Positions 1 through 64,000 of a stretch of 64,000 nucleotides of DNA are shown piece by piece (position 1 is the first letter of the stretch; each line of letters begins with the position of its first letter). The stretch covers positions 1 to 64,000 of the forward strand of contig SLTG01000021.1 in NCBI GenBank assembly GCA_007130045.1. Direction: 5' to 3'. A model generated the notes under the pieces. That model did no database searches and had not been told where the DNA came from. It saw only the letters and a program-made list of their open reading frames with translations. Origin of the DNA: Opitutales bacterium (lineage in GTDB: Bacteria > Verrucomicrobiota > Verrucomicrobiia > Opitutales > T3Sed10-336). The position numbers and the translations under genes are program-made.

Positions 1-115
1 CAGGGTATTAAGAAGAAAATTGATACAATTAATTAGGGCATAGCCTTCCCAATCCGGTACTCCTTTTCAATCAGCGAATTGTGAAAATCAGGGCCTGGTA
101 ACTAGTAAACTCGGG

Positions 116-925
116 CTAGCGGCGCCTTCTGACGGACGGCGGGTCAGGCAGCGACGCACGCTCTTCTCCGTCGATCTCGATCAAATCGGCGTGAAAGCTG
201 CCGACGACGACCTTGCTGGAAAGGCGGACCGGTATGCGGCGGTCGTCATCGCTTAGCCAAATCTGCAACGTGGCGTCGTCGCTCTCCTCGAAAACGCCTC
301 CAACGTCCCGCATATCCGGCTCCACCAGAATGGCTTCGAACTCCCCGGCGGGCACCCGGATTTTTTCCCTTCTCCCGATTCGGCCCTCGCCGAGCTGAAG
401 CTCTTTTCCGTCGGTCACGTAAAGTTGTACTGTCGAATTCTCCTCAACCGGCTGCATGCGAAACGCATAAAACACGGACAGCGGATCAAACGTATTCGGC
501 TTGATATCAATAGGATCGTCTTCCTTGCCGAAATTGGAATACAGCGCCTTGCCTTCATCGAGATCGAAAGTCACCAGAATATCCCGCTCGTGCCGGCCTT
601 CCCGCTGCTTCTTCCTGTATAGGGCCGACGCCCCCATGTCACTCGTTGCATACGCGTCGATACGGTCGCGTACCTTGTAGATCCGGTCCACGAACGAGTT
701 CGTCCTTACCGTGAGCGAAAAATGATACACTTCCTCGCCATTGAGCTCAGCCATGGGATGGACCTCGAGTATGGCGGTGCCGGCCGAAAAGACTCCCCAC
801 CGAAGGTTGAATGTGAGTTTCTCTCCCGGCTGAAACGGCGGGTTTGTGGAGGCGTTGACGGAAGTCGCGGTCCAAAGCACCGTCAGCACGACTGCCGACA
901 ACAGGAAAAGGAATGGTTTTCTCAT
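116..925 (-). CDS. DUF3108 domain secreted protein
   Basis: About 269 residues if started at the ATG at 925, which begins MRKPFLFLLSAVVL, a clear signal peptide ending near ATSVNA. The longer track start at 1126 would put a cysteine-rich non-signal stretch in front and overlap the divergent gene, so it is rejected. After the signal the FNLRWGVFSAGTAILEV segment and the later IPVRLSS and LIEIDG strands match the DUF3108 beta-rich fold, whose members are exported proteins of unknown function in Gram-negative bacteria. Probably periplasmic. It is divergent from the small membrane protein at 1107, and a 22-bp tandem repeat lies between the two. The family call is from pattern recognition; no function is established. 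Confidence 0.72.
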   Translation of the reverse strand: MRKPFLFLLSAVVLTVLWTATSVNASTNPPFQPGEKLTFNLRWGVFSAGTAILEVHPMAELNGEEVYHFSLTVRTNSFVDRIYKVRDRIDAYATSDMGASALYRKKQREGRHERDILVTFDLDEGKALYSNFGKEDDPIDIKPNTFDPLSVFYAFRMQPVEENSTVQLYVTDGKELQLGEGRIGRREKIRVPAGEFEAILVEPDMRDVGGVFEESDDATLQIWLSDDDRRIPVRLSSKVVVGSFHADLIEIDGEERASLPDPPSVRRRR

Positions 926-1027
926 AAAAAATCGCTGGATTCTCTGTTCGGACAATGACACGGGAACAAAGCAAAGGTGTCTTCGAAAGAACGATTTCCG
1001 GAAAAAGAATTTGTCTGCGAAACAAAG

Positions 1028-1071
1028 CTCGATAACGTGATAGCAAAGACTCGATAACGTGATAGCAAAGA
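1028..1071. repeat. 22-bp perfect tandem repeat, two copies
   Basis: The unit CTCGATAACGTGATAGCAAA followed by GA occurs twice back to back with no mismatch. It sits in the 181-bp divergent spacer between the DUF3108 gene and the small membrane protein gene, 36 bp before the latter's ATG. It could be a duplicated regulator site or simple slippage; no inverted symmetry is evident within the unit. Confidence 0.9.
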
Positions 1072-1106
1072 ACGCGCAGCAACGCAAACCTTCAGCCTGA
1101 AACGTC

Positions 1107-1589
1107 ATGGGCCCGATCGAACTCATCCTTCAATTTCTGATTTTCACGATAATTGCCGGTCTGGCCGGTGCCGCGGGCATGGACTTGGTCATGCACCTGA
1201 TCTCGAAAAGCGGTTACAAACATGCGTCCATGACCCTTGCTCTCGGCAGTTTTTTCACAAAATCGACTGAAACGGCGCAAGTCATCGGCTGGTTTATCCA
1301 CGGAGTCGCCGGGGTCCTGTTCGCCATGGTTTACACGCTCCTGTTCATCGCGTTCGGCCTGGAAGCCGCCATCGCCTGCATGGCCGCCGGTCTGGGTATC
1401 GGCTTCCTTCACGGGATAGTGGTGAGCATCATGCTGGTTATGGTCGTCTCCGAACATCATCCGATCGAATCGTTTCGAAATGCGGGGATCGAGGTGGGAG
1501 TCGCCCACCTTGCCGGCCATCTCGCCTACGGTGTTCTTGTCGGGCTGGTCATCGGGATCACCGGCTTTGTTGTCCGGGCTGCTGGATAA
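1107..1589 (+). CDS. Small multi-pass membrane protein, unknown function
   Basis: 160 residues, strongly hydrophobic. Four likely membrane segments can be seen at about residues 5-27, 58-83, 87-112 and 130-157, with a short KSGYKHASM loop after the first. No catalytic motif was recognised. The ATG at 1107 begins MGPIELILQF. The gene is divergent from the DUF3108 gene and lies 137 bp before the SHD1/transglutaminase-like gene on the same strand, so it may be co-transcribed with it. It is real by length, composition and hydrophobic pattern, but I do not recognise a family. Confidence 0.7.
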   Translation: MGPIELILQFLIFTIIAGLAGAAGMDLVMHLISKSGYKHASMTLALGSFFTKSTETAQVIGWFIHGVAGVLFAMVYTLLFIAFGLEAAIACMAAGLGIGFLHGIVVSIMLVMVVSEHHPIESFRNAGIEVGVAHLAGHLAYGVLVGLVIGITGFVVRAAG

Positions 1590-1726
1590 GCCGGTGCGGG
1601 ACGGCGGGCGGATATTTGACTCGATTACCCGCACTTCCGGTGTTTCGGAATTCCGGCAGACCGATTGCAGAACGGGCGAAACCATTGTATGTTCGCCGTC
1701 AGTATAACTTGTGTTTGCGTTCTTCA

Positions 1727-3649
1727 ATGCCTCTTTTTAAAGCCATAGTGGCCGCAGTCCTTGCCGTTTGTTGGGCTTTGACCGCGGCGGCAGAGGAGGT
1801 CAGGATCTGGACCGACCTCGAAGGCCGCACGATCGAAGCCCGGTTACTCTCCGCGGAAGGCGACGCGGTGACTATCCGCCGCACCGACGGACGCGTGTTT
1901 ACCTTTTCAATCGAAAGACTGAGCCCCGAGGACCGAGCCTATGTCGAGGAACAATCCGCGGCGTCTTTTCCCGCCATCGTCATGCATCGCCGCCCGTCGG
2001 AACAAACCATCCACGAGCTGATCCGCTTCGCAGACGAAGGAAGATGGAAAGCGGTTGCCGAGCGGCTTCGCAGCGAACTGATCAAAAATTATTCGGGGGC
2101 GTCTCCAGCTCCCCATATCCGCGACTGGTACCTGGTTTACCGGTGGATGGACCTGTTCCAGGACGAGCCGTTTCACCGCGAGCTTCAGCCGCGAGCCAAC
2201 GCATTCGGCGAGGGCTGGCCCGAATCCCTCCGTCGATTCGCCGCATCCAACCGCGACTTTTCATCGGAGTTCTTTCGCCTCGTCTCTCCGGCCGACGACA
2301 CCGGAGAGGTTTCCCGGATATTGAAGGAACTGTACGAGAACGATCCGGAAACGTTCCAATCCTACCGGGCTCTGGCGCTGGCGATTTCGGTTGTTTACGA
2401 TCGTCAACCACCCGGCAGGTGGCCCCACCACCAGGTCTCCCGGGATCTGCTCCCGCGCCGGCTTCCCGACCCGACGGATGCCTTTGAGTTTTTCGTGCAG
2501 AGCCACCGCGGCGGACGCCTCCTCCTCAGTCCGCAGAGCCTGAGCGCCGAAGAGCTCCGCTTTACCGTCGACATCGTGGCACCCTTCGAAGAACTGAGGT
2601 GGGCGCAACAGCGGGTCCGCCAGGGAGTGCATGTTTTTGACCGGGTTTACTATTCGGTGGAATACGACGACAGCCGCTTCAGTCGCACCGTGGAAGAGAT
2701 CCAATACCACTGGGAGCACTCGGATTACCGGCTCTCCACTATCTTGGAACGAGGCGGGATCTGCGTGGACCAGGCTTATTTCGCCACCCAGGCGGGAAAA
2801 GCGCGCGGGCTCCCGACCCTCTATTTTTCCGGAACCGGCAACGATGCCGGCCACGCCTGGTTCGGTTACCTTCGCGGAACCACCGGAGGGTGGAACCTGG
2901 ATGTCGGCCGCTATTTCCTGCAGGACGAATACGTAACCGGCCACGCGCTCGACCCCCAGACATGGGAACCGATAAGGGATCACGATATTTCCTTCATGCA
3001 GGAGCGCTTTCACAGCTCCGAAGTGTACCGCGATTCCCTCCTCCACAGCGATTTCGCCCGGGAGTTCCTCCTGATGGGCGACCACTCCCGGGCGCTTTCA
3101 ATCGCCGAACGCGCTCTCGAGATCGAATCACGCAACCGCGACGCCTGGGACGTCGTCTTTCAGGTCAAGTGGGAAAGAGACGGGCCCGATGCCTACGAAC
3201 AGGCGCGACGCGACGCCGCCGATGCGTTCTCCCGCTATCCCGACATTGAAGCCCACCACATCAGTTGGCTCGCGGGCAGCCTTCTCGCGCGGAACGAACG
3301 CGAGACCGCGTTCGACGAACTTCAGCGAATCAGCCGAAAGAACCGAAGCGCCCGTCCGGACATCAGCCTCGCGCAAGCCGCGATATTCCTGCGGTTCAGT
3401 CGCGAAAACGACAGCCTCGAACAACAGATCGCCACCTACCGCCGGACCCTGTCGGATTTGGGAAATCACGCTCTAGGAATGGGTTTCTACAGGGAACTGG
3501 CTCGCCCTTTTTTCAACCATCTCTCCGGAAACGGACACGTCGACGCGGCACGGCGGATGATCGCACAGACCCGCCGCACCCTCAATCCTCCACAGGGATC
3601 GCCGCTGGACCGCGAGCTCAGAGATATGGCTGAACGCGTCAGCGGCTGA
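1727..3649 (+). CDS. Secreted SHD1-domain and transglutaminase-like protein
   Basis: 640 residues from the ATG at 1727. The start was chosen because it begins a signal peptide (MPLFKAIVAAVLAVCWALTAAA); the track start at 1616 adds 37 unconserved-looking residues. Residues ~24-70 (VRIWTDLEGRTIEARLL and FSIERLSPEDRAYV) are an SHD1/SLA1-homology module, common in PVC bacteria. A central domain has the order Cys (GGICVDQA, ~345), His (GHAWFGY, ~376) and Asp (LDVGRY, ~391), the catalytic order of transglutaminase-like cysteine peptidases. The C-terminal ~200 residues are helical and repeat-like, possibly TPR. Likely an exported enzyme or scaffold that acts on proteins; the substrate is unknown. 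Confidence 0.7.
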   Translation: MPLFKAIVAAVLAVCWALTAAAEEVRIWTDLEGRTIEARLLSAEGDAVTIRRTDGRVFTFSIERLSPEDRAYVEEQSAASFPAIVMHRRPSEQTIHELIRFADEGRWKAVAERLRSELIKNYSGASPAPHIRDWYLVYRWMDLFQDEPFHRELQPRANAFGEGWPESLRRFAASNRDFSSEFFRLVSPADDTGEVSRILKELYENDPETFQSYRALALAISVVYDRQPPGRWPHHQVSRDLLPRRLPDPTDAFEFFVQSHRGGRLLLSPQSLSAEELRFTVDIVAPFEELRWAQQRVRQGVHVFDRVYYSVEYDDSRFSRTVEEIQYHWEHSDYRLSTILERGGICVDQAYFATQAGKARGLPTLYFSGTGNDAGHAWFGYLRGTTGGWNLDVGRYFLQDEYVTGHALDPQTWEPIRDHDISFMQERFHSSEVYRDSLLHSDFAREFLLMGDHSRALSIAERALEIESRNRDAWDVVFQVKWERDGPDAYEQARRDAADAFSRYPDIEAHHISWLAGSLLARNERETAFDELQRISRKNRSARPDISLAQAAIFLRFSRENDSLEQQIATYRRTLSDLGNHALGMGFYRELARPFFNHLSGNGHVDAARRMIAQTRRTLNPPQGSPLDRELRDMAERVSG

Positions 3650-3740
3650 CCCGGATTGTCCAAAAGGTCCTGAAACTTCTCCTGAATCCAATTCCGGAGT
3701 TGGAAATTCACGGAATTTTCGCGACTGTTTGTCCTTTTCA

Positions 3741-6700
3741 ATGGATGAAACTTATCATGCGCCCATACGTCTCCGGGGTGTTCGTCAGAATAACCTGAAC
3801 GCACTCGACCTCGACCTTCCGCGCGGAAAACTCATCGTCGTCACCGGCCTCAGCGGCACGGGAAAATCTTCGCTGGTGTTTGAAACGATCCACGCCGAAG
3901 GCCAGCGCCGTTACGTCGAGACCTTCAGTCCCTATACCCGGCAGTTCCTCGAACTCCTCGACCGTCCCGACGTCGACAGCATCGAGAACATTCCCCCTTC
4001 CATTGCGATCGAGCAGAGCAACACGATCAAGACGTCCCGTTCGACGGTCGGGACCATGACCGAACTCTGCGATTACTTCAAAATCTGGTTCAGCCGCGTC
4101 GCCGAACTTTTCGATCCGGATACCGGCGACAAAATCGACGACGAATCCGCCCCGGTCATCTGGAAGAAGGCCCGCAAACGGTTTTCCGATGAAACCGTCC
4201 TCCTCTGCTTCCCGATCGCCCGGCCTTCGTCGATATCCTGGAAGGAAATCTTCGAAAACCTCCTCCGCCAGGGCTACCGCCGGGCCGTATTCGACGAAAA
4301 GGTCGAAAAGATCGACGCGCTTCTCGAGCGCGCCGGATCGCTCGCCGGCAAATCGACCCCGCCCGCCGTCAACGTGATCCAGGACCGTCTCACCCTCAAC
4401 TCAGGCGGCCGGAAACGTTTCCTTGAGGCGGCGGAAGCCGCCCTACATTTCGGGCAGGGCGAGCTCCGCCTTCTCTATGCAGGCGGCGGCGAGATCGCCC
4501 GATTCTCGACCGGACTCCGTTCGCTCGCCACGGGCAGAAAGTTTCGCGAAGCGATTCCCGCCCTTTTTTCATTCAACTCGCCGCTCGGCGCGTGCCCGCG
4601 CTGCCGCGGATTCGGAAGAATCATTGAAATCGACTACAGGTTGGCCGTCCCCGACCCAAAACTCAGCCTTTCCGAAGGCGCGATCAAACCGTGGCAGGGA
4701 CAGGTTTACGGAGAATCGCAAAAGGATATGCTCCGTTTTGCGCGGAAAGCCCGCATTCCAACCGACGTGCCCTACGAGGACCTTTCCGACGACCACCGGC
4801 GCCTCATCGAGTACGGCGAACCGGATTACGGCGTGAACGGAAAGGACTGGCCGGAAGCGTGGTATGGACTGAAGGGGTTCTTCGACTACCTCGAAACGAG
4901 AACCTACAAGATGCACGTGCGGGTGTTTCTTTCGCGCTACCGCGCCTACCGGAAATGCCCGGATTGCCGAGGCTTTCGCCTGCAGCCCGAGTCGCTTTGC
5001 TGGCGCTGGAAAGGACAAACGCTTCCGGCGCTCTACCAACTCCCGGTCGGCGAACTCCTTGAGCAACTCCGCAAGCACCATCGCCCGACCGGAAACCGGC
5101 AGGCGGATATCGCTTTTGACGCGATCCTGAACCGTCTCGGATACCTCGACCAGGTCGGCCTCGGCTACCTCACCCTGGATCGATCCTCGCGCACGCTTTC
5201 GGGCGGAGAGGTCGAACGCGTCAACCTGACCTCCTGTCTCGGCACTTCCCTGGTGGATACGCTCTTCGTCCTGGACGAGCCGTCGATCGGACTGCACTCG
5301 CGCGACATCGACCGGCTCATCGGAATCCTGCGCCGCCTGACCGCGCTGGGCAACACCGTCGTTGTCGTCGAACACGACGAAGCAATGATTCGGGCCGCCG
5401 ACCATGTCCTTGAACTCGGGCCGGAGCCGGGAAGCAAGGGAGGGCGGCTGGTATTCCAGGGCGGCCGCGACGAACTCCTCGCAAGCCCCGACAGCCTGAC
5501 CGGCGCCTACCTGTCCGGCAGACGGGAAATCGCCCCGCCTTCCACTCGGCGTCCGACAAAACTCCCGGGCCGGAAAAGACAAGCAGGTGTCACCGATAAA
5601 TGGATACGATTTCGAAACGCCCGTAAACACAACATTGAAACGCTCGACTTCGATCTTCCACTGCGCCGGATGGTCTGCCTCAGCGGCGTCTCGGGCTCCG
5701 GAAAATCCACGCTCCTCGACAACATTATTTACCAGGGCATCCTCGCCGCCCGCGGACGCCTCGCCGACGATCCCGCCGAGATCGGGGAAATCGAAGGGAT
5801 CGACCTCGTGAACGAAGTGGTCCTCGTCGATCAGTCTCCGGTCAGCCGGACCCCGCGTTCGAACCCCGCGCTCTACACCGGGGCATGGGACGGCATCCGG
5901 GAGTGTTTCGCATCCACCGGCACCGCCGTCGCACACGGGTTCACCGCGTCGAACTTTTCCTTCAATGCCGGCGAGGGCCGCTGCGGAAACTGCCAGGGAC
6001 TCGGTTACGAGCGGGTCGAGATGCAGTTTCTTTCCGATATCTACGTTCCCTGTTCCGTTTGTGACGGGAAACGTTTCAAAGAAGAGATCCTCGCCGTCAG
6101 GTACCAGGGAAAATCCATCGAAGAGGTCCTCCGAATGACCGTTGACGAAGCGGCGCTTTTCTTCGGCGAGAAACCGAAGATCCGTTTCGACTTGGAAAGT
6201 CTCCGGGAAGTCGGGCTCGGATACCTGACGCTCGGGCAGCCGCTGAATACGCTTTCCGGAGGCGAGTCGCAGCGGCTCAAACTCGTCAAATACCTGTCCG
6301 TTCTCGGAAGGGAAAAACGCCAACGAAGCGAAGAATTCAGTCCGGCCGGCGGCGCCCTTCTCCTTCTCGACGAACCCACCACCGGCCTCCATCGTCACGA
6401 TATCAAACGCCTGATTTCGGTGCTCCAGGCGCTCGTCGATAAAGGGCACAGTCTAGTCGTGATCGAGCATCAGCTCGACGTTCTCAAATCCGCCGACTGG
6501 CTCTTCGAGATCGGTCCGGGCGCCGGACGGGAGGGCGGCGGACTCGTCGCCCAGGGAACGCCGGAAAAGATCGCCGCAGGTTCCTGCCCTTCGTCCGGGT
6601 TTCTCGCCCGGGCTCTTGCTCCCGTCGTACCCGTGCCGGTCCCGGCCGCCCGGAAAACCGCCGCGCGCAAGGTCGCCGAACCGGCCGCCACCTACGGGAA

Positions 6701-9509
6701 GCGCAAAGGGGCTCGTCAAAGGGTTTCGCCTGCTCCCTCAAAGTCCCGTACGCCCGACGGTCGTTCCGGCGACAACAACACTTTTATTCACCTGTCCGGC
6801 GCCCGCGAACACAACCTCAAGAACCTCGCTCTGGATATTCCCCATCGAAAGATGACGGTCGTTACGGGCGTCTCGGGCTCCGGGAAATCGACACTGGCAT
6901 TCGATATCATCTTCGCCGAAGGACAACGCCGTTTCATGGAGTCCATGTCCGCCTACGCGCGCCAGTTCGTCGAACAACTTCCCCGTCCCGACATCGATAG
7001 GCTCGAGGGAATTCCACCCACTGTGGCGATCGAGCAGCGCGTCACGCGCGGAAACCGAAAATCCACGGTCGCCACGGTCACCGAAGTCGCGCAGTACCTT
7101 CGCCTCCTCTACGCACGCATCGGCGTACAGCACAACCCCGCGACCGGCCGGGCGGTCATCTCCCAGTCCGAGGGCGCGCTGCTCGCGCGCCTTCGAAAGC
7201 TGACCCGGACTCCCGGCGGACGGCGGACCTCTCCTCTTTACCTTTGCGCCCCGTTGGTGCGAGGACGAAAAGGCCACCACGAACCTGTCGCGAACTGGAT
7301 CGCCGAACACGGTTACGAACTGATGAGGGCCGACGGAAAGCTCGTTCGCGCGAGGGAGTTTCGTCGTCTCGATCGCTACCGCGAGCACGATATCGAAGTG
7401 GTCGTCACAGACTTGACCGCCGAGTCACGCCTCAAACGCCACAAAAACGCCCCCGCGCTCGGCGCGCGTCTCCGCGAAGCCCTCCGCCTCGGCAAGGGCG
7501 CCTGTTTCCTGCTTCGCGGCGACGGAACCATTCTCGCGTGGCTCTCCACCGCCCGCACCGATCCCGTCACCGGCGAATCGTTCCCCGAACTCGACCCGAA
7601 ACATTTTTCGTTCAACTCCTCGCGCGGATGGTGCGAGACCTGCCGCGGTTACGGCCGCCTTTACAGCGACCTGCTGGATGCGGATGAAAGCCAGATCGAA
7701 GTCATCGAAGACGGCGCGATCTGCCCGGACTGTTTGGGCGAACGCCTCAACCCGGTCAGCCGCTCGGTCAAACTCTATTTCCGGGACAACACCGCGCGCT
7801 CCCTTCCCCAACTCCTGCAGTGCGGCGCCAACGAGCTGGTCAAAACCCTGCGAAACCTCGACCTCGACCGGCGCGGCAAGCTGATCGTCCGCGATGTTCT
7901 GCCCCAGATCGAAGAACGGCTTCGGTTCCTCGGCGAAGTCGGTCTCGAGTACCTCAGTCTCGACCGTCCGGCGCACACTCTTTCCGGGGGCGAGGCCCAG
8001 CGCATTCGCCTGGCCGCCCAACTCGGCTCCAACCTCTGCGGGGTCCTCTATGTCCTCGATGAACCTTCGATCGGCCTGCATCCCAGGGACAACCGGCGGC
8101 TTCTCAAGTCTCTCGAAAACCTCAAGGACAAGGGAAACACGCTGCTGGTCGTCGAACACGATGAGGAAACCATGCGGGCCGCCGACGGGATCATCGATCT
8201 CGGCCCCGGCGCGGGCATCCGCGGCGGCGAGATCCTGGCTCACGAGGACCTCACGCGACTGGCGAAAAACGACGCCTCGCTGACCGGAAGGTACCTGAGG
8301 AACGGGCTCGTCCATCCGCTTCGCGGCCGCTACCGGGAACTTCCTCCGGCGCGGCGTTCGGGAAGGCCTCTCGCCGAATCCGAGTGGCTCGTCCTGAAGA
8401 AACCCGCCCTGCGCAATCTCAAGGGCGACGATCTTCGCGTTCCCATCGGACGTCTGATAATGGCGTGCGGCGTTTCGGGCGCGGGCAAGTCCACCCTGCT
8501 CCGCGACCTTCTTCGTCCCCTGGTGCGGCATGCCGCAAAAAACGGTATTCCGCGGATGAAACCCGCCGATTTCGCCGGCGGAATCCCGGACGCTTCCGAT
8601 GACAATTCGGGCTCGATCGACGGACGCTCCGTGTTTCGGGAACTGATCAACGGCGACCGTTTTCGCAAGGTGATCGAAGTCGATCAGGACCCCATCGGCA
8701 AAACGCCGAGGTCCACGCCGGCCACGTATCTCGGCGTGTTCGACATTATTCGCAAAGTTTACGCCACCCTTCCGGAATCAAAAATGCACGGTTATTCCCC
8801 GGGGAAATTCTCGTTCAACACCGCCGGCGGACGCTGCGAAACCTGCAAGGGGGCCGGACGCATCAAACTTGAAATGAACTTCCTTCCCGACAGCTACCTC
8901 GCCTGCGAGGACTGCAACGGGCGGCGTTACGGCGCCGAGCTGCTCGACATCGAATGGAACGGCAAGTCGATCGCCGACGTTCTCGAAATGACCTTCGAGG
9001 AAGCCGCCCGCCACTTCGACTTCCACACTCAGATTCGGACCATGTGTCAGTTAATGGTGGATACGGGACTCGGCTATCTCACCCTCGGCCAGAGCAGCCC
9101 GACCCTGTCCGGCGGGGAAGCGCAGCGTATGAAAATGGTGACCGAACTGATCAAGGGCGAAACGACGTTGACCACCCGCCGCCGCGACGCGGGAAAGGGA
9201 AACCTTTACATTCTCGAAGAACCGACGATCGGCCTGCACTTCGACGACTGCGAAAAACTGATCCACGTCCTGCACAGGCTCGTGGACCAAGGTCATACGG
9301 TCATCGTGATCGAACACAACGTCGATCTTCTCGCCGAAGCCGACTACCTGATCGAGATTGGTCCGGAAGGCGGCGATGGCGGCGGCCGCATTCTCTACCA
9401 GGGTCCGGTCCACGGCATCCTGGCCATCCCCCGCAGCCCGACCAAACCATTTCTGAAAACCAAACTGAAAAAGCTGCCGAAGAATAAGATTCGAAAAGAG
9501 AAACCATGA
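3741..9509 (+). CDS. uvrA: Double-length UvrA excinuclease subunit A (tandem fusion)
   Basis: 1,922 residues from the ATG at 3741 (the track start is an upstream TTG). A usual UvrA is ~940 residues; this is two UvrA units end to end, with a basic Ala/Pro-rich linker at ~965-1010. Four ABC modules show Walker A at ~38 (GLSGTGKSS), ~650 (GVSGSGKST), ~1043 (GVSGSGKST) and ~1577 (GVSGAGKST), and signatures [27 protein letters not shown] and LSGGEAQRM. Walker B is LDEP in the first three and LEEP in the fourth. CxxC zinc modules of the UvrA type (CPRC/CPDC, CGNC/CSVC, CETC/CPDC, CETC/CEDC) are present. Role: damage recognition in nucleotide excision repair; one chain may fold as an intramolecular UvrA dimer. 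No uvrB or uvrC is in the window. Confidence 0.95.
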
Positions 9510-9803
9510 AAGAACCTGACGGAAATTCCGATTCACCCGATCGGGGAATGATCCGGGCACTGAACGCGTCGCAGCCGTGGCGTTCCCGGACTGCGCCAGC
9601 AGTATCGACGATTACGGTGACGCTCATTCCGTCGCCATTCAGTTTTGTGGCGGAGAAAGATTCGAAAACCTGGCGGCGGGCGGTATCGCGTGCAAGTGAA
9701 ACGATATGAAATGTGGTTCAACCGCGATAGTCGCTTACGCCGCGTGGTCCGCCATGTGGACCCGCGGCTGGACAGGCTGGAGAAAGGGAGGCGGAATGGA
9801 TGA
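9506..9803 (+). pseudogene. Frameshifted small gene coupled to uvrA
   Basis: An ATG at 9506 overlaps the uvrA stop (ATGA), the usual arrangement for translational coupling. The first frame reads well to EKDSKTWRR and then stops at 9709. Skipping one base in the GGCGGCGGGCGG run near 9680 moves into a frame that continues as YRVQVKRYEMWFNRDSRL and ends at a TGA at 9801. The joined product would be about 100 residues, basic at the C-terminus. I do not recognise a family. The break may be a true mutation or an assembly error in a GC run. This accounts for most of the gap between uvrA and the alginate-lyase-family gene; nothing else is seen there. Confidence 0.45.
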
Positions 9804-9814
9804 GCAAAAACCAG

Positions 9815-11341
9815 TTAAATGTCAATTTGCCTGACCTCGGCATCCACAACCCATAGGAGCGGCTGCCGAACCGGAAAGTTGCGGATGACTTCGTGAACGT
9901 TCGAGCTGGCGGGAAGTCCGCTCCAGGTATCTATGTAAGCATCATTTCCATACGCCAGCCCGGCGAAAAGCAAAGTCGGGTGACGCACCGGCCATTCGTC
10001 GTGATACATCACATCGGGCTCGTAGGGCCACTTGGACTTGTCTTCGATAAACGGATAGATGAAATCCATCGCCGGTTTCATGCCGCGGCCGTCTTCGGTG
10101 GCAAACTCCCACAGGTTCTCTTCCGGGGTGGAAAGAAGTTGGGCCAGGACGCCGAGCAGGTCCCAGTTGAAAAGCGAATACCCGTAGGGCTTTGTACGAC
10201 CGATCTCGCGCGGGAAGCTTCCATCTTCGGCCATTTGCCCGGGAATAATGATCTTCTTAAAACGCTCCCGGTACTCTTCAAGTTTCTTCTCGTCTCCAAC
10301 CAGGTCGGCAAACGCCGCCGCCTGGAGGAGCCAGGCGGTGCTGTGATTGTTGGGATGATCCCGCTCGTCGAGTCCATATTCGTGGGTGTTCAGCCAGTTG
10401 TGATAGCTTTCGAACCACTTTTTGACGCCGTCCCGGACGGCGTCCGAGATGGCTTCTTTCTCAATAAGGACCTTTGCAGCGCGGGCGACCTCCGCCAGAT
10501 GGATTGTATCTATTATTCCGATACCCCGCCCCTCGACTCTCCCCGGTATGGCCTGAGAGTATTTCAGGCTGGGATTCATGCGGGTGCCCTCGTCGACAAA
10601 CCAGGCTTCCAGGTGTTCGGCCGCGTGCTCGGAGTAGCGTTCGTTGTCCGTAATGACGTAGGCTGCGACCAGGGCCGGGACGTGCAGGCTGAGTCTCCGC
10701 ATCACCAGGCGGTGATTAACGAAATTGGCCGGATTGGTCCGCCCGTCACGGTGGATATAGGGCAAGCCGTCCTCACTTTCCGGATCCGGCCACCAGTAGT
10801 CGCCCTCGGAATAATAATCGTGTTTGCCGCCCGCACTGCGTTCCGCGGGAAATGCGGTTATCGTAACCGGCGGCTCGAGAATATATCGATCGGCAGCCGC
10901 GAGCACATGAGGTTTCTCGAGATCGGTCAGGTTCGGAGTCGCTGATATGGCTCGGTTCGTATAAATGAGTTCGCGACCGGCAGTCGATTCGGCGGCATTG
11001 AAAAGCAGCTTTCGGAAATTTATGTTCTCAAAATCAGCCGGTCGTCCCATCGAGGTATAAATAGCGCGGCCGTTTTCCCCATAACGATGGATCCAGGCCA
11101 GGGATTCGTATATACCGATTTCCATGCCTTCCCCGAAAAGCAGGACCTGCGTGTTTGAGCCAAGCTCCGGGTTATGATATAATTTCCCGGAACATTTCCA
11201 TTCGCTCACACCCTCCGGAATGGGGCGATCAATGGCACCTTCGGCGATGCCGACATCCACAGGCTCACCGTCGCAGTTTGCGAAGCTTAACAGAATCAAA
11301 TAGAGAAAGGAAGTACAAGCAAACCGGATAATAGCTGACAT
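9815..11341 (-). CDS. Secreted alginate-lyase-family protein with ThuA-like N-terminal segment
   Basis: 508 residues with an N-terminal signal (MSAIIRFACTSFLYLILLSFANC). Residues ~45-115 (NPELGSNTQVLLFGEG, AWIHRYGENGRAIYTSMG, FRKLLFNA) resemble only the C-terminal part of a ThuA/trehalose-utilisation domain. From ~140 to ~460 the protein matches the alginate lyase superfamily (PF05426, alpha-toroid): GDYWWPDPE, the NNHSTAWLLQAAAFADLVGD motif carrying Asn-His, and FPREIGRTKPYGYSLFN. It should cleave uronic-acid-containing polysaccharide by beta-elimination outside the cytoplasm; the exact substrate cannot be read. It lies downstream of the kelch gene on the same strand (161-bp gap), so the two may be co-expressed. 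Confidence 0.82.
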   Translation of the reverse strand: MSAIIRFACTSFLYLILLSFANCDGEPVDVGIAEGAIDRPIPEGVSEWKCSGKLYHNPELGSNTQVLLFGEGMEIGIYESLAWIHRYGENGRAIYTSMGRPADFENINFRKLLFNAAESTAGRELIYTNRAISATPNLTDLEKPHVLAAADRYILEPPVTITAFPAERSAGGKHDYYSEGDYWWPDPESEDGLPYIHRDGRTNPANFVNHRLVMRRLSLHVPALVAAYVITDNERYSEHAAEHLEAWFVDEGTRMNPSLKYSQAIPGRVEGRGIGIIDTIHLAEVARAAKVLIEKEAISDAVRDGVKKWFESYHNWLNTHEYGLDERDHPNNHSTAWLLQAAAFADLVGDEKKLEEYRERFKKIIIPGQMAEDGSFPREIGRTKPYGYSLFNWDLLGVLAQLLSTPEENLWEFATEDGRGMKPAMDFIYPFIEDKSKWPYEPDVMYHDEWPVRHPTLLFAGLAYGNDAYIDTWSGLPASSNVHEVIRNFPVRQPLLWVVDAEVRQIDI

Positions 11342-11502
11342 GGAAAAATCAGTAATAGAGATTACCGGATATCACAATCCTGATGGAAAACTTGCATTTC
11401 GGCATCGGGACTTTAACGGGCTTCGGCAACCGGGCGAATAGTCCGGCGCCCGACGACCGGAACGGAAAAACCGTCGGAACCCATCCACCTCGGCGGCCAT
11501 TC

Positions 11503-12498
11503 TCACGGTCTCCGCAGGTTATACTCGAACCTTTCGATGCTCGATAATTCGGGACGGCCACCCCGGTTTCCGCTACCGGCGACTATATAGATATTATCGT
11601 CATGAACGATCGCCTGGGTGCCATGCCTGCCTCTTGCAAGAGGAGCCAGGGTTCGCCATTCATCTGATTCAAGATCATAGGCTTCCACTTCATCATGAGC
11701 AGTGGCGATTAATCCGCTTTCGCCTCCAATCACAATAAGGTGATTGTCCGCGATAACCGTTGAGGTTCCCGCCCTGGGTGTAGGTAAATCGTGCGATTCG
11801 GGAAACGACTCCCACGAATCACTATCAATGTCGTAAACATCCACCTCCGGTCTGGTCAACTCGAACGTCTGGCCGGTGGCACGTGAGCTGTTCCTTCCTC
11901 CGGCACAATAAATCTTTCCATCCTTCATTGCGGCATGAAAATGATCACGGGCTCTTGGCGCATCGGCAAGAACGCTCCACTCTCCTGTAATGAAATCATA
12001 CTGGTCAACCCATTTCACATGGTTGCCGCGGTGCCCATCGATAATCCCGCTTATTATAATGGCTTTGTCACCATCAACCACTACACCCGCCGAAGACCTT
12101 CTTCTGTCCTCCGGAATTTCATCCCCTTCCTCCCAGCGATCTTCAGCAGGATCATAAATCCAAATATGGCTCAATGGCCGTTCTCCGTCGGCTCGTCCGA
12201 TCATTCCCATAAACGCATATATTTTGCCTTGATGCTCGACTGCCTGAAAATGATGCAATTCAATCGGTGATCTCGCCCCTTCCGACCATTCCCTGGAAAC
12301 GGGATCAAAGATATCAACCGGTTTGATACCCCGACCTCCCAATAAATAGAATTTCCCATTCACCTCAACAAAAGCATTCTCATGCCGAGCCGTGGGTTCT
12401 CCGTCGCAATCGATCTTTTCCCACATGCCCTGCACATTTACGATCAAGCCAGCCCAAACGAGAGCCGCGGTTAACACTATTACGCCGTTCGTTTTCAT
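11503..12498 (-). CDS. Secreted kelch-repeat beta-propeller protein
   Basis: 331 residues from the ATG at 12498, chosen because AAAGG lies 9 nt upstream and the protein then starts with a signal (MKTNGVIVLTAALVWAGLIVNVQG). At least five to six kelch blades are visible: repeats of GKFYLLGGRG, GKIYAFMGMIG, GKIYCAGGRNS, NHLIVIGGES and DNIYIVAGSGN, each followed by a Tyr/Phe-Asp and a tryptophan (WSEGARSP, WEEGDEIP, WSVLADAP, WESFPES, WRTLAPL). Relatives include NanM-type mutarotases and galactose-oxidase-like propellers; no active-site motif for either is obvious. It likely binds or processes sugars exported or imported with the neighbouring lyase, which follows on the same strand. Confidence 0.82.
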   Translation of the reverse strand: MKTNGVIVLTAALVWAGLIVNVQGMWEKIDCDGEPTARHENAFVEVNGKFYLLGGRGIKPVDIFDPVSREWSEGARSPIELHHFQAVEHQGKIYAFMGMIGRADGERPLSHIWIYDPAEDRWEEGDEIPEDRRRSSAGVVVDGDKAIIISGIIDGHRGNHVKWVDQYDFITGEWSVLADAPRARDHFHAAMKDGKIYCAGGRNSSRATGQTFELTRPEVDVYDIDSDSWESFPESHDLPTPRAGTSTVIADNHLIVIGGESGLIATAHDEVEAYDLESDEWRTLAPLARGRHGTQAIVHDDNIYIVAGSGNRGGRPELSSIERFEYNLRRP

Positions 12499-12785
12499 AT
12501 ACATATGCCTTTCATTCATTGAGACGGATTTCAACCTTCGGTTGCACGCCGAAATATTATCGAATCCTCAGCGAAGATTTCCCCGGAAGCAAGGACTACT
12601 GTAGATTCTGACAAAGCAATGGTCAATTGTAAAAATATCCTTTTAAAAGCCTCTAATGAGGGGGATCAGGGGACGGGATGCTCTTTTCGAGGAATCTCCC
12701 GATCCCAAATTAGGGATTGCTCTCGAATGGAGAAACTTGATTTCATGAGGAGAAAGGGATTACCCGCCTGAGTGCAAGGCGAATT
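12499..12785. other. Divergent spacer, kelch gene and alcohol dehydrogenase
   Basis: The 287-bp spacer between divergent genes presumably holds both promoters. It contains a short perfect hairpin, ATCCC-AAATTA-GGGAT, near 12702-12717 and a looser CGGGA/TCCCG pair just before it. No convincing -35/-10 pair was found. Confidence 0.4.
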
Positions 12786-14021
12786 ATGGACAACAATGAA
12801 TCAATCCGTCGCATCGTTGACGAGGTTTTAGCGAAAGTCGGAGGGCGGTCGAGCGGAGGCGGACGGGCATCCTCCTCGGCATTGGCCGCGGGGCGGAACA
12901 CTCCCCTTACCGGGCGGGTCGTCCAGTTGGTCGCGCCGGAAAAGCTGGAGATCCGCGAATATCCCCTGCGAACGATTCGTCCCGATGAAATCCTGGTTAA
13001 AGTGGAGGCGTGCGGTATTTGCGGGACCGACATTCACTGTTATCGCTCGGATCCATTCGGAATCGCTCCGGCAGTGCTCGGCCACGAGGGTACAGGCGTG
13101 GTTCTTGAGGTGGGGTCGGCGGTGAAAGCGGACAGTGTTGGGAAGCCGGTTCGTGTCGGTGATCGGATTGTCACGAGCGTCCTCGACACCTCGGAGGCCT
13201 GCATGATCGCGAAGTACAATCCGCTTAAGGCGAACCTTTGTGACGATCTCAAGGTGTACGGTCTGCTGCCGGACGAGCCGAACAATCATTTCAACGGATA
13301 TTTCGGCGAATACCTCATAATCCGGCCGGAATCCTCCTATTTCGTGGTGAATGACATGAGCGTGGACCTGCGGGTGCTGATCGAGCCTTCGGCCGTTGTT
13401 TGCCACGCTCTCGAACGGGCCAAGAATTCAGGTGTGAACATCAATTTTCGCACGCGAGTGATTGTCCAGGGCTGCGGCCCGATCGGATTATTGATGGTCG
13501 CCGTCCTCAAGACGAGCGGGATAAATAATATTATCGCGATCGACGGCAATTCCGGTCGCCTTGAGATTGCCCGTCAAATGGGGGCCGATGATACCTTGAA
13601 TTATCATGCTTACGGCGGGATCGACGAATTGGCCGGCGCGGTATCCGATCTAACCAAGGGGCTGGGAGCGCACTACGGATTCCAGGTGACCGGTGTGCCC
13701 TCGGCGTTCGCGGGCTTGTTCAAATGCATTCGCAGGGGTGGAGGGATCTGCGAAGTCGGACATTTCGTTGACGGCGGAGAATGCGGAATCAATCCCCATC
13801 ATGACATTTGCCGAAAAGAAATCACCGTAACGGGAAGCTGGGTCTACAACCGCTTCGAATACCCGAACGCATACCACTTTCTCCAGCGCGCGGAACGTAT
13901 TGGTATTCCGGTGACGAATCTTATTACTCATAAGTTTCCCCTTGACCGGATACAGGAAGCGTTTGACGTGAACCTTCGCCAGGAGGGCATCAAGGTCATG
14001 GTCGAGAATCCGCGAGCTTAA
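12786..14021 (+). CDS. Zinc alcohol/polyol dehydrogenase with encapsulation-peptide-like N-terminus
   Basis: 411 residues, longer than the usual ~345 of zinc MDR dehydrogenases because of an N-terminal addition. Residues 1-20 form an amphipathic helix with hydrophobics at I7, I10, V11, V14, L15 and V18, followed by a Gly/Ser/Ala-rich linker (21-40). This is the layout of peptides that target enzymes into bacterial microcompartments. The catalytic domain follows: CGICGTD (zinc Cys79), GHEGTG (His100, Glu101), and the Rossmann motif GCGPIGLLMV. The usual four-cysteine structural zinc lobe is absent (ACMIAKYNPLKANLC keeps two cysteines). It is an NAD(P)-dependent alcohol/polyol dehydrogenase, substrate unknown. 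No microcompartment shell gene is in the window. Confidence 0.85.
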   Translation: MDNNESIRRIVDEVLAKVGGRSSGGGRASSSALAAGRNTPLTGRVVQLVAPEKLEIREYPLRTIRPDEILVKVEACGICGTDIHCYRSDPFGIAPAVLGHEGTGVVLEVGSAVKADSVGKPVRVGDRIVTSVLDTSEACMIAKYNPLKANLCDDLKVYGLLPDEPNNHFNGYFGEYLIIRPESSYFVVNDMSVDLRVLIEPSAVVCHALERAKNSGVNINFRTRVIVQGCGPIGLLMVAVLKTSGINNIIAIDGNSGRLEIARQMGADDTLNYHAYGGIDELAGAVSDLTKGLGAHYGFQVTGVPSAFAGLFKCIRRGGGICEVGHFVDGGECGINPHHDICRKEITVTGSWVYNRFEYPNAYHFLQRAERIGIPVTNLITHKFPLDRIQEAFDVNLRQEGIKVMVENPRA

Positions 14022-14284
14022 GCGCACCCTCTACACTGATGCTGGAAGGATCGCAGAAATTCGGACTTCGACGAGCTCAGTCCAGCCGCCGGCAAGCTTA
14101 CAGTCCCGCCGGGGGAAATAAGCGAAGCGGGAGCGGCCCCAAAACCCGCGCAGGGGTGGTACTTTATATCAACAACTCATAAATTCCAATCTCACCAGCT
14201 TCCGTCCGGGAAGGGGTTGATTATCCGAGCGTGCGCTCTGTGATCCTCCCCCAAGGTCACCTGTCGCATGTTGGAGCGTGGAAT

Positions 14285-16087
14285 TCAGGTGGATTTTTTC
14301 TCTTCCTTGCGTTTGCCGACAAAGATGGTGATGTCGGCATCGCGTTGGCCGAGCAACTCCTGGGCTCTGCGCAATGCGTTTCGGGTCGAAAAAGTGGGGT
14401 TGCTTGGCTTGTCCATAAAGAAATTATCACGTCCCAGTTTTTCCAGCAAACCGGAGTTACGGAAAACCCGGTAAACTTCCCTGTGCGCGCCGGAAACCAG
14501 CAATTTGCAGCCATTGGCCTGCAACACATGCAGCAACTCCTCAATCGCAAGGGCACAGGTGGCATCGAGATGGCGGGCATTTTTCAGTCGAAGAATAACA
14601 ATCTTAAGATTTGGATCTAGAGTCGCATTAACGGCCTGTTCGACGAAAAGTTCCGTCGAGCCGAAAAACAGATCTCCCTCGGCGTGTAAAATCGAGATGC
14701 CGGGAGCCTTCTTACGTTCCGGATCATCAATCGCCGCCAATTGACCCTCGGGGGTGAATTCATATTCAATGAGTTCCGGTGAGCCAACCTTGCGCAGGAA
14801 CAGAATAACCGAAGTGAAAACTCCGATGTAGATTGCGGTATCCAAGGTGAATAACAAGCCTGACAACAGAGTTATCACAAAAACCACCGCATCAGCGTTC
14901 GTGGTGCGTATCGACACCCTGATCTGATGCCGGTTGAACAGTGAAAACGCCACCGCCAGCACCACTGCCGCCAAGGCTGCCATGGGGATGTAACTGATCA
15001 GAAATCCGACGGTGAAAAGCAACACCAGACAGAAACCTCCGCTGATGACAACGGAAACCGCCGTGCGTGCTCCACTGGCCCAGTTCAGGGCGGATCGGGT
15101 AATCGAACCGGAAGCATCCATGCCCCCGACAAGGCTATTGGCAAGATTGCCCATGCCCATGCCAAACATCACCTGGTTCACATTGATCCGTTCGCCGGAC
15201 CGGGAAGCTAGACTGCGCCCTACTGACGCCCCTTCCACGACCCCGAGAAAAGCGACCGCAAAAGCAGGAGCAGCCAATCTGGCCACCAAATCCAGGTCGA
15301 ATGGAATGGCAAAATATTCTATGGCATCCAGTGAAAAACCTGTCAGGTAGCGCAAATCCCAGCCCACCCAACTGAAATACAGAGCAATCAGGCTGGTGAC
15401 AATCAGTGTAAGTGCCGCATCGGGCAGTTTGGGAACAAATCGCCGGAAAGCCAGCAATGTTACCAATGCGACGGCGCCCATGATTATTTCCGGGAGGCGC
15501 GTTTGATCAAGATTGGCCAATGTTCCACCGAGGATCGTGAAAAAAGTAGTGCCCTCTTCCAGACTGAAGCCAAGCAGGTTCTGGCTCTGGTTCACGACGA
15601 TCAGCGCGGCGGCTGCGGTGATATAGGCGGTTACCACCGAGCGCGACACATAGTTGAGGACCAGTGAGAGGTTGGCGAGGGCACCGATAATCTGAAAACA
15701 GCCGACCATGAAAATGAACAGCGGCAGGGCAAAGATCCGTTGTTCCTCGGATAATCCCGCCGCCACCATACCTGAGAACAGCAAAATCGCCGTGGAATTC
15801 CCCGGGCCCATCACCACCAGTCGCGATCCGGAGAAAGCCGCTGAAACAATGGCTCCCAGTCCAACGCTGAGCAGCCCATGTTGTGGATGAAGACCGGCAA
15901 TTAGCGCAAAAGCTATCCCTTGCGGAAAACCAACCAGCGCGACATTGAAACCCGCCCGCAGGTCCGCGCGGGCCTGCTCGCGAGTGTAAGCGCGAAGGAT
16001 GCGCCTGAGGGGGAGAAGTTCCAGCTTCCGCAAGCGAAAAGCATTGCCCAACCCGCGGAAAGCTTTCTCAAGGGAAGTCAGAAACAC
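14285..16087 (-). CDS. SulP-family anion transporter with STAS domain
   Basis: About 600 residues. The track ORF opens at a TTG at 16102; a GTG at 16087 has GGAG 9 nt upstream and is preferred. The N-terminal ~400 residues hold 10-14 membrane segments with SulP hallmarks (GFNVALVGFPQGIAFALIAG, GPGNSTAILL, GGMDASGSITRSALNWASGARTAVS). Residues ~430-550 form a cytoplasmic STAS domain (ISILHAEGDLFFGS, ILRLKNARHLDATCALAIEEL), with Thr in place of the often phosphorylated Ser. Members move sulfate, bicarbonate or dicarboxylates by symport or exchange; the substrate cannot be assigned. Sulfatases elsewhere in the window make sulfate a reasonable guess. It stands alone, convergent with the dehydrogenase gene. 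Confidence 0.9.
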   Translation of the reverse strand: MFLTSLEKAFRGLGNAFRLRKLELLPLRRILRAYTREQARADLRAGFNVALVGFPQGIAFALIAGLHPQHGLLSVGLGAIVSAAFSGSRLVVMGPGNSTAILLFSGMVAAGLSEEQRIFALPLFIFMVGCFQIIGALANLSLVLNYVSRSVVTAYITAAAALIVVNQSQNLLGFSLEEGTTFFTILGGTLANLDQTRLPEIIMGAVALVTLLAFRRFVPKLPDAALTLIVTSLIALYFSWVGWDLRYLTGFSLDAIEYFAIPFDLDLVARLAAPAFAVAFLGVVEGASVGRSLASRSGERINVNQVMFGMGMGNLANSLVGGMDASGSITRSALNWASGARTAVSVVISGGFCLVLLFTVGFLISYIPMAALAAVVLAVAFSLFNRHQIRVSIRTTNADAVVFVITLLSGLLFTLDTAIYIGVFTSVILFLRKVGSPELIEYEFTPEGQLAAIDDPERKKAPGISILHAEGDLFFGSTELFVEQAVNATLDPNLKIVILRLKNARHLDATCALAIEELLHVLQANGCKLLVSGAHREVYRVFRNSGLLEKLGRDNFFMDKPSNPTFSTRNALRRAQELLGQRDADITIFVGKRKEEKKST

Positions 16088-16115
16088 ACCAGTTTTCTCC
16101 AATTTGAATTGGTAT

Positions 16116-16178
16116 GAAATCGCTCTTCAGGCGGCGCGGACACGCACCCGCCGGGAGCGGTCTGAAGATTGGCTTTCA
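16116..16178. repeat. 63-bp hairpin element, copy A (REP-like)
   Basis: Starts GAAATCGCTCTTCAG and ends CTGAAGATTGGCTTTCA, so its ends are near-complementary inverted repeats, and it shares the core GCGCGGACACG with copy B at 27538-27599. By eye, about three quarters of positions match. It lies just upstream of the SulP gene start. This fits a REP/MITE-type palindromic element; a structured leader is the alternative. Confidence 0.6.
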
Positions 16179-16481
16179 TGAGAAAACTGCAGCTTGTCTG
16201 AATCAGGATGTACGCGTCAAGCCGAACGTCAAGACGCCTTCCGGGCGATCCCGGGGCTGGTCCGCCGTATTTCCATTTTCCGATTCCGGCCGCGAAAACA
16301 GGGGGAATTTCAGAAAAACCTACGGCATGGGTTCATCCTGGTTGAGACAGGCTGGAATAAAACCGACAATATCCGAAGCATTCGGCGAGGATCCTTCGAC
16401 TATCCTGTTGAAAAAGCTGAATGTGCGCGATCCGGATGCCGCCGAATACTCCCGAGCCCGTAAGCGTCACTGCGGTTTTGG
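16179..16481. other. Intergenic stretch, no gene recognised
   Basis: About 300 bp between copy A of the hairpin element and the stop of the alpha/beta hydrolase. Short open frames run through it on both strands, but none has recognisable sequence, a credible start or a ribosome site. A GCGTCAAG word near 16210 also occurs about 30 bp beyond copy B of the element, so the similarity between the two sites may extend past the hairpin. Confidence 0.4.
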
Positions 16482-17957
16482 TTATGCCCAGGAGCTGATC
16501 TTCAACCGGAGCTTTCCCCGGAAACCCTTCTTTGAACTCAAGGGAATAAACGTCCCCTTCGCGTCGCCTTCCGCCGCGCTGCCCGCGTTCTCGCCCCAGG
16601 AGTCGTCCGTAAGGTTGTAGCGGATATGCCATTCATCCCGGCGCGGCGTGGCGCGGACGGCCAGGGTATTCCGGAAAAGGTTCTCGCCCGGAATGTGACG
16701 GTTGAAAATGAGGAATCCATCGATCTCGTAACCGGTGGTCAGAACGCGCAAGTCGAGACTGAACATGAAACTTCGTCCGACAGTGATCTTCCGTGTATCC
16801 AGAAACGCGGAAAACAGCACGGGAGATCGCGGGGCGCTCAGGCCGGATTTCTCAGGCCGGAACAGATCGTCGAATTTCCTCAGCACCGCCGAAAAGGTCT
16901 CCGTGCGGCGTTCGGTCAGTTTGAAATTCACCGCGCCGCGGGGCGAAACGGTCGATTCGAAGTAGTAAGAAGCCCGGACCCGCTTTCCCCGCTTGAATTC
17001 CTTCCGCACCGACGGCGGCAGCGGTATATCGTCGACCTCCAGCACCCCGTCCACCCGGACGTTCCCGAAGAAGAACCTGGCCATGTTCTGATAACCCTCC
17101 TCCGAGTTCACGATCCCATAGGGACCGCTGTGGCTGCGATACGTGAACGCCCGCGGGGCGCCCCGGACCGCGGCGTTTTCAATCTTCACAAGACCGTCGC
17201 TCATTTCACGTGAAGCCCCCATTCCGGCCCCGTAGTCCTTGTGATTGGTACCGATCAAACAGAAGAAGCGGTTCGGCTCGAACTTTCCGTCGAGGGAATC
17301 GACCCGTCCGTCCCTCGGCTTGAGCGCCAGATACTCGGCCATCCGGCCGCGATTGAAATTGTTAATGTCCCGGATTCCCAGGAATCCGGGAACATTGAGG
17401 CCGGCCATCTCGATGCCGTTGTGCGGGGTGGCGTAGGTGAACACCTTGTCCACCAGTTTCCTCGCCTCTTCGTCTCCGGCGTCCGGGTTCTGCAGGAAAC
17501 AACGGCAGATCAGCCCGCCCATCGAATGGGCGGCGAGGTAAACCTTGAAAGCGGCCCGCGCATCCGGGTTCCGGCCGCAAACCTGGTCCCGTATCCGAAG
17601 AATCAATGCGCCGAGTCCCCTGGCGGCATCGATAACGGACGGGGCGCCGCCCTCCCCGAGCTCGCTGTCGGCCCGCTCGTAGTACCGGTAAATAACAATG
17701 CTTTTCGCCGGCAACCGGCCCTGCTTTTCCGCCCCGTTTTCGTAAATATCCTCGTATCCGCAGTCCTTCATCATTCGAACCAGCGGAGACTCGAAAATAT
17801 GCCGGACCACTCCGCCTTCCCAATTCTGGCGGACCTTGGTGGAGCCGAGGTTGAAACCCATGTAGGGCGTGGCGACCGTCGCGTCGATTTCGGCCTGGGT
17901 CATGGCGTAACCGCGAACGTAAACGATGGGATAATAAGGATGTCGGATGATTTTCAT
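16482..17957 (-). CDS. Alpha/beta-hydrolase, lipase/esterase-like
   Basis: 491 residues from the ATG at 17957 ([20 protein letters not shown]). The track start at 18203 is rejected since it would run across the glyS leader and start. The nucleophile elbow is AHSMGG with Ser145, preceded by PIVYVRGY, which is the oxyanion-side strand. TYATPHNG and the [12 protein letters not shown] region further on probably carry the remaining catalytic residues. The C-terminal ~200 residues (after DDIPLPP) are beta-rich and not recognised. No signal peptide, so probably cytoplasmic. It resembles PGAP1/lipase-like hydrolases that act on acyl esters; the substrate is unknown. Divergent from glyS, with a strong hairpin in the spacer. 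Confidence 0.75.
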
Positions 17958-17983
17958 AACAGCGGCTTTTTCGGATTTGCCTG

Positions 17984-18013
17984 GGAGTCTGTCGGGCTTC
18001 GCCGACAGACTCC
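17984..18013. repeat. Perfect 12-bp stem hairpin in the glyS spacer
   Basis: GGAGTCTGTCGG, loop GCTTCG, CCGACAGACTCC. The 12-bp arms pair perfectly. It lies in the 175-bp spacer between the divergent hydrolase and glyS genes, 120 bp before the glyS ATG. There is no T-run in the glyS direction, so it is not a clear terminator. It may be a REP-type element or a structured 5' leader. Confidence 0.75.
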
Positions 18014-18132
18014 TAAAAGGCATCGCCCGACGCGATCCTAAATTCACGTCCGTCGCAAGGAGCGCAGCGCGAATGGAATACGGACTTGCGGGCTTGACCC
18101 GCCGCACGAAACGGACATTGGATGGTCTGTTT

Positions 18133-19638
<1,506 letters not shown>

Positions 19639-20155
19639 TAGACGCTTACCGGATTGCGCGGGCCGAGCGCTCGCAAGCAAGCACGCCACAGGGGGAAACG
19701 TCGCGAATCAGGAACTTCCCTGAGGTCTAATTATTTCCGGTGGACTACACGGGAACTCCGGCCCGGCCTCCGGCAGCGATTGCGGCGCAACCGGTTGCCC
19801 CCGCCTCACCGCCACCTGGGTCGCCCTCCTTCACCGAGTCAAAAGGAAGATTCACAAATTTTTTATCCGCGATCCAATCATCCCCGCCGCCTTCAATCCC
19901 TTTCGTGAAGCCGACTCCCGGATATCGACACGGGGAAACCCCTAGGCGTAGGCGCCAAACACGCGTCACGCCTTTCACCTTGACCGGAAACCGTTTGTGT
20001 AGGAGGCTTTGAAGCCTATCAGATTAATTTCTAACGTTTTCCCGCACCGGTACGGCGCGGGATTTCACAAGAAACTTGACTTTGCAAAGGCGTTTGCTCC
20101 TTTCAAAACGGACACTTGTTTATAAGAATGCGGGACGTATTCCCAGCTCATAAAA
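19639..20155. other. 517-bp intergenic region before the ParA operon
   Basis: No gene supported. Holds a short AGGCTT-TG-AAGCCT palindrome near 20010 and a terminator-like imperfect stem TCCCGCACC/GGCGCGGGA near 20040-20062, followed by TTT. TTGACT occurs downstream (about 20079), but no good -10 box follows at 16-18 bp; TATAAG near 20120 is a weak candidate. The ParA promoter presumably lies here. Confidence 0.4.
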
Positions 20156-21046
20156 ATGGCGCGTAAAATCAGCTTTCTCAACTACAAAGGGGGTGTCGGA
20201 AAAACCTCTCTGATCGTCAACCTGGCATCCTGCCTGGCCCTGGAGGGCAAGCGGGTTCTGCTCTTCGATTTCGACACCCAGTCCAATGCAAGTATTTGGC
20301 TGCTTCGCCTGGACCGCTGGAATCAGATCAACAGTTCCGGGGAAGGAGCCGTGTATTCGATTTTCAATCCGGGCAACGCCACGATCGCGGACTGCCTGGT
20401 GCGCGACGTGATCGAGAGCAAGGACGGTGAAAAGCTCATTCCAGGTCTGGATCTGGTTCCCACGACTTTTAACCTCGTCGATCTCGAAAGCGATCTGGAA
20501 AGCGGAAATCCCGAACAGCCGCCCTACTCGATCTTCCACGAACAACTCGAAGAACTGGAAGACCAATACGATTTCATCCTGTTCGATTGTCCTCCGAATA
20601 TTCTTCGAGCGTCCCAATGCGGGGTTTACAGCAGCAATGAGATCTACGTCCCTTCGAACCCCGACGCCTTGAGCCTGGTGGGCTTCACCCTCCTTGTGGA
20701 GAAACTCCAGAAGTTCCATCGGGCTTCCGCGAGCTTCCGCAAGAGCGGCATGGGCGTCCCGGCGGAAATCCGCGGCATCATTTTCAATTCGATCAAGGGG
20801 AACGTGGACATCGAGGTTCCGAAGATTCGCATGCAGCTTCGGATGAACCAGTTCCGAAGCCAGCGAAAGGTATCCCCGCAGGCAAAGATTTTCAATACAC
20901 AGATTCGCGATGCGAACATCGTGCGCCGCGCGGTGACACTCGGTTTGCCCGTGGTGCTGGTCGGAGATCAACGGAGAGAAGCCGACAGCGTCGTCACCGA
21001 CTACCAGAACCTCGCCCGGGAACTGATCGAGCACGAACCGAATTAA
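20156..21046 (+). CDS. ParA/MinD-family ATPase
   Basis: 296 residues. The deviant Walker A KGGVGKTS at ~11-18 carries the signature lysine of ParA-type ATPases; Walker A' is VLLFDFDTQSNAS and Walker B FILFDCPPN. The C-terminal helices (IFNTQIRDANIVRRAVTLGLPV) fit partition ATPases. These ATPases dimerise on ATP and position DNA, chemosensory clusters, microcompartments or other cargo. No parB or parS was seen; the partners are two unknown proteins directly downstream (20-bp and 45-bp gaps), so it is likely an orphan ParA whose adaptor is one of them rather than the chromosomal ParAB. The ATG at 20156 has no strong ribosome site. Confidence 0.88.
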   Translation: MARKISFLNYKGGVGKTSLIVNLASCLALEGKRVLLFDFDTQSNASIWLLRLDRWNQINSSGEGAVYSIFNPGNATIADCLVRDVIESKDGEKLIPGLDLVPTTFNLVDLESDLESGNPEQPPYSIFHEQLEELEDQYDFILFDCPPNILRASQCGVYSSNEIYVPSNPDALSLVGFTLLVEKLQKFHRASASFRKSGMGVPAEIRGIIFNSIKGNVDIEVPKIRMQLRMNQFRSQRKVSPQAKIFNTQIRDANIVRRAVTLGLPVVLVGDQRREADSVVTDYQNLARELIEHEPN

Positions 21047-21066
21047 TCCTTTCGCTCATACTTGCC

Positions 21067-22101
21067 ATGCCGGAATCAGAAGACAACAAACAGGAAAAAT
21101 ATACCTCGGCTCGCTGGGATAAACTCCGGGCCAGTTTCCAGAGTTCCATGCTCGTCGACACACGGCTCTCCAGTCTCGCCGAAAGTCTGGATACGGAGAA
21201 ATGGCCGATGTCGGGGAAGGACGAAACGCCCGCCAAGTACATTGACCTGTCTTTCGAGGAATTGAGCGAGAGCGAGGAGATGCTCGACCGCCCGGAACGG
21301 ATCAGGCTCCTGATGGACATCCTCGAAGGAACCCTCGCGTTCGATGATCCGTTTGGCGAGATGGTACAGCACGAGGAATCGCAGGCCGACGACGACAACG
21401 ATGTCATCAAGAATCTCCGCCGTCTGCAGATCTCCCCGGATTTCCCCCTTTCATTGACAAACCTGTCGAGGGAGTCACGCCAGCTTTGCAGGAACCAGGA
21501 GTTGCGCACCCTGAAGGAATTCGCCGAATTCTCGCAGAACATGGCGCAACACATCGTCCTCGCCGGGGACTTCCGCAAACTCCTCAACGCACTCGCGCAC
21601 ATTGACGAAAAAACCATTGCCAACTATCTGCCGTACCGCCCGGGAAACAAAGGCCTCCACCTTCCCGAAGCAGTCGGATTCGCGGTGGGGCGGATCGAGA
21701 CCGAAGAGCGCCTCGCGCTTTACCGGCGCTGCGGCGGACGTCTCGAAGACGACGAACGAGCGTTGGCCGAACGGGTTTCACAACAGAGGATAAAGGAGCT
21801 GGAACGGGAACTCGAAGCGAAAATCGAGGAAATGTTCACCTGGTTCGCCAGAGAAAAGGAAGACCTTAAATCAATGATCCATTACGGTCAGTCGCTCGAT
21901 CGATTCTTTATGCCGATCAACGCGCCGGCCACCGAACTGATCGCTTCAAAGACGGTCGCCGGCCTGTTGAGAAAGGAAACCGGGCCGGTGCCGCGCACGG
22001 ACGCTCCAACGGGCAAATCTCCGACGGCGGATTCCGGAGAGGAGAAAGGCGGATTTCTTCAGGGAATCACCCGGTTCATACGCAGAATGCGCGACAGGTA
22101 G
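21067..22101 (+). CDS. Hypothetical protein in the ParA operon
   Basis: 344 residues, acidic and mostly helical, no signal peptide or membrane segment. An acidic patch (QADDDNDV) lies near 103-109, a long charged coiled-coil-like stretch near 220-265 (RIKELERELEAKIEEMFTWF), then a proline-rich linker and a short basic, hydrophobic C-terminal helix (GFLQGITRFIRRMRDR) that could bind DNA, membrane or ParA. It starts 20 bp after the ParA stop. No family recognised. From its place and build it is a candidate ParA partner or adaptor; this is inference only. Confidence 0.7.
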   Translation: MPESEDNKQEKYTSARWDKLRASFQSSMLVDTRLSSLAESLDTEKWPMSGKDETPAKYIDLSFEELSESEEMLDRPERIRLLMDILEGTLAFDDPFGEMVQHEESQADDDNDVIKNLRRLQISPDFPLSLTNLSRESRQLCRNQELRTLKEFAEFSQNMAQHIVLAGDFRKLLNALAHIDEKTIANYLPYRPGNKGLHLPEAVGFAVGRIETEERLALYRRCGGRLEDDERALAERVSQQRIKELERELEAKIEEMFTWFAREKEDLKSMIHYGQSLDRFFMPINAPATELIASKTVAGLLRKETGPVPRTDAPTGKSPTADSGEEKGGFLQGITRFIRRMRDR

Positions 22102-22146
22102 CCCCGAATTGCATTCGGGCTTTACCTTGTCCGATTTTCAAATACA

Positions 22147-22785
22147 ATGGCTCCCATGGAACACAGGCCACTGCCTCCATTAAGGAGAAAGCTCAGCCTT
22201 CCCAGTCTCGAAAGCTACTCGGCTGAGCTCTCACGGGAATCTCAGCGCTCGGTGGAATCCATTCGCTCGCTGATGCGCTCCTCCGCGGGCGAGGTCAAAT
22301 CGTTTGACCAGGCGAACCTCGAGGAGCTTCAAGCGTCGTTGCTCGAACTTGAAGAAACCCTGGACGAACGGGAAAGGGCGCTCCAGGAAGCGGAAGCGCG
22401 GCTGGAGGAGAAAAAACGCGACATCTGGGAGACGGAAGCACTCATCAGCGCCAGGGAAAACCTCCTGTTAAGCAACGCACAGAACGCGTCCAAGGACAAG
22501 GGAGGACTCACCCCGGAGGCGAAAAAAGCCCTCGAAGACTGGCAGGCGGAACTGGACAAACAGGAAAAGGCGCTTCAGCAAGCCAAGGCATCGTTGAAAG
22601 AACGCGAGGCGTTCCTGGACAGCAGTGAAAACACTCTCATGGACAAGTTCCAGCAGCAGCAGGAAGAGGAAACCCAATTGGAACAGTTGAAAGAAGAGCT
22701 CGAATTGCGCCGTAAGGAGCTTGATCAAAAGGAAAAAATGCTCACCGAAAAGGAGAAAGCCGGTTACCCGGGCGGCGGCGAATAA
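22147..22785 (+). CDS. Coiled-coil hypothetical protein, ParA operon
   Basis: 212 residues. Residues ~55-205 are almost entirely heptad-patterned and Glu/Lys/Gln-rich (ELEETLDERERALQEAEARL, KLDQKEKMLTEKEK-like ends), so it is a long parallel or antiparallel coiled coil. The N-terminal ~50 residues are basic and Ser-rich. The start may be the ATG at 22147 or the one at 22156; neither has a clear ribosome site. No enzyme motif. It is third in the ParA operon and ends 3 bp from the stop of the convergent rpiB gene. Likely a filament or scaffold partner; function unknown. Confidence 0.72.
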   Translation: MAPMEHRPLPPLRRKLSLPSLESYSAELSRESQRSVESIRSLMRSSAGEVKSFDQANLEELQASLLELEETLDERERALQEAEARLEEKKRDIWETEALISARENLLLSNAQNASKDKGGLTPEAKKALEDWQAELDKQEKALQQAKASLKEREAFLDSSENTLMDKFQQQQEEETQLEQLKEELELRRKELDQKEKMLTEKEKAGYPGGGE

Positions 22786-22788
22786 GCC

Positions 22789-23220
22789 CTACCGCCCGTC
22801 GATCATTCGGATCCGGCGCTCGTGGCGCCCTCCTTCAAATTCGGTCGCGAGCCAGGCATCCACGACCTTCATCACGGTTTCGCGGTCAATGACCCGTTCT
22901 CCCAGCGACAGAACGTTTCCGTCGTTGTGCATTCGGTTGAGCCGCGCCACTTCCTCGTTCCAGCAAAGGCCGCAACGAATGCCGGGAATCCGGTTCGCGA
23001 CGATCGCCTCGCCGTTGCCCGACCCGCCGAGCACGATACCGCGATCGTATTCCCCCGCAGCCACCGCTTCGGCCACCGGACGGACATAGACCGGATAGTC
23101 CACCGGTTCGGCCGAATAGGTCCCGAAATCCTTCACCTCGATTCCCTGATTCTCGAGGTGCTTCCTGATTATCTCCTTGTACGTGAATCCGGCGTGATCC
23201 GAACCGATGGCAATCTTCAT
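22789..23220 (-). CDS. rpiB: Ribose-5-phosphate isomerase B
   Basis: 143 residues from the ATG at 23220 (MKIAIGSDHAGF); the track start four codons earlier is possible. The GSDHAG phosphate/sugar loop, YPVYVRPVAEAV, and RCGLCWNEEVARLNRMHNDGNVL are RpiB hallmarks. The position of the catalytic Cys in the Escherichia coli enzyme is occupied by GGSGNGE, as in the Mycobacterium-type RpiB, where a glutamate acts as the base. It interconverts ribose 5-phosphate and ribulose 5-phosphate in the pentose phosphate pathway. Tail-to-tail with the ParA operon. A second, different RpiB-like protein is encoded at 61307. Confidence 0.92.
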   Translation of the reverse strand: MKIAIGSDHAGFTYKEIIRKHLENQGIEVKDFGTYSAEPVDYPVYVRPVAEAVAAGEYDRGIVLGGSGNGEAIVANRIPGIRCGLCWNEEVARLNRMHNDGNVLSLGERVIDRETVMKVVDAWLATEFEGGRHERRIRMIDGR

Positions 23221-23272
23221 AAGGAAGCCCATTAGAAACGATTACCCGGGCGCGCCAAGCAGAAAAAATTCC

Positions 23273-23434
23273 TCACCCCTGCAGCGGCGGATAATCGGTT
23301 TCCGCCTCGAAGAGTTCCAACGTCATCTTCCGTATCTCCGCGGGCGAACAGACCGTCGCGGCAAGCGGTTCAAACTTCGGCCGCCCGGTCGCGTAAAATT
23401 CCTTCCCACCCCGAGAAACGGCACGTCCGTCCAA
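23273..23434 (-). other. Short open frame, coding-like remnant or tiny gene
   Basis: On the minus strand an open frame ends with a TGA at 23273-23275 and reads in protein-like fashion, for example EFYATGRPKFEPLAATV and later ELFEAETDYPPLQG. The only start in frame is a TTG at 23434; a stop lies ~25 bp further up. It could be the C-terminal relic of a longer gene or a ~53-residue gene; I do not recognise the family. It sits upstream of rpiB and back-to-back with the thiolase relic, so this 540-bp stretch looks like a patch of gene decay. Confidence 0.3.
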
Positions 23435-23476
23435 CCTGAAGGCCCGGTGTACGCGGCATCATCCCGCTCTCACGGG

Positions 23477-23690
23477 CCTGTAATCGACGATAACGGTCCC
23501 AGGGAGGAACAATCCGAGAAGGCCCTCGCCAAACTTCGTCCCGTCTTCGACCGGGAATTCGGGACGATAACCGCGGGCAACGCCTCGCACATTCCTTCGC
23601 GAATTGGCCCGCCGCAAGGGCCGGCGCGCGCTGGTTTCCCTGTGCGTCGGCGGAGGTCAGGGAGCCGCGCTCTGGCTGGAAAGGAGCTGA
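23477..23690 (+). pseudogene. Thiolase (acetyl-CoA acyltransferase) relic, deleted and frameshifted
   Basis: Frame 1 from ~23480 reads IDDNGPR then EKALAKLRPVFDREFGTITAGNAS, which is the mid-part of FadA/FadI-type thiolases. The next ~100 residues of a normal thiolase are missing. From ~23595 another frame gives ELARRKGRRALVSLCVGGGQ and GAALWLERS, then a stop: the exact thiolase C-terminus with its CVGGGQG catalytic loop. The N-terminal half is also gone. It stands 76 bp before the fadJ-like gene, the usual fadIJ/fadAB partner order, so this is the decayed thiolase of that operon. It cannot encode an active enzyme. Confidence 0.72.
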
Positions 23691-23766
23691 TTCACCGCAC
23701 GATTACAACCGCATTCGGTATTTCAGCCTGAATCATTCGTGAATAATCCAGGATTCCAGGAACGTC

Positions 23767-26130
23767 ATGAAGGATAAAAACAACGAGCAGCCGGCCGCAA
23801 GCGCCGAAACCGCGAACGCGGCTCCCGAACCGACCCGATTCCGGCTGGAACGCCGGGAGGACGGGATCTGTATCGTCACTTTCGACCGTCCGGGTTCATC
23901 GGCCAACCTGCTCGACCGAACGGTCTTCAAAGAGCTCGGCCAGGTTCTCGACACCCTTGGGGAAGACCGGGCGGTTCGCGGACTGGTATTCGCCACGGCC
24001 AAACCGTCGATCTTTATCGCGGGGGCCGACCTGAACGCGCTCTCCGAAGGCGTCCCCCGGGAGGAAGTCGAACGGTTGGTTGACGAGGGGCAGAGCGTGA
24101 TGAATCGCATCGCCGGATTTCCGAAGGCCACGGCGGCCGCGATTCACGGGGCCTGCGCGGGCGGCGGCTTCGAACTCGCCCTCGCGTGCGACTGGCGCGT
24201 CGCCTCCGACGACCGCTCCACCCGAATCGGTCTGCCCGAAACGCAACTCGGCCTGATTCCGGCCTGGGGCGGCTGCACCCGCCTCACCCGGCTCGCCGGC
24301 CCCGCCTCCGCGGCCGACCTCATTCTGAACGGAAAGCTCCTCCCGGCGACGCAGGCTGCCGCGCGGGGGTTGATCGACGCCGTGTGTCCAAAGGAACACC
24401 TGATCAGCCTGGCCATCCGCAAGGTCCGCTCGGGCAGGAATCGAGCCGCCCTCCGCCCGGACGAACTCCTGCGCAGAGCGCAGGCGCCGGTCGTGAAAAT
24501 CGTGGCGCGACGGAAACTCCGGCGCCGCGGCGGCGGACATTACCCGGCGCCCGCCCTGGCGCTTTCCGTAATCACCGACGGCGCCCTTCGCTCGAAACAG
24601 GAAAGTTTCCGACTTGAGAAGGAAGCGATCGCCCAGGCGGCGCTGACCGATGTATCCAAAAACTTGATCCGAATATTCCTTCTCCGCGAAAAGGCGTCGA
24701 AAAAGACGGGCAAAGCCGCAGTGCCGTCGCGAATGGCGGTCATCGGCGCGGGCGTGATGGGATCCGGGATCGCCCATTGGTTTTCCTCCCGCGGATCGCG
24801 CGTGCTCCTCAACGACATCGGTCCCGACGAGGTCGACCGGGGAATGGCTGCCGTCGTGCGGCTCTACAGGAAGGGAGTCCAGCGGAGAATCTTTACCGAT
24901 AACGAAATGCGCAGAGCGCTCGACCGGATCTCCCCAACGGCCGACCCGGCGCCTCTGACCCATACCGAACTCGTTATTGAGGCGGCGATGGAGGATCTGT
25001 CCGTAAAAAAGGATCTTTTCCGGCAGCTCGAAGCCCGCGCCGGACCGGATACGATCCTCGCGACCAATACTTCCGCCCTTTCAATCGCCGGGATCGCCTC
25101 GGCGTGCCAACGCCCGGAACGGGTGATCGGGATTCATTTCTTCAATCCGGTTCATCGGATGCCCCTGGTGGAAGTCGTGCCGGGAGAGAAGACCGATCCC
25201 GGCATCACGGACACAGTCCTCGACATCGTGAGAAGCGCCGGGAAAGTTCCGGTCGTGGTTGGAGACAATCCGGGGTTCCTCGTCAATCGGATTCTGATGC
25301 CGTACCTGGTGGAGGCCGTCCTTCTGTTTGAAGAAGGAATTCCGGTAAGCGGGATCGACGCGGCGATGACGGGCTTCGGCATGCCGATGGGACCGCTCAG
25401 GCTCCTCGACGAGGTGGGAATCGACGTTGCGGGTCACGTGGCGAAAACCCTCGCCGACGCCTACCCGGACCGGATGCAGACGCCGGCCACACTGGATACG
25501 CTTATTGAGAAAAAACGCTTCGGAAAGAAGGCCGGAACCGGATTCTACGACCACACCGGCCGGCACGCGAAACCCAGCCGCGAAACCGGGCGGCTGCAAC
25601 GGGTCCGTCACGGCGAAAACCTTTCCAGGGAAGCGATCGTCGAGCGGCTCGGCTTTGCCCTCATCAACGAGGCCGCCCGCTGCATCGACGATCCGCCCCC
25701 GGGCGCAAGGTTTCCCTCCGCCGGATCGCCCGGGGACGTCGACCTGGCGATGGTCCTGGGCACGGGCTTCGCCCCGTTTCGCGGCGGACCGTTGAGGTAC
25801 GCGGATTCGCTCGGGATCGGCGCGATCGTCTCGCGCATGCGGACTCTCGAGAAATCGGCGGGTGAACGCTTCGCTCCCTGCGGCCTCCTCGTGCCGCGGG
25901 AAAATATTCTGCTGGAGGAAGGGAAAGGGCTGAAGGTCGCCCTGACCACTCTCAATACCGGTCGTCTTACCCTGCCGGCCGCCTGCGCCGGCCTCTCCAA
26001 GCGGTGCCTGGAGATCACGCGGAAGTGGGCCTCCGAACAAATGCTCGCTGCGAGCGCGAAACCGACCCGTCTCACGGCGCCGGTACCGCCTGACGCAGGA
26101 CGTAATGAAAGGCGACTACCGCTGGATTGA
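23767..26130 (+). CDS. fadJ: Fatty-acid oxidation multifunctional enzyme (enoyl-CoA hydratase / 3-hydroxyacyl-CoA dehydrogenase)
   Basis: 787 residues. The N-terminal crotonase domain (~20-215) has the [10 protein letters not shown] oxyanion region and both hydratase glutamates ([10 protein letters not shown] ~134, GLPETQLGL ~157). The dehydrogenase domain starts with the Rossmann motif [14 protein letters not shown] (~323), followed by ATNTSALSI, the catalytic His in [14 protein letters not shown], and [10 protein letters not shown]. The C-terminal dehydrogenase repeat ends with [17 protein letters not shown]. It performs the second and third steps of beta-oxidation in the cytoplasm. Its thiolase partner upstream is a relic, so it must rely on another thiolase. 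It is intact throughout. fadB is the alternative name; operon position fits fadJ. Confidence 0.92.
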
Positions 26131-26211
26131 AGATGGAATTCTTGGCGACGGATGAAGCCGCGTCCGGCCGGCCTTTCTCCCGGAAGGCGAGCCGGACCCC
26201 TGCACCAACTC

Positions 26212-27468
26212 CTATAACCTGTTTTTCCTCGATATAATTTCGCCGGATGACAGAACGATCTCGGCGGTCCATTCCCCTCTCATGTCTTCTACCAATACCG
26301 GATCCTGTCTCCAGTTATTGATCCAGAATACTGAAAAAGGTTCATCATAACAGGTATATATCAATTCATCATTTCTATAGAAATTCACATAGTTTATTGT
26401 CTCAGGATATAGGCTTGAAACCCTTAACCACCTCTTTCCTTCATATTCCATCCCAGGCTCAAATCCATGAAAATAAAACTGCTCTTCCCTGGGTATTTCG
26501 TCTAATTTTATCCCTATTCCCTGTGCCATTCTATGTGCGAAAAACCTGTCCTCGCCGTCCAGCACTCCCCATTTCACCGGAGGTTCTTGTTTTGTCATAT
26601 TATTATAATACCCCCATGATGCATGCAGATTAAATGACACCTCCATGTTCCCGATTGCCTGGGAATCTTCATTGCAAACCACAGGTTTACCCGGAGAAAT
26701 TTCCCGTACCTTCTTAATTAAATTATAAAATTTCTGCCTGCTACAATTATTGCCATGAATCAATATTACATCCGAAGCCCTTGTTACCTGCTCATTATAG
26801 CGACCTCCGGTGAGACTACAACCCACCGGCATCCCGCCGGATGCTTCTCTTGCAATGTTTATCAAAACCGCCATCCCCTCATCTTCCATTGCTATTGGAT
26901 GTGATCTAAATGCGTTATGTTCATTAGCAATTTCGATAATAACATTTGTACATTTTTGATCTTTTAGATATTTTGAAGCAGTTTTTACCGAGTTTACGAC
27001 AGCAGTGGCATCTTTTATTCGACTGATCTGCATATGATAAAAGTAGCTAACGATAACTACCATACCTTTTTCGTCGGCTGCTCTGATAATTCGTCCCAAT
27101 CTGTCCAAGTATTTACTATCAATACTTAACCCATCATCGCTGAACGGGTTATTATTAATGGTGTCATTGCTAATGGTAAAGCACGGCCCCCCACCCTGTA
27201 AACCTACTGTAAATGCCCGTAAGCCATACGAATACCATTCATCCAGTGATGCTATTAAATTATCTGTGTTCTTATCCGGGTCATACTTTTTTACGCCAAA
27301 TCGATTAAACCTGGAAATATCTTCTTTTTCATCAAATATTCCCTGTATGAATCTAGCGTTCATCAATAACCCATGAGACTGCTCTTTACTCCCGATAATT
27401 TCAGAATATGTCTTCTTCCCGTTAACAAGAAAATCCTCACCCTGTATTGATAAAACCGTTTTTCCCAT
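26212..27468 (-). CDS. GH5-like (beta/alpha)8 glycosidase, AT-rich gene
   Basis: 418 residues from the ATG at 27468 (MGKTVLSIQG), with AAGGGAG 10 nt upstream; the track ATG three codons earlier lies too close to this site. The fold looks like a TIM-barrel glycosidase: IIEIANEHN (general acid Glu in an NEH motif, ~180) and PVVCNEDSQ (candidate nucleophile Glu, ~272) are spaced as in clan GH-A, with a beta-rich C-terminal domain from ~350. No signal peptide. Base composition is clearly lower in GC than both neighbours, with AT-rich codons, suggesting transfer. It is a lone gene; substrate unknown. A member of a GH5-like uncharacterised family seems most likely. Confidence 0.7.
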   Translation of the reverse strand: MGKTVLSIQGEDFLVNGKKTYSEIIGSKEQSHGLLMNARFIQGIFDEKEDISRFNRFGVKKYDPDKNTDNLIASLDEWYSYGLRAFTVGLQGGGPCFTISNDTINNNPFSDDGLSIDSKYLDRLGRIIRAADEKGMVVIVSYFYHMQISRIKDATAVVNSVKTASKYLKDQKCTNVIIEIANEHNAFRSHPIAMEDEGMAVLINIAREASGGMPVGCSLTGGRYNEQVTRASDVILIHGNNCSRQKFYNLIKKVREISPGKPVVCNEDSQAIGNMEVSFNLHASWGYYNNMTKQEPPVKWGVLDGEDRFFAHRMAQGIGIKLDEIPREEQFYFHGFEPGMEYEGKRWLRVSSLYPETINYVNFYRNDELIYTCYDEPFSVFWINNWRQDPVLVEDMRGEWTAEIVLSSGEIISRKNRL

Positions 27469-27537
27469 AATATTCATTCTCCCTTAATTAATATCATCTG
27501 TGAATTTTGCACTATTAAATTGATATAATAGTGACGA

Positions 27538-27599
27538 GAAATCGCTTTTCCGGCTGCGCGGACACGAGCCCGCTAAACCGACCTGAAAAAGCGCTTTCA
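27538..27599. repeat. 62-bp hairpin element, copy B (REP-like)
   Basis: Starts GAAATCGCTTTTCCGG and ends CTGAAAAAGCGCTTTCA; the ends form near-perfect inverted repeats. Partner of copy A at 16116. It lies in the ~300-bp spacer between the AT-rich glycosidase gene and pilT, 70 bp upstream of the former's start on the opposite side of an AT-rich promoter-like patch (TATAATAGTG). The rest of this spacer holds no supported gene. Confidence 0.6.
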
Positions 27600-27776
27600 C
27601 CGGAAGGATGGTGGCAGAAGCAGCAATGATGCGTCAAGACCCCGTTTTGACAATTGGCAACCAATCATGATTCTGCCGGCGGTATTTATAAGTTGCAAAG
27701 GCGATTACCATTAGCTTGAAGACGGGATACCTGTGCGCGGGGAGGACCAATCGAACCTGTAATCGCGCGGAAAGAG

Positions 27777-28832
27777 TCAGCGCTTCAGCATATTTGCAAA
27801 CGCATCCTTGTCGGAGGCTTTCATGTACGCTTCCTCGTTCGAAATCTTCCCGGCTTCGAGGCATTGTTTGATGGAGCTGTCCATGAGGCGCATGCCCCGG
27901 GACGAGCTGCTTTCAATGATGCTCCTGATGTCGCTGATTCGGCCGGTTCGGATCGTATTGGGGAGCGCTTCGTGCTTGAGAAGAATCTCGTGCACGGCGA
28001 TTCGACCCTTCGGGACGCGTTTGCAGAGCAGTTGTGAAACGACACAGGCGAGACTGTTGGCCAGCATGACGCGGATCTGCGCCTGCTCGTCCGCCGGAAA
28101 GGCGTCGATGATCCGGTCGACCGTCTTGGGGGCGTTGTTGGTGTGCAGCGTACCGATGACCAACATTCCCATCGAAGAGCAGTTGAGCGCCAGCTTGATC
28201 GTTTCAAGGTCGCGCATTTCTCCCACGAGCACAATGTCGGGGTCCGCGCGCATCGCTCCGCGTAACGCGTTGCCAAAGGAGGCGGTGTGGGATCCGACCT
28301 CGCGGTGAACGATCACACTGCGTTTGTTGGGATGCACGAACTCGATCGGATCCTCGATGGTGATAATGTGTTTTTGAAAATTCTCGTTGATGTGGTCGAT
28401 CATCGCGGCGAGCGTCGTCGATTTGCCGCTCCCGGTGGGACCGGTGACAAGCACAAGCCCCTCGTTGTAGGCGCAAACCTCCCGCAGGACGTCGGGCAAT
28501 CCCAGTTTGTCGAAGGAGAGGATTTCGGCGGGAATCTGGCGGAAGACGGCGGCCTTGCCCCAGTGGTTGTAGAGATAACTTCCGCGAAATCGCGCCAGCC
28601 CGGGAATCTCGTAGGCGAAGTCCAGGTCCTGCCGGGCAAGATAATCGTTCCAGCGGTCGTCCGGACAGATTTCCCGCAGGAGCGCGGTCATCTCATCGGC
28701 GGAGACCGCCGTTTCATATAGGGGACGGATCGCGCCCGAGGCGCGGATTTTCGGAGGCGAGCCAATGGTGAGGTGAAGGTCGGAGCCGTCCGCATCCAGC
28801 ATTGCCCGCAGGTATTCATCGATTCTGGCCAT
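27777..28832 (-). CDS. pilT: PilT-family twitching motility ATPase (second of pair)
   Basis: 351 residues, normal for PilT. The N-terminal PAS-like domain (GSDLHLTIGSPPKIRASG) is followed by Walker A GPTGSGKSTTL, the Asp box IITIEDPIEFVH, Walker B ADPDIVLVGEMRDLETI, and the His box VIGTLHTNNAPKTVDRIIDAFP. The C-terminal segment HEALPNTIRTGRISDI replaces the classic AIRNLIRE motif. It is a hexameric inner-membrane-associated ATPase that powers retraction of type IV pili. It starts 3 bp after the stop of the other PilT-like gene, so the two are one operon. It could be the PilU-like member; pilT/pilU roles cannot be settled by eye. Confidence 0.9.
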   Translation of the reverse strand: MARIDEYLRAMLDADGSDLHLTIGSPPKIRASGAIRPLYETAVSADEMTALLREICPDDRWNDYLARQDLDFAYEIPGLARFRGSYLYNHWGKAAVFRQIPAEILSFDKLGLPDVLREVCAYNEGLVLVTGPTGSGKSTTLAAMIDHINENFQKHIITIEDPIEFVHPNKRSVIVHREVGSHTASFGNALRGAMRADPDIVLVGEMRDLETIKLALNCSSMGMLVIGTLHTNNAPKTVDRIIDAFPADEQAQIRVMLANSLACVVSQLLCKRVPKGRIAVHEILLKHEALPNTIRTGRISDIRSIIESSSSRGMRLMDSSIKQCLEAGKISNEEAYMKASDKDAFANMLKR

Positions 28833-28835
28833 GAT

Positions 28836-30104
28836 CTATCGGTTTCGGGCGAAAAATCCGCGCTTTTTCGGTTCGGCCGGCTCCGGAGCGGGAGCCGGAT
28901 TTCGGATCTCCCTGCCGGCAATCTCACTTCGGAGATTCGCCAGGGCGACATCATCCGAAAGTTTTCCCTCGCGCCACAGTTCCAACACCGAGCTGTCCAT
29001 CGTCATCATACCCTCCGCCTTGCCGGTCTCCATGACGTTGCCGAGTCCTTGTGTCTTGCCTTCGCGGATGAGGGCCGACACAGCGGGACTCCGGAGAAGG
29101 AGTTCGGTCGCGAGGACAAGTCCCCCTCCCCTTGCCGGAAGCAGACGCTGGCAGATTATCCCGCGCAGGCTTTCCGCCACCATCGCCCGGATCTGAGGCT
29201 GCTGGGCGGGTGGAAAGACATCGAGCAACCGGTTCAATGTGGTCGCGGCATCGCTGGTGTGGATCGTTCCGATTACAAGGTGTCCGGTTTCCGACGCGCT
29301 GATAGCCATTTCGACCGTCTGGAGGTCACGCATTTCCCCGATCACAATGATATCGGGATCCTGCCGAAGCGCTCCTTTCAGCGCGCGATGAAAGGTCTCG
29401 GTGTGCTCACCGACGCCGCGCTGGGTGATCGCGCAACGATCGGGGTGGTGGACGAACTCGATCGGCTCCTCGACGGATATCAGATGGTCGTCGCGTGTCC
29501 GGTTGAGTTGCTGTACAAGGGAGGCCAGGGTTGTCGTCTTGCCCGAGCCCACGGGACCCGCAACAATAATCAGGCCGTTGTGGTAGGAAAGGAGCCTGTC
29601 GATCGTTTTCGCGCTGCGAAATCCCAGCTCCAAAAAGGATCGGATCTCGCGGGGAACGGTTCGATACGAGCCGGCAAGCCCGTCCTTATGCACCATGAGA
29701 TTCGCGCGGTACCGCTCGCCTGTCGGAAACGGAAGCGCAAAATCAAGCTCCCGGTTCTGCTGAAAGTCGGCCCATTGCGATTCGGACAAAAGCGCGCGGT
29801 TCAGGCCTTCGGCCACCTCGGAGCCGAGCGGCTCGGAATCAAGATAGTGAACCTCCCGGTCGCGCCGCACAAACGGCCGCGCCCCGGCGCTCAGATGTAC
29901 ATCGCTCGCGCCGCCGGCCGCCGCGTGTCGAAGAATGGCGATCATCGCCTCCCGCCAAACACCGTCACCGGCTCCCCCCATCGCTGAAAAGTCGGGAAGT
30001 TCGGGAGTTGCCGATTCAACGAATACCGAGGTTTCGCCGGAACCGCCTCCAGGAGCGGCCATCTCGGCCGGCGGTTCAAGAGTGGATTGCGTGTTGGCGT
30101 ACAT
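28836..30104 (-). CDS. PilT/PilU-family retraction ATPase (first of pair)
   Basis: About 422 residues from the ATG at 30104 (MYANTQS), with a ~60-residue Ala/Gly/Glu-rich N-terminal extension before the PilT core; a later Met (MAAPGGG) is also possible. Core motifs: SDVHLSAGARPFVRR, Walker A GPVGSGKTTTL, LISVEEPIEFVHH, QDPDIIVIGEMRDLQTVE, and VIGTIHTSDAATTLNRLLDVFP. The C-terminal SALIREGKTQGL resembles the AIRNLIRE retraction motif better than the second protein does. The tail is Pro/Ala-rich and ends KKRGFFARNR. Likely the other half of a PilT/PilU retraction motor. No other pilus genes are in the window. Confidence 0.88.
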   Translation of the reverse strand: MYANTQSTLEPPAEMAAPGGGSGETSVFVESATPELPDFSAMGGAGDGVWREAMIAILRHAAAGGASDVHLSAGARPFVRRDREVHYLDSEPLGSEVAEGLNRALLSESQWADFQQNRELDFALPFPTGERYRANLMVHKDGLAGSYRTVPREIRSFLELGFRSAKTIDRLLSYHNGLIIVAGPVGSGKTTTLASLVQQLNRTRDDHLISVEEPIEFVHHPDRCAITQRGVGEHTETFHRALKGALRQDPDIIVIGEMRDLQTVEMAISASETGHLVIGTIHTSDAATTLNRLLDVFPPAQQPQIRAMVAESLRGIICQRLLPARGGGLVLATELLLRSPAVSALIREGKTQGLGNVMETGKAEGMMTMDSSVLELWREGKLSDDVALANLRSEIAGREIRNPAPAPEPAEPKKRGFFARNR

Positions 30105-30275
30105 TCGTGGGAATAGAAAGGAGAATGCATGGGAGCGCAAGCAAAGATAGTGTAAAACCCTATTAAAATGTTAGCCATTCACCTCATTTACTCGCGTCAA
30201 CCACGCCGCGGCGACAGTTCTCCCGGCCGAAAAACCCGTGGACGGCCGCAATTTCCCTTCCAACGCCCGGCCCCG

Positions 30276-30512
30276 TCAACGAGGGGCGGGCTGAAGGATA
30301 CGCGTGTGGGATGGCGAAAATATGGGGAGTACCTGGAGTTTCTTGCTGCGGAGAAAGCGTCTCAGAGGGATTTGGTTTCTAAGAGGATTACTCGTGGGTG
30401 GTGCATGGGGACCAAAGAGTTCAAGACGGAAATGAGGAAGGAAGCCGATCCGGAGGGGTTCATGCCGAACCAGGTAACAATTGAACTTGATTTGGTTGCC
30501 GATGGGCGATAA
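30276..30512 (+). pseudogene. RAYT (REP-associated Y1 transposase) C-terminal relic
   Basis: The frame reads RGGLKDTRVGWRKYGEYLEF, then SKRITRGWCMGTKEFKTEMR, and ends at a TAA at 30512. The RGWC.G..EF motif is characteristic of the C-terminus of REP-associated tyrosine transposases (Y1/IS200-like). The N-terminal catalytic part with the HUH motif and Tyr is missing: upstream in-frame sequence is low-complexity and unlike the family. So this is a truncated relic that cannot act. Two short palindromic elements (copies A and B) elsewhere in the window are the type of DNA such enzymes mobilise. Confidence 0.62.
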
Positions 30513-30866
30513 GGCTGTCGCAGAATGGTGAACAGAGACTTGACAGATAAGGCGGCACAATGCGGCTTATGAATCCCCGTTTTGAGTGACGCAAAATTTG
30601 CCGATATTCGGGAATCGTTTTAAGCTGTTTTCAACAAACCGACATAAAGCCATGAAAGCCGGATGCCATTTCCTTAGTCCGCCGATGGATTCGGTGGTTT
30701 CGCACTCATGGGCCTTTTCGGCCGGAGCATTGGCATTACTCGGAGTCAACCCTTCTCCTTCCGGGCGCCGGGACGATCCGTTCGTTTGCCGGCCCGGCGT
30801 GCCGCGTGGATTTTCGCGGCGCATTTCTCCTCCGTCCGGAGGATAATCTGTTCAATACGGGACCTG
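30513..30866. other. Intergenic stretch before the subtilase gene
   Basis: About 350 bp with short overlapping frames on both strands but none with family features or a start supported by a ribosome site. A TTGACA word at 30539 lacks a good -10 partner. The subtilase promoter probably lies in this stretch. Confidence 0.35.
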
Positions 30867-30875
30867 AAAGGAGGT
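30867..30875 (+). promoter_or_regulatory. Strong Shine-Dalgarno site of the subtilase gene
   Basis: AAAGGAGGT lies 4-5 nt before the ATG at 30880. It is unusually strong for this window, where most starts have weak sites, and it settles the start of the large protease in favour of the long N-terminus. Confidence 0.8.
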
Positions 30876-30879
30876 CGCG

Positions 30880-33800
30880 ATGAAAAGTCTACACGCCGAA
30901 TGGTCCAAACACCTCGGCGGTCTCAGGCGATGGGCACGGCGGCGCTTGCAGTTCAGCCGGAAAATTCTGCGGAAGAGATTCCGGTTGCTTTGCCAAACAT
31001 TCTTCCTTCGCACGTTGCTCCTTGCGATCTCCGTTTTCGTTTGCGGATCCGGATTCGCCGACGAGGCGCCGAAATACAGCTATTACCACCAGGACGAACT
31101 GATCGTCCTCAAGCCGAGCCCGCGACTCATTGTGCTGCCGTCCGATGAAATCACGATGAGCGAATTCCTCGGCGATCGCCGGATACATCGGGACAGACTG
31201 AGCGACTCGTCCGCCTTGCGGGAACGGGGAATCGCGGTCTACCGGATTCCGGTGTCGAAAGGGCAGACTCCGGAGCCTGCGATGAGCCCCGCGCTGATCG
31301 AAATTTTCATTCACAACACCGGGAAAGTCTCGCAACCGGTCTTCGAACAGGGAGCATCGGTTCTGATCCCCGCCGACGAAGTGATCGTCGGATTGGATGG
31401 CATCGCATCGCTCGATCAAGCCGTCGCGTTCCTGGGACCAAACATGGATAATCTCGGGATCGTCGCGATGCGCGCCCACCGTCCGAACACCTTCATTGTC
31501 ACCATCCAACCCGCCGGCAACGGGCGAGCCTTCGACATCGCCCGCGCGTTATCGGCTCGCAAGGAGGTGACCTTCGCCGAACCGAACTTCATCGTGATTT
31601 CACGCAACGGTCTGTATTCTCCCGCGCCGGCCGCCCGCACAATCCCGACCGCACGCCCCGTGCCGGAAGTTGCCGCCCTGCCGGCGGAAACGTGGCGCGA
31701 AACCGAAGCGCCATTCACGACGGTCACGACATCCGGAGCCGGCGCGGTCGAATGGGTGACCATCGCGAGCCTGGACTTCGAATCGCCCGATCTGCCCTAC
31801 GGGTGGTCGTCCGTTTACTATTTGGGCGCCACTCCCGCCCACTGGGGTCGAACCTCCTACCGGGCGCGCAGCGGTTCCCACTCCCTATACTGCGCGGCCG
31901 GAGGATTCTTCGGGACCCCTGCCCCCGGTCCCGCACCCGCCAGCATGCACGCTTATTTAATGAGCCCCTTCTTCAATTTTCAGGCATACCAGGAGGTGTA
32001 CCTCGAGTTCTGGTTCTACGCGAAGAACGAGCAGTATCCGGACTCAAATCCCGAACAGTTCTTCGATTACGCGGAAATCGAAATTATCGATTACGACACC
32101 GGGCGCACCGACAGCCGGATGCTGGTCTCGGGAGCCGGTGGCGACATGACGCTCGATCCGACCACCGAAAACGGCTGGCGCAGGGCGTTGATCCGCGTCG
32201 GGCCGGGTTTGCGCAAAAACGTGGTGTTCTTTTTCAACTTCATCACGGACTGGAGCGTGCAGACCGAGGGCGTTTACCTCGACGACATCCGCATCATCGG
32301 CACGACCAACGTCGACGCCTTTCCGGTCAGTAACGATACCTACAGCGCGCGCCAGTACGAACTGAGAAACTCCGGGCAGATCGCCGGGCTCGGAAATCGC
32401 ACGAACGACATGAAGGTTCCGGAAGCGTGGGATCTCGTATCCGTCTCTCCCGACATCGTCGTCGCGGTGATCGACAGCGGGGTCGATCTCGGCCACCCCG
32501 ACCTGAACCTGGTCACCGGCTACAACGCCGACGGAACGGTCGGCGGCGGACCCGACGCAAACTACCCGGACGCCCACGGAACCGCCTGCGCCGGAAATGT
32601 CGGGGCGATCGGAAACAACAATGCCGGAGTGGTCGGGGTAGCTCCCGGGGTGAAGATCATGCCCATCAACAACGGCGGAGAAACCGCGACGATGGCAACC
32701 GCCCTGGACGTTGCCGTTCTGCGCGGCGCAAAGATTCTCAGCAACTCGTGGGGTTGGGTGGGTGCGCCTTCCACCGACATCACAAACGCGGTCAACGACG
32801 CCCTTTCCGCCGGGCGCATCGTTGTTTTCGCCGCCGGAAACGGACCGGACCGCGCGCCCTGGACTTACGAAGTCGCTTTTCCGGGAAGTTTGACGGGAAG
32901 CAGCGACGTCATCTCCGTCGGCGCGTCCAGTCCAACCGACGAGCACAAGTCCGCCTCCAGCAGTGACGGCGAGTTCGCCTGGGGCTCCAGCTATATCGGC
33001 GCCGGGCCCGACATCGTCGCTCCGGGTCCCTGGAGTTACACCACCGACATCCGCGGCGCCGCCGGCTACAACGACGGATCGAAACTCGCCGATCCCGCCT
33101 ACAATCCCGCCTTCGGCGGAACGTCTTCCTCGGCCCCCAAGGTGTCGGGGATCGTCGCACTGATGCTTTCTGGCAATCCGCATCTGACGCCGGGACAGGT
33201 AAAATCGATCCTTGCATCGACGGCCGACGACATCGATGCTCCCGGACTCGACGACAAGACCGGCGCGGGACGGGTGAATGCCTTCAAGGCGGTGCTGGCG
33301 GCTCAGGGAGGAAGCGTCCCCGAGGCGCCGGCGGCGCCCACAAACCTCACGGCCGCGGCGACCGCGACCGATCGGATCGACCTGGCGTGGACCGACAACG
33401 CGACAAACGAAGACGGCTTCCGGATTCAAATCCGAACCGGACTTGCGGGCGACTGGACGACGGACCCCGGTGTGTGGCCGGCAGACACGACCGGCGCAAG
33501 TATCCAAAATCTGGATTCATCGACACCGTATTTCTTCCGCGTGTATGCCTTTAATTCAGCGGGTAATTCCGGCTTTTCGAACGAAGCGTCCGCAACGACC
33601 CCACCCGATGAAACCGGTCCGTCCAACGACCGTTTCGCCGGCGCCACCATAATTCACGGTCTGTCCGGCGCCGTATCCGCGACAAACACCGGCGCCTCGA
33701 GAGAGCCCGGCGAGCCCGATCACGCGAATGTGCCGGGAGGCGGTTCGGTCTGGTTCAGATGGACCTCTCCTTCACAAGGGGTCGCAAGCTTCGACACTTT

Positions 33801-34641
33801 CGGAAGCGATTTTGACACGGTTCTCGCCGTCTATACCGGCGACAATGTCGCCGCGCTCACATGGATTGCCTCGAACGACGACGCCGATTTGTCTCTTCAG
33901 AGCAAGGTCGAGTTTCAAGCCGTCAGAGACACCGTCTATCACATCGCCGTTGACGGATACAGGGGCGCTTCTGGTCAAATCGCGCTCAACTGGGCACTCG
34001 TCGTGACGTCCGAACCGCCCGTCATCACCAGCCCGTTGACCGCCGCGGGCAACGTCGGCGTGCCGTTCCGCTATGAGATCATCGCAACAAACGATCCCCT
34101 CTTTCACGGGTGCGCCGGATTGCCCGAGGGTCTAACGGTTGACGAGACCACGGGCGTCATATCCGGGATACCGCGAAAAATGGGGATATTCGATGTTGCG
34201 CTCACAGCTTCGAACGAATCCGGTGAATGCGCCGAAACGCTCAAAGTCACGATCGCCGCAAGACCGTTCGATCTGTGGCGGGTCGAACATTTCGGCCCCG
34301 ACGCCGGCGATCCGGAAAAGGGAGGAGCGTACGGCGACTACAACGGCGACGGAGTCGTGAACCTGATGAAATACGCGCTCGGCCACGACCCGGCAACCCG
34401 CACGCCGTTCGAGCCGCCGCACCTTGAGAAAGGGGCGATAGTCCTCACCTATACCCGCCGCCGCGAACCAACCGATGTCGAGTACACCGTAAAAGTATCG
34501 GAGGATCTGCATTACTGGCACGACCCCGGAGCGGCGCTCGTTGAGAAAGTTCTCGAAGACGGCGAAATCCAGAAGATCGAGGCAGGAATCGCGACCGACC
34601 ATCGCAGACTCTTCCTGCGCCTGGAAGTTCGGTTGCGGTGA
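30880..34641 (+). CDS. Large secreted modular subtilisin-like serine protease (S8)
   Basis: 1,253 residues. The basic N-region (~45 residues) runs into a hydrophobic signal core (TLLLAISVFVCGSGFA). A propeptide-like domain spans ~65-245. A beta-sandwich (~290-480; SLDFESPDLPYGW to VYLDDIRIIG) precedes the catalytic domain, an uncommon place for it. The catalytic triad is Asp ~531 (VVAVIDSGVD), His ~566 (DAHGTACAG) and Ser ~749 (GGTSSSAPKVSG). Then come an Fn3 module (~817-907), a PPC-like module (~915-1043), an Ig/cadherin-like putative module (~1047-1127) and a C-terminal region with GDYNGDGVVNLMKYALG, a calcium-loop segment typical of verrucomicrobial exported proteins. An extracellular protein degrader, probably cell-surface retained. 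Confidence 0.88.
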   Translation: MKSLHAEWSKHLGGLRRWARRRLQFSRKILRKRFRLLCQTFFLRTLLLAISVFVCGSGFADEAPKYSYYHQDELIVLKPSPRLIVLPSDEITMSEFLGDRRIHRDRLSDSSALRERGIAVYRIPVSKGQTPEPAMSPALIEIFIHNTGKVSQPVFEQGASVLIPADEVIVGLDGIASLDQAVAFLGPNMDNLGIVAMRAHRPNTFIVTIQPAGNGRAFDIARALSARKEVTFAEPNFIVISRNGLYSPAPAARTIPTARPVPEVAALPAETWRETEAPFTTVTTSGAGAVEWVTIASLDFESPDLPYGWSSVYYLGATPAHWGRTSYRARSGSHSLYCAAGGFFGTPAPGPAPASMHAYLMSPFFNFQAYQEVYLEFWFYAKNEQYPDSNPEQFFDYAEIEIIDYDTGRTDSRMLVSGAGGDMTLDPTTENGWRRALIRVGPGLRKNVVFFFNFITDWSVQTEGVYLDDIRIIGTTNVDAFPVSNDTYSARQYELRNSGQIAGLGNRTNDMKVPEAWDLVSVSPDIVVAVIDSGVDLGHPDLNLVTGYNADGTVGGGPDANYPDAHGTACAGNVGAIGNNNAGVVGVAPGVKIMPINNGGETATMATALDVAVLRGAKILSNSWGWVGAPSTDITNAVNDALSAGRIVVFAAGNGPDRAPWTYEVAFPGSLTGSSDVISVGASSPTDEHKSASSSDGEFAWGSSYIGAGPDIVAPGPWSYTTDIRGAAGYNDGSKLADPAYNPAFGGTSSSAPKVSGIVALMLSGNPHLTPGQVKSILASTADDIDAPGLDDKTGAGRVNAFKAVLAAQGGSVPEAPAAPTNLTAAATATDRIDLAWTDNATNEDGFRIQIRTGLAGDWTTDPGVWPADTTGASIQNLDSSTPYFFRVYAFNSAGNSGFSNEASATTPPDETGPSNDRFAGATIIHGLSGAVSATNTGASREPGEPDHANVPGGGSVWFRWTSPSQGVASFDTFGSDFDTVLAVYTGDNVAALTWIASNDDADLSLQSKVEFQAVRDTVYHIAVDGYRGASGQIALNWALVVTSEPPVITSPLTAAGNVGVPFRYEIIATNDPLFHGCAGLPEGLTVDETTGVISGIPRKMGIFDVALTASNESGECAETLKVTIAARPFDLWRVEHFGPDAGDPEKGGAYGDYNGDGVVNLMKYALGHDPATRTPFEPPHLEKGAIVLTYTRRREPTDVEYTVKVSEDLHYWHDPGAALVEKVLEDGEIQKIEAGIATDHRRLFLRLEVRLR

Positions 34642-34792
34642 TTCCTCTGAAGAACGTAACGCGCCGGCGTACCCGGGCACATGCCGCTGCCGCACGAAGC
34701 GCCCGCAGGCGGTCACGATGGAAGCTCCGGGGATAAACCCCGTCGCCAAAAAAATACAGACAACAACCAAATACCACCAACCGACACCAAAC

Positions 34793-34832
34793 GCCCCACG
34801 ACCCTCGCCCCACGACCCTCGCCCCACGACCC
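34793..34832. repeat. 14-bp tandem repeat, ~2.9 copies
   Basis: GCCCCACGACCCTC is repeated with no mismatch between the subtilase stop and the convergent phosphonate-type permease gene. It lies inside a C-rich, G-poor 130-bp stretch. Looks like simple-sequence slippage; no function evident. Confidence 0.8.
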
Positions 34833-34870
34833 AACGAGCGCCAACCGCCAACCCGGGGCAAGGCCCGTCC

Positions 34871-35710
34871 CTACCCCATCAACGCGGGACGGTTCGTCCG
34901 GTTGGTCACTTTCTTGCGGATCCACTCACCGAGGAAATCCAGTACCGTGACGAGGACCAGGATGAAAATCAGCACGGTGGCGAACCGGTCCCACATTCCG
35001 TAATCCTGGTAGAAAAAAAGCTGAACCCCGATCCCGCCCGCGCCGACGATTCCGACGATCGCGGCGGAACGGATATTGTATTCGAGCATCCAGAGCGAAT
35101 AACTCCAGACCAGCGGCTTCGCGTGGGGCCACATGCCGTGCTGAAACGCCTGCAACGGATCGGCCCCGATCGCGCGAAGGCTCTTGGCAACCTCCACGTC
35201 GACCGATTCAAAGGCATCCGAAAAAAACTTTCCGAGATACCCCATGCTGTAGAACGTCAGCGCCACCACCCCGGCAAGGCTGTTGGCGCCCACGACCGCA
35301 ACCGCGATCAGCGCCCAGATCAGGCTCGGAACCGTTCGAATCATGTTCATGATCATCCGCGCGACGATCACCAGCCACTTCGGCGAAACGGTCTGCGCCC
35401 CTGCGGCGGCGAGCGGGAAGGACAGGATCACCGCGAAGAACGTCGCCATCACCGCCATCTGAATCGTTTCCAGGAGCGCGAGAAGAGTCACTCCGACAAC
35501 CTGCGCCGAGAAATCGGGGGGGAAGAAATTCCCCGCGAACCGGATAAAGTTGCCCAGGTAATCGAGGTCGCGCCCCGAGCCCTTGACGACCGGGCTGGAA
35601 AGAACGACCGCAACAAGAAAGATCAACAGCGAGACATTGAGCACATTGAGGCGCTCGTGCCATTTGAGTTCCGGGTACTCACCGGTGGGACGCGCGGCTG
35701 GATCGGTCAT
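34871..35710 (-). CDS. phnE: Phosphonate/phosphite-type ABC transporter permease
   Basis: 279 residues with about six membrane segments. The permease coupling motif region reads SLRAIGADPLQAFQHGMWPHA, followed by the PhnE-typical EYNIRSAAIVGIVGAGGIGVQL, close to PhnE/PtxC proteins. It forms the membrane channel for import of phosphonate, phosphite or a related oxyanion. Last gene of a phnD-phnC-phnE order on the minus strand, 147 bp after the ATPase gene stop. No C-P lyase, phosphonatase or phosphite dehydrogenase gene is in the window, so the substrate remains open. Confidence 0.88.
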   Translation of the reverse strand: MTDPAARPTGEYPELKWHERLNVLNVSLLIFLVAVVLSSPVVKGSGRDLDYLGNFIRFAGNFFPPDFSAQVVGVTLLALLETIQMAVMATFFAVILSFPLAAAGAQTVSPKWLVIVARMIMNMIRTVPSLIWALIAVAVVGANSLAGVVALTFYSMGYLGKFFSDAFESVDVEVAKSLRAIGADPLQAFQHGMWPHAKPLVWSYSLWMLEYNIRSAAIVGIVGAGGIGVQLFFYQDYGMWDRFATVLIFILVLVTVLDFLGEWIRKKVTNRTNRPALMG

Positions 35711-35857
35711 CGGTTATCTGATCGCACCGAGCCGCGCGCACCGGTATCACGCCGCGTTCCGGCTTCCGGATCAACGCCCGCCGAATCGGTCGGCTCGCTC
35801 CGGGAATCAATTTGAATATCAGGCCGTCGCCCGTGAACTGCCCTGATCGAACCCATT

Positions 35858-36643
35858 TCAACGAACGTCCCGAAGCCGCCACCCCTCGGGATTGAGGGGG
35901 TCGAGGCTCAGCGCCTTGTCGGCGAACCGGGCGACGAATTCAGGATTGTGAAGGACGCAGAAGACCGAACGGCGGCGCACGCTTGCCTCCTGGCGGAGAA
36001 TCCCCAGGACGCGCCCGGAAAAGTAGCCGTCGAGGTTGGAGACCGGTTCGTCGGCCAGAAAGAGTTCGGGTTGCTGAAAAAGCGCCCGGGCGATCGCGGT
36101 GCGCTGCTGCTCGCCGCCGGAGATTTCGACCGCCCAACGGTGAAGGTAACCGCCAAGGCCGAGATCATCCAGAATCGCATAGGCTTCACGCCTGTCCGAC
36201 TTGGGAAATCCGAACAGCGTCCGCAAACCGGAATAGCGCCCCATCCGCCCGCACAGGACGTTCGATAGAACGGTGTTGTTCGGCGTGAGCATGAAGTTCT
36301 GGAAGATGATCCCGGTACGGCGACGGAAATCCTGCGGTGCATGGAGGCAGCCCTCCGTGCACCGGTACTTCACCTCCCCTTCCGTCGGCTTCAGGATCCC
36401 CGCAAGACACGCCAGCAGACTGGACTTGCCGACACCGGAAGGCCCGACGACCGCCAGAAACGAGCCCCGCGGCACGTCGAGATCGAGATTGCGCACGAGC
36501 CAGCGGCCCCCGCGCCGGATCCCCAGATTGCGCACGCTCAGGTGCGGGGCTTCGTTCCCGGTCGCATCGGCCGCCTCTGCGGCCGCCTTCCGGTTGTCCG
36601 GCGAAGTCCCGCCGGAAACGTTCTTCGTGTTTAAGGTTACCAT
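35858..36643 (-). CDS. phnC: Phosphonate/phosphite-type ABC transporter ATPase
   Basis: 261 residues. Walker A GPSGVGKSSL, Q-loop FQNFMLTPNNTVLSNVL, signature ISGGEQQR, Walker B LFLADEPVSNLD, and H-loop VLHNPEF. A ~35-residue Ala-rich N-terminal extension precedes the domain start at LSVRNLGIRRGG. The NVLCGRMGRYSGLRTLFG stretch is typical of PhnC. It energises import together with the permease downstream and the binding lipoprotein upstream (44-bp gap). The insertion RCTEGCLHAPQDFRRR between Walker A and the Q-loop carries two cysteines of unknown meaning. Confidence 0.88.
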   Translation of the reverse strand: MVTLNTKNVSGGTSPDNRKAAAEAADATGNEAPHLSVRNLGIRRGGRWLVRNLDLDVPRGSFLAVVGPSGVGKSSLLACLAGILKPTEGEVKYRCTEGCLHAPQDFRRRTGIIFQNFMLTPNNTVLSNVLCGRMGRYSGLRTLFGFPKSDRREAYAILDDLGLGGYLHRWAVEISGGEQQRTAIARALFQQPELFLADEPVSNLDGYFSGRVLGILRQEASVRRRSVFCVLHNPEFVARFADKALSLDPLNPEGWRLRDVR

Positions 36644-36687
36644 GTCCTCTCAGGGTCGGCGGTTGCAGGAATGAATTCTCTTGAATC

Positions 36688-37602
36688 CTATCGAACCGGC
36701 ATGCGGCGCGCCAGCGCCAGCGCCTCTTCAATACTGGCCAGGTGCTCTGCCGCATCCACTTCAATGATACGCGAAGTGAAAACCCGGTCGCGCAATTCAT
36801 GATGTTCTTCTTCATTCAGAGTCAGGAGCGCGTCGCGAAGCAGGGACTTGTCGTCATCCGACAACGCCGACCTCACCGCGATCACGTGAGTGGGCACCGG
36901 TCCCTGTTCGGCCATCATCCGCAGACGCGCACGCTGGTCGTCGTTTAAATGCCGGTCCTCTTCCAGCACGTAATAACTTACCGCTGCCGCTTCGGCGTCT
37001 CCATTCAGAACCCGGTTGACCGCGGAAACGTAGCCCGTTCCGTAAAAAACATTGCCCGTTCCGAAGAATCCTTCGGGTCCGGTCTCCTCGTCGATCAGCC
37101 CTCTGCGGTGAAGGTCCCAAAGCGGAATGACGTAGCCCGAAGTGCTGGTGCGGCTTGAAAACGCGACCGGCCGCCCCTCGAGATCCTCGACACTCCCGGA
37201 GCCGTTGTCCGCCAAGGTCACCCAGTAGCTGGTGTAATACGTTCTTCCCTCGATCTCACCGGCCAGAAGAATTTCGGCCAGGTTTCGCTCCTTCGCGTGC
37301 GCCATTTCCGTGCCGCTCACGAAGGCGAGATCGATTGTCCCGTTGGCAAAGCCTTCCTGAATCACCGATCCGGACAGCGGCACGATAACCTCCACCGGAA
37401 CTCCGATTCTCGAGGACAGATAGGCTTCCAGCGCCCTTGTCTCGCCGAGCATCTTGTCGGGATCCTTGTCCGGTTTGAGAGCGATCACCAGTCGGCTTTC
37501 CGAAAACGGCGAATCTCCGTCGACCCCGCCTTGCTGCGAACAGGCCGCCAAAAAGAACAACAGCGACACTCCGGTCGCCCCGAAAATGAAATTGAGTCTC
37601 AT
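36688..37602 (-). CDS. phnD: Phosphonate/phosphite-type substrate-binding lipoprotein
   Basis: 304 residues from the ATG at 37602, with AGGTG 9 nt upstream; the track start is a GTG four codons earlier. The signal ends in the lipobox LAAC, so it is a lipid-anchored periplasmic protein. Domain features match PhnD/PtxB-type binding proteins: LVIALKPDKDPDKML, LSSRIGVPVEVIVPLSGSVI, NGTIDLAFVSGTEM, and the FSSRTSTSGYVIPL phosphate-grip loop. First gene of the importer operon. An inverted repeat ATGAGA/TCTCAT lies 18 bp upstream of the start and may be an operator. Divergent from enolase. Confidence 0.88.
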   Translation of the reverse strand: MRLNFIFGATGVSLLFFLAACSQQGGVDGDSPFSESRLVIALKPDKDPDKMLGETRALEAYLSSRIGVPVEVIVPLSGSVIQEGFANGTIDLAFVSGTEMAHAKERNLAEILLAGEIEGRTYYTSYWVTLADNGSGSVEDLEGRPVAFSSRTSTSGYVIPLWDLHRRGLIDEETGPEGFFGTGNVFYGTGYVSAVNRVLNGDAEAAAVSYYVLEEDRHLNDDQRARLRMMAEQGPVPTHVIAVRSALSDDDKSLLRDALLTLNEEEHHELRDRVFTSRIIEVDAAEHLASIEEALALARRMPVR

Positions 37603-37619
37603 GATTGAAATCACCTTTG

Positions 37620-39054
<1,435 letters not shown>

Positions 39055-39129
39055 ATAATTAATTCTCCCGAATGAGGTTGATCTTTGCGCGGTTAATCCC
39101 ACAATGTAGAGTCAGCTTAGGCTTCGTTG

Positions 39130-39852
39130 ATGAGCGACTACGATCACGAAAACTTCTCCGAAGGCGATTGGGACGACAGGAGTGAACTTGCATGGAGCGA
39201 GTTCGACTGGGAACGGTACCTTTGTGAACAGGAGGACACCTTCCACCGGTACCTCGCGCTCTACGCAAAGTACCGGACCCGTCCGGACAGGCTGGACAAG
39301 GTGGCTTATCACATGGGCTGGGATTCGGGCGAGTGGGCCTCCGCCCACCCGCTCGGAGAGGATGAGGACTTTCCGGACGACGACCTGTTCGCCGGTTTGG
39401 CGGACGAACGGTTTGAGGACGATGACACGGAGGATCCGATGGATCCCTACACTCTCTACCGTCATCCGATCTTCGTCGCCACCAAGTCCCTTTATATGAG
39501 TCTGCACGAAACGTGGGAACGTTTGATCTCGAATCCGGCCAACCAACTGCATCCGCAACTGGTCAATTCCTACCAGAAATGTTTGCAACAGGGGGAAACG
39601 AATGCGATTTTTGCGATTCACGCACTGGACATGGGCGATTACACGCTTTGTGTCGCCCAGCTTAAACGCGCGCTGAGCGCGCTCAACAACTCCATTCATT
39701 TCCTGGAGGAGGTCTCGGGATCCAGGACCTACGCAACGTCGATTTATCAACAGGAAGCACTGACACAACTTTTCGACCTCAGAGAAATCTGGTTGAGAGT
39801 AATTAAATATTGCCGGGAAGAAGCCAATCGTCGCTATAACGAAGGCGACTGA
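39130..39852 (+). CDS. Hypothetical protein downstream of enolase
   Basis: 240 residues from the ATG at 39130 (the track uses a TTG one codon earlier). The N-terminal ~110 residues are very acidic and aromatic (EGDWDDRSELAWSEFDW, DFPDDDLFAGLADERF). The C-terminal half is helical (LYMSLHETWERLISNP, DYTLCVAQLKRALSALNNSI) and resembles a helical bundle with ~35-residue periodicity. No signal or membrane segment. Not recognised. It is followed by the sigma-like gene, with which it may form a pair. Confidence 0.68.
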   Translation: MSDYDHENFSEGDWDDRSELAWSEFDWERYLCEQEDTFHRYLALYAKYRTRPDRLDKVAYHMGWDSGEWASAHPLGEDEDFPDDDLFAGLADERFEDDDTEDPMDPYTLYRHPIFVATKSLYMSLHETWERLISNPANQLHPQLVNSYQKCLQQGETNAIFAIHALDMGDYTLCVAQLKRALSALNNSIHFLEEVSGSRTYATSIYQQEALTQLFDLREIWLRVIKYCREEANRRYNEGD

Positions 39853-39899
39853 TTTCCGAACGCCACCAGCCCGTTCCTTTCGCCGTGATCAATACAGTT

Positions 39900-40706
39900 A
39901 TGGCCTATAGGTTTGATTGCACCCTCAATCCGGGGCAATGCCGTGCCCGCCTCCAGGGATGGCAGCGTCGCGCCCTCCGCGGCGACTCCGAAGCGTTTGC
40001 CTCGCTCGCGGCGCCCTATCTCGATCTGATTACCGAATACCTGACTCTTTGCGGGGTTAAAGGGGAAGAGGAGCTCCGCGTGAAAATTCGGGACATTCTG
40101 CACGAGAACTGGAGACTGCTTCCTTTTGCCAACAAGGTCACCGAATTCGAGAGACTGCTGGCCACGGTTCTTTTTTCGGTTCGCCTGACCGATAACGCCG
40201 CATCCTGTTCGAGCGTCATCGAGCCGCTGACCGGGCTCGACCCGCGAAGCAGGTTTGCTTTCCTCGCCCGCGATTTTGAAGACTGGGACTACGCCGCGAC
40301 AGCAGCCACGCTGCGGATTACCCGGAAAGACCTGGATGAAATCCTTATTTCAGTGCGATGCCGCCTGCTCGGTGTGGACCTGCGAAGGCTCGACAAGCCG
40401 ACCGTCGCATGCATCCGGAAGCTCTCGCTCGACTTCGACGGTCGCCGCTCCCGGCGCGAAAAAAAGAAGCTGTCATGCGAACTCGGACTACTTCCGGAAG
40501 CCCTGGACTTCAAGTCCCGGTGGCTCGACCTGCGGTGCCAACTGATTGAATTCCGGCAAGAAATCCGTCTGTCCGACGAGGATAAAGCGGAGCTGCTGGA
40601 GAATGTTGCCGGGGAACTGCAGTCCGTCGAAATGATTCGGGTCCCCTTCCTCGAACGCTTTGTCAACCGCTTCACGGCGCGTCCGGCGTCGGTTACATCG
40701 CTCTGA
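39900..40706 (+). CDS. Hypothetical protein with sigma-70-like (ECF) architecture
   Basis: 268 residues from the ATG at 39900; a GTG at 39885 is the track start. RRALRGDSEAFASLAAPYL near the N-terminus resembles the start of ECF sigma region 2. SRFAFLARDFEDWDYAATAATLRITRKDLDEILISVRCRL (~123-160) looks like region 4: a conserved Arg-Phe, then an xxDWDYxxTAxxLRIT helix-turn-helix. Between them are ~90 less clear residues, and a ~90-residue C-terminal helical tail is extra. It is likely a diverged sigma-like regulator whose partner might be the acidic upstream protein. The assignment is tentative. Confidence 0.5.
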   Translation: MAYRFDCTLNPGQCRARLQGWQRRALRGDSEAFASLAAPYLDLITEYLTLCGVKGEEELRVKIRDILHENWRLLPFANKVTEFERLLATVLFSVRLTDNAASCSSVIEPLTGLDPRSRFAFLARDFEDWDYAATAATLRITRKDLDEILISVRCRLLGVDLRRLDKPTVACIRKLSLDFDGRRSRREKKKLSCELGLLPEALDFKSRWLDLRCQLIEFRQEIRLSDEDKAELLENVAGELQSVEMIRVPFLERFVNRFTARPASVTSL

Positions 40707-40912
40707 CCCCCAATATGCCCCGCCCGAACGCCCGTGACCGCATCCTCGACTGAACGTCACACCTTCGTTGGCTGCCGAGGGCCGGATGCAGGCGTGTTTG
40801 ACGTGATTTTTATTGTTCCTCAACGTGTTTGTTGAAGGCCAACGGCGCAGTCCGATTTTGTCCAGTCCGTGCAAGGGGCGCTTGAGCCGCTTTGTGGTCG
40901 TGCGGGTACTGG
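40707..40912. other. Spacer after the sigma-like gene, no gene recognised
   Basis: The 206-bp spacer between convergent genes contains GCCGAGGGCCGG and TTTGTTGAAGGCC blocks but no perfect terminator hairpin and no supported reading frame. Confidence 0.35.
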
Positions 40913-42193
40913 TCATTCGATGGTGAATGAATGAAACAGAAGGCGGTTCACCTTCGGCGCTTCGAAAACAAAACACAAATCCTCACGCCGGGCGTTTCCC
41001 GGAAGGTCGATGGTCAGTCTCCGGACTCCCTCCCCGGAGATCGCACCTCTGCCTTGTCCAAGGAGGACGCCGGAGGGATTATGACGACGGACGGAAACAA
41101 CGGTTTCGCCCGGATTGCCTTTGAATTTCAGAATTAACCTGCGGGCTGAAGCCGTCGGCACCTCCACACGAGGGAAGGTAACGAATCCGCCCGAAACCGC
41201 AGGTCTCACAACGACACTGCCATCGTCGTCCAGCTCTTTCTCCACTTGATCCGCTGCAAAGTAATGACCGGCTGTGACGGCATGCCGCCCTGGAAAGTAT
41301 TGGCCCACTCCCCAGGTTTGTATCCAGATGGGATCAATGTCGCCGCCGGGCAGGTAGTGAACATAGCTAATCCATGAACTCCGGAAATACCGGTTCCCCG
41401 AATGACTCATATCGCAATAGGTGAAATAGGACTGGTTGTGCCAGTCAAAGAAAGATCCATGGCGGCCCTGCGTCGGTCCGTGAGGCCACGTTGGTTGCCG
41501 CATTTTGAAATCAATTCGTTCCGCACAGAGAAAACTTCCTTTGCACTGGTAGGGCCCCATCAGAGTATGGGACACGGCGTAATAACACCCCCAGGAAAGA
41601 TAATAGAGTCCATTCCTCCGATGAAGAAAAACTTTATCATCGGTCTTCCCCTTCCCGTAGGGACCTTCCGGATCCAGGATCTCCAATCTGCGTGGCGCTT
41701 CAGCAATCCCCGTCATGTCGTCAAGCAACGGAGCGATATAATAATCCCAAACGCCAAAGATGATGTAAATTCGACCATCGTCGTCCTTGAAGAGTGCGGG
41801 GTCGTAAACTTCCGTGGGAACGATGCCGTTCTTGAGAAAAGGCCCCTTAAGATAGTCCTTCCATGGGCCACCCGGACGCTCCCCCACGACAACTCCGATC
41901 TGACGACGATCCTCCTGGGGCACGACTTCGGAAAAGAACCAGTAGTAGCGCCCCTTGTGCTCGACCGCGTCAGTCGCCCAACAACCTTGTATCGGCTTGC
42001 CGATGTAGGTTTGCTCAGGCTTCAGAGTCGATTCCAACGACCAATCGAGAAGATTGTCCGAAGACCAGACCTGCCAGTCCCGCATGTCAAAGCGAGTGTT
42101 GGCCCGATCAAAATCATGAGAGGCGTAAAGGTATGCGCGGTCCCGGAAAATGCGAATGTGAGGATCGGTAATTCCGGCGTCGGGCAAGTTCAT
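40913..42193 (-). CDS. GH43-like five-bladed propeller glycosidase
   Basis: 426 residues from the ATG at 42193. No signal peptide. The N-terminus GITDPHIRIFRDRAYLYASHD is the GH43 hallmark carrying the general base Asp; PTEVYDPALFKDDDGRIYI holds the second Asp that tunes the acid. The third blade, which should present the catalytic Glu (EG), reads TDDKVFLHRRNGLYYLSWG, with Asp where Glu is expected. A beta-sandwich domain follows from ~330. GH43 members cut arabino- or xylo-oligosaccharides or galactans. It lies next to two sulfatase genes on the same strand (70-bp gap), so it likely belongs to the same glycan locus. Confidence 0.82.
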   Translation of the reverse strand: MNLPDAGITDPHIRIFRDRAYLYASHDFDRANTRFDMRDWQVWSSDNLLDWSLESTLKPEQTYIGKPIQGCWATDAVEHKGRYYWFFSEVVPQEDRRQIGVVVGERPGGPWKDYLKGPFLKNGIVPTEVYDPALFKDDDGRIYIIFGVWDYYIAPLLDDMTGIAEAPRRLEILDPEGPYGKGKTDDKVFLHRRNGLYYLSWGCYYAVSHTLMGPYQCKGSFLCAERIDFKMRQPTWPHGPTQGRHGSFFDWHNQSYFTYCDMSHSGNRYFRSSWISYVHYLPGGDIDPIWIQTWGVGQYFPGRHAVTAGHYFAADQVEKELDDDGSVVVRPAVSGGFVTFPRVEVPTASARRLILKFKGNPGETVVSVRRHNPSGVLLGQGRGAISGEGVRRLTIDLPGNARREDLCFVFEAPKVNRLLFHSFTIE

Positions 42194-42263
42194 CAAGGAC
42201 CAATGGATTGATAACAGTGGCTAATTCGGTTGAAGCGGAATTTCTTACTCTTTTACAGATGGG

Positions 42264-43631
42264 TTATTTCGCGGCCTTCAACATCTCTTCCAGTCGCTTG
42301 CGCATCTCCTCGAGTTCCCTGGCATAAGCGGGGTTGTCCACTTGATTCGTCTTCTCCGTTGGGTCCACCTGCAAGTCGAAAAGCTGTTCGTAGTCCCACT
42401 CCGGCCAATAAGCGTATTTAAGGTCCCGGCGCACAACAGCCTGTGATGCGGGTATGCGGTTCTTGTCAGTGATGGTTGGATGTTCATACAAGAATTCATC
42501 GCGCCAACCCGAAGGATCATCGACAAGGTAAAGCCGAGCCAGATCTTCGCCCTGGATCCCCTCGGGAACAGTCAGTCCGGCGGCGGCGAGAATGGTAGGC
42601 GCCAAGTCGATGTTCAACACCATTTCATCCCGCTTGATCCCACGTTCCTCCGCCGGCAAACGGGGGTCGTACACAATCAGGGGTACGCGGATGGACTCCT
42701 CATACGGATACCACTTATCAGCCAGCCCGCGATCGGCGTGAAAGTAACCATTGTCTCCCATGAAAATGATCAACGTGTTTTCGTACACCCCCTGATCTTT
42801 AAGCTCGGTGACGAGCCGGCCGACCGCTTCATCAAGCTCCGTGATCAAACGAAAGTAATTGGTCATGTATTCCTGGTATCGCTCCGGCGTATCAAAGCGC
42901 CAGTGGAAGCGGATGCGGCCCTCGTTGGACTCCTGGGAGAGAAATTCCGGCAGCGCTTCAAGATATGATGGGGCCATTTTCACCGACTCGGGTATCGTCA
43001 CCCCTTCGTAGTATTTGGCGCTCCAATCCTGAGGCAGGTATTGCTCCGGCGCCCGGTCTTCAGCGTGGGGGGCAAAATAGGACAGGCTCAGGATAAACGG
43101 CTGACCGGTTGGGCGTTCTCTGAGAAACTCAAGCGAGTCCTGCGCGTTTCGCTCGGTGACGTGAATACGTTCTCCGTCGATTTCATACCAATGACGGCCA
43201 TGATACGAACGGACGAAATCAAAGTCGTCTTCTCGAATGGAGCCGACATGATATTTCCCCACAAACCCACTCCAATAACCGGCGGACCGCATGACCGCGG
43301 GATACGTCTCGGAAAACGCCTTCGGGGCAAGCTCCTTGCCGAACCGGTCGATCCCGTGCCGCGACATGTACTGGCCGGTTAGAATCGATGCCCGGCTGGT
43401 CATGCAGATGCTGGTGGTGACAAACGCATCGGTAAAATGCACGCCGGTTTCCGCGAGTCTATCCAGGTGTGGCGTGTGAATAAATTCGCTTCCCCCGGCG
43501 CCGAACGCGTCCCAACGCTGATCGTCCGAAACCAGGACCACGACATTCATCGCCTCGGAACTTGCTTTGCCGCCGCAAACGCACGCGGTTACAGCCGTTG
43601 CGAGCAGAGTGAGAGCAGACAGTTTCTTCAT
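42264..43631 (-). CDS. Secreted type I sulfatase
   Basis: 455 residues with signal peptide MKKLSALTLLATAVTACVCGG. Metal site VVLVSDDQRWDAFG near the start; the formylglycine motif is CMTSRASILTG (Cys76), a C-X-(T)-S-R form. A second metal region is IIFMGDNGYFHADRG. It hydrolyses sulfate esters from polysaccharides in the periplasm or outside; a formylglycine-generating enzyme (FGE or anSME) must be encoded elsewhere. Follows the second sulfatase on the same strand (6-bp gap) and precedes the GH43-like gene; operon likely. Substrate (fucan, carrageenan or ulvan type) cannot be read from sequence. Confidence 0.92.
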   Translation of the reverse strand: MKKLSALTLLATAVTACVCGGKASSEAMNVVVLVSDDQRWDAFGAGGSEFIHTPHLDRLAETGVHFTDAFVTTSICMTSRASILTGQYMSRHGIDRFGKELAPKAFSETYPAVMRSAGYWSGFVGKYHVGSIREDDFDFVRSYHGRHWYEIDGERIHVTERNAQDSLEFLRERPTGQPFILSLSYFAPHAEDRAPEQYLPQDWSAKYYEGVTIPESVKMAPSYLEALPEFLSQESNEGRIRFHWRFDTPERYQEYMTNYFRLITELDEAVGRLVTELKDQGVYENTLIIFMGDNGYFHADRGLADKWYPYEESIRVPLIVYDPRLPAEERGIKRDEMVLNIDLAPTILAAAGLTVPEGIQGEDLARLYLVDDPSGWRDEFLYEHPTITDKNRIPASQAVVRRDLKYAYWPEWDYEQLFDLQVDPTEKTNQVDNPAYARELEEMRKRLEEMLKAAK

Positions 43632-43637
43632 GATTGA

Positions 43638-45035
43638 TTATTCTCCTTTTTCGTTCGGCATTTCCCCGTCCAACGGGAGCCAGGTGTCGATGCGGCGCGA
43701 CAGATGCCTCACACGCTCCGGTTGTTCATCCGCGAGATTGTTCTTCTCGTGCGGATCATCTTTTACATTGTACAATTCGATCCCCTCATGCACAGCAACA
43801 ATCGAATCTCCGACGAAAACTTCAGGAGCAAGGCCGGGGTCGGGCAGGATCAGCTTCCAGTCCCCCTCGACAATCCACCGATAATAGAGTCCCTTGAGCG
43901 GTTCGTCGATCGGAGCCGGCATGTCGTGCCCGTATATGTCTCCAAACACAGCATCTCTCTCCTCCACCGCCCTCCGATTCAGCAGATCGATTCCCTGCGA
44001 ATCAGCCGATGGCTCCAGCCCCGCCGCCCGCAAAATCGTCGGTTTCAAGTCGATGCTGCCGGCCAGGTTTTCCTCGTCCCTAAAGGGTTTCACCTTTCCC
44101 GTCCAGCGGACCATAATCGGCGTTCGCACGCCTCCTTCATGCGGACTGCGCTTCGATCGCGGAGCGTATCCCTCCTGTCGCCAATCCTCCGGCAGCCCCT
44201 CCATCTCCGGTGTGAGCTGGATCCACCCGTTGTCACAAACATAAAGAATGACGGTGTTGCCGCCCATCCCGTTCTCATCGATGTAATCGACCAACTGGCC
44301 ACAAGTTTCATCGAACCACTCGACCATCGCATAATACCGGGCCAGTTCCATCGGCCTGCCCTCAAGCATATACTTATTCAGCAGGCGCTCCGGCGGGTTG
44401 TGTGGCGTGTGCGGCAGGAAGGGAGCGTACCAGACGAAAAAGGGCTTCTCCTCTCCCGCGGCATGCTCGATGAATTCAAAAATCGGCTCCATTCCATCCC
44501 GGCCAATCCTCAACCCCGCATCGCCATGCCGGGCTCCGCGGGCGGGATCGCCGTGTGTCATCCCGTGCGTGAACCCGCCGACGCTGTAATTGCCTTCCCA
44601 CCACTTGCCTGACTGATGCGAAAGGTACCCCTCCTCCCCCAACCGCCGCGCGATTGTCGGCAGTTCCGCCATGCGGTCAACATACGGCTGGTTCGCCTTC
44701 GGACGTCCACCCGAGGCGCGCCGCGCCTCAGGATCGGGGTCATTGCCCGTGATTCCGTGCTCGTGCGGATACATCCCCGTCGCGATCGACGCCAGCGACG
44801 GCCGGCACAGACTTGAGGGCACATAACCTCTCGTCATCAACAGGCTCTCCTCCGCCAACCGGTCCAGGTGCGGGGTTTGAATGTGCTCGTGACCCATAAA
44901 ACCATAATGCCACCAGGACTGGTCATCGGAGATAATCAGCACGATATTCGGCCGATCCGCGGCTTCCGCTTCGCTCACTAAGCCGAAGACGATCAAAAAC
45001 GACAAGGAAACACCTGCACGGCAAAGGTTTATCAT
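43638..45035 (-). CDS. Secreted type I sulfatase, atypical CRPSL motif
   Basis: 465 residues from the ATG at 45035 (MINLCRAGVSLSFLIVFGLV signal peptide); the track start at 45113 adds 26 residues before the signal. DRPNIVLIISDDQSW begins the alkaline-phosphatase fold. The motif region is SSLCRPSLASIATG (Cys77), where the usual Arg of C-X-P-S-R is Leu. The VILYVCDNGWIQL segment is the second metal region. Such CRPSL forms occur in some marine sulfatase subfamilies. First gene of the sulfatase-sulfatase-GH43 operon. Confidence 0.9.
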   Translation of the reverse strand: MINLCRAGVSLSFLIVFGLVSEAEAADRPNIVLIISDDQSWWHYGFMGHEHIQTPHLDRLAEESLLMTRGYVPSSLCRPSLASIATGMYPHEHGITGNDPDPEARRASGGRPKANQPYVDRMAELPTIARRLGEEGYLSHQSGKWWEGNYSVGGFTHGMTHGDPARGARHGDAGLRIGRDGMEPIFEFIEHAAGEEKPFFVWYAPFLPHTPHNPPERLLNKYMLEGRPMELARYYAMVEWFDETCGQLVDYIDENGMGGNTVILYVCDNGWIQLTPEMEGLPEDWRQEGYAPRSKRSPHEGGVRTPIMVRWTGKVKPFRDEENLAGSIDLKPTILRAAGLEPSADSQGIDLLNRRAVEERDAVFGDIYGHDMPAPIDEPLKGLYYRWIVEGDWKLILPDPGLAPEVFVGDSIVAVHEGIELYNVKDDPHEKNNLADEQPERVRHLSRRIDTWLPLDGEMPNEKGE

Positions 45036-45616
45036 AAAATCAGGTCTGTACAAGACAGGCGTCATCAACAAAGTACTCCGAATAATTAACGATATGAGCG
45101 TTTCACTTCCCATTCATCAAATCGGCTAGTGAATCGCGCCATGCTTCCACATTCAAACAAATAACATACCCCTTCAGTCATTTCGCGGTATTTTCATTCA
45201 CATCATCGGATTTTTCACTTCCAGTGTCTAATCTGAAATTTCATATTCACGCGCCATCGTGCCAGCCCTTCGCTGATTCACGGTCGACCGTCACGGTGGA
45301 TACCGGTAAAAATCGCGGCAGTGGCACGGACTATTTCCATATGCCGTCATTCGAATCGGGGCAATAAGGCGGGAATCATGGAACAGAAAGAATGTTGCAC
45401 TGTCCAAGCCTGTCCAAGCCTGTCCAAGCCACCGTTTATTTTCATGTGCCGTCATTCTGAATCCTGGATACCGGGCCGCAAAAAATCCCGTGTATCTCGG
45501 GGAATAATTCCTCTTGACTCGCTGCATCGGCCCTTTCTATCGTCTATTCTGCGGCTGTCCTTAAAGTGAAAGTTGCCGGTAACCACGTTTAAGTTCGAAA
45601 ATCCCGACCAGTTCTT
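45036..45616. other. Divergent spacer with REP-like repeats, no gene
   Basis: 580 bp between the sulfatase operon and the four-gene operon. It contains two related ~24-bp words, TTTCCATATGCCGTCATTCG (45334) and TTTTCATGTGCCGTCATTCT (45439), the first followed by GGCGGGAATCATGG, as in the common GTCATTCCCGC...GCGGGAAT intergenic repeats, and a 10-bp triplicate between them. No credible gene. Confidence 0.5.
45401..45430. repeat. 10-bp perfect tandem repeat, three copies
   Basis: TGTCCAAGCC occurs three times with no mismatch. It separates the two GCCGTCATTC words in the spacer before the four-gene operon. Slippage-prone; may be part of a degraded repetitive element. Confidence 0.9.
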
Positions 45617-47245
45617 ATGAAATTATCCTTTTGCACCGTCCTCTTGGCGATCGTCTGCGGCGCCCTGCTTTTCCATCCTTCCACGAAGGCATCCGCCGCC
45701 GTGGCCAGCCCCGATTACGAAAGGGAGAATTGGCCCGAAGTCCCCAAGCTGGTCTGGGCCAAGCCCGGTGAAAGCGGCGACTTCAACGATCCCGCAAACT
45801 GGCTGAAGAATGGGCAAGTATCCACTCGGGCGCCCGACCGCGACACGGATGTCGTCCTTCCTCCCGCACCGGGGCGATACCGCGTCAACGCCGGGCGCGA
45901 TCGCGAAGTCCGCCATCTCACGGTCGGCGAAAACGCCGAGATTCGGGGCGTACACCGCAATGAGCTGGAAATATGGGGCAATGCCTGGGTGAAGGATGGA
46001 GGCTGGGTGGAATACATCTCCATTCGTGGGCCGAAGAATACCTTTTTCCGGATGGACAGCGCCGAGTTTCCGACGAAGGAGAACGGCCTCACCTTTCTCG
46101 GCGGGCGATCCCGGACGTCCAAACCGCAGAGTCGTGGCCGGATCTCGCACAAATTCGAGATCGCCAAATACGGCGATGGTTCGGTGGAGCTCATTGGCAA
46201 CATCGGGGTTGGCGATGAGATCATGGTGCAGCACGGAAGAGCGATCATAAGCGGCGAGCTCCGCTGGTCGGGCGTAACCGACAAAGGCGCTATCGAGGTT
46301 TTCGACGGCGCGGTTCTCGAATTGCAGTCCGGCGCCACGATCGCGCCATTCCTAAGCAAGAACGGTAAAAACGTGTACAACGTCAACATCTACCGCGGCG
46401 GCATGCTTCAAGGGGGCTCGCCCGAACGCCCGCTGACCTCCGACGCCTACGTCCGGCTCGGCTACGGCTCCGACAACTCCGTGCAAGGCGAAAGCGGTCT
46501 CTTCGCCGCGCGAGGCTCGATTATCCGGGTCCACAGCAGCGATCCCGAAAACGCGCGGCTTGTCTTCCCCTCGATCACCGGCACGCCGGGATTCCACGAC
46601 GGCGACGGCAATCTCCTCGCCGATACTGAAACTCCCGCCCGCGGCCCCGGCGGCATCGTGCTCGACCTCGCCGGTGATGTCGATTTGCACGGAGCCTTCT
46701 TCGATTACGTCAGCGAGGGCGGAATTCGCCTTATTAACGCGGAAGTCCGCGACCAGTGGCGCGAGGTTGAATTTGGCGAGAATAACGCCGGTTCGCCCGA
46801 CCGGCTGTTTGCCCAGCTCGAGGTGGATGCGGACGTCTATTATCATGAGCGGCTCGACGGCGCGAGCGAGTTCGCGCTGACGAGGAGGGCGCGGCAGACA
46901 ATGGACGAGTTCATTCAACAACAGGATCCCTATCGGATCTCAGTCTCGCCCGAATCCGTCCAAATGGGGGAAGCCTTTGATCCACACCGCGGTGGACGCA
47001 CGTTCAAAAGGCCGGAGGCTGTCATCTTTAAAGACCCCATCGAGGTTTCCATCGAGGTCGAGGTTCCGGGAGCCGCGATCCACTACACAACCGACGGATC
47101 GGAAGTCTCACACGAGTCTCCCCGTTACACCGAACCGCTGCGGATCGAGCAAACGACCCGCCTTAATGTCCGCGCTTACGCCGAAGGCAAATCCCCGAGC
47201 ATGCCGGCCGCCTTCACTTATGTTTTCGAGGATGAAACCGATTAA
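45617..47245 (+). CDS. Secreted protein with chitobiase/hexosaminidase C-terminal-type domain
   Basis: 542 residues. The signal peptide is MKLSFCTVLLAIVCGALLFHP. Residues ~40-110 (GDFNDPANWLKNGQ, VVLPPAPGRYRVNAGRDREVRHLTVGEN) are the start of a right-handed parallel beta-helix or G8-like domain; short solenoid strands go on to ~400 (VELIGNIGVGDEIMVQHGRA, GAVLELQSGATIAPF). The C-terminal ~80 residues (IEVPGAAIHYTTDGSEVS to LNVRAYAEGKSPSMPAAFTYVF) match the CHB_HEX_C domain found in secreted carbohydrate enzymes. No catalytic residues identified. First gene of a four-gene operon; 66 bp before the FG-GAP gene. Confidence 0.75.
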   Translation: MKLSFCTVLLAIVCGALLFHPSTKASAAVASPDYERENWPEVPKLVWAKPGESGDFNDPANWLKNGQVSTRAPDRDTDVVLPPAPGRYRVNAGRDREVRHLTVGENAEIRGVHRNELEIWGNAWVKDGGWVEYISIRGPKNTFFRMDSAEFPTKENGLTFLGGRSRTSKPQSRGRISHKFEIAKYGDGSVELIGNIGVGDEIMVQHGRAIISGELRWSGVTDKGAIEVFDGAVLELQSGATIAPFLSKNGKNVYNVNIYRGGMLQGGSPERPLTSDAYVRLGYGSDNSVQGESGLFAARGSIIRVHSSDPENARLVFPSITGTPGFHDGDGNLLADTETPARGPGGIVLDLAGDVDLHGAFFDYVSEGGIRLINAEVRDQWREVEFGENNAGSPDRLFAQLEVDADVYYHERLDGASEFALTRRARQTMDEFIQQQDPYRISVSPESVQMGEAFDPHRGGRTFKRPEAVIFKDPIEVSIEVEVPGAAIHYTTDGSEVSHESPRYTEPLRIEQTTRLNVRAYAEGKSPSMPAAFTYVFEDETD

Positions 47246-47311
47246 TCCCTCGATTCCTAAGCGACCGTGGCCTTGCCCGGATCGTTTCGCATACTTTGCG
47301 GGAGAATTCCA

Positions 47312-49321
47312 ATGACAACGAATGTTAGAACCGTCCTTTCCGTCCTGCTTTTTTCAGTGCTCGCGCATTTCCCGTTAAAGGCGGTAATCAACGTCGGCCT
47401 GCAGCCGGCAGACCTCTTCGAACGTTACGAAACCGTCCTTACCGGCGAAATCGAACGGGTGGACGAGGAAGCCGGCGGCTTTTTCCTGCGGGTGACCGCG
47501 TTACACAAGGGCGAAACCCCGGAGGTCGGCGAGATCATCGAAATCTCGGCGGTAGACGCCATGGCAGAGGCTCTCGCGGACCAGGTGGACCCGATCGTCG
47601 ACATCGCTCCCGGCAAGCCAGTCGCCGCCTTCGTCGGCATGCGCCAGCGCCGGGCCGAGGACCAGCTGCTCTTCTACGCCGGGGGCTTCTACCTCGGCAC
47701 CCGGGTGTCGGATTCGCGATGGAACTGGACCGATGGAGACACTCAAATGACCGGCGTGGACGGCCAACCCGTGCCGACGATGGCCGGGACTTGGAACGGA
47801 TCGACGCCTCAACTGAATCACATGCTTGAGGATTTGGCCCGCGGCGAAGCGTATTTCCCCCGGCGCGGATACGCCGCGTTTAAGGAGGACATTCTGATCG
47901 ACCAACTTGATGACACCGTGCGGGGCATCGCACTTTACGATCTATATGGCAATGGGCTTCCCGACATCTACGTCTCCTCGCCCGACGGCGATCGCGTGTA
48001 CCTGCAGATGGCGCCGCTCGAATTTATCGACGCCACGGAATGGCTTGGCCTCGAGCAGGCAAGCGTGAGCATCGACGTTGCCGACTTTGATCTCGATGGC
48101 ATCCCCGATTTGCTCGTCGGCGGCACCCTGCTCCGCGGCTCCGCCAACAGATCAGGGCAGCACGGCTTCACGCCCGTGGAGTCTTTCCCGCACGACGACG
48201 AGGAACGGGCCGCGCTCAAGGCCGCGGCGTTTATCGAAGCTGACGGGGACGGCTACCCTGATGTCATCGTATCCCTCGAAGGAGGCGGTTTGCGTCTCTA
48301 CCGCAATCCGGGCGAATCCGGCGGAGCTTTCACGGATATCACCGAGCATGCCGGCCTGGACCGGACGGAAGCCGGGGCCGGTGGCAACGGCTATTTCACG
48401 CTCGGCGATTGGACCGGGGACGGCCGAACCGATATCCACTACGCCGCCGGGCCAGGATTTCTGTTGATTCAGGATAGTGAGGGTCGCTTCGCGCCGCATC
48501 CGGACATGCCGGAATTGCGTTTCACGTCCGGCCCGGATGATGCACCCGGTCTGACCGGCGCCGGCGCCTTCGCCCCGATCATCGGCTCCGGCCGGTTCGA
48601 TCTCATCATCCCCGTGGCGAGCAGCTGGCATGTGATCGAGAATCGCAATGGCCAGCCGATCGACGTCACCGAGTACGGCAACGAGATCAACGAAGGTTCG
48701 TTTCTGCACCTTTCCACCGTCGCTTCGGACCTCACCCTGGATGGCAATGTGGACATCTATACGATCAGTCGCGCCCAGTACGGACACAACCGATTCATCA
48801 TCAATCGCGGTTACGGCTCATTTATGCTCGCTACCGTGCATCGCGCTTACGACAAGATGTTCTCCGGTCCGTCGCAGGAACTGGGGGGCTGGGCTCTCGC
48901 GACCGGGGATGCCAATGGCGATGGGCAACCCGATATTCTGCTCGGCAACGAACACGGACATGTGGTTCTCATTTTGAACGACACGCTGTCGTATCGAGAA
49001 CCGGTGGAGCACCCGACCGACGACGTCGCGCGTATGCTCCAGGCAGGCGTACTCGCCGTCACGGTTGAAGGCCCGCGCGGCGTCGTCGGCGCCATCGTCC
49101 AGCTCGAAACTCCAGAGGGTGCCACAGTCGATATGCGGTTCATTGGTGGCAATAACGCAGCCGGCAGCCGAGGCCCTGACGAGGCCATCTTCGGCGTGCG
49201 TAAGCCCGGCGACTACCTCGTTCGCGTGCGCTACGCCGACGGCCACGAACGCACCTGGCCGGTGGAGATTTCGCCCGCAACCCAGGCGATCGCGCGCTTG
49301 ACGGCAACTCGATCCGACTGA
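47312..49321 (+). CDS. Secreted FG-GAP/VCBS-repeat protein
   Basis: 669 residues from the ATG at 47312 (MTTNVRTVLSVLLFSVLAHF signal), with GGGAG 8 nt upstream; the track start at 47267 is rejected. Residues ~30-150 form a beta-rich N-terminal domain (LTGEIERVDEEAGGFFLRVT). From ~190 come repeated calcium-binding propeller motifs: YDLYGNGLPDIYV, DFDLDGIPDLLVGG, EADGDGYPDVIVSL, DWTGDGRTDIHY, TLDGNVDIYTI and DANGDGQPDILLG. The blade motif DxDGDGxxD is typical of integrin-like extracellular propellers. C-terminal ~100 residues resemble a UnbV/ASPIC-like module (GGNNAAGSRGPDEAIFGVR). Followed at 6 bp by the PQQ-type gene. Confidence 0.8.
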   Translation: MTTNVRTVLSVLLFSVLAHFPLKAVINVGLQPADLFERYETVLTGEIERVDEEAGGFFLRVTALHKGETPEVGEIIEISAVDAMAEALADQVDPIVDIAPGKPVAAFVGMRQRRAEDQLLFYAGGFYLGTRVSDSRWNWTDGDTQMTGVDGQPVPTMAGTWNGSTPQLNHMLEDLARGEAYFPRRGYAAFKEDILIDQLDDTVRGIALYDLYGNGLPDIYVSSPDGDRVYLQMAPLEFIDATEWLGLEQASVSIDVADFDLDGIPDLLVGGTLLRGSANRSGQHGFTPVESFPHDDEERAALKAAAFIEADGDGYPDVIVSLEGGGLRLYRNPGESGGAFTDITEHAGLDRTEAGAGGNGYFTLGDWTGDGRTDIHYAAGPGFLLIQDSEGRFAPHPDMPELRFTSGPDDAPGLTGAGAFAPIIGSGRFDLIIPVASSWHVIENRNGQPIDVTEYGNEINEGSFLHLSTVASDLTLDGNVDIYTISRAQYGHNRFIINRGYGSFMLATVHRAYDKMFSGPSQELGGWALATGDANGDGQPDILLGNEHGHVVLILNDTLSYREPVEHPTDDVARMLQAGVLAVTVEGPRGVVGAIVQLETPEGATVDMRFIGGNNAAGSRGPDEAIFGVRKPGDYLVRVRYADGHERTWPVEISPATQAIARLTATRSD

Positions 49322-49327
49322 AATCCA

Positions 49328-50971
49328 ATGGTACCCGACATCACACCGCAGCTCGCGGTAGTTCCGATCCTCATCAACGCCGGTGCGGCGGCGCTGCCCG
49401 CCCTGATTGCGGGCGTAGCCAGTGTGGCCGCGCTCATCTTTAAGCCGCGCCAACTCGTGCGCGCCTGTCGCCGGCATCCCGGTCGCGCTCTTGGCGTGTT
49501 GTTCGGAATCGCGGGGCTTACCGCCTTGATCGCATTCTGGCCGGCTGGTGATGCAACGGCTACAGGTACGGGGCGCCCGGCCACTTCCGCCAGCGCCTCC
49601 ACCACCGATTGGACGCGTGTCGCGCTCGAAATCATCCGCGAGGAACAGCGCCGGCAATCCCGCGGACCCGCAGTGACGCAACAGGTTTCGGCTAACGCCG
49701 AAGGCGGCACGGTTGACGTCGCGACCAGCGACGTTGACGCCCAGCCCGCAATCTTCCGTGGCGGCATCGAACGCACGGGGTACGCCGGAGGTCCGGCACC
49801 CCTCGGCCTGCAACCGCTCTGGGAATACGAGGAGCCATTCGCGATGTTCCTCTCCTCGCCGATTGTTCATGCCGATCGGGTCTATGCCGCATGGACCCTG
49901 CTGGATCCGCCAAACAGCTATGGCGGCCTGATCGCTCTCGATGCCGCAACCGGTGACCTGCTCTGGGAGATCGACGAGCGCGACGACGGAGAACCCTTCG
50001 TAGGCATCTTCAGCTCCCCCGCGGTCAGTGCCGACGGCCGCTACGTCGTGATCGGCCAGGGTCTGCACTATGATGCGAACTGCGACTTGATCTGCGTTGA
50101 CACACAGACGGGTGAAATCAAGTGGGTGGCGCCAACGCTCCTCCACCTCGAAAGTTCCCCGGCGATTTATGGCAACCTGGTGGTCATCGGCGCGGGCGCC
50201 ATCGAAGTGGGCAGTGACCGCCAACCGGAGGGACATCCGGGGTACGTGTTGGCGGTGGATCTCGAAACGGGCCGCGAGGTTTGGCGGCACGACATCGCGG
50301 ATCCCGAAAGTTCCCCCGCCGTGATCGACGGCATAGCCTATATCGGAAGCGGATTCAACGGCAACGCCGTCGTCGCCCTCCGCACCGAGTCTGAAGATGC
50401 CTTGCAGGCCAGTGGAAAGGACCGTGAGCTCTGGCGGCGCGACACCCCCTATCCCGCCCTGGGCCCGATCACGATCGCTGGCAATCTCGTGCTTGCCGGC
50501 TGCGGGAATGGAGATTTCGTCTTTAGGGCGCAGAATCCCGCTGGCGCCGTGCTCGCCCTCGATCGCGATAACGGTGAGGTTCGCTGGGAAACCGCACTGC
50601 CCGATACGGTGCTTGGTGCCATTGCCGTGCGCGACAACCTTGCCATCTGCCCGGTGCGTAACGGCGAGGTCATCGCCCTTGATCTCGACGATGGTGCCAT
50701 CGTCTGGCGCCAACGGATCAACGGCTCCGCCGCCATTCTCGGCGGTCCCGCGGTCACCGAGGATCTCGTTTACGCGGTCAGCCAGGATGGTTATCTCGCC
50801 ATCCTGGAGTTGCAGGATGGCTCCGTGCTGGAAAGACACTATTTGAACTCCGAAAGGCGGCCGGGCACACTCGGGCTGTCGGTAAGCTCACCCTTCGTGA
50901 GCGACGGCCGCGTTTATATCGGCAGCGAAACCGGCGGCTTGCGCGCCTTCGACGGAAGCACGTCACGGTGA
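49328..50971 (+). CDS. Membrane-anchored PQQ-type beta-propeller protein
   Basis: 547 residues. Two hydrophobic segments at ~12-38 and ~55-76 anchor the protein; the rest is an eight-bladed-like propeller with recurring LIALDAATGDLLWEID, LICVDTQTGEIKWVAP, VLAVDLETGREVWRHD, VLALDRDNGEVRWETA and VIALDLDDGAIVWRQ repeats, the PQQ/quinoprotein-like Trp-docking pattern. No PQQ-binding Cys-Cys or metal glutamate was recognised, so it may be a structural BamB-like propeller. It overlaps the next gene by one base (TGATG), so the two are translationally coupled. Third gene of the operon. Confidence 0.8.
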   Translation: MVPDITPQLAVVPILINAGAAALPALIAGVASVAALIFKPRQLVRACRRHPGRALGVLFGIAGLTALIAFWPAGDATATGTGRPATSASASTTDWTRVALEIIREEQRRQSRGPAVTQQVSANAEGGTVDVATSDVDAQPAIFRGGIERTGYAGGPAPLGLQPLWEYEEPFAMFLSSPIVHADRVYAAWTLLDPPNSYGGLIALDAATGDLLWEIDERDDGEPFVGIFSSPAVSADGRYVVIGQGLHYDANCDLICVDTQTGEIKWVAPTLLHLESSPAIYGNLVVIGAGAIEVGSDRQPEGHPGYVLAVDLETGREVWRHDIADPESSPAVIDGIAYIGSGFNGNAVVALRTESEDALQASGKDRELWRRDTPYPALGPITIAGNLVLAGCGNGDFVFRAQNPAGAVLALDRDNGEVRWETALPDTVLGAIAVRDNLAICPVRNGEVIALDLDDGAIVWRQRINGSAAILGGPAVTEDLVYAVSQDGYLAILELQDGSVLERHYLNSERRPGTLGLSVSSPFVSDGRVYIGSETGGLRAFDGSTSR

Positions 50972-53900
50972 TGAGCGATTCACCCTGGATTCTCCCGCTC
51001 ACGTTGGCGCATGACGTGAGTTTGGTCGGCGGTAAAGCATCGAATCTCGCCCAACTCATCAACTCCGGTCTCCCGGTTCCATCGGGGTTCGCCATTACCA
51101 CCGCTTCCTTCCATGCGTGGTGCGATGCCGGAGACAATGGTATTCCAGAACCGGTCCGCGAAGCGATGATCGCCGCTTATCGCACGTTGGGCGGGCCGCA
51201 GGTCGCGGTGCGCTCTTCCGCGACAGCCGAGGATGGCAAGGAAGCCTCCATGGCTGGACAATACGAGACGATTCTCGGCGTGGAGGGCGAGGACGCGCTG
51301 TGCGCGGCGGTTTGTCGCTGCTGGCAGGCGTCCGACTCAGCCCGCGTCACGCACTATCTCGCGAAGCATGCCCCCGGCATCGAGACGGTTTCGCTCGGAC
51401 TTGTCGTTCAGCCCATGATTTCAGCCGATGCGGCGGGCGTGCTCTTCACGGCGAATCCCCGCAATGGGCGCCGTAACGAGATGCTGCTTGAAGCCGCCTG
51501 GGGACTTGGCGAAGCTGTAGTGTCGGGGAAGGTCCAACCCGACGTTATCACACTGGATCACGACACCGGGCATGTGCTCGACGCGTCGATCGCGGAAAAG
51601 TCCGCGACATACGATCCCGCGACCGGCGAAATGAGCCCGCTTCCCCCTGAGCGGCGCTCGGTACCGGTCCTCGGCAGCGCCGATGTCGCGGCGCTTGCGC
51701 GTTGGGGCCGGCGCGTTGAAGATATCTTTGGCGAACCTCAGGACATCGAGTGGGCACTCCATCGTGGCCGCGTTTACCTCCTTCAATCTCGGCCCATCAC
51801 CACGCTGGCGATTGCCGCGGCGCGTGAGGAGACACTGAACGAAACACGCGCCCGACTGATTACCGCCCTCGAAACGGGACAGGGTCCTTGGATCGTGCAT
51901 AACCTGGGCGAGACGGCGCCTCGGCCTACTCCGCTAACATGGACCGTTTTGCAGCGGTTCATGTCCGGGCAGGGTGGATACGGAAACCTCCAGCGCAAAG
52001 TGGGTTTCACTCCCGGTCCGTCCGTCGAGCGTGAAGGGTTCCTCGATCTGATCGGGGGGCAGATTTATATGGACGTTAGCCGCGGTCCCGAAATGTTCGG
52101 CGCAGGTTTTCCGTTTCACTACGATATCGAAAAGCTGCGGGCGGATCCGGATGCGGCAAATGGGCCGCCGACTCTGCCCGCGGGATCGATCGCGGCATTG
52201 TGGCGGGCAGGCCGGGTTTCCCGCTCGGTCGAACATCGCCTCGAAACGTATGCCGCCGATTTCGATCACCGGCTCGAAAGCGACATCATCCCGGCATTTG
52301 CAGCCTGGGTCGCGGAAGAGCGGAAGCGCGATCCGACGAAGCTCAGCCCGGCTGAATGGATCGATCTCTGGCGCATTCGCGAACAGCGGACCATGGACGA
52401 CTTTGCTTCCAGCGCTCTGCTGCCGAGCGTGCTTTGCGTCTGGACGACGGACCGCTTTCGGCAATTCCTCGAGACCCGTTTTTGGGACGACGAGCCGGAC
52501 GCCCTCCTGGCCACGCTCTCCGTCCCCGTCCGCCACGATTCCACTATCAAATCGAACTCAGGTTTGTGCGAGTTGGCCGAGGGCCGGAACAGCCTCGAAA
52601 ACTGGCTGGGAGAGCATGGTCATCGTGCGCCGGAGGAGTTCGAACTCGCGACGCCCCGCTGGTCCGAACGGCCTGAAGCCATTGCCGGACTGGTTGAGCA
52701 CATGCGCGGCCGCGAGGATCCGGCGATGCGGCATGACCAGCGCCAGCAAGCGGCGCGGGATTGTCTCGCCTCCCTTTCGCGGCGCCTCTCTTCCCGCGAC
52801 TCCGCCACGCTCCAGACCCTGGCCGACCGGCTTTCGCGTTACCTGCCTTACCGCGAAGACGGGAAGCACCACCTGATGCTCGGCTATGGCCTGCTGCGCG
52901 ATCTTGCCCTGGAAGCCGCGCGCCGTCTCGACCTCGACGCGGAGGTTTTCCTGCTTACGCCCGCGGAGATCGAGCACGCGCTTGAAACCGGCTACGCGCC
53001 TCACCACCTTATCAACGAGCGTCGCCTGCGCCGGGAAGCTGAGAAAGAGCTCGCATTGCCGACACTGCTGACGCGCTTGGAAGTCGAGAATATAGGGGAC
53101 CCGCCGCCCGTGGATTTCACTGTGGAACGATGGAAGTCAGTACCGCTCGCCGGAGGTCGCGGGAGTGGACCCGTGCGCATCCTGAACGCGCCGGATCAGA
53201 TTGACGCGGGCGAGCGTGGCTTCGTCCTCGTTTGTGCCACAACCGACCCGGGATGGACGCCGCTCTTCGCGAGCGCCGAGGCCGTTGTTGTGGAGCGTGG
53301 CGGCAGCTTGTCGCACGGCGCGGTCGTCGCGCGCGAAATGGGTGTGCCGGCCGTGACCTTGCCGGGAGCGACGCGGCTGTTGCGCGAGGGCGAAACGGTC
53401 ACCGTCGATGGCCGGCATGGCTGGGTCGCACGCGGCGCCCCGCCTTCGTCCGCTTCTGACGAGGCTGGTGCAGCGGATGACGAGCCAATCCCCCGCGAAC
53501 TCCAGCCACCGCCCCCCGGCGACGGCGAGGAGCAGGCCGCACGCTGGCGCCGTATTGGTTTTTCCGTTTGGGGCGTGTTTCTTGCCGCCTTTTTCCTGCT
53601 CCCTGCGCCGTGGCTTCAGTACCCGGCAATCCAAACAGTGGACCTGCTCCTCTGGCCGCTGGTGGCCACCTGGGGCAAAGTGGCAACGGTCGCGATTCTC
53701 GCCGCGGTCACGGCCACTGTAATACTGGTCGGCCAGCGCGTGCTCAACGACCATGCACGGCTCGTAATCGCCAAGCAGCGCTGGCAGCGACTGCAGGCCC
53801 GGGCCCGGACGTTGCCCGAGGACGCCCCGCGACGGAAACAACTGCTCGCCTGCGGCGCGGGAGTGCAGAAGCGCCTGACTCTCGCGGCGTTTACTCCCCT

Positions 53901-54582
53901 CGCCATCCTGCTGGGGCCGATGGTGCTTTCGTTCATGTGGCTTATGGAACGGATCGATCCGCTCGCCTGGAATCCATCGCCCGGCAGCAGCGCCGCGATC
54001 GTGGCGCTGGTCGATGGCGACCATCTTGAGCCGCTGACCATCGAGCTTTCCGACTCGTTGCAACTCGCCCCCCATAGCTCTTTCGAGCAACAGGTGCCGC
54101 CCGTGCGCGAAACCCTTGAAGCGCTTCGGCAGCGCTGGCAGGCCGCGCCCTCGGGCGACAACAGCTTGCCTTGGGATGTTCGCGCCGCCGCCAGGCGCAC
54201 ACGTGCCGAGTTGCTTGACGACTTGCGCTCCTTCCTTGCGCAGCCGGTGCCGCCGCAAACGGTTGCGTGGACTGTTGATCTCCCGGAGGAACGGGGACGG
54301 TTTCCTGTTGTGATCCGTACAAGCGGAATGGATCCCGTCCATTTCAACCTTCTCGCCGGGGACGCGGCTCCCCCTTCGCCACCCATCGCATTCACGAGCG
54401 AGTCAGCGCCTATCCGCGAACTCAGCGTCGAATACCGCGAAGCCCGCATTCAAGATGACCGAGTGTTCGCGACTCCGTTTTCTCGTTTCGGATGGGCTTG
54501 GGACGTGGGCTGGCTCGGCGTCTATCTGCTCGTCTATCTCCCTGTCATGGTCGTCGTGCGGCGCGCGCTGCGACTGCCGTGA
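50971..54582 (+). CDS. Rph/PEP-synthase-like phosphotransferase fused to a membrane domain (DUF106/EMC3-like)
   Basis: 1,203 residues from the ATG at 50971. Residues ~1-300 are a PPDK-type ATP-grasp domain: VGGKASNLAQLINSGLPVPSGFAIT, VRSSATAEDGKEASMAGQYETIL, GLGEAVVSGKVQPDVI, YLLQSRPITTL. The middle ~310-720 resembles the acceptor domain of rifampin phosphotransferase, not PEP synthase (GHRAPEEFELATPRW, LTPAEIEHALE). A swivelling phosphohistidine domain follows: GGSLSHGAVVAREMGVPAVT (His ~781). There is no pyruvate-binding barrel. After ~850 come two to three membrane segments around a basic helix (QRWQRLQARARTLPEDAPRRKQLL), reminiscent of the Oxa1-superfamily DUF106/EMC3 proteins, a soluble sandwich, and a final membrane helix. 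It may transfer the beta-phosphate of ATP to a membrane-linked acceptor; target unknown. Confidence 0.75.
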   Translation: MSDSPWILPLTLAHDVSLVGGKASNLAQLINSGLPVPSGFAITTASFHAWCDAGDNGIPEPVREAMIAAYRTLGGPQVAVRSSATAEDGKEASMAGQYETILGVEGEDALCAAVCRCWQASDSARVTHYLAKHAPGIETVSLGLVVQPMISADAAGVLFTANPRNGRRNEMLLEAAWGLGEAVVSGKVQPDVITLDHDTGHVLDASIAEKSATYDPATGEMSPLPPERRSVPVLGSADVAALARWGRRVEDIFGEPQDIEWALHRGRVYLLQSRPITTLAIAAAREETLNETRARLITALETGQGPWIVHNLGETAPRPTPLTWTVLQRFMSGQGGYGNLQRKVGFTPGPSVEREGFLDLIGGQIYMDVSRGPEMFGAGFPFHYDIEKLRADPDAANGPPTLPAGSIAALWRAGRVSRSVEHRLETYAADFDHRLESDIIPAFAAWVAEERKRDPTKLSPAEWIDLWRIREQRTMDDFASSALLPSVLCVWTTDRFRQFLETRFWDDEPDALLATLSVPVRHDSTIKSNSGLCELAEGRNSLENWLGEHGHRAPEEFELATPRWSERPEAIAGLVEHMRGREDPAMRHDQRQQAARDCLASLSRRLSSRDSATLQTLADRLSRYLPYREDGKHHLMLGYGLLRDLALEAARRLDLDAEVFLLTPAEIEHALETGYAPHHLINERRLRREAEKELALPTLLTRLEVENIGDPPPVDFTVERWKSVPLAGGRGSGPVRILNAPDQIDAGERGFVLVCATTDPGWTPLFASAEAVVVERGGSLSHGAVVAREMGVPAVTLPGATRLLREGETVTVDGRHGWVARGAPPSSASDEAGAADDEPIPRELQPPPPGDGEEQAARWRRIGFSVWGVFLAAFFLLPAPWLQYPAIQTVDLLLWPLVATWGKVATVAILAAVTATVILVGQRVLNDHARLVIAKQRWQRLQARARTLPEDAPRRKQLLACGAGVQKRLTLAAFTPLAILLGPMVLSFMWLMERIDPLAWNPSPGSSAAIVALVDGDHLEPLTIELSDSLQLAPHSSFEQQVPPVRETLEALRQRWQAAPSGDNSLPWDVRAAARRTRAELLDDLRSFLAQPVPPQTVAWTVDLPEERGRFPVVIRTSGMDPVHFNLLAGDAAPPSPPIAFTSESAPIRELSVEYREARIQDDRVFATPFSRFGWAWDVGWLGVYLLVYLPVMVVVRRALRLP

Positions 54583-54666
54583 AACCTCGCTCGCATCTGG
54601 ATTCCCGCCGCTCTGTATTGTGCCGGCGCCGGATCCCAACTATCGTCCCCGGAACCCACGAGCTTT

Positions 54667-56169
54667 TTAGCCTGATCTCCGAAATGCATAATCTCTAAGT
54701 CGCTTCCACCAACTGGTCCGGCTTCCCAGCGAAATGATGATTGCCAGCAGAAAGAGCAGCGCAAAGGGCCTGGTCATAAATGGCAGCAGCGACCCGTCAT
54801 GAACCGTAAGGGCACGGCGCAGGTTCTCGTCGAGGAGGGGCCCAAGGATCAGCCCGAGAATCAGCGGAGCCGCGGGATATTTCATTTCGGTGAGCAGGTA
54901 ATAAATCAGACCGATCCCCAGCATGATCCAGACGTCAAACAAGCTGAGGTTCAACGAATAGGCCCCAATCACACAGAGAACGGCGATGATCGGCATAAAT
55001 ATCCCGCGCGGAATGCTGAGGGCCTTTGCCACCACTCGCGTCAGCAACAAACCCCACGCCGACATGATGCAGGCGGCCACCAGCAGCATGGCGCCGATCT
55101 GGTAGATGAACCCGGGTGACTCGACGGCAAGCATCGGGCCGGGTCTGATCCCGTGCAGCCACAGCGCGCCCAACAGTACGGCGGTCGGTGGACTGCCCGG
55201 CACGGCAAGTGTCAACAGCGGGATCAACGCTCCGCCAATGGCCGCATTGTTGCCGGTCTCAGCCGCCAGAACCCCTTCATAAGAACCTTTGCCAAACTCC
55301 TCCGGATGTTTGCTTAACTTCCGCGCCACCCCGTAAGACCCCCAACTCGCAATGTCCTCCCCTACTCCGGGAATCGCCCCGATGCTTGTGCCGACGGCTC
55401 CCGAACGGAGCGAGGCCGGAATCAGTTTCTTGAAGTCCTTCCAGGTGGGAAGGATGCGTCCTGATTCAGCAATTACCACGTGCTTCGCATCCGGGGTTTT
55501 CATCGTCCGGATAATTTGCGGGATTCCGAAAACCCCAATCATAGCCGGCACCAGGGCTATTCCTGTCAACAGCATCGGCGTCTCAAAGGTGAACCGAGCG
55601 TATCCGTGGAGGGGATCGATACCGACCGTTGAGAGCAGAATTCCCAACACCCCGGCGATCCATCCCTTGATCGGCCAATCCTGCGAGGTAATCGAACCAC
55701 AAATCAAAATGCCGAACAACGCGAGCAGAGAAAATTCCACGGCGGTGAATCGCAGGGCCAACCGGCTGATCCAGGGCGCCAATGCCATGAGAATAATCAG
55801 CCCGAAAATCGTCCCCATCAGAGATCCAACAGTCGCGTAGCCCTTGGCCCTCCCTCCTTCCCCTTTGAGCGCCAATGGATACCCATCCATAGCCGTGGCC
55901 GCTGCGGAAGCGGTGCCCGGTATGTTCAACATGATCGCCGTAAACGAACCGCCGTAAATAGCTCCCACGTAGATCCCCAGCAGAACAATCAACGCCGCCT
56001 GCGTATCCAGTCCGTAGGTCACTCCCGTCAACAACGCGATGGCCAGGGTTGCCGTCAAACCGGGAAGCGCTCCGACCAGGATCCCCAGTACCGTGGCTCC
56101 GGCGAAGATCAGCAACGTCATCGGCGTCAATAACGCCAGGACTTCTTTGAAGAATGTTACGATCTCCAT
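54667..56169 (-). CDS. tctA: Tripartite tricarboxylate-type transporter, large permease TctA
   Basis: 500 residues with about 12 membrane segments. ALPGLTATLAIALLTGVTYG, GGSFTAIMLNIPGTASAAATAMDGYPLALKGEGGRAKGYATVGSLMG and GVGEDIASWGSYGVARKLSKHPEEFGKGSYEGVLAAETGNNA are classic TctA blocks. Uses a sodium or proton gradient to import a carboxylate captured by TctC. The tctB stop codon abuts its ATG directly, which implies translational coupling. Gene order on the minus strand is tctC-tctB-tctA. The substrate is unknown; TTT systems carry citrate, tartrate, terephthalate and uronate-like acids. Confidence 0.95.
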   Translation of the reverse strand: MEIVTFFKEVLALLTPMTLLIFAGATVLGILVGALPGLTATLAIALLTGVTYGLDTQAALIVLLGIYVGAIYGGSFTAIMLNIPGTASAAATAMDGYPLALKGEGGRAKGYATVGSLMGTIFGLIILMALAPWISRLALRFTAVEFSLLALFGILICGSITSQDWPIKGWIAGVLGILLSTVGIDPLHGYARFTFETPMLLTGIALVPAMIGVFGIPQIIRTMKTPDAKHVVIAESGRILPTWKDFKKLIPASLRSGAVGTSIGAIPGVGEDIASWGSYGVARKLSKHPEEFGKGSYEGVLAAETGNNAAIGGALIPLLTLAVPGSPPTAVLLGALWLHGIRPGPMLAVESPGFIYQIGAMLLVAACIMSAWGLLLTRVVAKALSIPRGIFMPIIAVLCVIGAYSLNLSLFDVWIMLGIGLIYYLLTEMKYPAAPLILGLILGPLLDENLRRALTVHDGSLLPFMTRPFALLFLLAIIISLGSRTSWWKRLRDYAFRRSG

Positions 56170-56652
56170 CTAAGGAAGGGGAATTCGCGCCAAATGTTCG
56201 AATACAATGCCAATGGCGGTGGAAACAATCGCCGAGATCGAAAGAATCTTCCACCATGCCGTCGCCTTGAAGAGGAACATAAAGGCCACCAGAAATAAAA
56301 AACTGGCCAAAATGAAATGAACGCGCCCGAGCAACCCGAATACATAGACCATGAGAAGAAGGGCGGCCAGAGCGCTTCGTCCGGAAGCCGGATCGGCGAT
56401 CGCTGCCTTCAGCCGCGAAAAATCCTCGTGCTTCCAGGCTCCTCCTTCCTGAAAAGCGTGGAATGAAAGAGCGCTGCCCAGCAAAAACAGGACGATCGCG
56501 GCGGCGGCGGGCACCAGCCCCGGAGCCGTGTACCACCCGTCACGTTGAACGACGCTCAAATCCCAGCCAAGCTTGAGGCTCAGCGCGAATGCCGCCAACC
56601 CCAACGCGGCCAGCATAATGCCTGTAATGAAATCCGCTTTGCGCAACCACAT
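56170..56652 (-). CDS. tctB: Tripartite tricarboxylate-type transporter, small permease TctB
   Basis: 160 residues with four membrane segments (~8-28, ~45-65, ~85-105, ~115-140), the TctB pattern: DFITGIMLAALGLAAFALSL start, GLVPAAAAIVLFLLGSAL, then a charged loop. Partner of the large permease TctA, directly downstream; 17 bp after the tctC stop. Confidence 0.9.
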   Translation of the reverse strand: MWLRKADFITGIMLAALGLAAFALSLKLGWDLSVVQRDGWYTAPGLVPAAAAIVLFLLGSALSFHAFQEGGAWKHEDFSRLKAAIADPASGRSALAALLLMVYVFGLLGRVHFILASFLFLVAFMFLFKATAWWKILSISAIVSTAIGIVFEHLARIPLP

Positions 56653-56669
56653 TGATTTGTTCCGCGGAA

Positions 56670-57701
56670 TTACGGTCTGGCGATTCCATATCTCTCCGGC
56701 GAGTGCCGGGCAAGTTGCTCGTCGTATAGCAGCCAGGTCAGCCTGCTCTCTCTCTCGGCAAAAAGGGCGGACGCCTCCTCTCCCGAATAACCAAAAAGTT
56801 CGGAATGGCTCGCCTCGCCGAATTGTCTGATTTCATCCGAGTCCATGGCGCGCTTGAAGGCCCCCTCGATAGTCTCCAGAATTTCCGCAGGGGTATCCGC
56901 CGGCAAAGCGAACCCGATGTACTGGCGGAGCGGAAAATGATCCTTTAACTCAGGGAGCGGTCCGCTAATCGGCGGCAGTTCGCCGATTCCTTCGTATCGA
57001 CGCGGCTCCGTCTCCATGACGGCAAGAGGGCGGAGGTGTCCGGACCGCAGGAGTTCGACCTGTTCGCCCAGACCGGTCAGGACTACATCCACTTCGCCGG
57101 ATAGGGCCGCCACCTGCGACGGATGACTTCCCGGATAGGAAATCCAGCGGACCTGCAACCCGGCCGCCTTCGACATAACGAGGTATTGCTCGTGCCAGAC
57201 GGTTCCGGGAAATGCCGAAGCCATTCGGATTTGGTTCGGCCGGTCGCGAATAGCCGCAATCAGCTCCTCCAATGTATGATAGGGAGAATCAGCCGGTACC
57301 GACAAAATTCCCGGAGTCCCGCAAATCAGGAAGTAGTGCCAGTCCCGCGAGGTGGTCGAGTGAGCGCCGAACACCGGCATGGCCAGAGCGCCCTCCGACA
57401 TGCCAAACCAGGTATGTCCGTCACGCCGGGCATTCCATACATGATTCGCCGCCGAACCGCCCTGGGCTCCGGGTATGTTGAGCACGGATATGGTCGCGCC
57501 CAGTTCTCTTTCCATCACGTTCGCCATCGTTCGATTGGCCAAGTCCGTCGATCCGCCGGGCGAAGCAAACACGGCAACATTAATTGTTTTGCGCCCGGGC
57601 CATTCTCCGGCGTCCCGCCCGTTCGGTTCGGAATCGCATCCCCCGAGAAACAGGCCAATAAATAGGGTGGTTATTACAATGTAATGGGAGAGCGTTTTCA
57701 T
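56670..57701 (-). CDS. tctC: TTT-type substrate-binding lipoprotein (Bug/TctC family)
   Basis: 343 residues. The lipobox IGLFLGGC ends the signal, so it is lipid-anchored rather than freely soluble like most Bug proteins. Family motifs: NVAVFASPGGSTDLANRTMANVMERELG, IPGAQGGSAANHVWNARRDGHTW, and RMASAFPGTVWHEQYLVM; the GGSxD and conserved AxxGG loop bind the carboxylate. First gene of the TTT operon, divergent from the GHL6 protein with a 195-bp spacer. Confidence 0.9.
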   Translation of the reverse strand: MKTLSHYIVITTLFIGLFLGGCDSEPNGRDAGEWPGRKTINVAVFASPGGSTDLANRTMANVMERELGATISVLNIPGAQGGSAANHVWNARRDGHTWFGMSEGALAMPVFGAHSTTSRDWHYFLICGTPGILSVPADSPYHTLEELIAAIRDRPNQIRMASAFPGTVWHEQYLVMSKAAGLQVRWISYPGSHPSQVAALSGEVDVVLTGLGEQVELLRSGHLRPLAVMETEPRRYEGIGELPPISGPLPELKDHFPLRQYIGFALPADTPAEILETIEGAFKRAMDSDEIRQFGEASHSELFGYSGEEASALFAERESRLTWLLYDEQLARHSPERYGIARP

Positions 57702-57896
57702 AGGTTCTGCATCGTATCGTAGTCTGGTTGAATTTCAAGAGGATGCGGGAATGCCCCGAACTCCTGTTGAAATCCTCGGGAGGATTTCCCGTGGTGGGTC
57801 AGTGTTTCATTGAGTGAGTGTCCGGTCAAGATGCTTCGATTCTCCGTTGGGTGAAAAAATCTGGCGTCTGCGGGCGTTGATGGTAGTCTTCTCGAC

Positions 57897-59915
57897 ATGG
57901 AAACCGGAAAAGCGACGAACGATTGGTGGGAGGGTCGCCCGTGGCGGTTGATCCAGACGAACCTGCGCGAGATTGACATGATCGACATTCGCGCCGATCA
58001 GGTCGTGCGGGACCTGGCGGACTTCCAGGCGACTGTGTTGATGATCAACACCGCGGGCATCATTGCGAGCTATCCGACACATCATCCGCTTCATTATCCG
58101 AGTCGGTTTCTACACGGCGACAGCCTGGAAGCGATCATTTCGGCCTGCCACGACGCGGGGATCCGGGTGATCGCGCGGACCGACTTTTCAAAGGTGCGCA
58201 GGCCGCTGTTCGAGAAGCATCCCGAATGGGCCTACCGCACCCAGGGAGGCGAGGTCGTGGATTACAACGGGGATGTACACGTTTGCATCAACGGCGCCTA
58301 CCAGCAGGAGGTTGCCCTGGAGATTATCAAAGAGCTGATCACTACTCTGCAAGTGGACGGCATCTTCATCAATATGGGCGGCTACCGGACGCGGGACTAC
58401 AGCGGCAACGAGTACGGAATCTGCCACTGTGAGAGCTGCTTGCGAGAGTTTCGAAAAGCGTTCGGATCGGATTTGCCCTCATCGACCGATATCGAGGATC
58501 CGGTCTTCCGCAAGCACGGGATCTTCCGGCGCGAAACCGTGCGCGCGCACCGGGAGAAGGTGGGACGCCTGATCGAACGGTTGCGTCCGGACATGTGTAT
58601 TGACAGTTACTTCGAAAGCGGGCGCGGGTTTATCCGGCGGGAGGCGAACACCGCCCTCGACCGCGCCCTGCCGCGCTGGCAGTACCACGCCTCCGAGAAC
58701 ACGCGGTGGGTCGTCGGCACGTATCCCGGCATGATCTCGTCGAACTCGACGGTGGACTTCATCGATTTTCCCACTCGGCACGTTGCGGTTTCGCCGCACC
58801 TCCAGAAACTCAGACTGGTACAATGCCTGGCGAACGGCGGCGCCCTTGACTACTATCTGATCGGCCGGATTGACAATCACGAGGATCGATCCGGCTTCGA
58901 ATCCGTCCGGGAGATATTCCACTACCATGCCGCCAACGAGTTCGCGTACCGCGACCTCGTCCCTCGCGCCACAATCGCGCTACTGAAGGACGGTATGTGC
59001 GATTCGGATGAATACAGGGGCTGGTTTCGGTTGCTTGTCGAAGAGCATCACCTGTTTGACGTCATTCTCGCGGATGCCGTCGGCGAACGCGACCTTAGCC
59101 GGTATTCGTGTATCGTGCTTCCCGACACTCAGTGCCTTGGCGATGGTCTGGCCCGTGCCATCGATCGCTTCGTCGAACAGGGAGGATGCCTGGTCGCCAC
59201 CGGGCGGAGCGGTTTCCGCGACGGGGATTTCGAGCCGCGGCCGGTTCCGGCGCTCGGATGCCGGGGGATGGCGGAAGCGCCTGAGATCGTTCCATCGATC
59301 CGCGGAGCGTACTTCCGCCTGGACGGGGAGGAGGGATTCCCCCGCTGTCGCGACACCCGGTTGCTGTTCGCGGACGATCTCTATGTAAACGGCGTGTACG
59401 AGGAGGGCTCTGTTCGTAGACTGCGGATGATCCCGCCGCAGCGATTCGGTCCACCGGAGCGTTGCTATGCCGACGTGGAGGGGTTCGACCCCGGGTTTCT
59501 GACGCGTCCTTACGGGAAGGGTCGATGCATCTACCTCCCATGGCTGCCGGGGAAGCTCTACCATCGACAGGGATACCCGAACACCGGCCTGTTTATGGGC
59601 GACCTGCTGGAACGTGAAGCGAATCTGGAGCCGGTGGGCGGGGAAATTCCGCCAATGGTCGAGGTGACCGTGCTCGACAAACGCGACGGCAGCGGATCGC
59701 TGATCCACCTTGTCAATCACTCGGGCCATTTCGGAGTCAGCTTCCACGCGCCCTTGCCAATACACGGCATAACGCTCAGGATTCCCTGGCCGGAGGCGCC
59801 CACCCTCGTGCGCAGTCTTCGAAGCGACGAGAAGATTCCCTTTGCTTGGGAAGACGGTCGGCTTATCCTCACCGTTACGGAGTTGGGTGATTTCGAGGCG
59901 CTTTCTCTGAGCTGA
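57897..59915 (+). CDS. GHL6-type putative glycosidase with GH42-trimerisation-like domain
   Basis: 672 residues, no signal peptide. Residues ~1-350 are a TIM barrel matching hypothetical glycosyl hydrolase family 6 (PF14871, GHL6): CHDAGIRVIARTDFSKVRRPLFEKHPEWAYRTQGGEVVDY, VDGIFINMGGYRTRDYSGNEYGICHCESCLREFRKAFG. A glutamate/aspartate pair cannot be assigned with confidence. From ~380 a beta-galactosidase trimerisation-like domain (IVLPDTQCLGDGLARAIDRFVEQGGCLVATGRS) follows, then a beta-sandwich. Divergent from the TTT importer, so it probably processes the imported sugar acid or its oligosaccharide in the cytoplasm. Confidence 0.8.
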   Translation: METGKATNDWWEGRPWRLIQTNLREIDMIDIRADQVVRDLADFQATVLMINTAGIIASYPTHHPLHYPSRFLHGDSLEAIISACHDAGIRVIARTDFSKVRRPLFEKHPEWAYRTQGGEVVDYNGDVHVCINGAYQQEVALEIIKELITTLQVDGIFINMGGYRTRDYSGNEYGICHCESCLREFRKAFGSDLPSSTDIEDPVFRKHGIFRRETVRAHREKVGRLIERLRPDMCIDSYFESGRGFIRREANTALDRALPRWQYHASENTRWVVGTYPGMISSNSTVDFIDFPTRHVAVSPHLQKLRLVQCLANGGALDYYLIGRIDNHEDRSGFESVREIFHYHAANEFAYRDLVPRATIALLKDGMCDSDEYRGWFRLLVEEHHLFDVILADAVGERDLSRYSCIVLPDTQCLGDGLARAIDRFVEQGGCLVATGRSGFRDGDFEPRPVPALGCRGMAEAPEIVPSIRGAYFRLDGEEGFPRCRDTRLLFADDLYVNGVYEEGSVRRLRMIPPQRFGPPERCYADVEGFDPGFLTRPYGKGRCIYLPWLPGKLYHRQGYPNTGLFMGDLLEREANLEPVGGEIPPMVEVTVLDKRDGSGSLIHLVNHSGHFGVSFHAPLPIHGITLRIPWPEAPTLVRSLRSDEKIPFAWEDGRLILTVTELGDFEALSLS

Positions 59916-60424
59916 ATCCTCGATTATTCTCCTTGCATTCGTGTCGCGCGGGCCGGAACGTGAACCTCTCGACAACTCCCCCGCTGGGTGCGCCCCCTCT
60001 GCGCTCGAAAATCAGTCGTTGCCAAAAACCCGACTTGACTTTCCATGTCCGAAAATGATTTCCTCGCGGAATCGCACTTTATGCAGCTCATCGTCGCGAA
60101 GTGAAAGCAAACCTGACCTCCCGGTTCATTATTCAGCCTTAATCCTTCCGCATTTATGAAGTCCCTCCTCCTTAACCTCCCGCTCGGCGGCGACCCCGCC
60201 AAAATGCAATCTTCCACCGGTATTTGAAAGCCCGGCAACTGCCATTGTTTTAATGTCTGTTGCAATATTTGGCGCTTGCATGACGCTCAGTCCATCCTGA
60301 TGCATTTTGCGTTGAAATTTCAAAAAGGAAGGGCAAGCTTGGTTTAGGGTACGACGAATATGACCGGGGACTTGGGTGCATTTTTGTCAATCCTTGCTGT
60401 TCTCTGTTAAAATATAGGTAATTT
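59916..60424. other. 509-bp intergenic, transition to lower-GC region
   Basis: No gene supported. Composition changes from high GC to AT-rich from about 60100 onward, matching the cluster that follows. TTGTCA at 60384 followed 18 bp later by TAAAAT looks like a promoter, but transcription would then start on top of the ribosome site AGGTAA of the next gene, so it is doubtful. Confidence 0.4.
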
Positions 60425-61288
60425 ATGAATCTTGCATTAAACACGTTGGTTTACGAAGTTGGAAACAAAGGACCACAAGAGTCATTGAAAAGTGCTGCTG
60501 ATTTCGGGTTTAAGTATATAGAATATGCCGGAATTCGAAAAGGTAATCCCGCCACTCTTACTGCACAGCAAAAAAAAGAAGTTATCAAGATTGCTCACGA
60601 TAACGGACTGATCAGTTCGCAGATGCTTCTGGTTGCCACACAGGATACGGCGCATCCCGAGAAGAAAAAAAGGGACGCGGTCCTTGACTATATGAAAGAG
60701 TGCGCGGACATGCAGTTGGAGCTGCGCGGGAAACAGGTTCTGGTATGCTGGGGGGGCGGCTTGTATGAGTCGGGTGTCCCCAAGGAACAGTCATGGATGT
60801 ATATGGTGGAAAACATCCGGCGTTTTGGCGAATGGTGCATCGATAAGGATATATTGGTGGGCATAGAACTGGATCCTCATGTCTACTTCATATGCAATAG
60901 CACGGGAAAACTGGCTCAAGCTATTGAAGATATCGCGCTTCCCAACGTTTATCCGAATGTCGATGTCGGCCATTTGGTGATTACGCGTGAAAGTCCCGAA
61001 TCACTGGAAAAACTCTCGAACAGACTTCTGCATGTCCACTTAAGCGAAACAGAGTCATTTGCTCATACGAACAGTATTTTGGGAACAGGTTGCGTGGATT
61101 TCAAAGCCTACGTTGACAAACTTATCGACCTTGGGATAGAGGAGAACTGCAAAAAACATGGAGAACCCTGCGTGGCCGGTATAGAAATGGGCAGTGAAGC
61201 CAGTGGCGGTTTCGTGGAAGATCCTGACCGATGGGTAAAGGAGAGTCTTGGTTATCTGCAAAAGATACTTCCAGACCTCGAAAAGTAA
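60425..61288 (+). CDS. Sugar-phosphate isomerase/epimerase TIM barrel (AP_endonuc_2-like)
   Basis: 287 residues, normal for the xylose-isomerase-like barrel family. Four metal ligands in the expected order: Glu in VGIELDPHVYF, Asp in YPNVDVGHLV, His in LLHVHLSETESF, and Glu in VAGIEMGSEASG. These enzymes isomerise or epimerise ketoses or their phosphates; relatives act in tetritol, tagatose, hydroxypyruvate and apiose pathways. First gene of a lower-GC operon with rpiB-like, dhaK and dhaL genes (18-bp gap to the next), so its substrate is probably a short ketose phosphate. Confidence 0.82.
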   Translation: MNLALNTLVYEVGNKGPQESLKSAADFGFKYIEYAGIRKGNPATLTAQQKKEVIKIAHDNGLISSQMLLVATQDTAHPEKKKRDAVLDYMKECADMQLELRGKQVLVCWGGGLYESGVPKEQSWMYMVENIRRFGEWCIDKDILVGIELDPHVYFICNSTGKLAQAIEDIALPNVYPNVDVGHLVITRESPESLEKLSNRLLHVHLSETESFAHTNSILGTGCVDFKAYVDKLIDLGIEENCKKHGEPCVAGIEMGSEASGGFVEDPDRWVKESLGYLQKILPDLEK

Positions 61289-61306
61289 ATCTCACATTGG
61301 ACCATT

Positions 61307-61759
61307 ATGAAAATTGTAATTGATGCGGACGAAGTAGCGGTTGACCTGAAAAAGACAATCATTGAACACTTGGAAAAGAAGGGCATTGAGGTTGTTGACC
61401 TTGAACATATCTCCAAACACCCCGGTGCGCACTATCCGGATGTCGGTTACAACCTGGCACTTAAGATTCAGTCCGGAGAATTTGAGAGAGGAATTTTGAT
61501 GTGCGGCACGGGTCAGGGCGTCGCCATGATTGCCAACAAGGTGGAAGGCGTTTACGCCGGAGCCTGCAATGATGTCTATTCAGCCGAGCGTATTCGCAAG
61601 AGTAATAATGCCCAAATATTGACCCTTGGATCTCGAGTGACGGGCCCCGAGTCAGCCAAGACGATTGTGGATGCCTGGCTCGAATCGGAGTTCCAGGGTG
61701 GAGGTTCACAGGAAAAGGTTGAGCAAATGCGGCGATTGGAGAATAAATCTTTCTCCTGA
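61307..61759 (+). CDS. RpiB/LacAB-family sugar-phosphate isomerase
   Basis: 150 residues. Has the RpiB catalytic Cys in MCGTGQGVAMIANKV and NDVYSAERIRKSNNAQILTLGSRVTG. The usual GSDHAG phosphate loop is DADEVAVD, so substrate preference likely differs from true RpiB. Enzymes of this kind in tetrulose pathways (EryI/DerI type) convert erythrulose 4-phosphate to erythrose 4-phosphate; whether this one does so is inferred from context. It differs from the Mycobacterium-type rpiB at 22.8 kb. Followed by a 146-bp AT-rich spacer and then dhaK. Confidence 0.82.
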   Translation: MKIVIDADEVAVDLKKTIIEHLEKKGIEVVDLEHISKHPGAHYPDVGYNLALKIQSGEFERGILMCGTGQGVAMIANKVEGVYAGACNDVYSAERIRKSNNAQILTLGSRVTGPESAKTIVDAWLESEFQGGGSQEKVEQMRRLENKSFS

Positions 61760-61905
61760 TTCGCGTAAAATTCTCCGACGAGAATTTTTTCGATCTCAAT
61801 CGCGGCAACGTAAATCCTTTAATAGCGGCACAAAAATACCGGAAATTTAATTAACCAACGTAAAAATACGCCATTCCCGATACTTATTAATTACTAATTA
61901 AAAAA

Positions 61906-62913
61906 ATGAAAAAATTCATAAACAATCCGGCAAATGCTGTCGACGAAATGCTGCAGGGTTACCTGAAAGCACACCCAAATATTATTGCGGCAAAAGAAAA
62001 TGACCGAGTTTTAATGGATAAAAGAGTGCCCATTAAAAATAAGGTTGGCATAGTGACGGGTGGCGGAAGCGGTCACAAACCCGCGTTTATCGGGTATATT
62101 GGAAGAAATATGGTGGATGCCGTAGCCGTGGGCGAAATATTTTCTTCTCCCCCGGGACAAATGTTTTATGATGCTATAAAGGCTGCTGATTCAGGAAAGG
62201 GAGTTGCCGTTTTATACGGAAATTATGCCGGCGATAACATGAATGTCGCCATAGCGATGGATATGGCGGAAAATGAGGGCATCCAGGTCGGAAAAGTCGT
62301 AGCAACTGACGACGTGCCCTCCGCCGCTAAAGAAAAAGTGGATCAGAGAAGAGGCGTAGCCGGTGAAATTCTCATGTGGAAAGTGGGAGGAGCAAAGGCT
62401 TCGATGGGCGCTTCTCTCGATGAAGTTATTTCGGTATCCAAAAAAGCCATAGACAATACCCGAAGTATGGGAGTTGGCCTGAGTCCATGTATTATACCCG
62501 AGGTTGGACATCCAAACTTCACTATAGAGGAAGGGAAAATGGAAATTGGAATCGGCCATCATGGAGAACCGGGAATAGAAGTAATCGATCTGGAATCTGC
62601 TTCAGAAATTGCCCGGCGTATGTGTGATGTAATATTGCCGGATTTGCCATTTGATAAAGGTGATGAGGTTGTCGTCCTGCTGTCAGGACTGGGGGCAACT
62701 CCAATGATGGAACTTTATATCCTTTTTAATGATATTGAAAAGATCTTGTCTGAAAAGGGAATATCAATCTTTGCTTCATATGTTGGAAATTACTTTTCTT
62801 CACTCGAAATGGCAGGGGCAACTCTTACCCTGATGAAATTGGACTACGAGTTAAAAGATTGCATCAGCTTAGAATCCGATTCCGTTGGGTTAACGCAATT
62901 CAATAAAGAATGA
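61906..62913 (+). CDS. dhaK: Dihydroxyacetone kinase-type subunit DhaK
   Basis: 335 residues, normal for DhaK. N-terminal KKFINNPANAVDEMLQGYLKAHPNI, glycine loop IVTGGGSGHKPAFIGYIG, FSSPPGQMFYDAI, YGNYAGDNMNV, and the covalent-binding His in EIGIGHHGEPGIEV. It binds the ketose substrate (dihydroxyacetone or a tetrulose) by a hemiaminal bond to His. Works with DhaL encoded 6 bp downstream. No DhaM (PTS) gene is visible in the window, so the phosphate source is open. AT-rich relative to the rest of the contig. Confidence 0.94.
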   Translation: MKKFINNPANAVDEMLQGYLKAHPNIIAAKENDRVLMDKRVPIKNKVGIVTGGGSGHKPAFIGYIGRNMVDAVAVGEIFSSPPGQMFYDAIKAADSGKGVAVLYGNYAGDNMNVAIAMDMAENEGIQVGKVVATDDVPSAAKEKVDQRRGVAGEILMWKVGGAKASMGASLDEVISVSKKAIDNTRSMGVGLSPCIIPEVGHPNFTIEEGKMEIGIGHHGEPGIEVIDLESASEIARRMCDVILPDLPFDKGDEVVVLLSGLGATPMMELYILFNDIEKILSEKGISIFASYVGNYFSSLEMAGATLTLMKLDYELKDCISLESDSVGLTQFNKE

Positions 62914-62919
62914 TATACA

Positions 62920-63588
62920 ATGAAAAGCTTTACGAACGACGAAGGTGCAAGGGTCATAGTCAACATGGTCAATGTCATACAAGATAATAAGGAGTATCTC
63001 AGCGATATTGATGGGAAAATTGGTGATGGCGATCACGGCATAAACATGAACAAAGGATTCACCCTCGCCAGGGAAGAATTAAATAACAACCCGGGAAACC
63101 TGTCACATGGTCTTGAGACTTTATCCAAAGTCCTGTCCCTTAAAATCGGCGGCAGCATGGGGCCTTTGTACGGATTCTTTTTCAAGGCAATGGGCCGTTC
63201 GATCGCTGAAAAGGAGAGTATCAAAGCGGACGATCTAAGGGAGATGCTAGATGCGGGACTGGGGGCCGTTCAGAAGACATCCAACGCACAAGTTGGTGAC
63301 AAAACGTTGATGGACGTTTTGATCCCTTCGGTTGAAGCCTATAAAAAAAGTCTGAATGATGGAAATTCCTTCCATGCCGCCCTGGATGATTTGAAGGCCG
63401 CGGCTATCCAGGGAAAGGATTCCACGGAAAACATGGTGTCTCAAATTGGCCGCTCCAGCCGTTTGGGTGAACGGTCCAAGGGAGTAATTGACCCCGGTGC
63501 GGCTTCGTGTTGTCTGATTCTTTGTTCTATGGCTGAGACCGTTCAGGAGTTATTACAAGAAAGCTCAGGCAAACGAAATCCAAATTGA
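62920..63588 (+). CDS. dhaL: Dihydroxyacetone kinase-type subunit DhaL
   Basis: 222 residues. KIGDGDHGINMNKGF is the nucleotide/Mg-binding DhaL motif with three aspartates; SLKIGGSMGPLYGFFFKAMG and RSSRLGERSKGVIDPGAASCC follow as in the family. It carries the ADP/ATP that donates the phosphate to the ketose held by DhaK. Stop-to-start spacing of 6 bp from dhaK indicates a single operon. Confidence 0.94.
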   Translation: MKSFTNDEGARVIVNMVNVIQDNKEYLSDIDGKIGDGDHGINMNKGFTLAREELNNNPGNLSHGLETLSKVLSLKIGGSMGPLYGFFFKAMGRSIAEKESIKADDLREMLDAGLGAVQKTSNAQVGDKTLMDVLIPSVEAYKKSLNDGNSFHAALDDLKAAAIQGKDSTENMVSQIGRSSRLGERSKGVIDPGAASCCLILCSMAETVQELLQESSGKRNPN

Positions 63589-63645
63589 TTCGGTGTGCCG
63601 GTTTCCATTGAAATTATTCAGGATATACTTCGGAGATTTTAACAG

Positions 63646-64000
63646 ATGATTGACGTAAATAAAAGTAAAGAGCCCAAACAAGCGGTTATTATCGGGTTTT
63701 TAAGTAAAACACAGGACCGTTTTGCAGAATACCAGCAACCATTGTCCACCCGGGAAAGATTGGAGATAGTTACGAAAATTGATGGATTCAGCGGTGCCGA
63801 AATAGTCTACCCATATGAAACCGGGGATGCTTCCGAGACCAGACAATGGCTGAAGGAGCTCAATCTTGAGATTGCTGCTATAAACGTAAACATAAAAAAG
63901 GAAAAAGAATGGGTGGCGGGTGCTCTCAGCAGACCCCGAAAACAGATACGTGATCGTGCCGTTGAAATGATCAGGAAATCAAAGGATTATGCAAAACAAA
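63646..64000 (+). CDS. Sugar-phosphate isomerase/epimerase TIM barrel, partial
   Basis: 118 residues up to the window edge. Starts MIDVNKSKEPKQAVIIGFLS; early strand-helix pattern (DGFSGAEIVYPYETGDASETRQWLKELNLEIAAINVNI) matches the N-terminal third of xylose-isomerase-like epimerases. The metal ligands lie beyond the window. Probable further member of the ketose operon (58-bp gap after dhaL). Not in the ORF track because it is open-ended. Confidence 0.7.
   Translation, partial: MIDVNKSKEPKQAVIIGFLSKTQDRFAEYQQPLSTRERLEIVTKIDGFSGAEIVYPYETGDASETRQWLKELNLEIAAINVNIKKEKEWVAGALSRPRKQIRDRAVEMIRKSKDYAKQ

Follow-up and report, generated by a model that had tools for sequence, protein, structure and literature searches.

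Why should a free-standing zinc alcohol dehydrogenase gene in an Opitutales bacterium encode an N-terminal extension resembling those that target enzymes to bacterial microcompartments (BMCs)? PVM (Planctomycetes-Verrucomicrobia) compartments help Verrucomicrobiota of the sea to feed on fucose and rhamnose from algae. In these compartments fuculose- or rhamnulose-phosphate is split to give lactaldehyde (PMC4207490, PMC8857213), and their locus was described as being without an ordinary alcohol dehydrogenase; Axen 2014 gave NAD+ regeneration by default to an LDH/MDH-like gene, the only candidate in the locus (PMC4207490). The window, meaning the whole 64,000-nucleotide stretch of DNA that we analysed, contains a gene (here ADH) whose product may fill that place. 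The gene, its parts and its neighbours are as follows:

11503..12534, minus strand: kelch-repeat protein, neighbour of ADH and divergent to it
12776..12779, plus strand: possible Shine-Dalgarno sequence AAGG, 6 nt 5' of the ATG
12786..14021, plus strand: ADH, a zinc (MDR) alcohol dehydrogenase with a putative encapsulation peptide; ORF of 411 aa, PF08240 at residues 66-181 and PF00107 at 232-367, orthologues in PVM and GRM5 loci
12786..12842, plus strand: candidate encapsulation peptide, residues 1-19; helix 3-19 in the model, profile rank 5/4061, hydrophobic positions kept
12843..12908, plus strand: flexible Gly/Ser/Ala linker, residues 20-41; low pLDDT, low identity with indels
12909..14018, plus strand: MDR dehydrogenase core; invariant columns, fold match to 1vj0, Cys loss
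14285..16102, minus strand: SulP sulfate permease with STAS domain, neighbour of ADH and convergent to it

The ORF starts with ATG and, since the kelch-repeat neighbour is divergent, the gene stands alone in this genome. The first-pass annotation had described residues 1-20 (MDNNESIRRIVDEVLAKVGG) as an amphipathic helix with hydrophobic residues at 7, 10, 11, 14, 15 and 18, followed by a Gly/Ser/Ala linker ahead of a complete zinc dehydrogenase, and this description proved exact. An AlphaFold2 model built with 24 homologues places a helix at residues 3-19, gives pLDDT below 50 for residues 19-36 and starts the core at residue 42; residues 20-41 are thus disordered, and the linker itself reads GRSSGGGRASSSALAAGR. 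After it come the ADH_N (PF08240) and ADH_zinc_N (PF00107) domains of a complete zinc MDR dehydrogenase that resembles polyol and threonine dehydrogenases; its best match among solved folds is 1vj0, a zinc ADH from Thermotoga (TM 0.89 by target length). Residues C76, H100/E101 and E200, the putative catalytic Zn ligands, are invariant across the orthologues aligned, as is D253 after GCGPIG, which we take to be an NAD-selecting residue and which suggests NAD(H) as the cofactor. The structural-zinc cysteines, intact in peptide-less relatives (e.g. CGKCPACKNTPARTNLC), are gone from the peptide-bearing PVC clade (ADH residues about 124-158, window 13155-13260).

The amphipathicity of the peptide is by itself unremarkable (shuffle p about 0.05) and, together with the isolated position of the gene, could fit an ordinary cytosolic enzyme with a chance amphipathic N-terminus. 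We therefore turned to the residue pattern, using a 16-column profile for which AldDHs of 26 other genomes alone supplied the encapsulation peptides and, as background, 4061 candidate N-termini drawn from both the window and related contigs (mean -7.0, sd 4.4). The ADH N-terminus scored 19.2 bits, fifth of the 4061, and all four higher-scoring N-termini belong to AldDHs; several ADH orthologues rank next, the best unrelated N-terminus reaches 9.8 bits, and among 200,000 shuffled versions of the peptide only 2 attain its score. Orthologues in three genomes (G059, G087 and G007) score only 7-8 bits, in the upper tail of the background, and would be missed by the profile alone. Judged by sequence, it is the residue pattern, rather than amphipathicity alone, that is diagnostic of the ADH peptide.

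The pattern is that of PVM cargo. Across PVM loci of the relatives and the window's genome, 27 of 29 AldDH N-termini carry a peptide close to DEAxIRxVVxEVLxKL, and the other two (G037 and G052) have a divergent helix instead. The genome's own PVM AldDH peptide, MNMNEQQVQDIVAEVLRKLGK, shares with that of ADH its helix pattern, N-terminal position and flexible linker; the two peptides differ in the enzyme that carries them and in the contig that encodes it. The first-pass annotation had read the extension as an encapsulation peptide of BMC cargo and called for its comparison with cargo peptides of the genome's own loci, and this likeness to the AldDH peptides bears it out: a terminal amphipathic helix of about 15-20 residues is joined by a poorly conserved flexible linker to the enzyme. 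The same close resemblance could mean co-assembly, with a helix that helps to assemble the core, or ties ADH to other enzymes, instead of binding the shell as such. Some cargo peptides are believed to favour aggregation of the core, yet that would still be BMC cargo behaviour, and we regard tethering in place of shell binding as a very improbable account of the helix.

We then asked how the extension fares among relatives. At a threshold of 1e-60, ADH matched in 12 of 88 order-level relatives; relatives named Coraliomargarita and Opitutales belong to the GTDB order of the window's genome. The ten orthologues of at least 60% identity all have the helix, with a hydrophobic residue at positions 7, 10, 11 and 15 in 10/10 and at position 14 in 9/10; the two relatives at about 50% identity start at the core, without peptide, and keep the structural-zinc Cys cluster. 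Pairwise identity among orthologues is highest in the core (74%), lower in the helix (48%) and lowest in the linker (20%), where indels leave gaps in the alignment. The shell-protein family PF03319 occurs in 41 of the 88 relatives: in 10/10 with a peptide-bearing ADH and in 31/78 of the others (Fisher p 2.5e-4, uncorrected for shared ancestry). As only 10 of these 41 PF03319-bearing relatives have the gene, about a quarter, PVM function does not generally depend on ADH.

A phylum sample of 387 genomes gave the same picture and added three peptide-bearing genomes (G343, G257 and G241). PF03319 was found in 8/8 genomes with the peptide type and in 0/34 with the peptide-less form, a PVC zinc ADH of about 50% identity with a homologous core, no peptide and intact structural-zinc cysteines; one order-level relative with a peptide-less ADH (G071) does have shell genes, and the separation of the two forms is therefore not absolute. 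In all, the extension is kept in 13/13 Verrucomicrobiota genomes with a close orthologue, so that the refuting case named by the first-pass annotation, close homologues without a conserved extension, did not arise, and shell genes are present in all 13. Wherever a whole genome could be checked, shell genes accompanied the peptide, in the genome or in the locus.

Does the window's genome have a compartment to receive such an enzyme? The shell-gene search that the first-pass annotation had suggested returned five PF00936 and three PF03319 matches, corresponding to three BMC-H, one two-domain BMC-T and three BMC-P genes. Most lie in a complete PVM-type (fucose/rhamnose) locus on another contig (C30). 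Its gene order is:

C30 PVM locus: DeoR, PduL, BMC-H, BMC-H, AckA, BMC-H, BMC-P, AldDH, BMC-P, BMC-P, class II aldolase, LDH

The locus thus holds the components of a PVM microcompartment, namely a PF00596 aldolase, AldDH, PduL, three BMC-H, three BMC-P, AckA and DeoR, with AckA and DeoR assigned from a reading of the sequence and from tblastn identity between loci. The PVM class II aldolase (L009:16762-17821) ends in a helix, AEDMVRAVTDLIEKELRRNGG, that looks like an encapsulation peptide; C-terminal encapsulation peptides have been described for aldolases of another BMC type, and this helix is alike. An operator-like site resembling GATTTTGANAGNTTT lies in the PduL promoter region (2 mismatches). 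It has no counterpart upstream of ADH, where the best site has 4 mismatches, as in shuffles, and we rejected a shared operator for the two genes.

The BMC-T gene and, ahead of it, that of a PduS-like RnfC protein with Complex1_51K, RnfC_N and 4Fe-4S domains form a satellite at the end of contig C39 (L011:8422-10292; G000 contig C39, about 72421-74291); the RSICSGKY stretch of the BMC-T is reminiscent of PduT. In one relative (G070) the PduS-like/BMC-T pair directly adjoins the PVM locus. A BMC-T of this type occurs in only 4 of the 88 relatives, two of them ADH-bearing, and we see no clear link between ADH and the satellite. Two other readings were set aside: the genome's two Fe-type ADH genes (PF00465) were considered as peptide-tagged rival recyclers, and neither has such an N-terminus; contamination of the bin is unlikely, the nearest ADH orthologue (80%) being in the same family (G003).

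In the window's genome ADH lies outside the BMC operon, and we therefore call it remote cargo rather than a locus member. Elsewhere the two are joined. In five genomes (G039, G054, G087, G241 and G066) ADH sits inside the PVM locus, downstream of the aldolase, in the order aldolase, LDH, L-rhamnose isomerase, FGGY kinase, ADH in G066 and aldolase, MDH-like gene, FGGY kinase, ADH in G087. A named relative with the in-locus arrangement is Coraliomargarita sp. SDUM461004. In G059 it is just downstream of L-rhamnose isomerase, and in G027 the sequence upstream of it reads as the end of an L-rhamnose isomerase gene. These orthologues within the same kind of BMC locus strengthen the earlier proposal that the protein is a remote cargo. 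Profile rank, a conserved helix beside a variable linker, restriction of the peptide to settings with shell genes and linkage of orthologues to the PVM locus all speak against a chance helix, which we reject as scarcely credible. ADH is very probably an enzyme of this genome's fucose/rhamnose organelle, encoded far from the organelle operon.

What reaction might it catalyze there? Of the best 80 named relatives, 68 are Firmicutes proteins; the rest are from a handful of Verrucomicrobiota and a single Pirellulales MAG, or are ADHs of PVC bacteria and Tolumonas that have no peptide. Outside PVC bacteria the nearest, peptide included, come from GRM5 fucose/rhamnose microcompartments of Firmicutes, where they go by the name of zinc 'lactaldehyde reductases'. 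Among these 80, shell genes were present in the fetched DNA for 69 of 73 with the peptide and 0 of 7 without. The DNA around peptide-bearing relatives typically holds five PF00936-type genes, one BMC-P, AldDH, PduL, an aldolase and PduS. GRM5 loci also have a glycyl-radical diol dehydratase. Compared with the GRM5 zinc AlcDH (Cphy_1179-type, of Lachnospiraceae and Clostridia), the window's enzyme has the same PF08240+PF00107 content, 43-52% identity over nearly its whole length, a common peptide form (NIEEIVKQVLxxM) and a common fucose/rhamnose setting that includes a class II aldolase, AldDH and PduL; by sequence, it is an orthologue of the GRM5 lactaldehyde reductase, an identification that the first-pass annotation had not made. 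The settings differ in that GRM5 loci have about five BMC-H-type genes and one BMC-P with ADH in the locus, whereas the window's gene is remote and its compartment of PVM type.

The GRM5 PF00107/PF08240 enzyme has been assigned as a lactaldehyde reductase (PMC6325248), or putatively so (PMC5311937), and its C. phytofermentans relative was earlier named propanol dehydrogenase (PMC3557285); the role of the GRM5 enzyme is thus itself a proposal (PMC3557285, PMC5311937). In an unrooted, three-group tree of the core only, the peptide-bearing PVC enzymes form one clade (100/100), the GRM5 enzymes lie on one side of a branch (89/78) and peptide-less enzymes fall between them, a topology compatible with either one or two origins of the peptide. 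The Pirellulales MAG holds a peptide-bearing ADH (L067:9992-11206; 72% identity) between genes that read as FtsH-like and GyrA-like; it may reflect cross-phylum transfer or misbinning. What appears to be new here is a GRM5-type AlcDH serving PVM compartments, and doing so as remote cargo.

In the pathway that we propose, the class II aldolase supplies L-lactaldehyde, which the acylating AldDH converts to lactyl-CoA, with formation of NADH inside the shell. An internal NADH oxidiser is consequently needed. ADH, which its N-terminal amphipathic helix would anchor in the enzyme core or against the inside of the shell, as happens with AldDH and PduL, could then reduce part of the L-lactaldehyde to 1,2-propanediol (lactaldehyde + NADH -> 1,2-propanediol + NAD+), and the recycled NAD+ would let the series lactaldehyde -> lactyl-CoA -> lactyl-phosphate -> lactate continue in the closed lumen. 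A role as lactaldehyde reductase is thus the likely one. The sugar route upstream of these steps is uncertain in the window's genome, because the genome lacks RhaA and the sole candidate sugar isomerase found is a distant FucI-like protein.

A true BMC cargo could also act on another substrate or in the other direction, oxidizing 1,2-propanediol, another diol or a sugar alcohol, or reducing propionaldehyde or glycolaldehyde. The likeness of the MDR core to polyol and threonine dehydrogenases, the older name of the C. phytofermentans relative (PMC3557285) and the sugar-catabolic genes adjoining orthologues, which leave the direction unfixed, are all compatible with this. However, the PVM loci that we read showed no diol dehydratase, and propionaldehyde would therefore be an unexpected substrate; lactaldehyde is what the aldolase produces, and AldDH requires an enzyme that recycles NAD+. 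We consider another substrate or direction unlikely. Taking together the peptide, its conservation, its likeness to AldDH peptides, the shell genes, the co-occurrence and the locus linkage of orthologues, we put at about 0.78 the probability that ADH is a cargo of this genome's PVM compartment that recycles NAD+ by lactaldehyde reduction, where we infer encapsulation, substrate, direction and cofactor alike.

NAD+ regeneration in the same compartment has been proposed for the LDH/MDH-like core AlcDH of PVM loci (PMC4207490), which belongs to an unrelated family (PF00056/PF02866). Its copies that we read, LDH and MDH alike, start at or near the Rossmann fold and end with the C-terminal domain, and no encapsulation peptide was seen at either end. 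The simplest account is that the zinc ADH would be the internal recycler in these organisms, with LDH presumably outside. A fuller version, to which we give slightly less than even odds, is that ADH regenerates NAD+ inside the PVM shell as an exchangeable in-locus or remote cargo, the same as the Firmicutes GRM5 cargo by shared origin or transfer, while the peptide-less LDH/MDH-like enzyme works outside, for example from lactate to pyruvate.

The peptide-tagged ADH is thus a concrete, testable candidate for the missing PVM core enzyme, found in a quarter of shell-bearing relatives; five genomes have it in the locus, others at a distance. Locus-based BMC catalogues gather genes no more than 12 ORFs away from a shell gene (PMC8217296), and a remote ADH shows that such catalogues can miss cargo. 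Elsewhere in the window, positions 26001-28000 have a G+C content of 0.45, against 0.53-0.65 around them, and the 1926-aa protein encoded at positions 3729-9509 looks like a tandem of two UvrA-like excinuclease halves.
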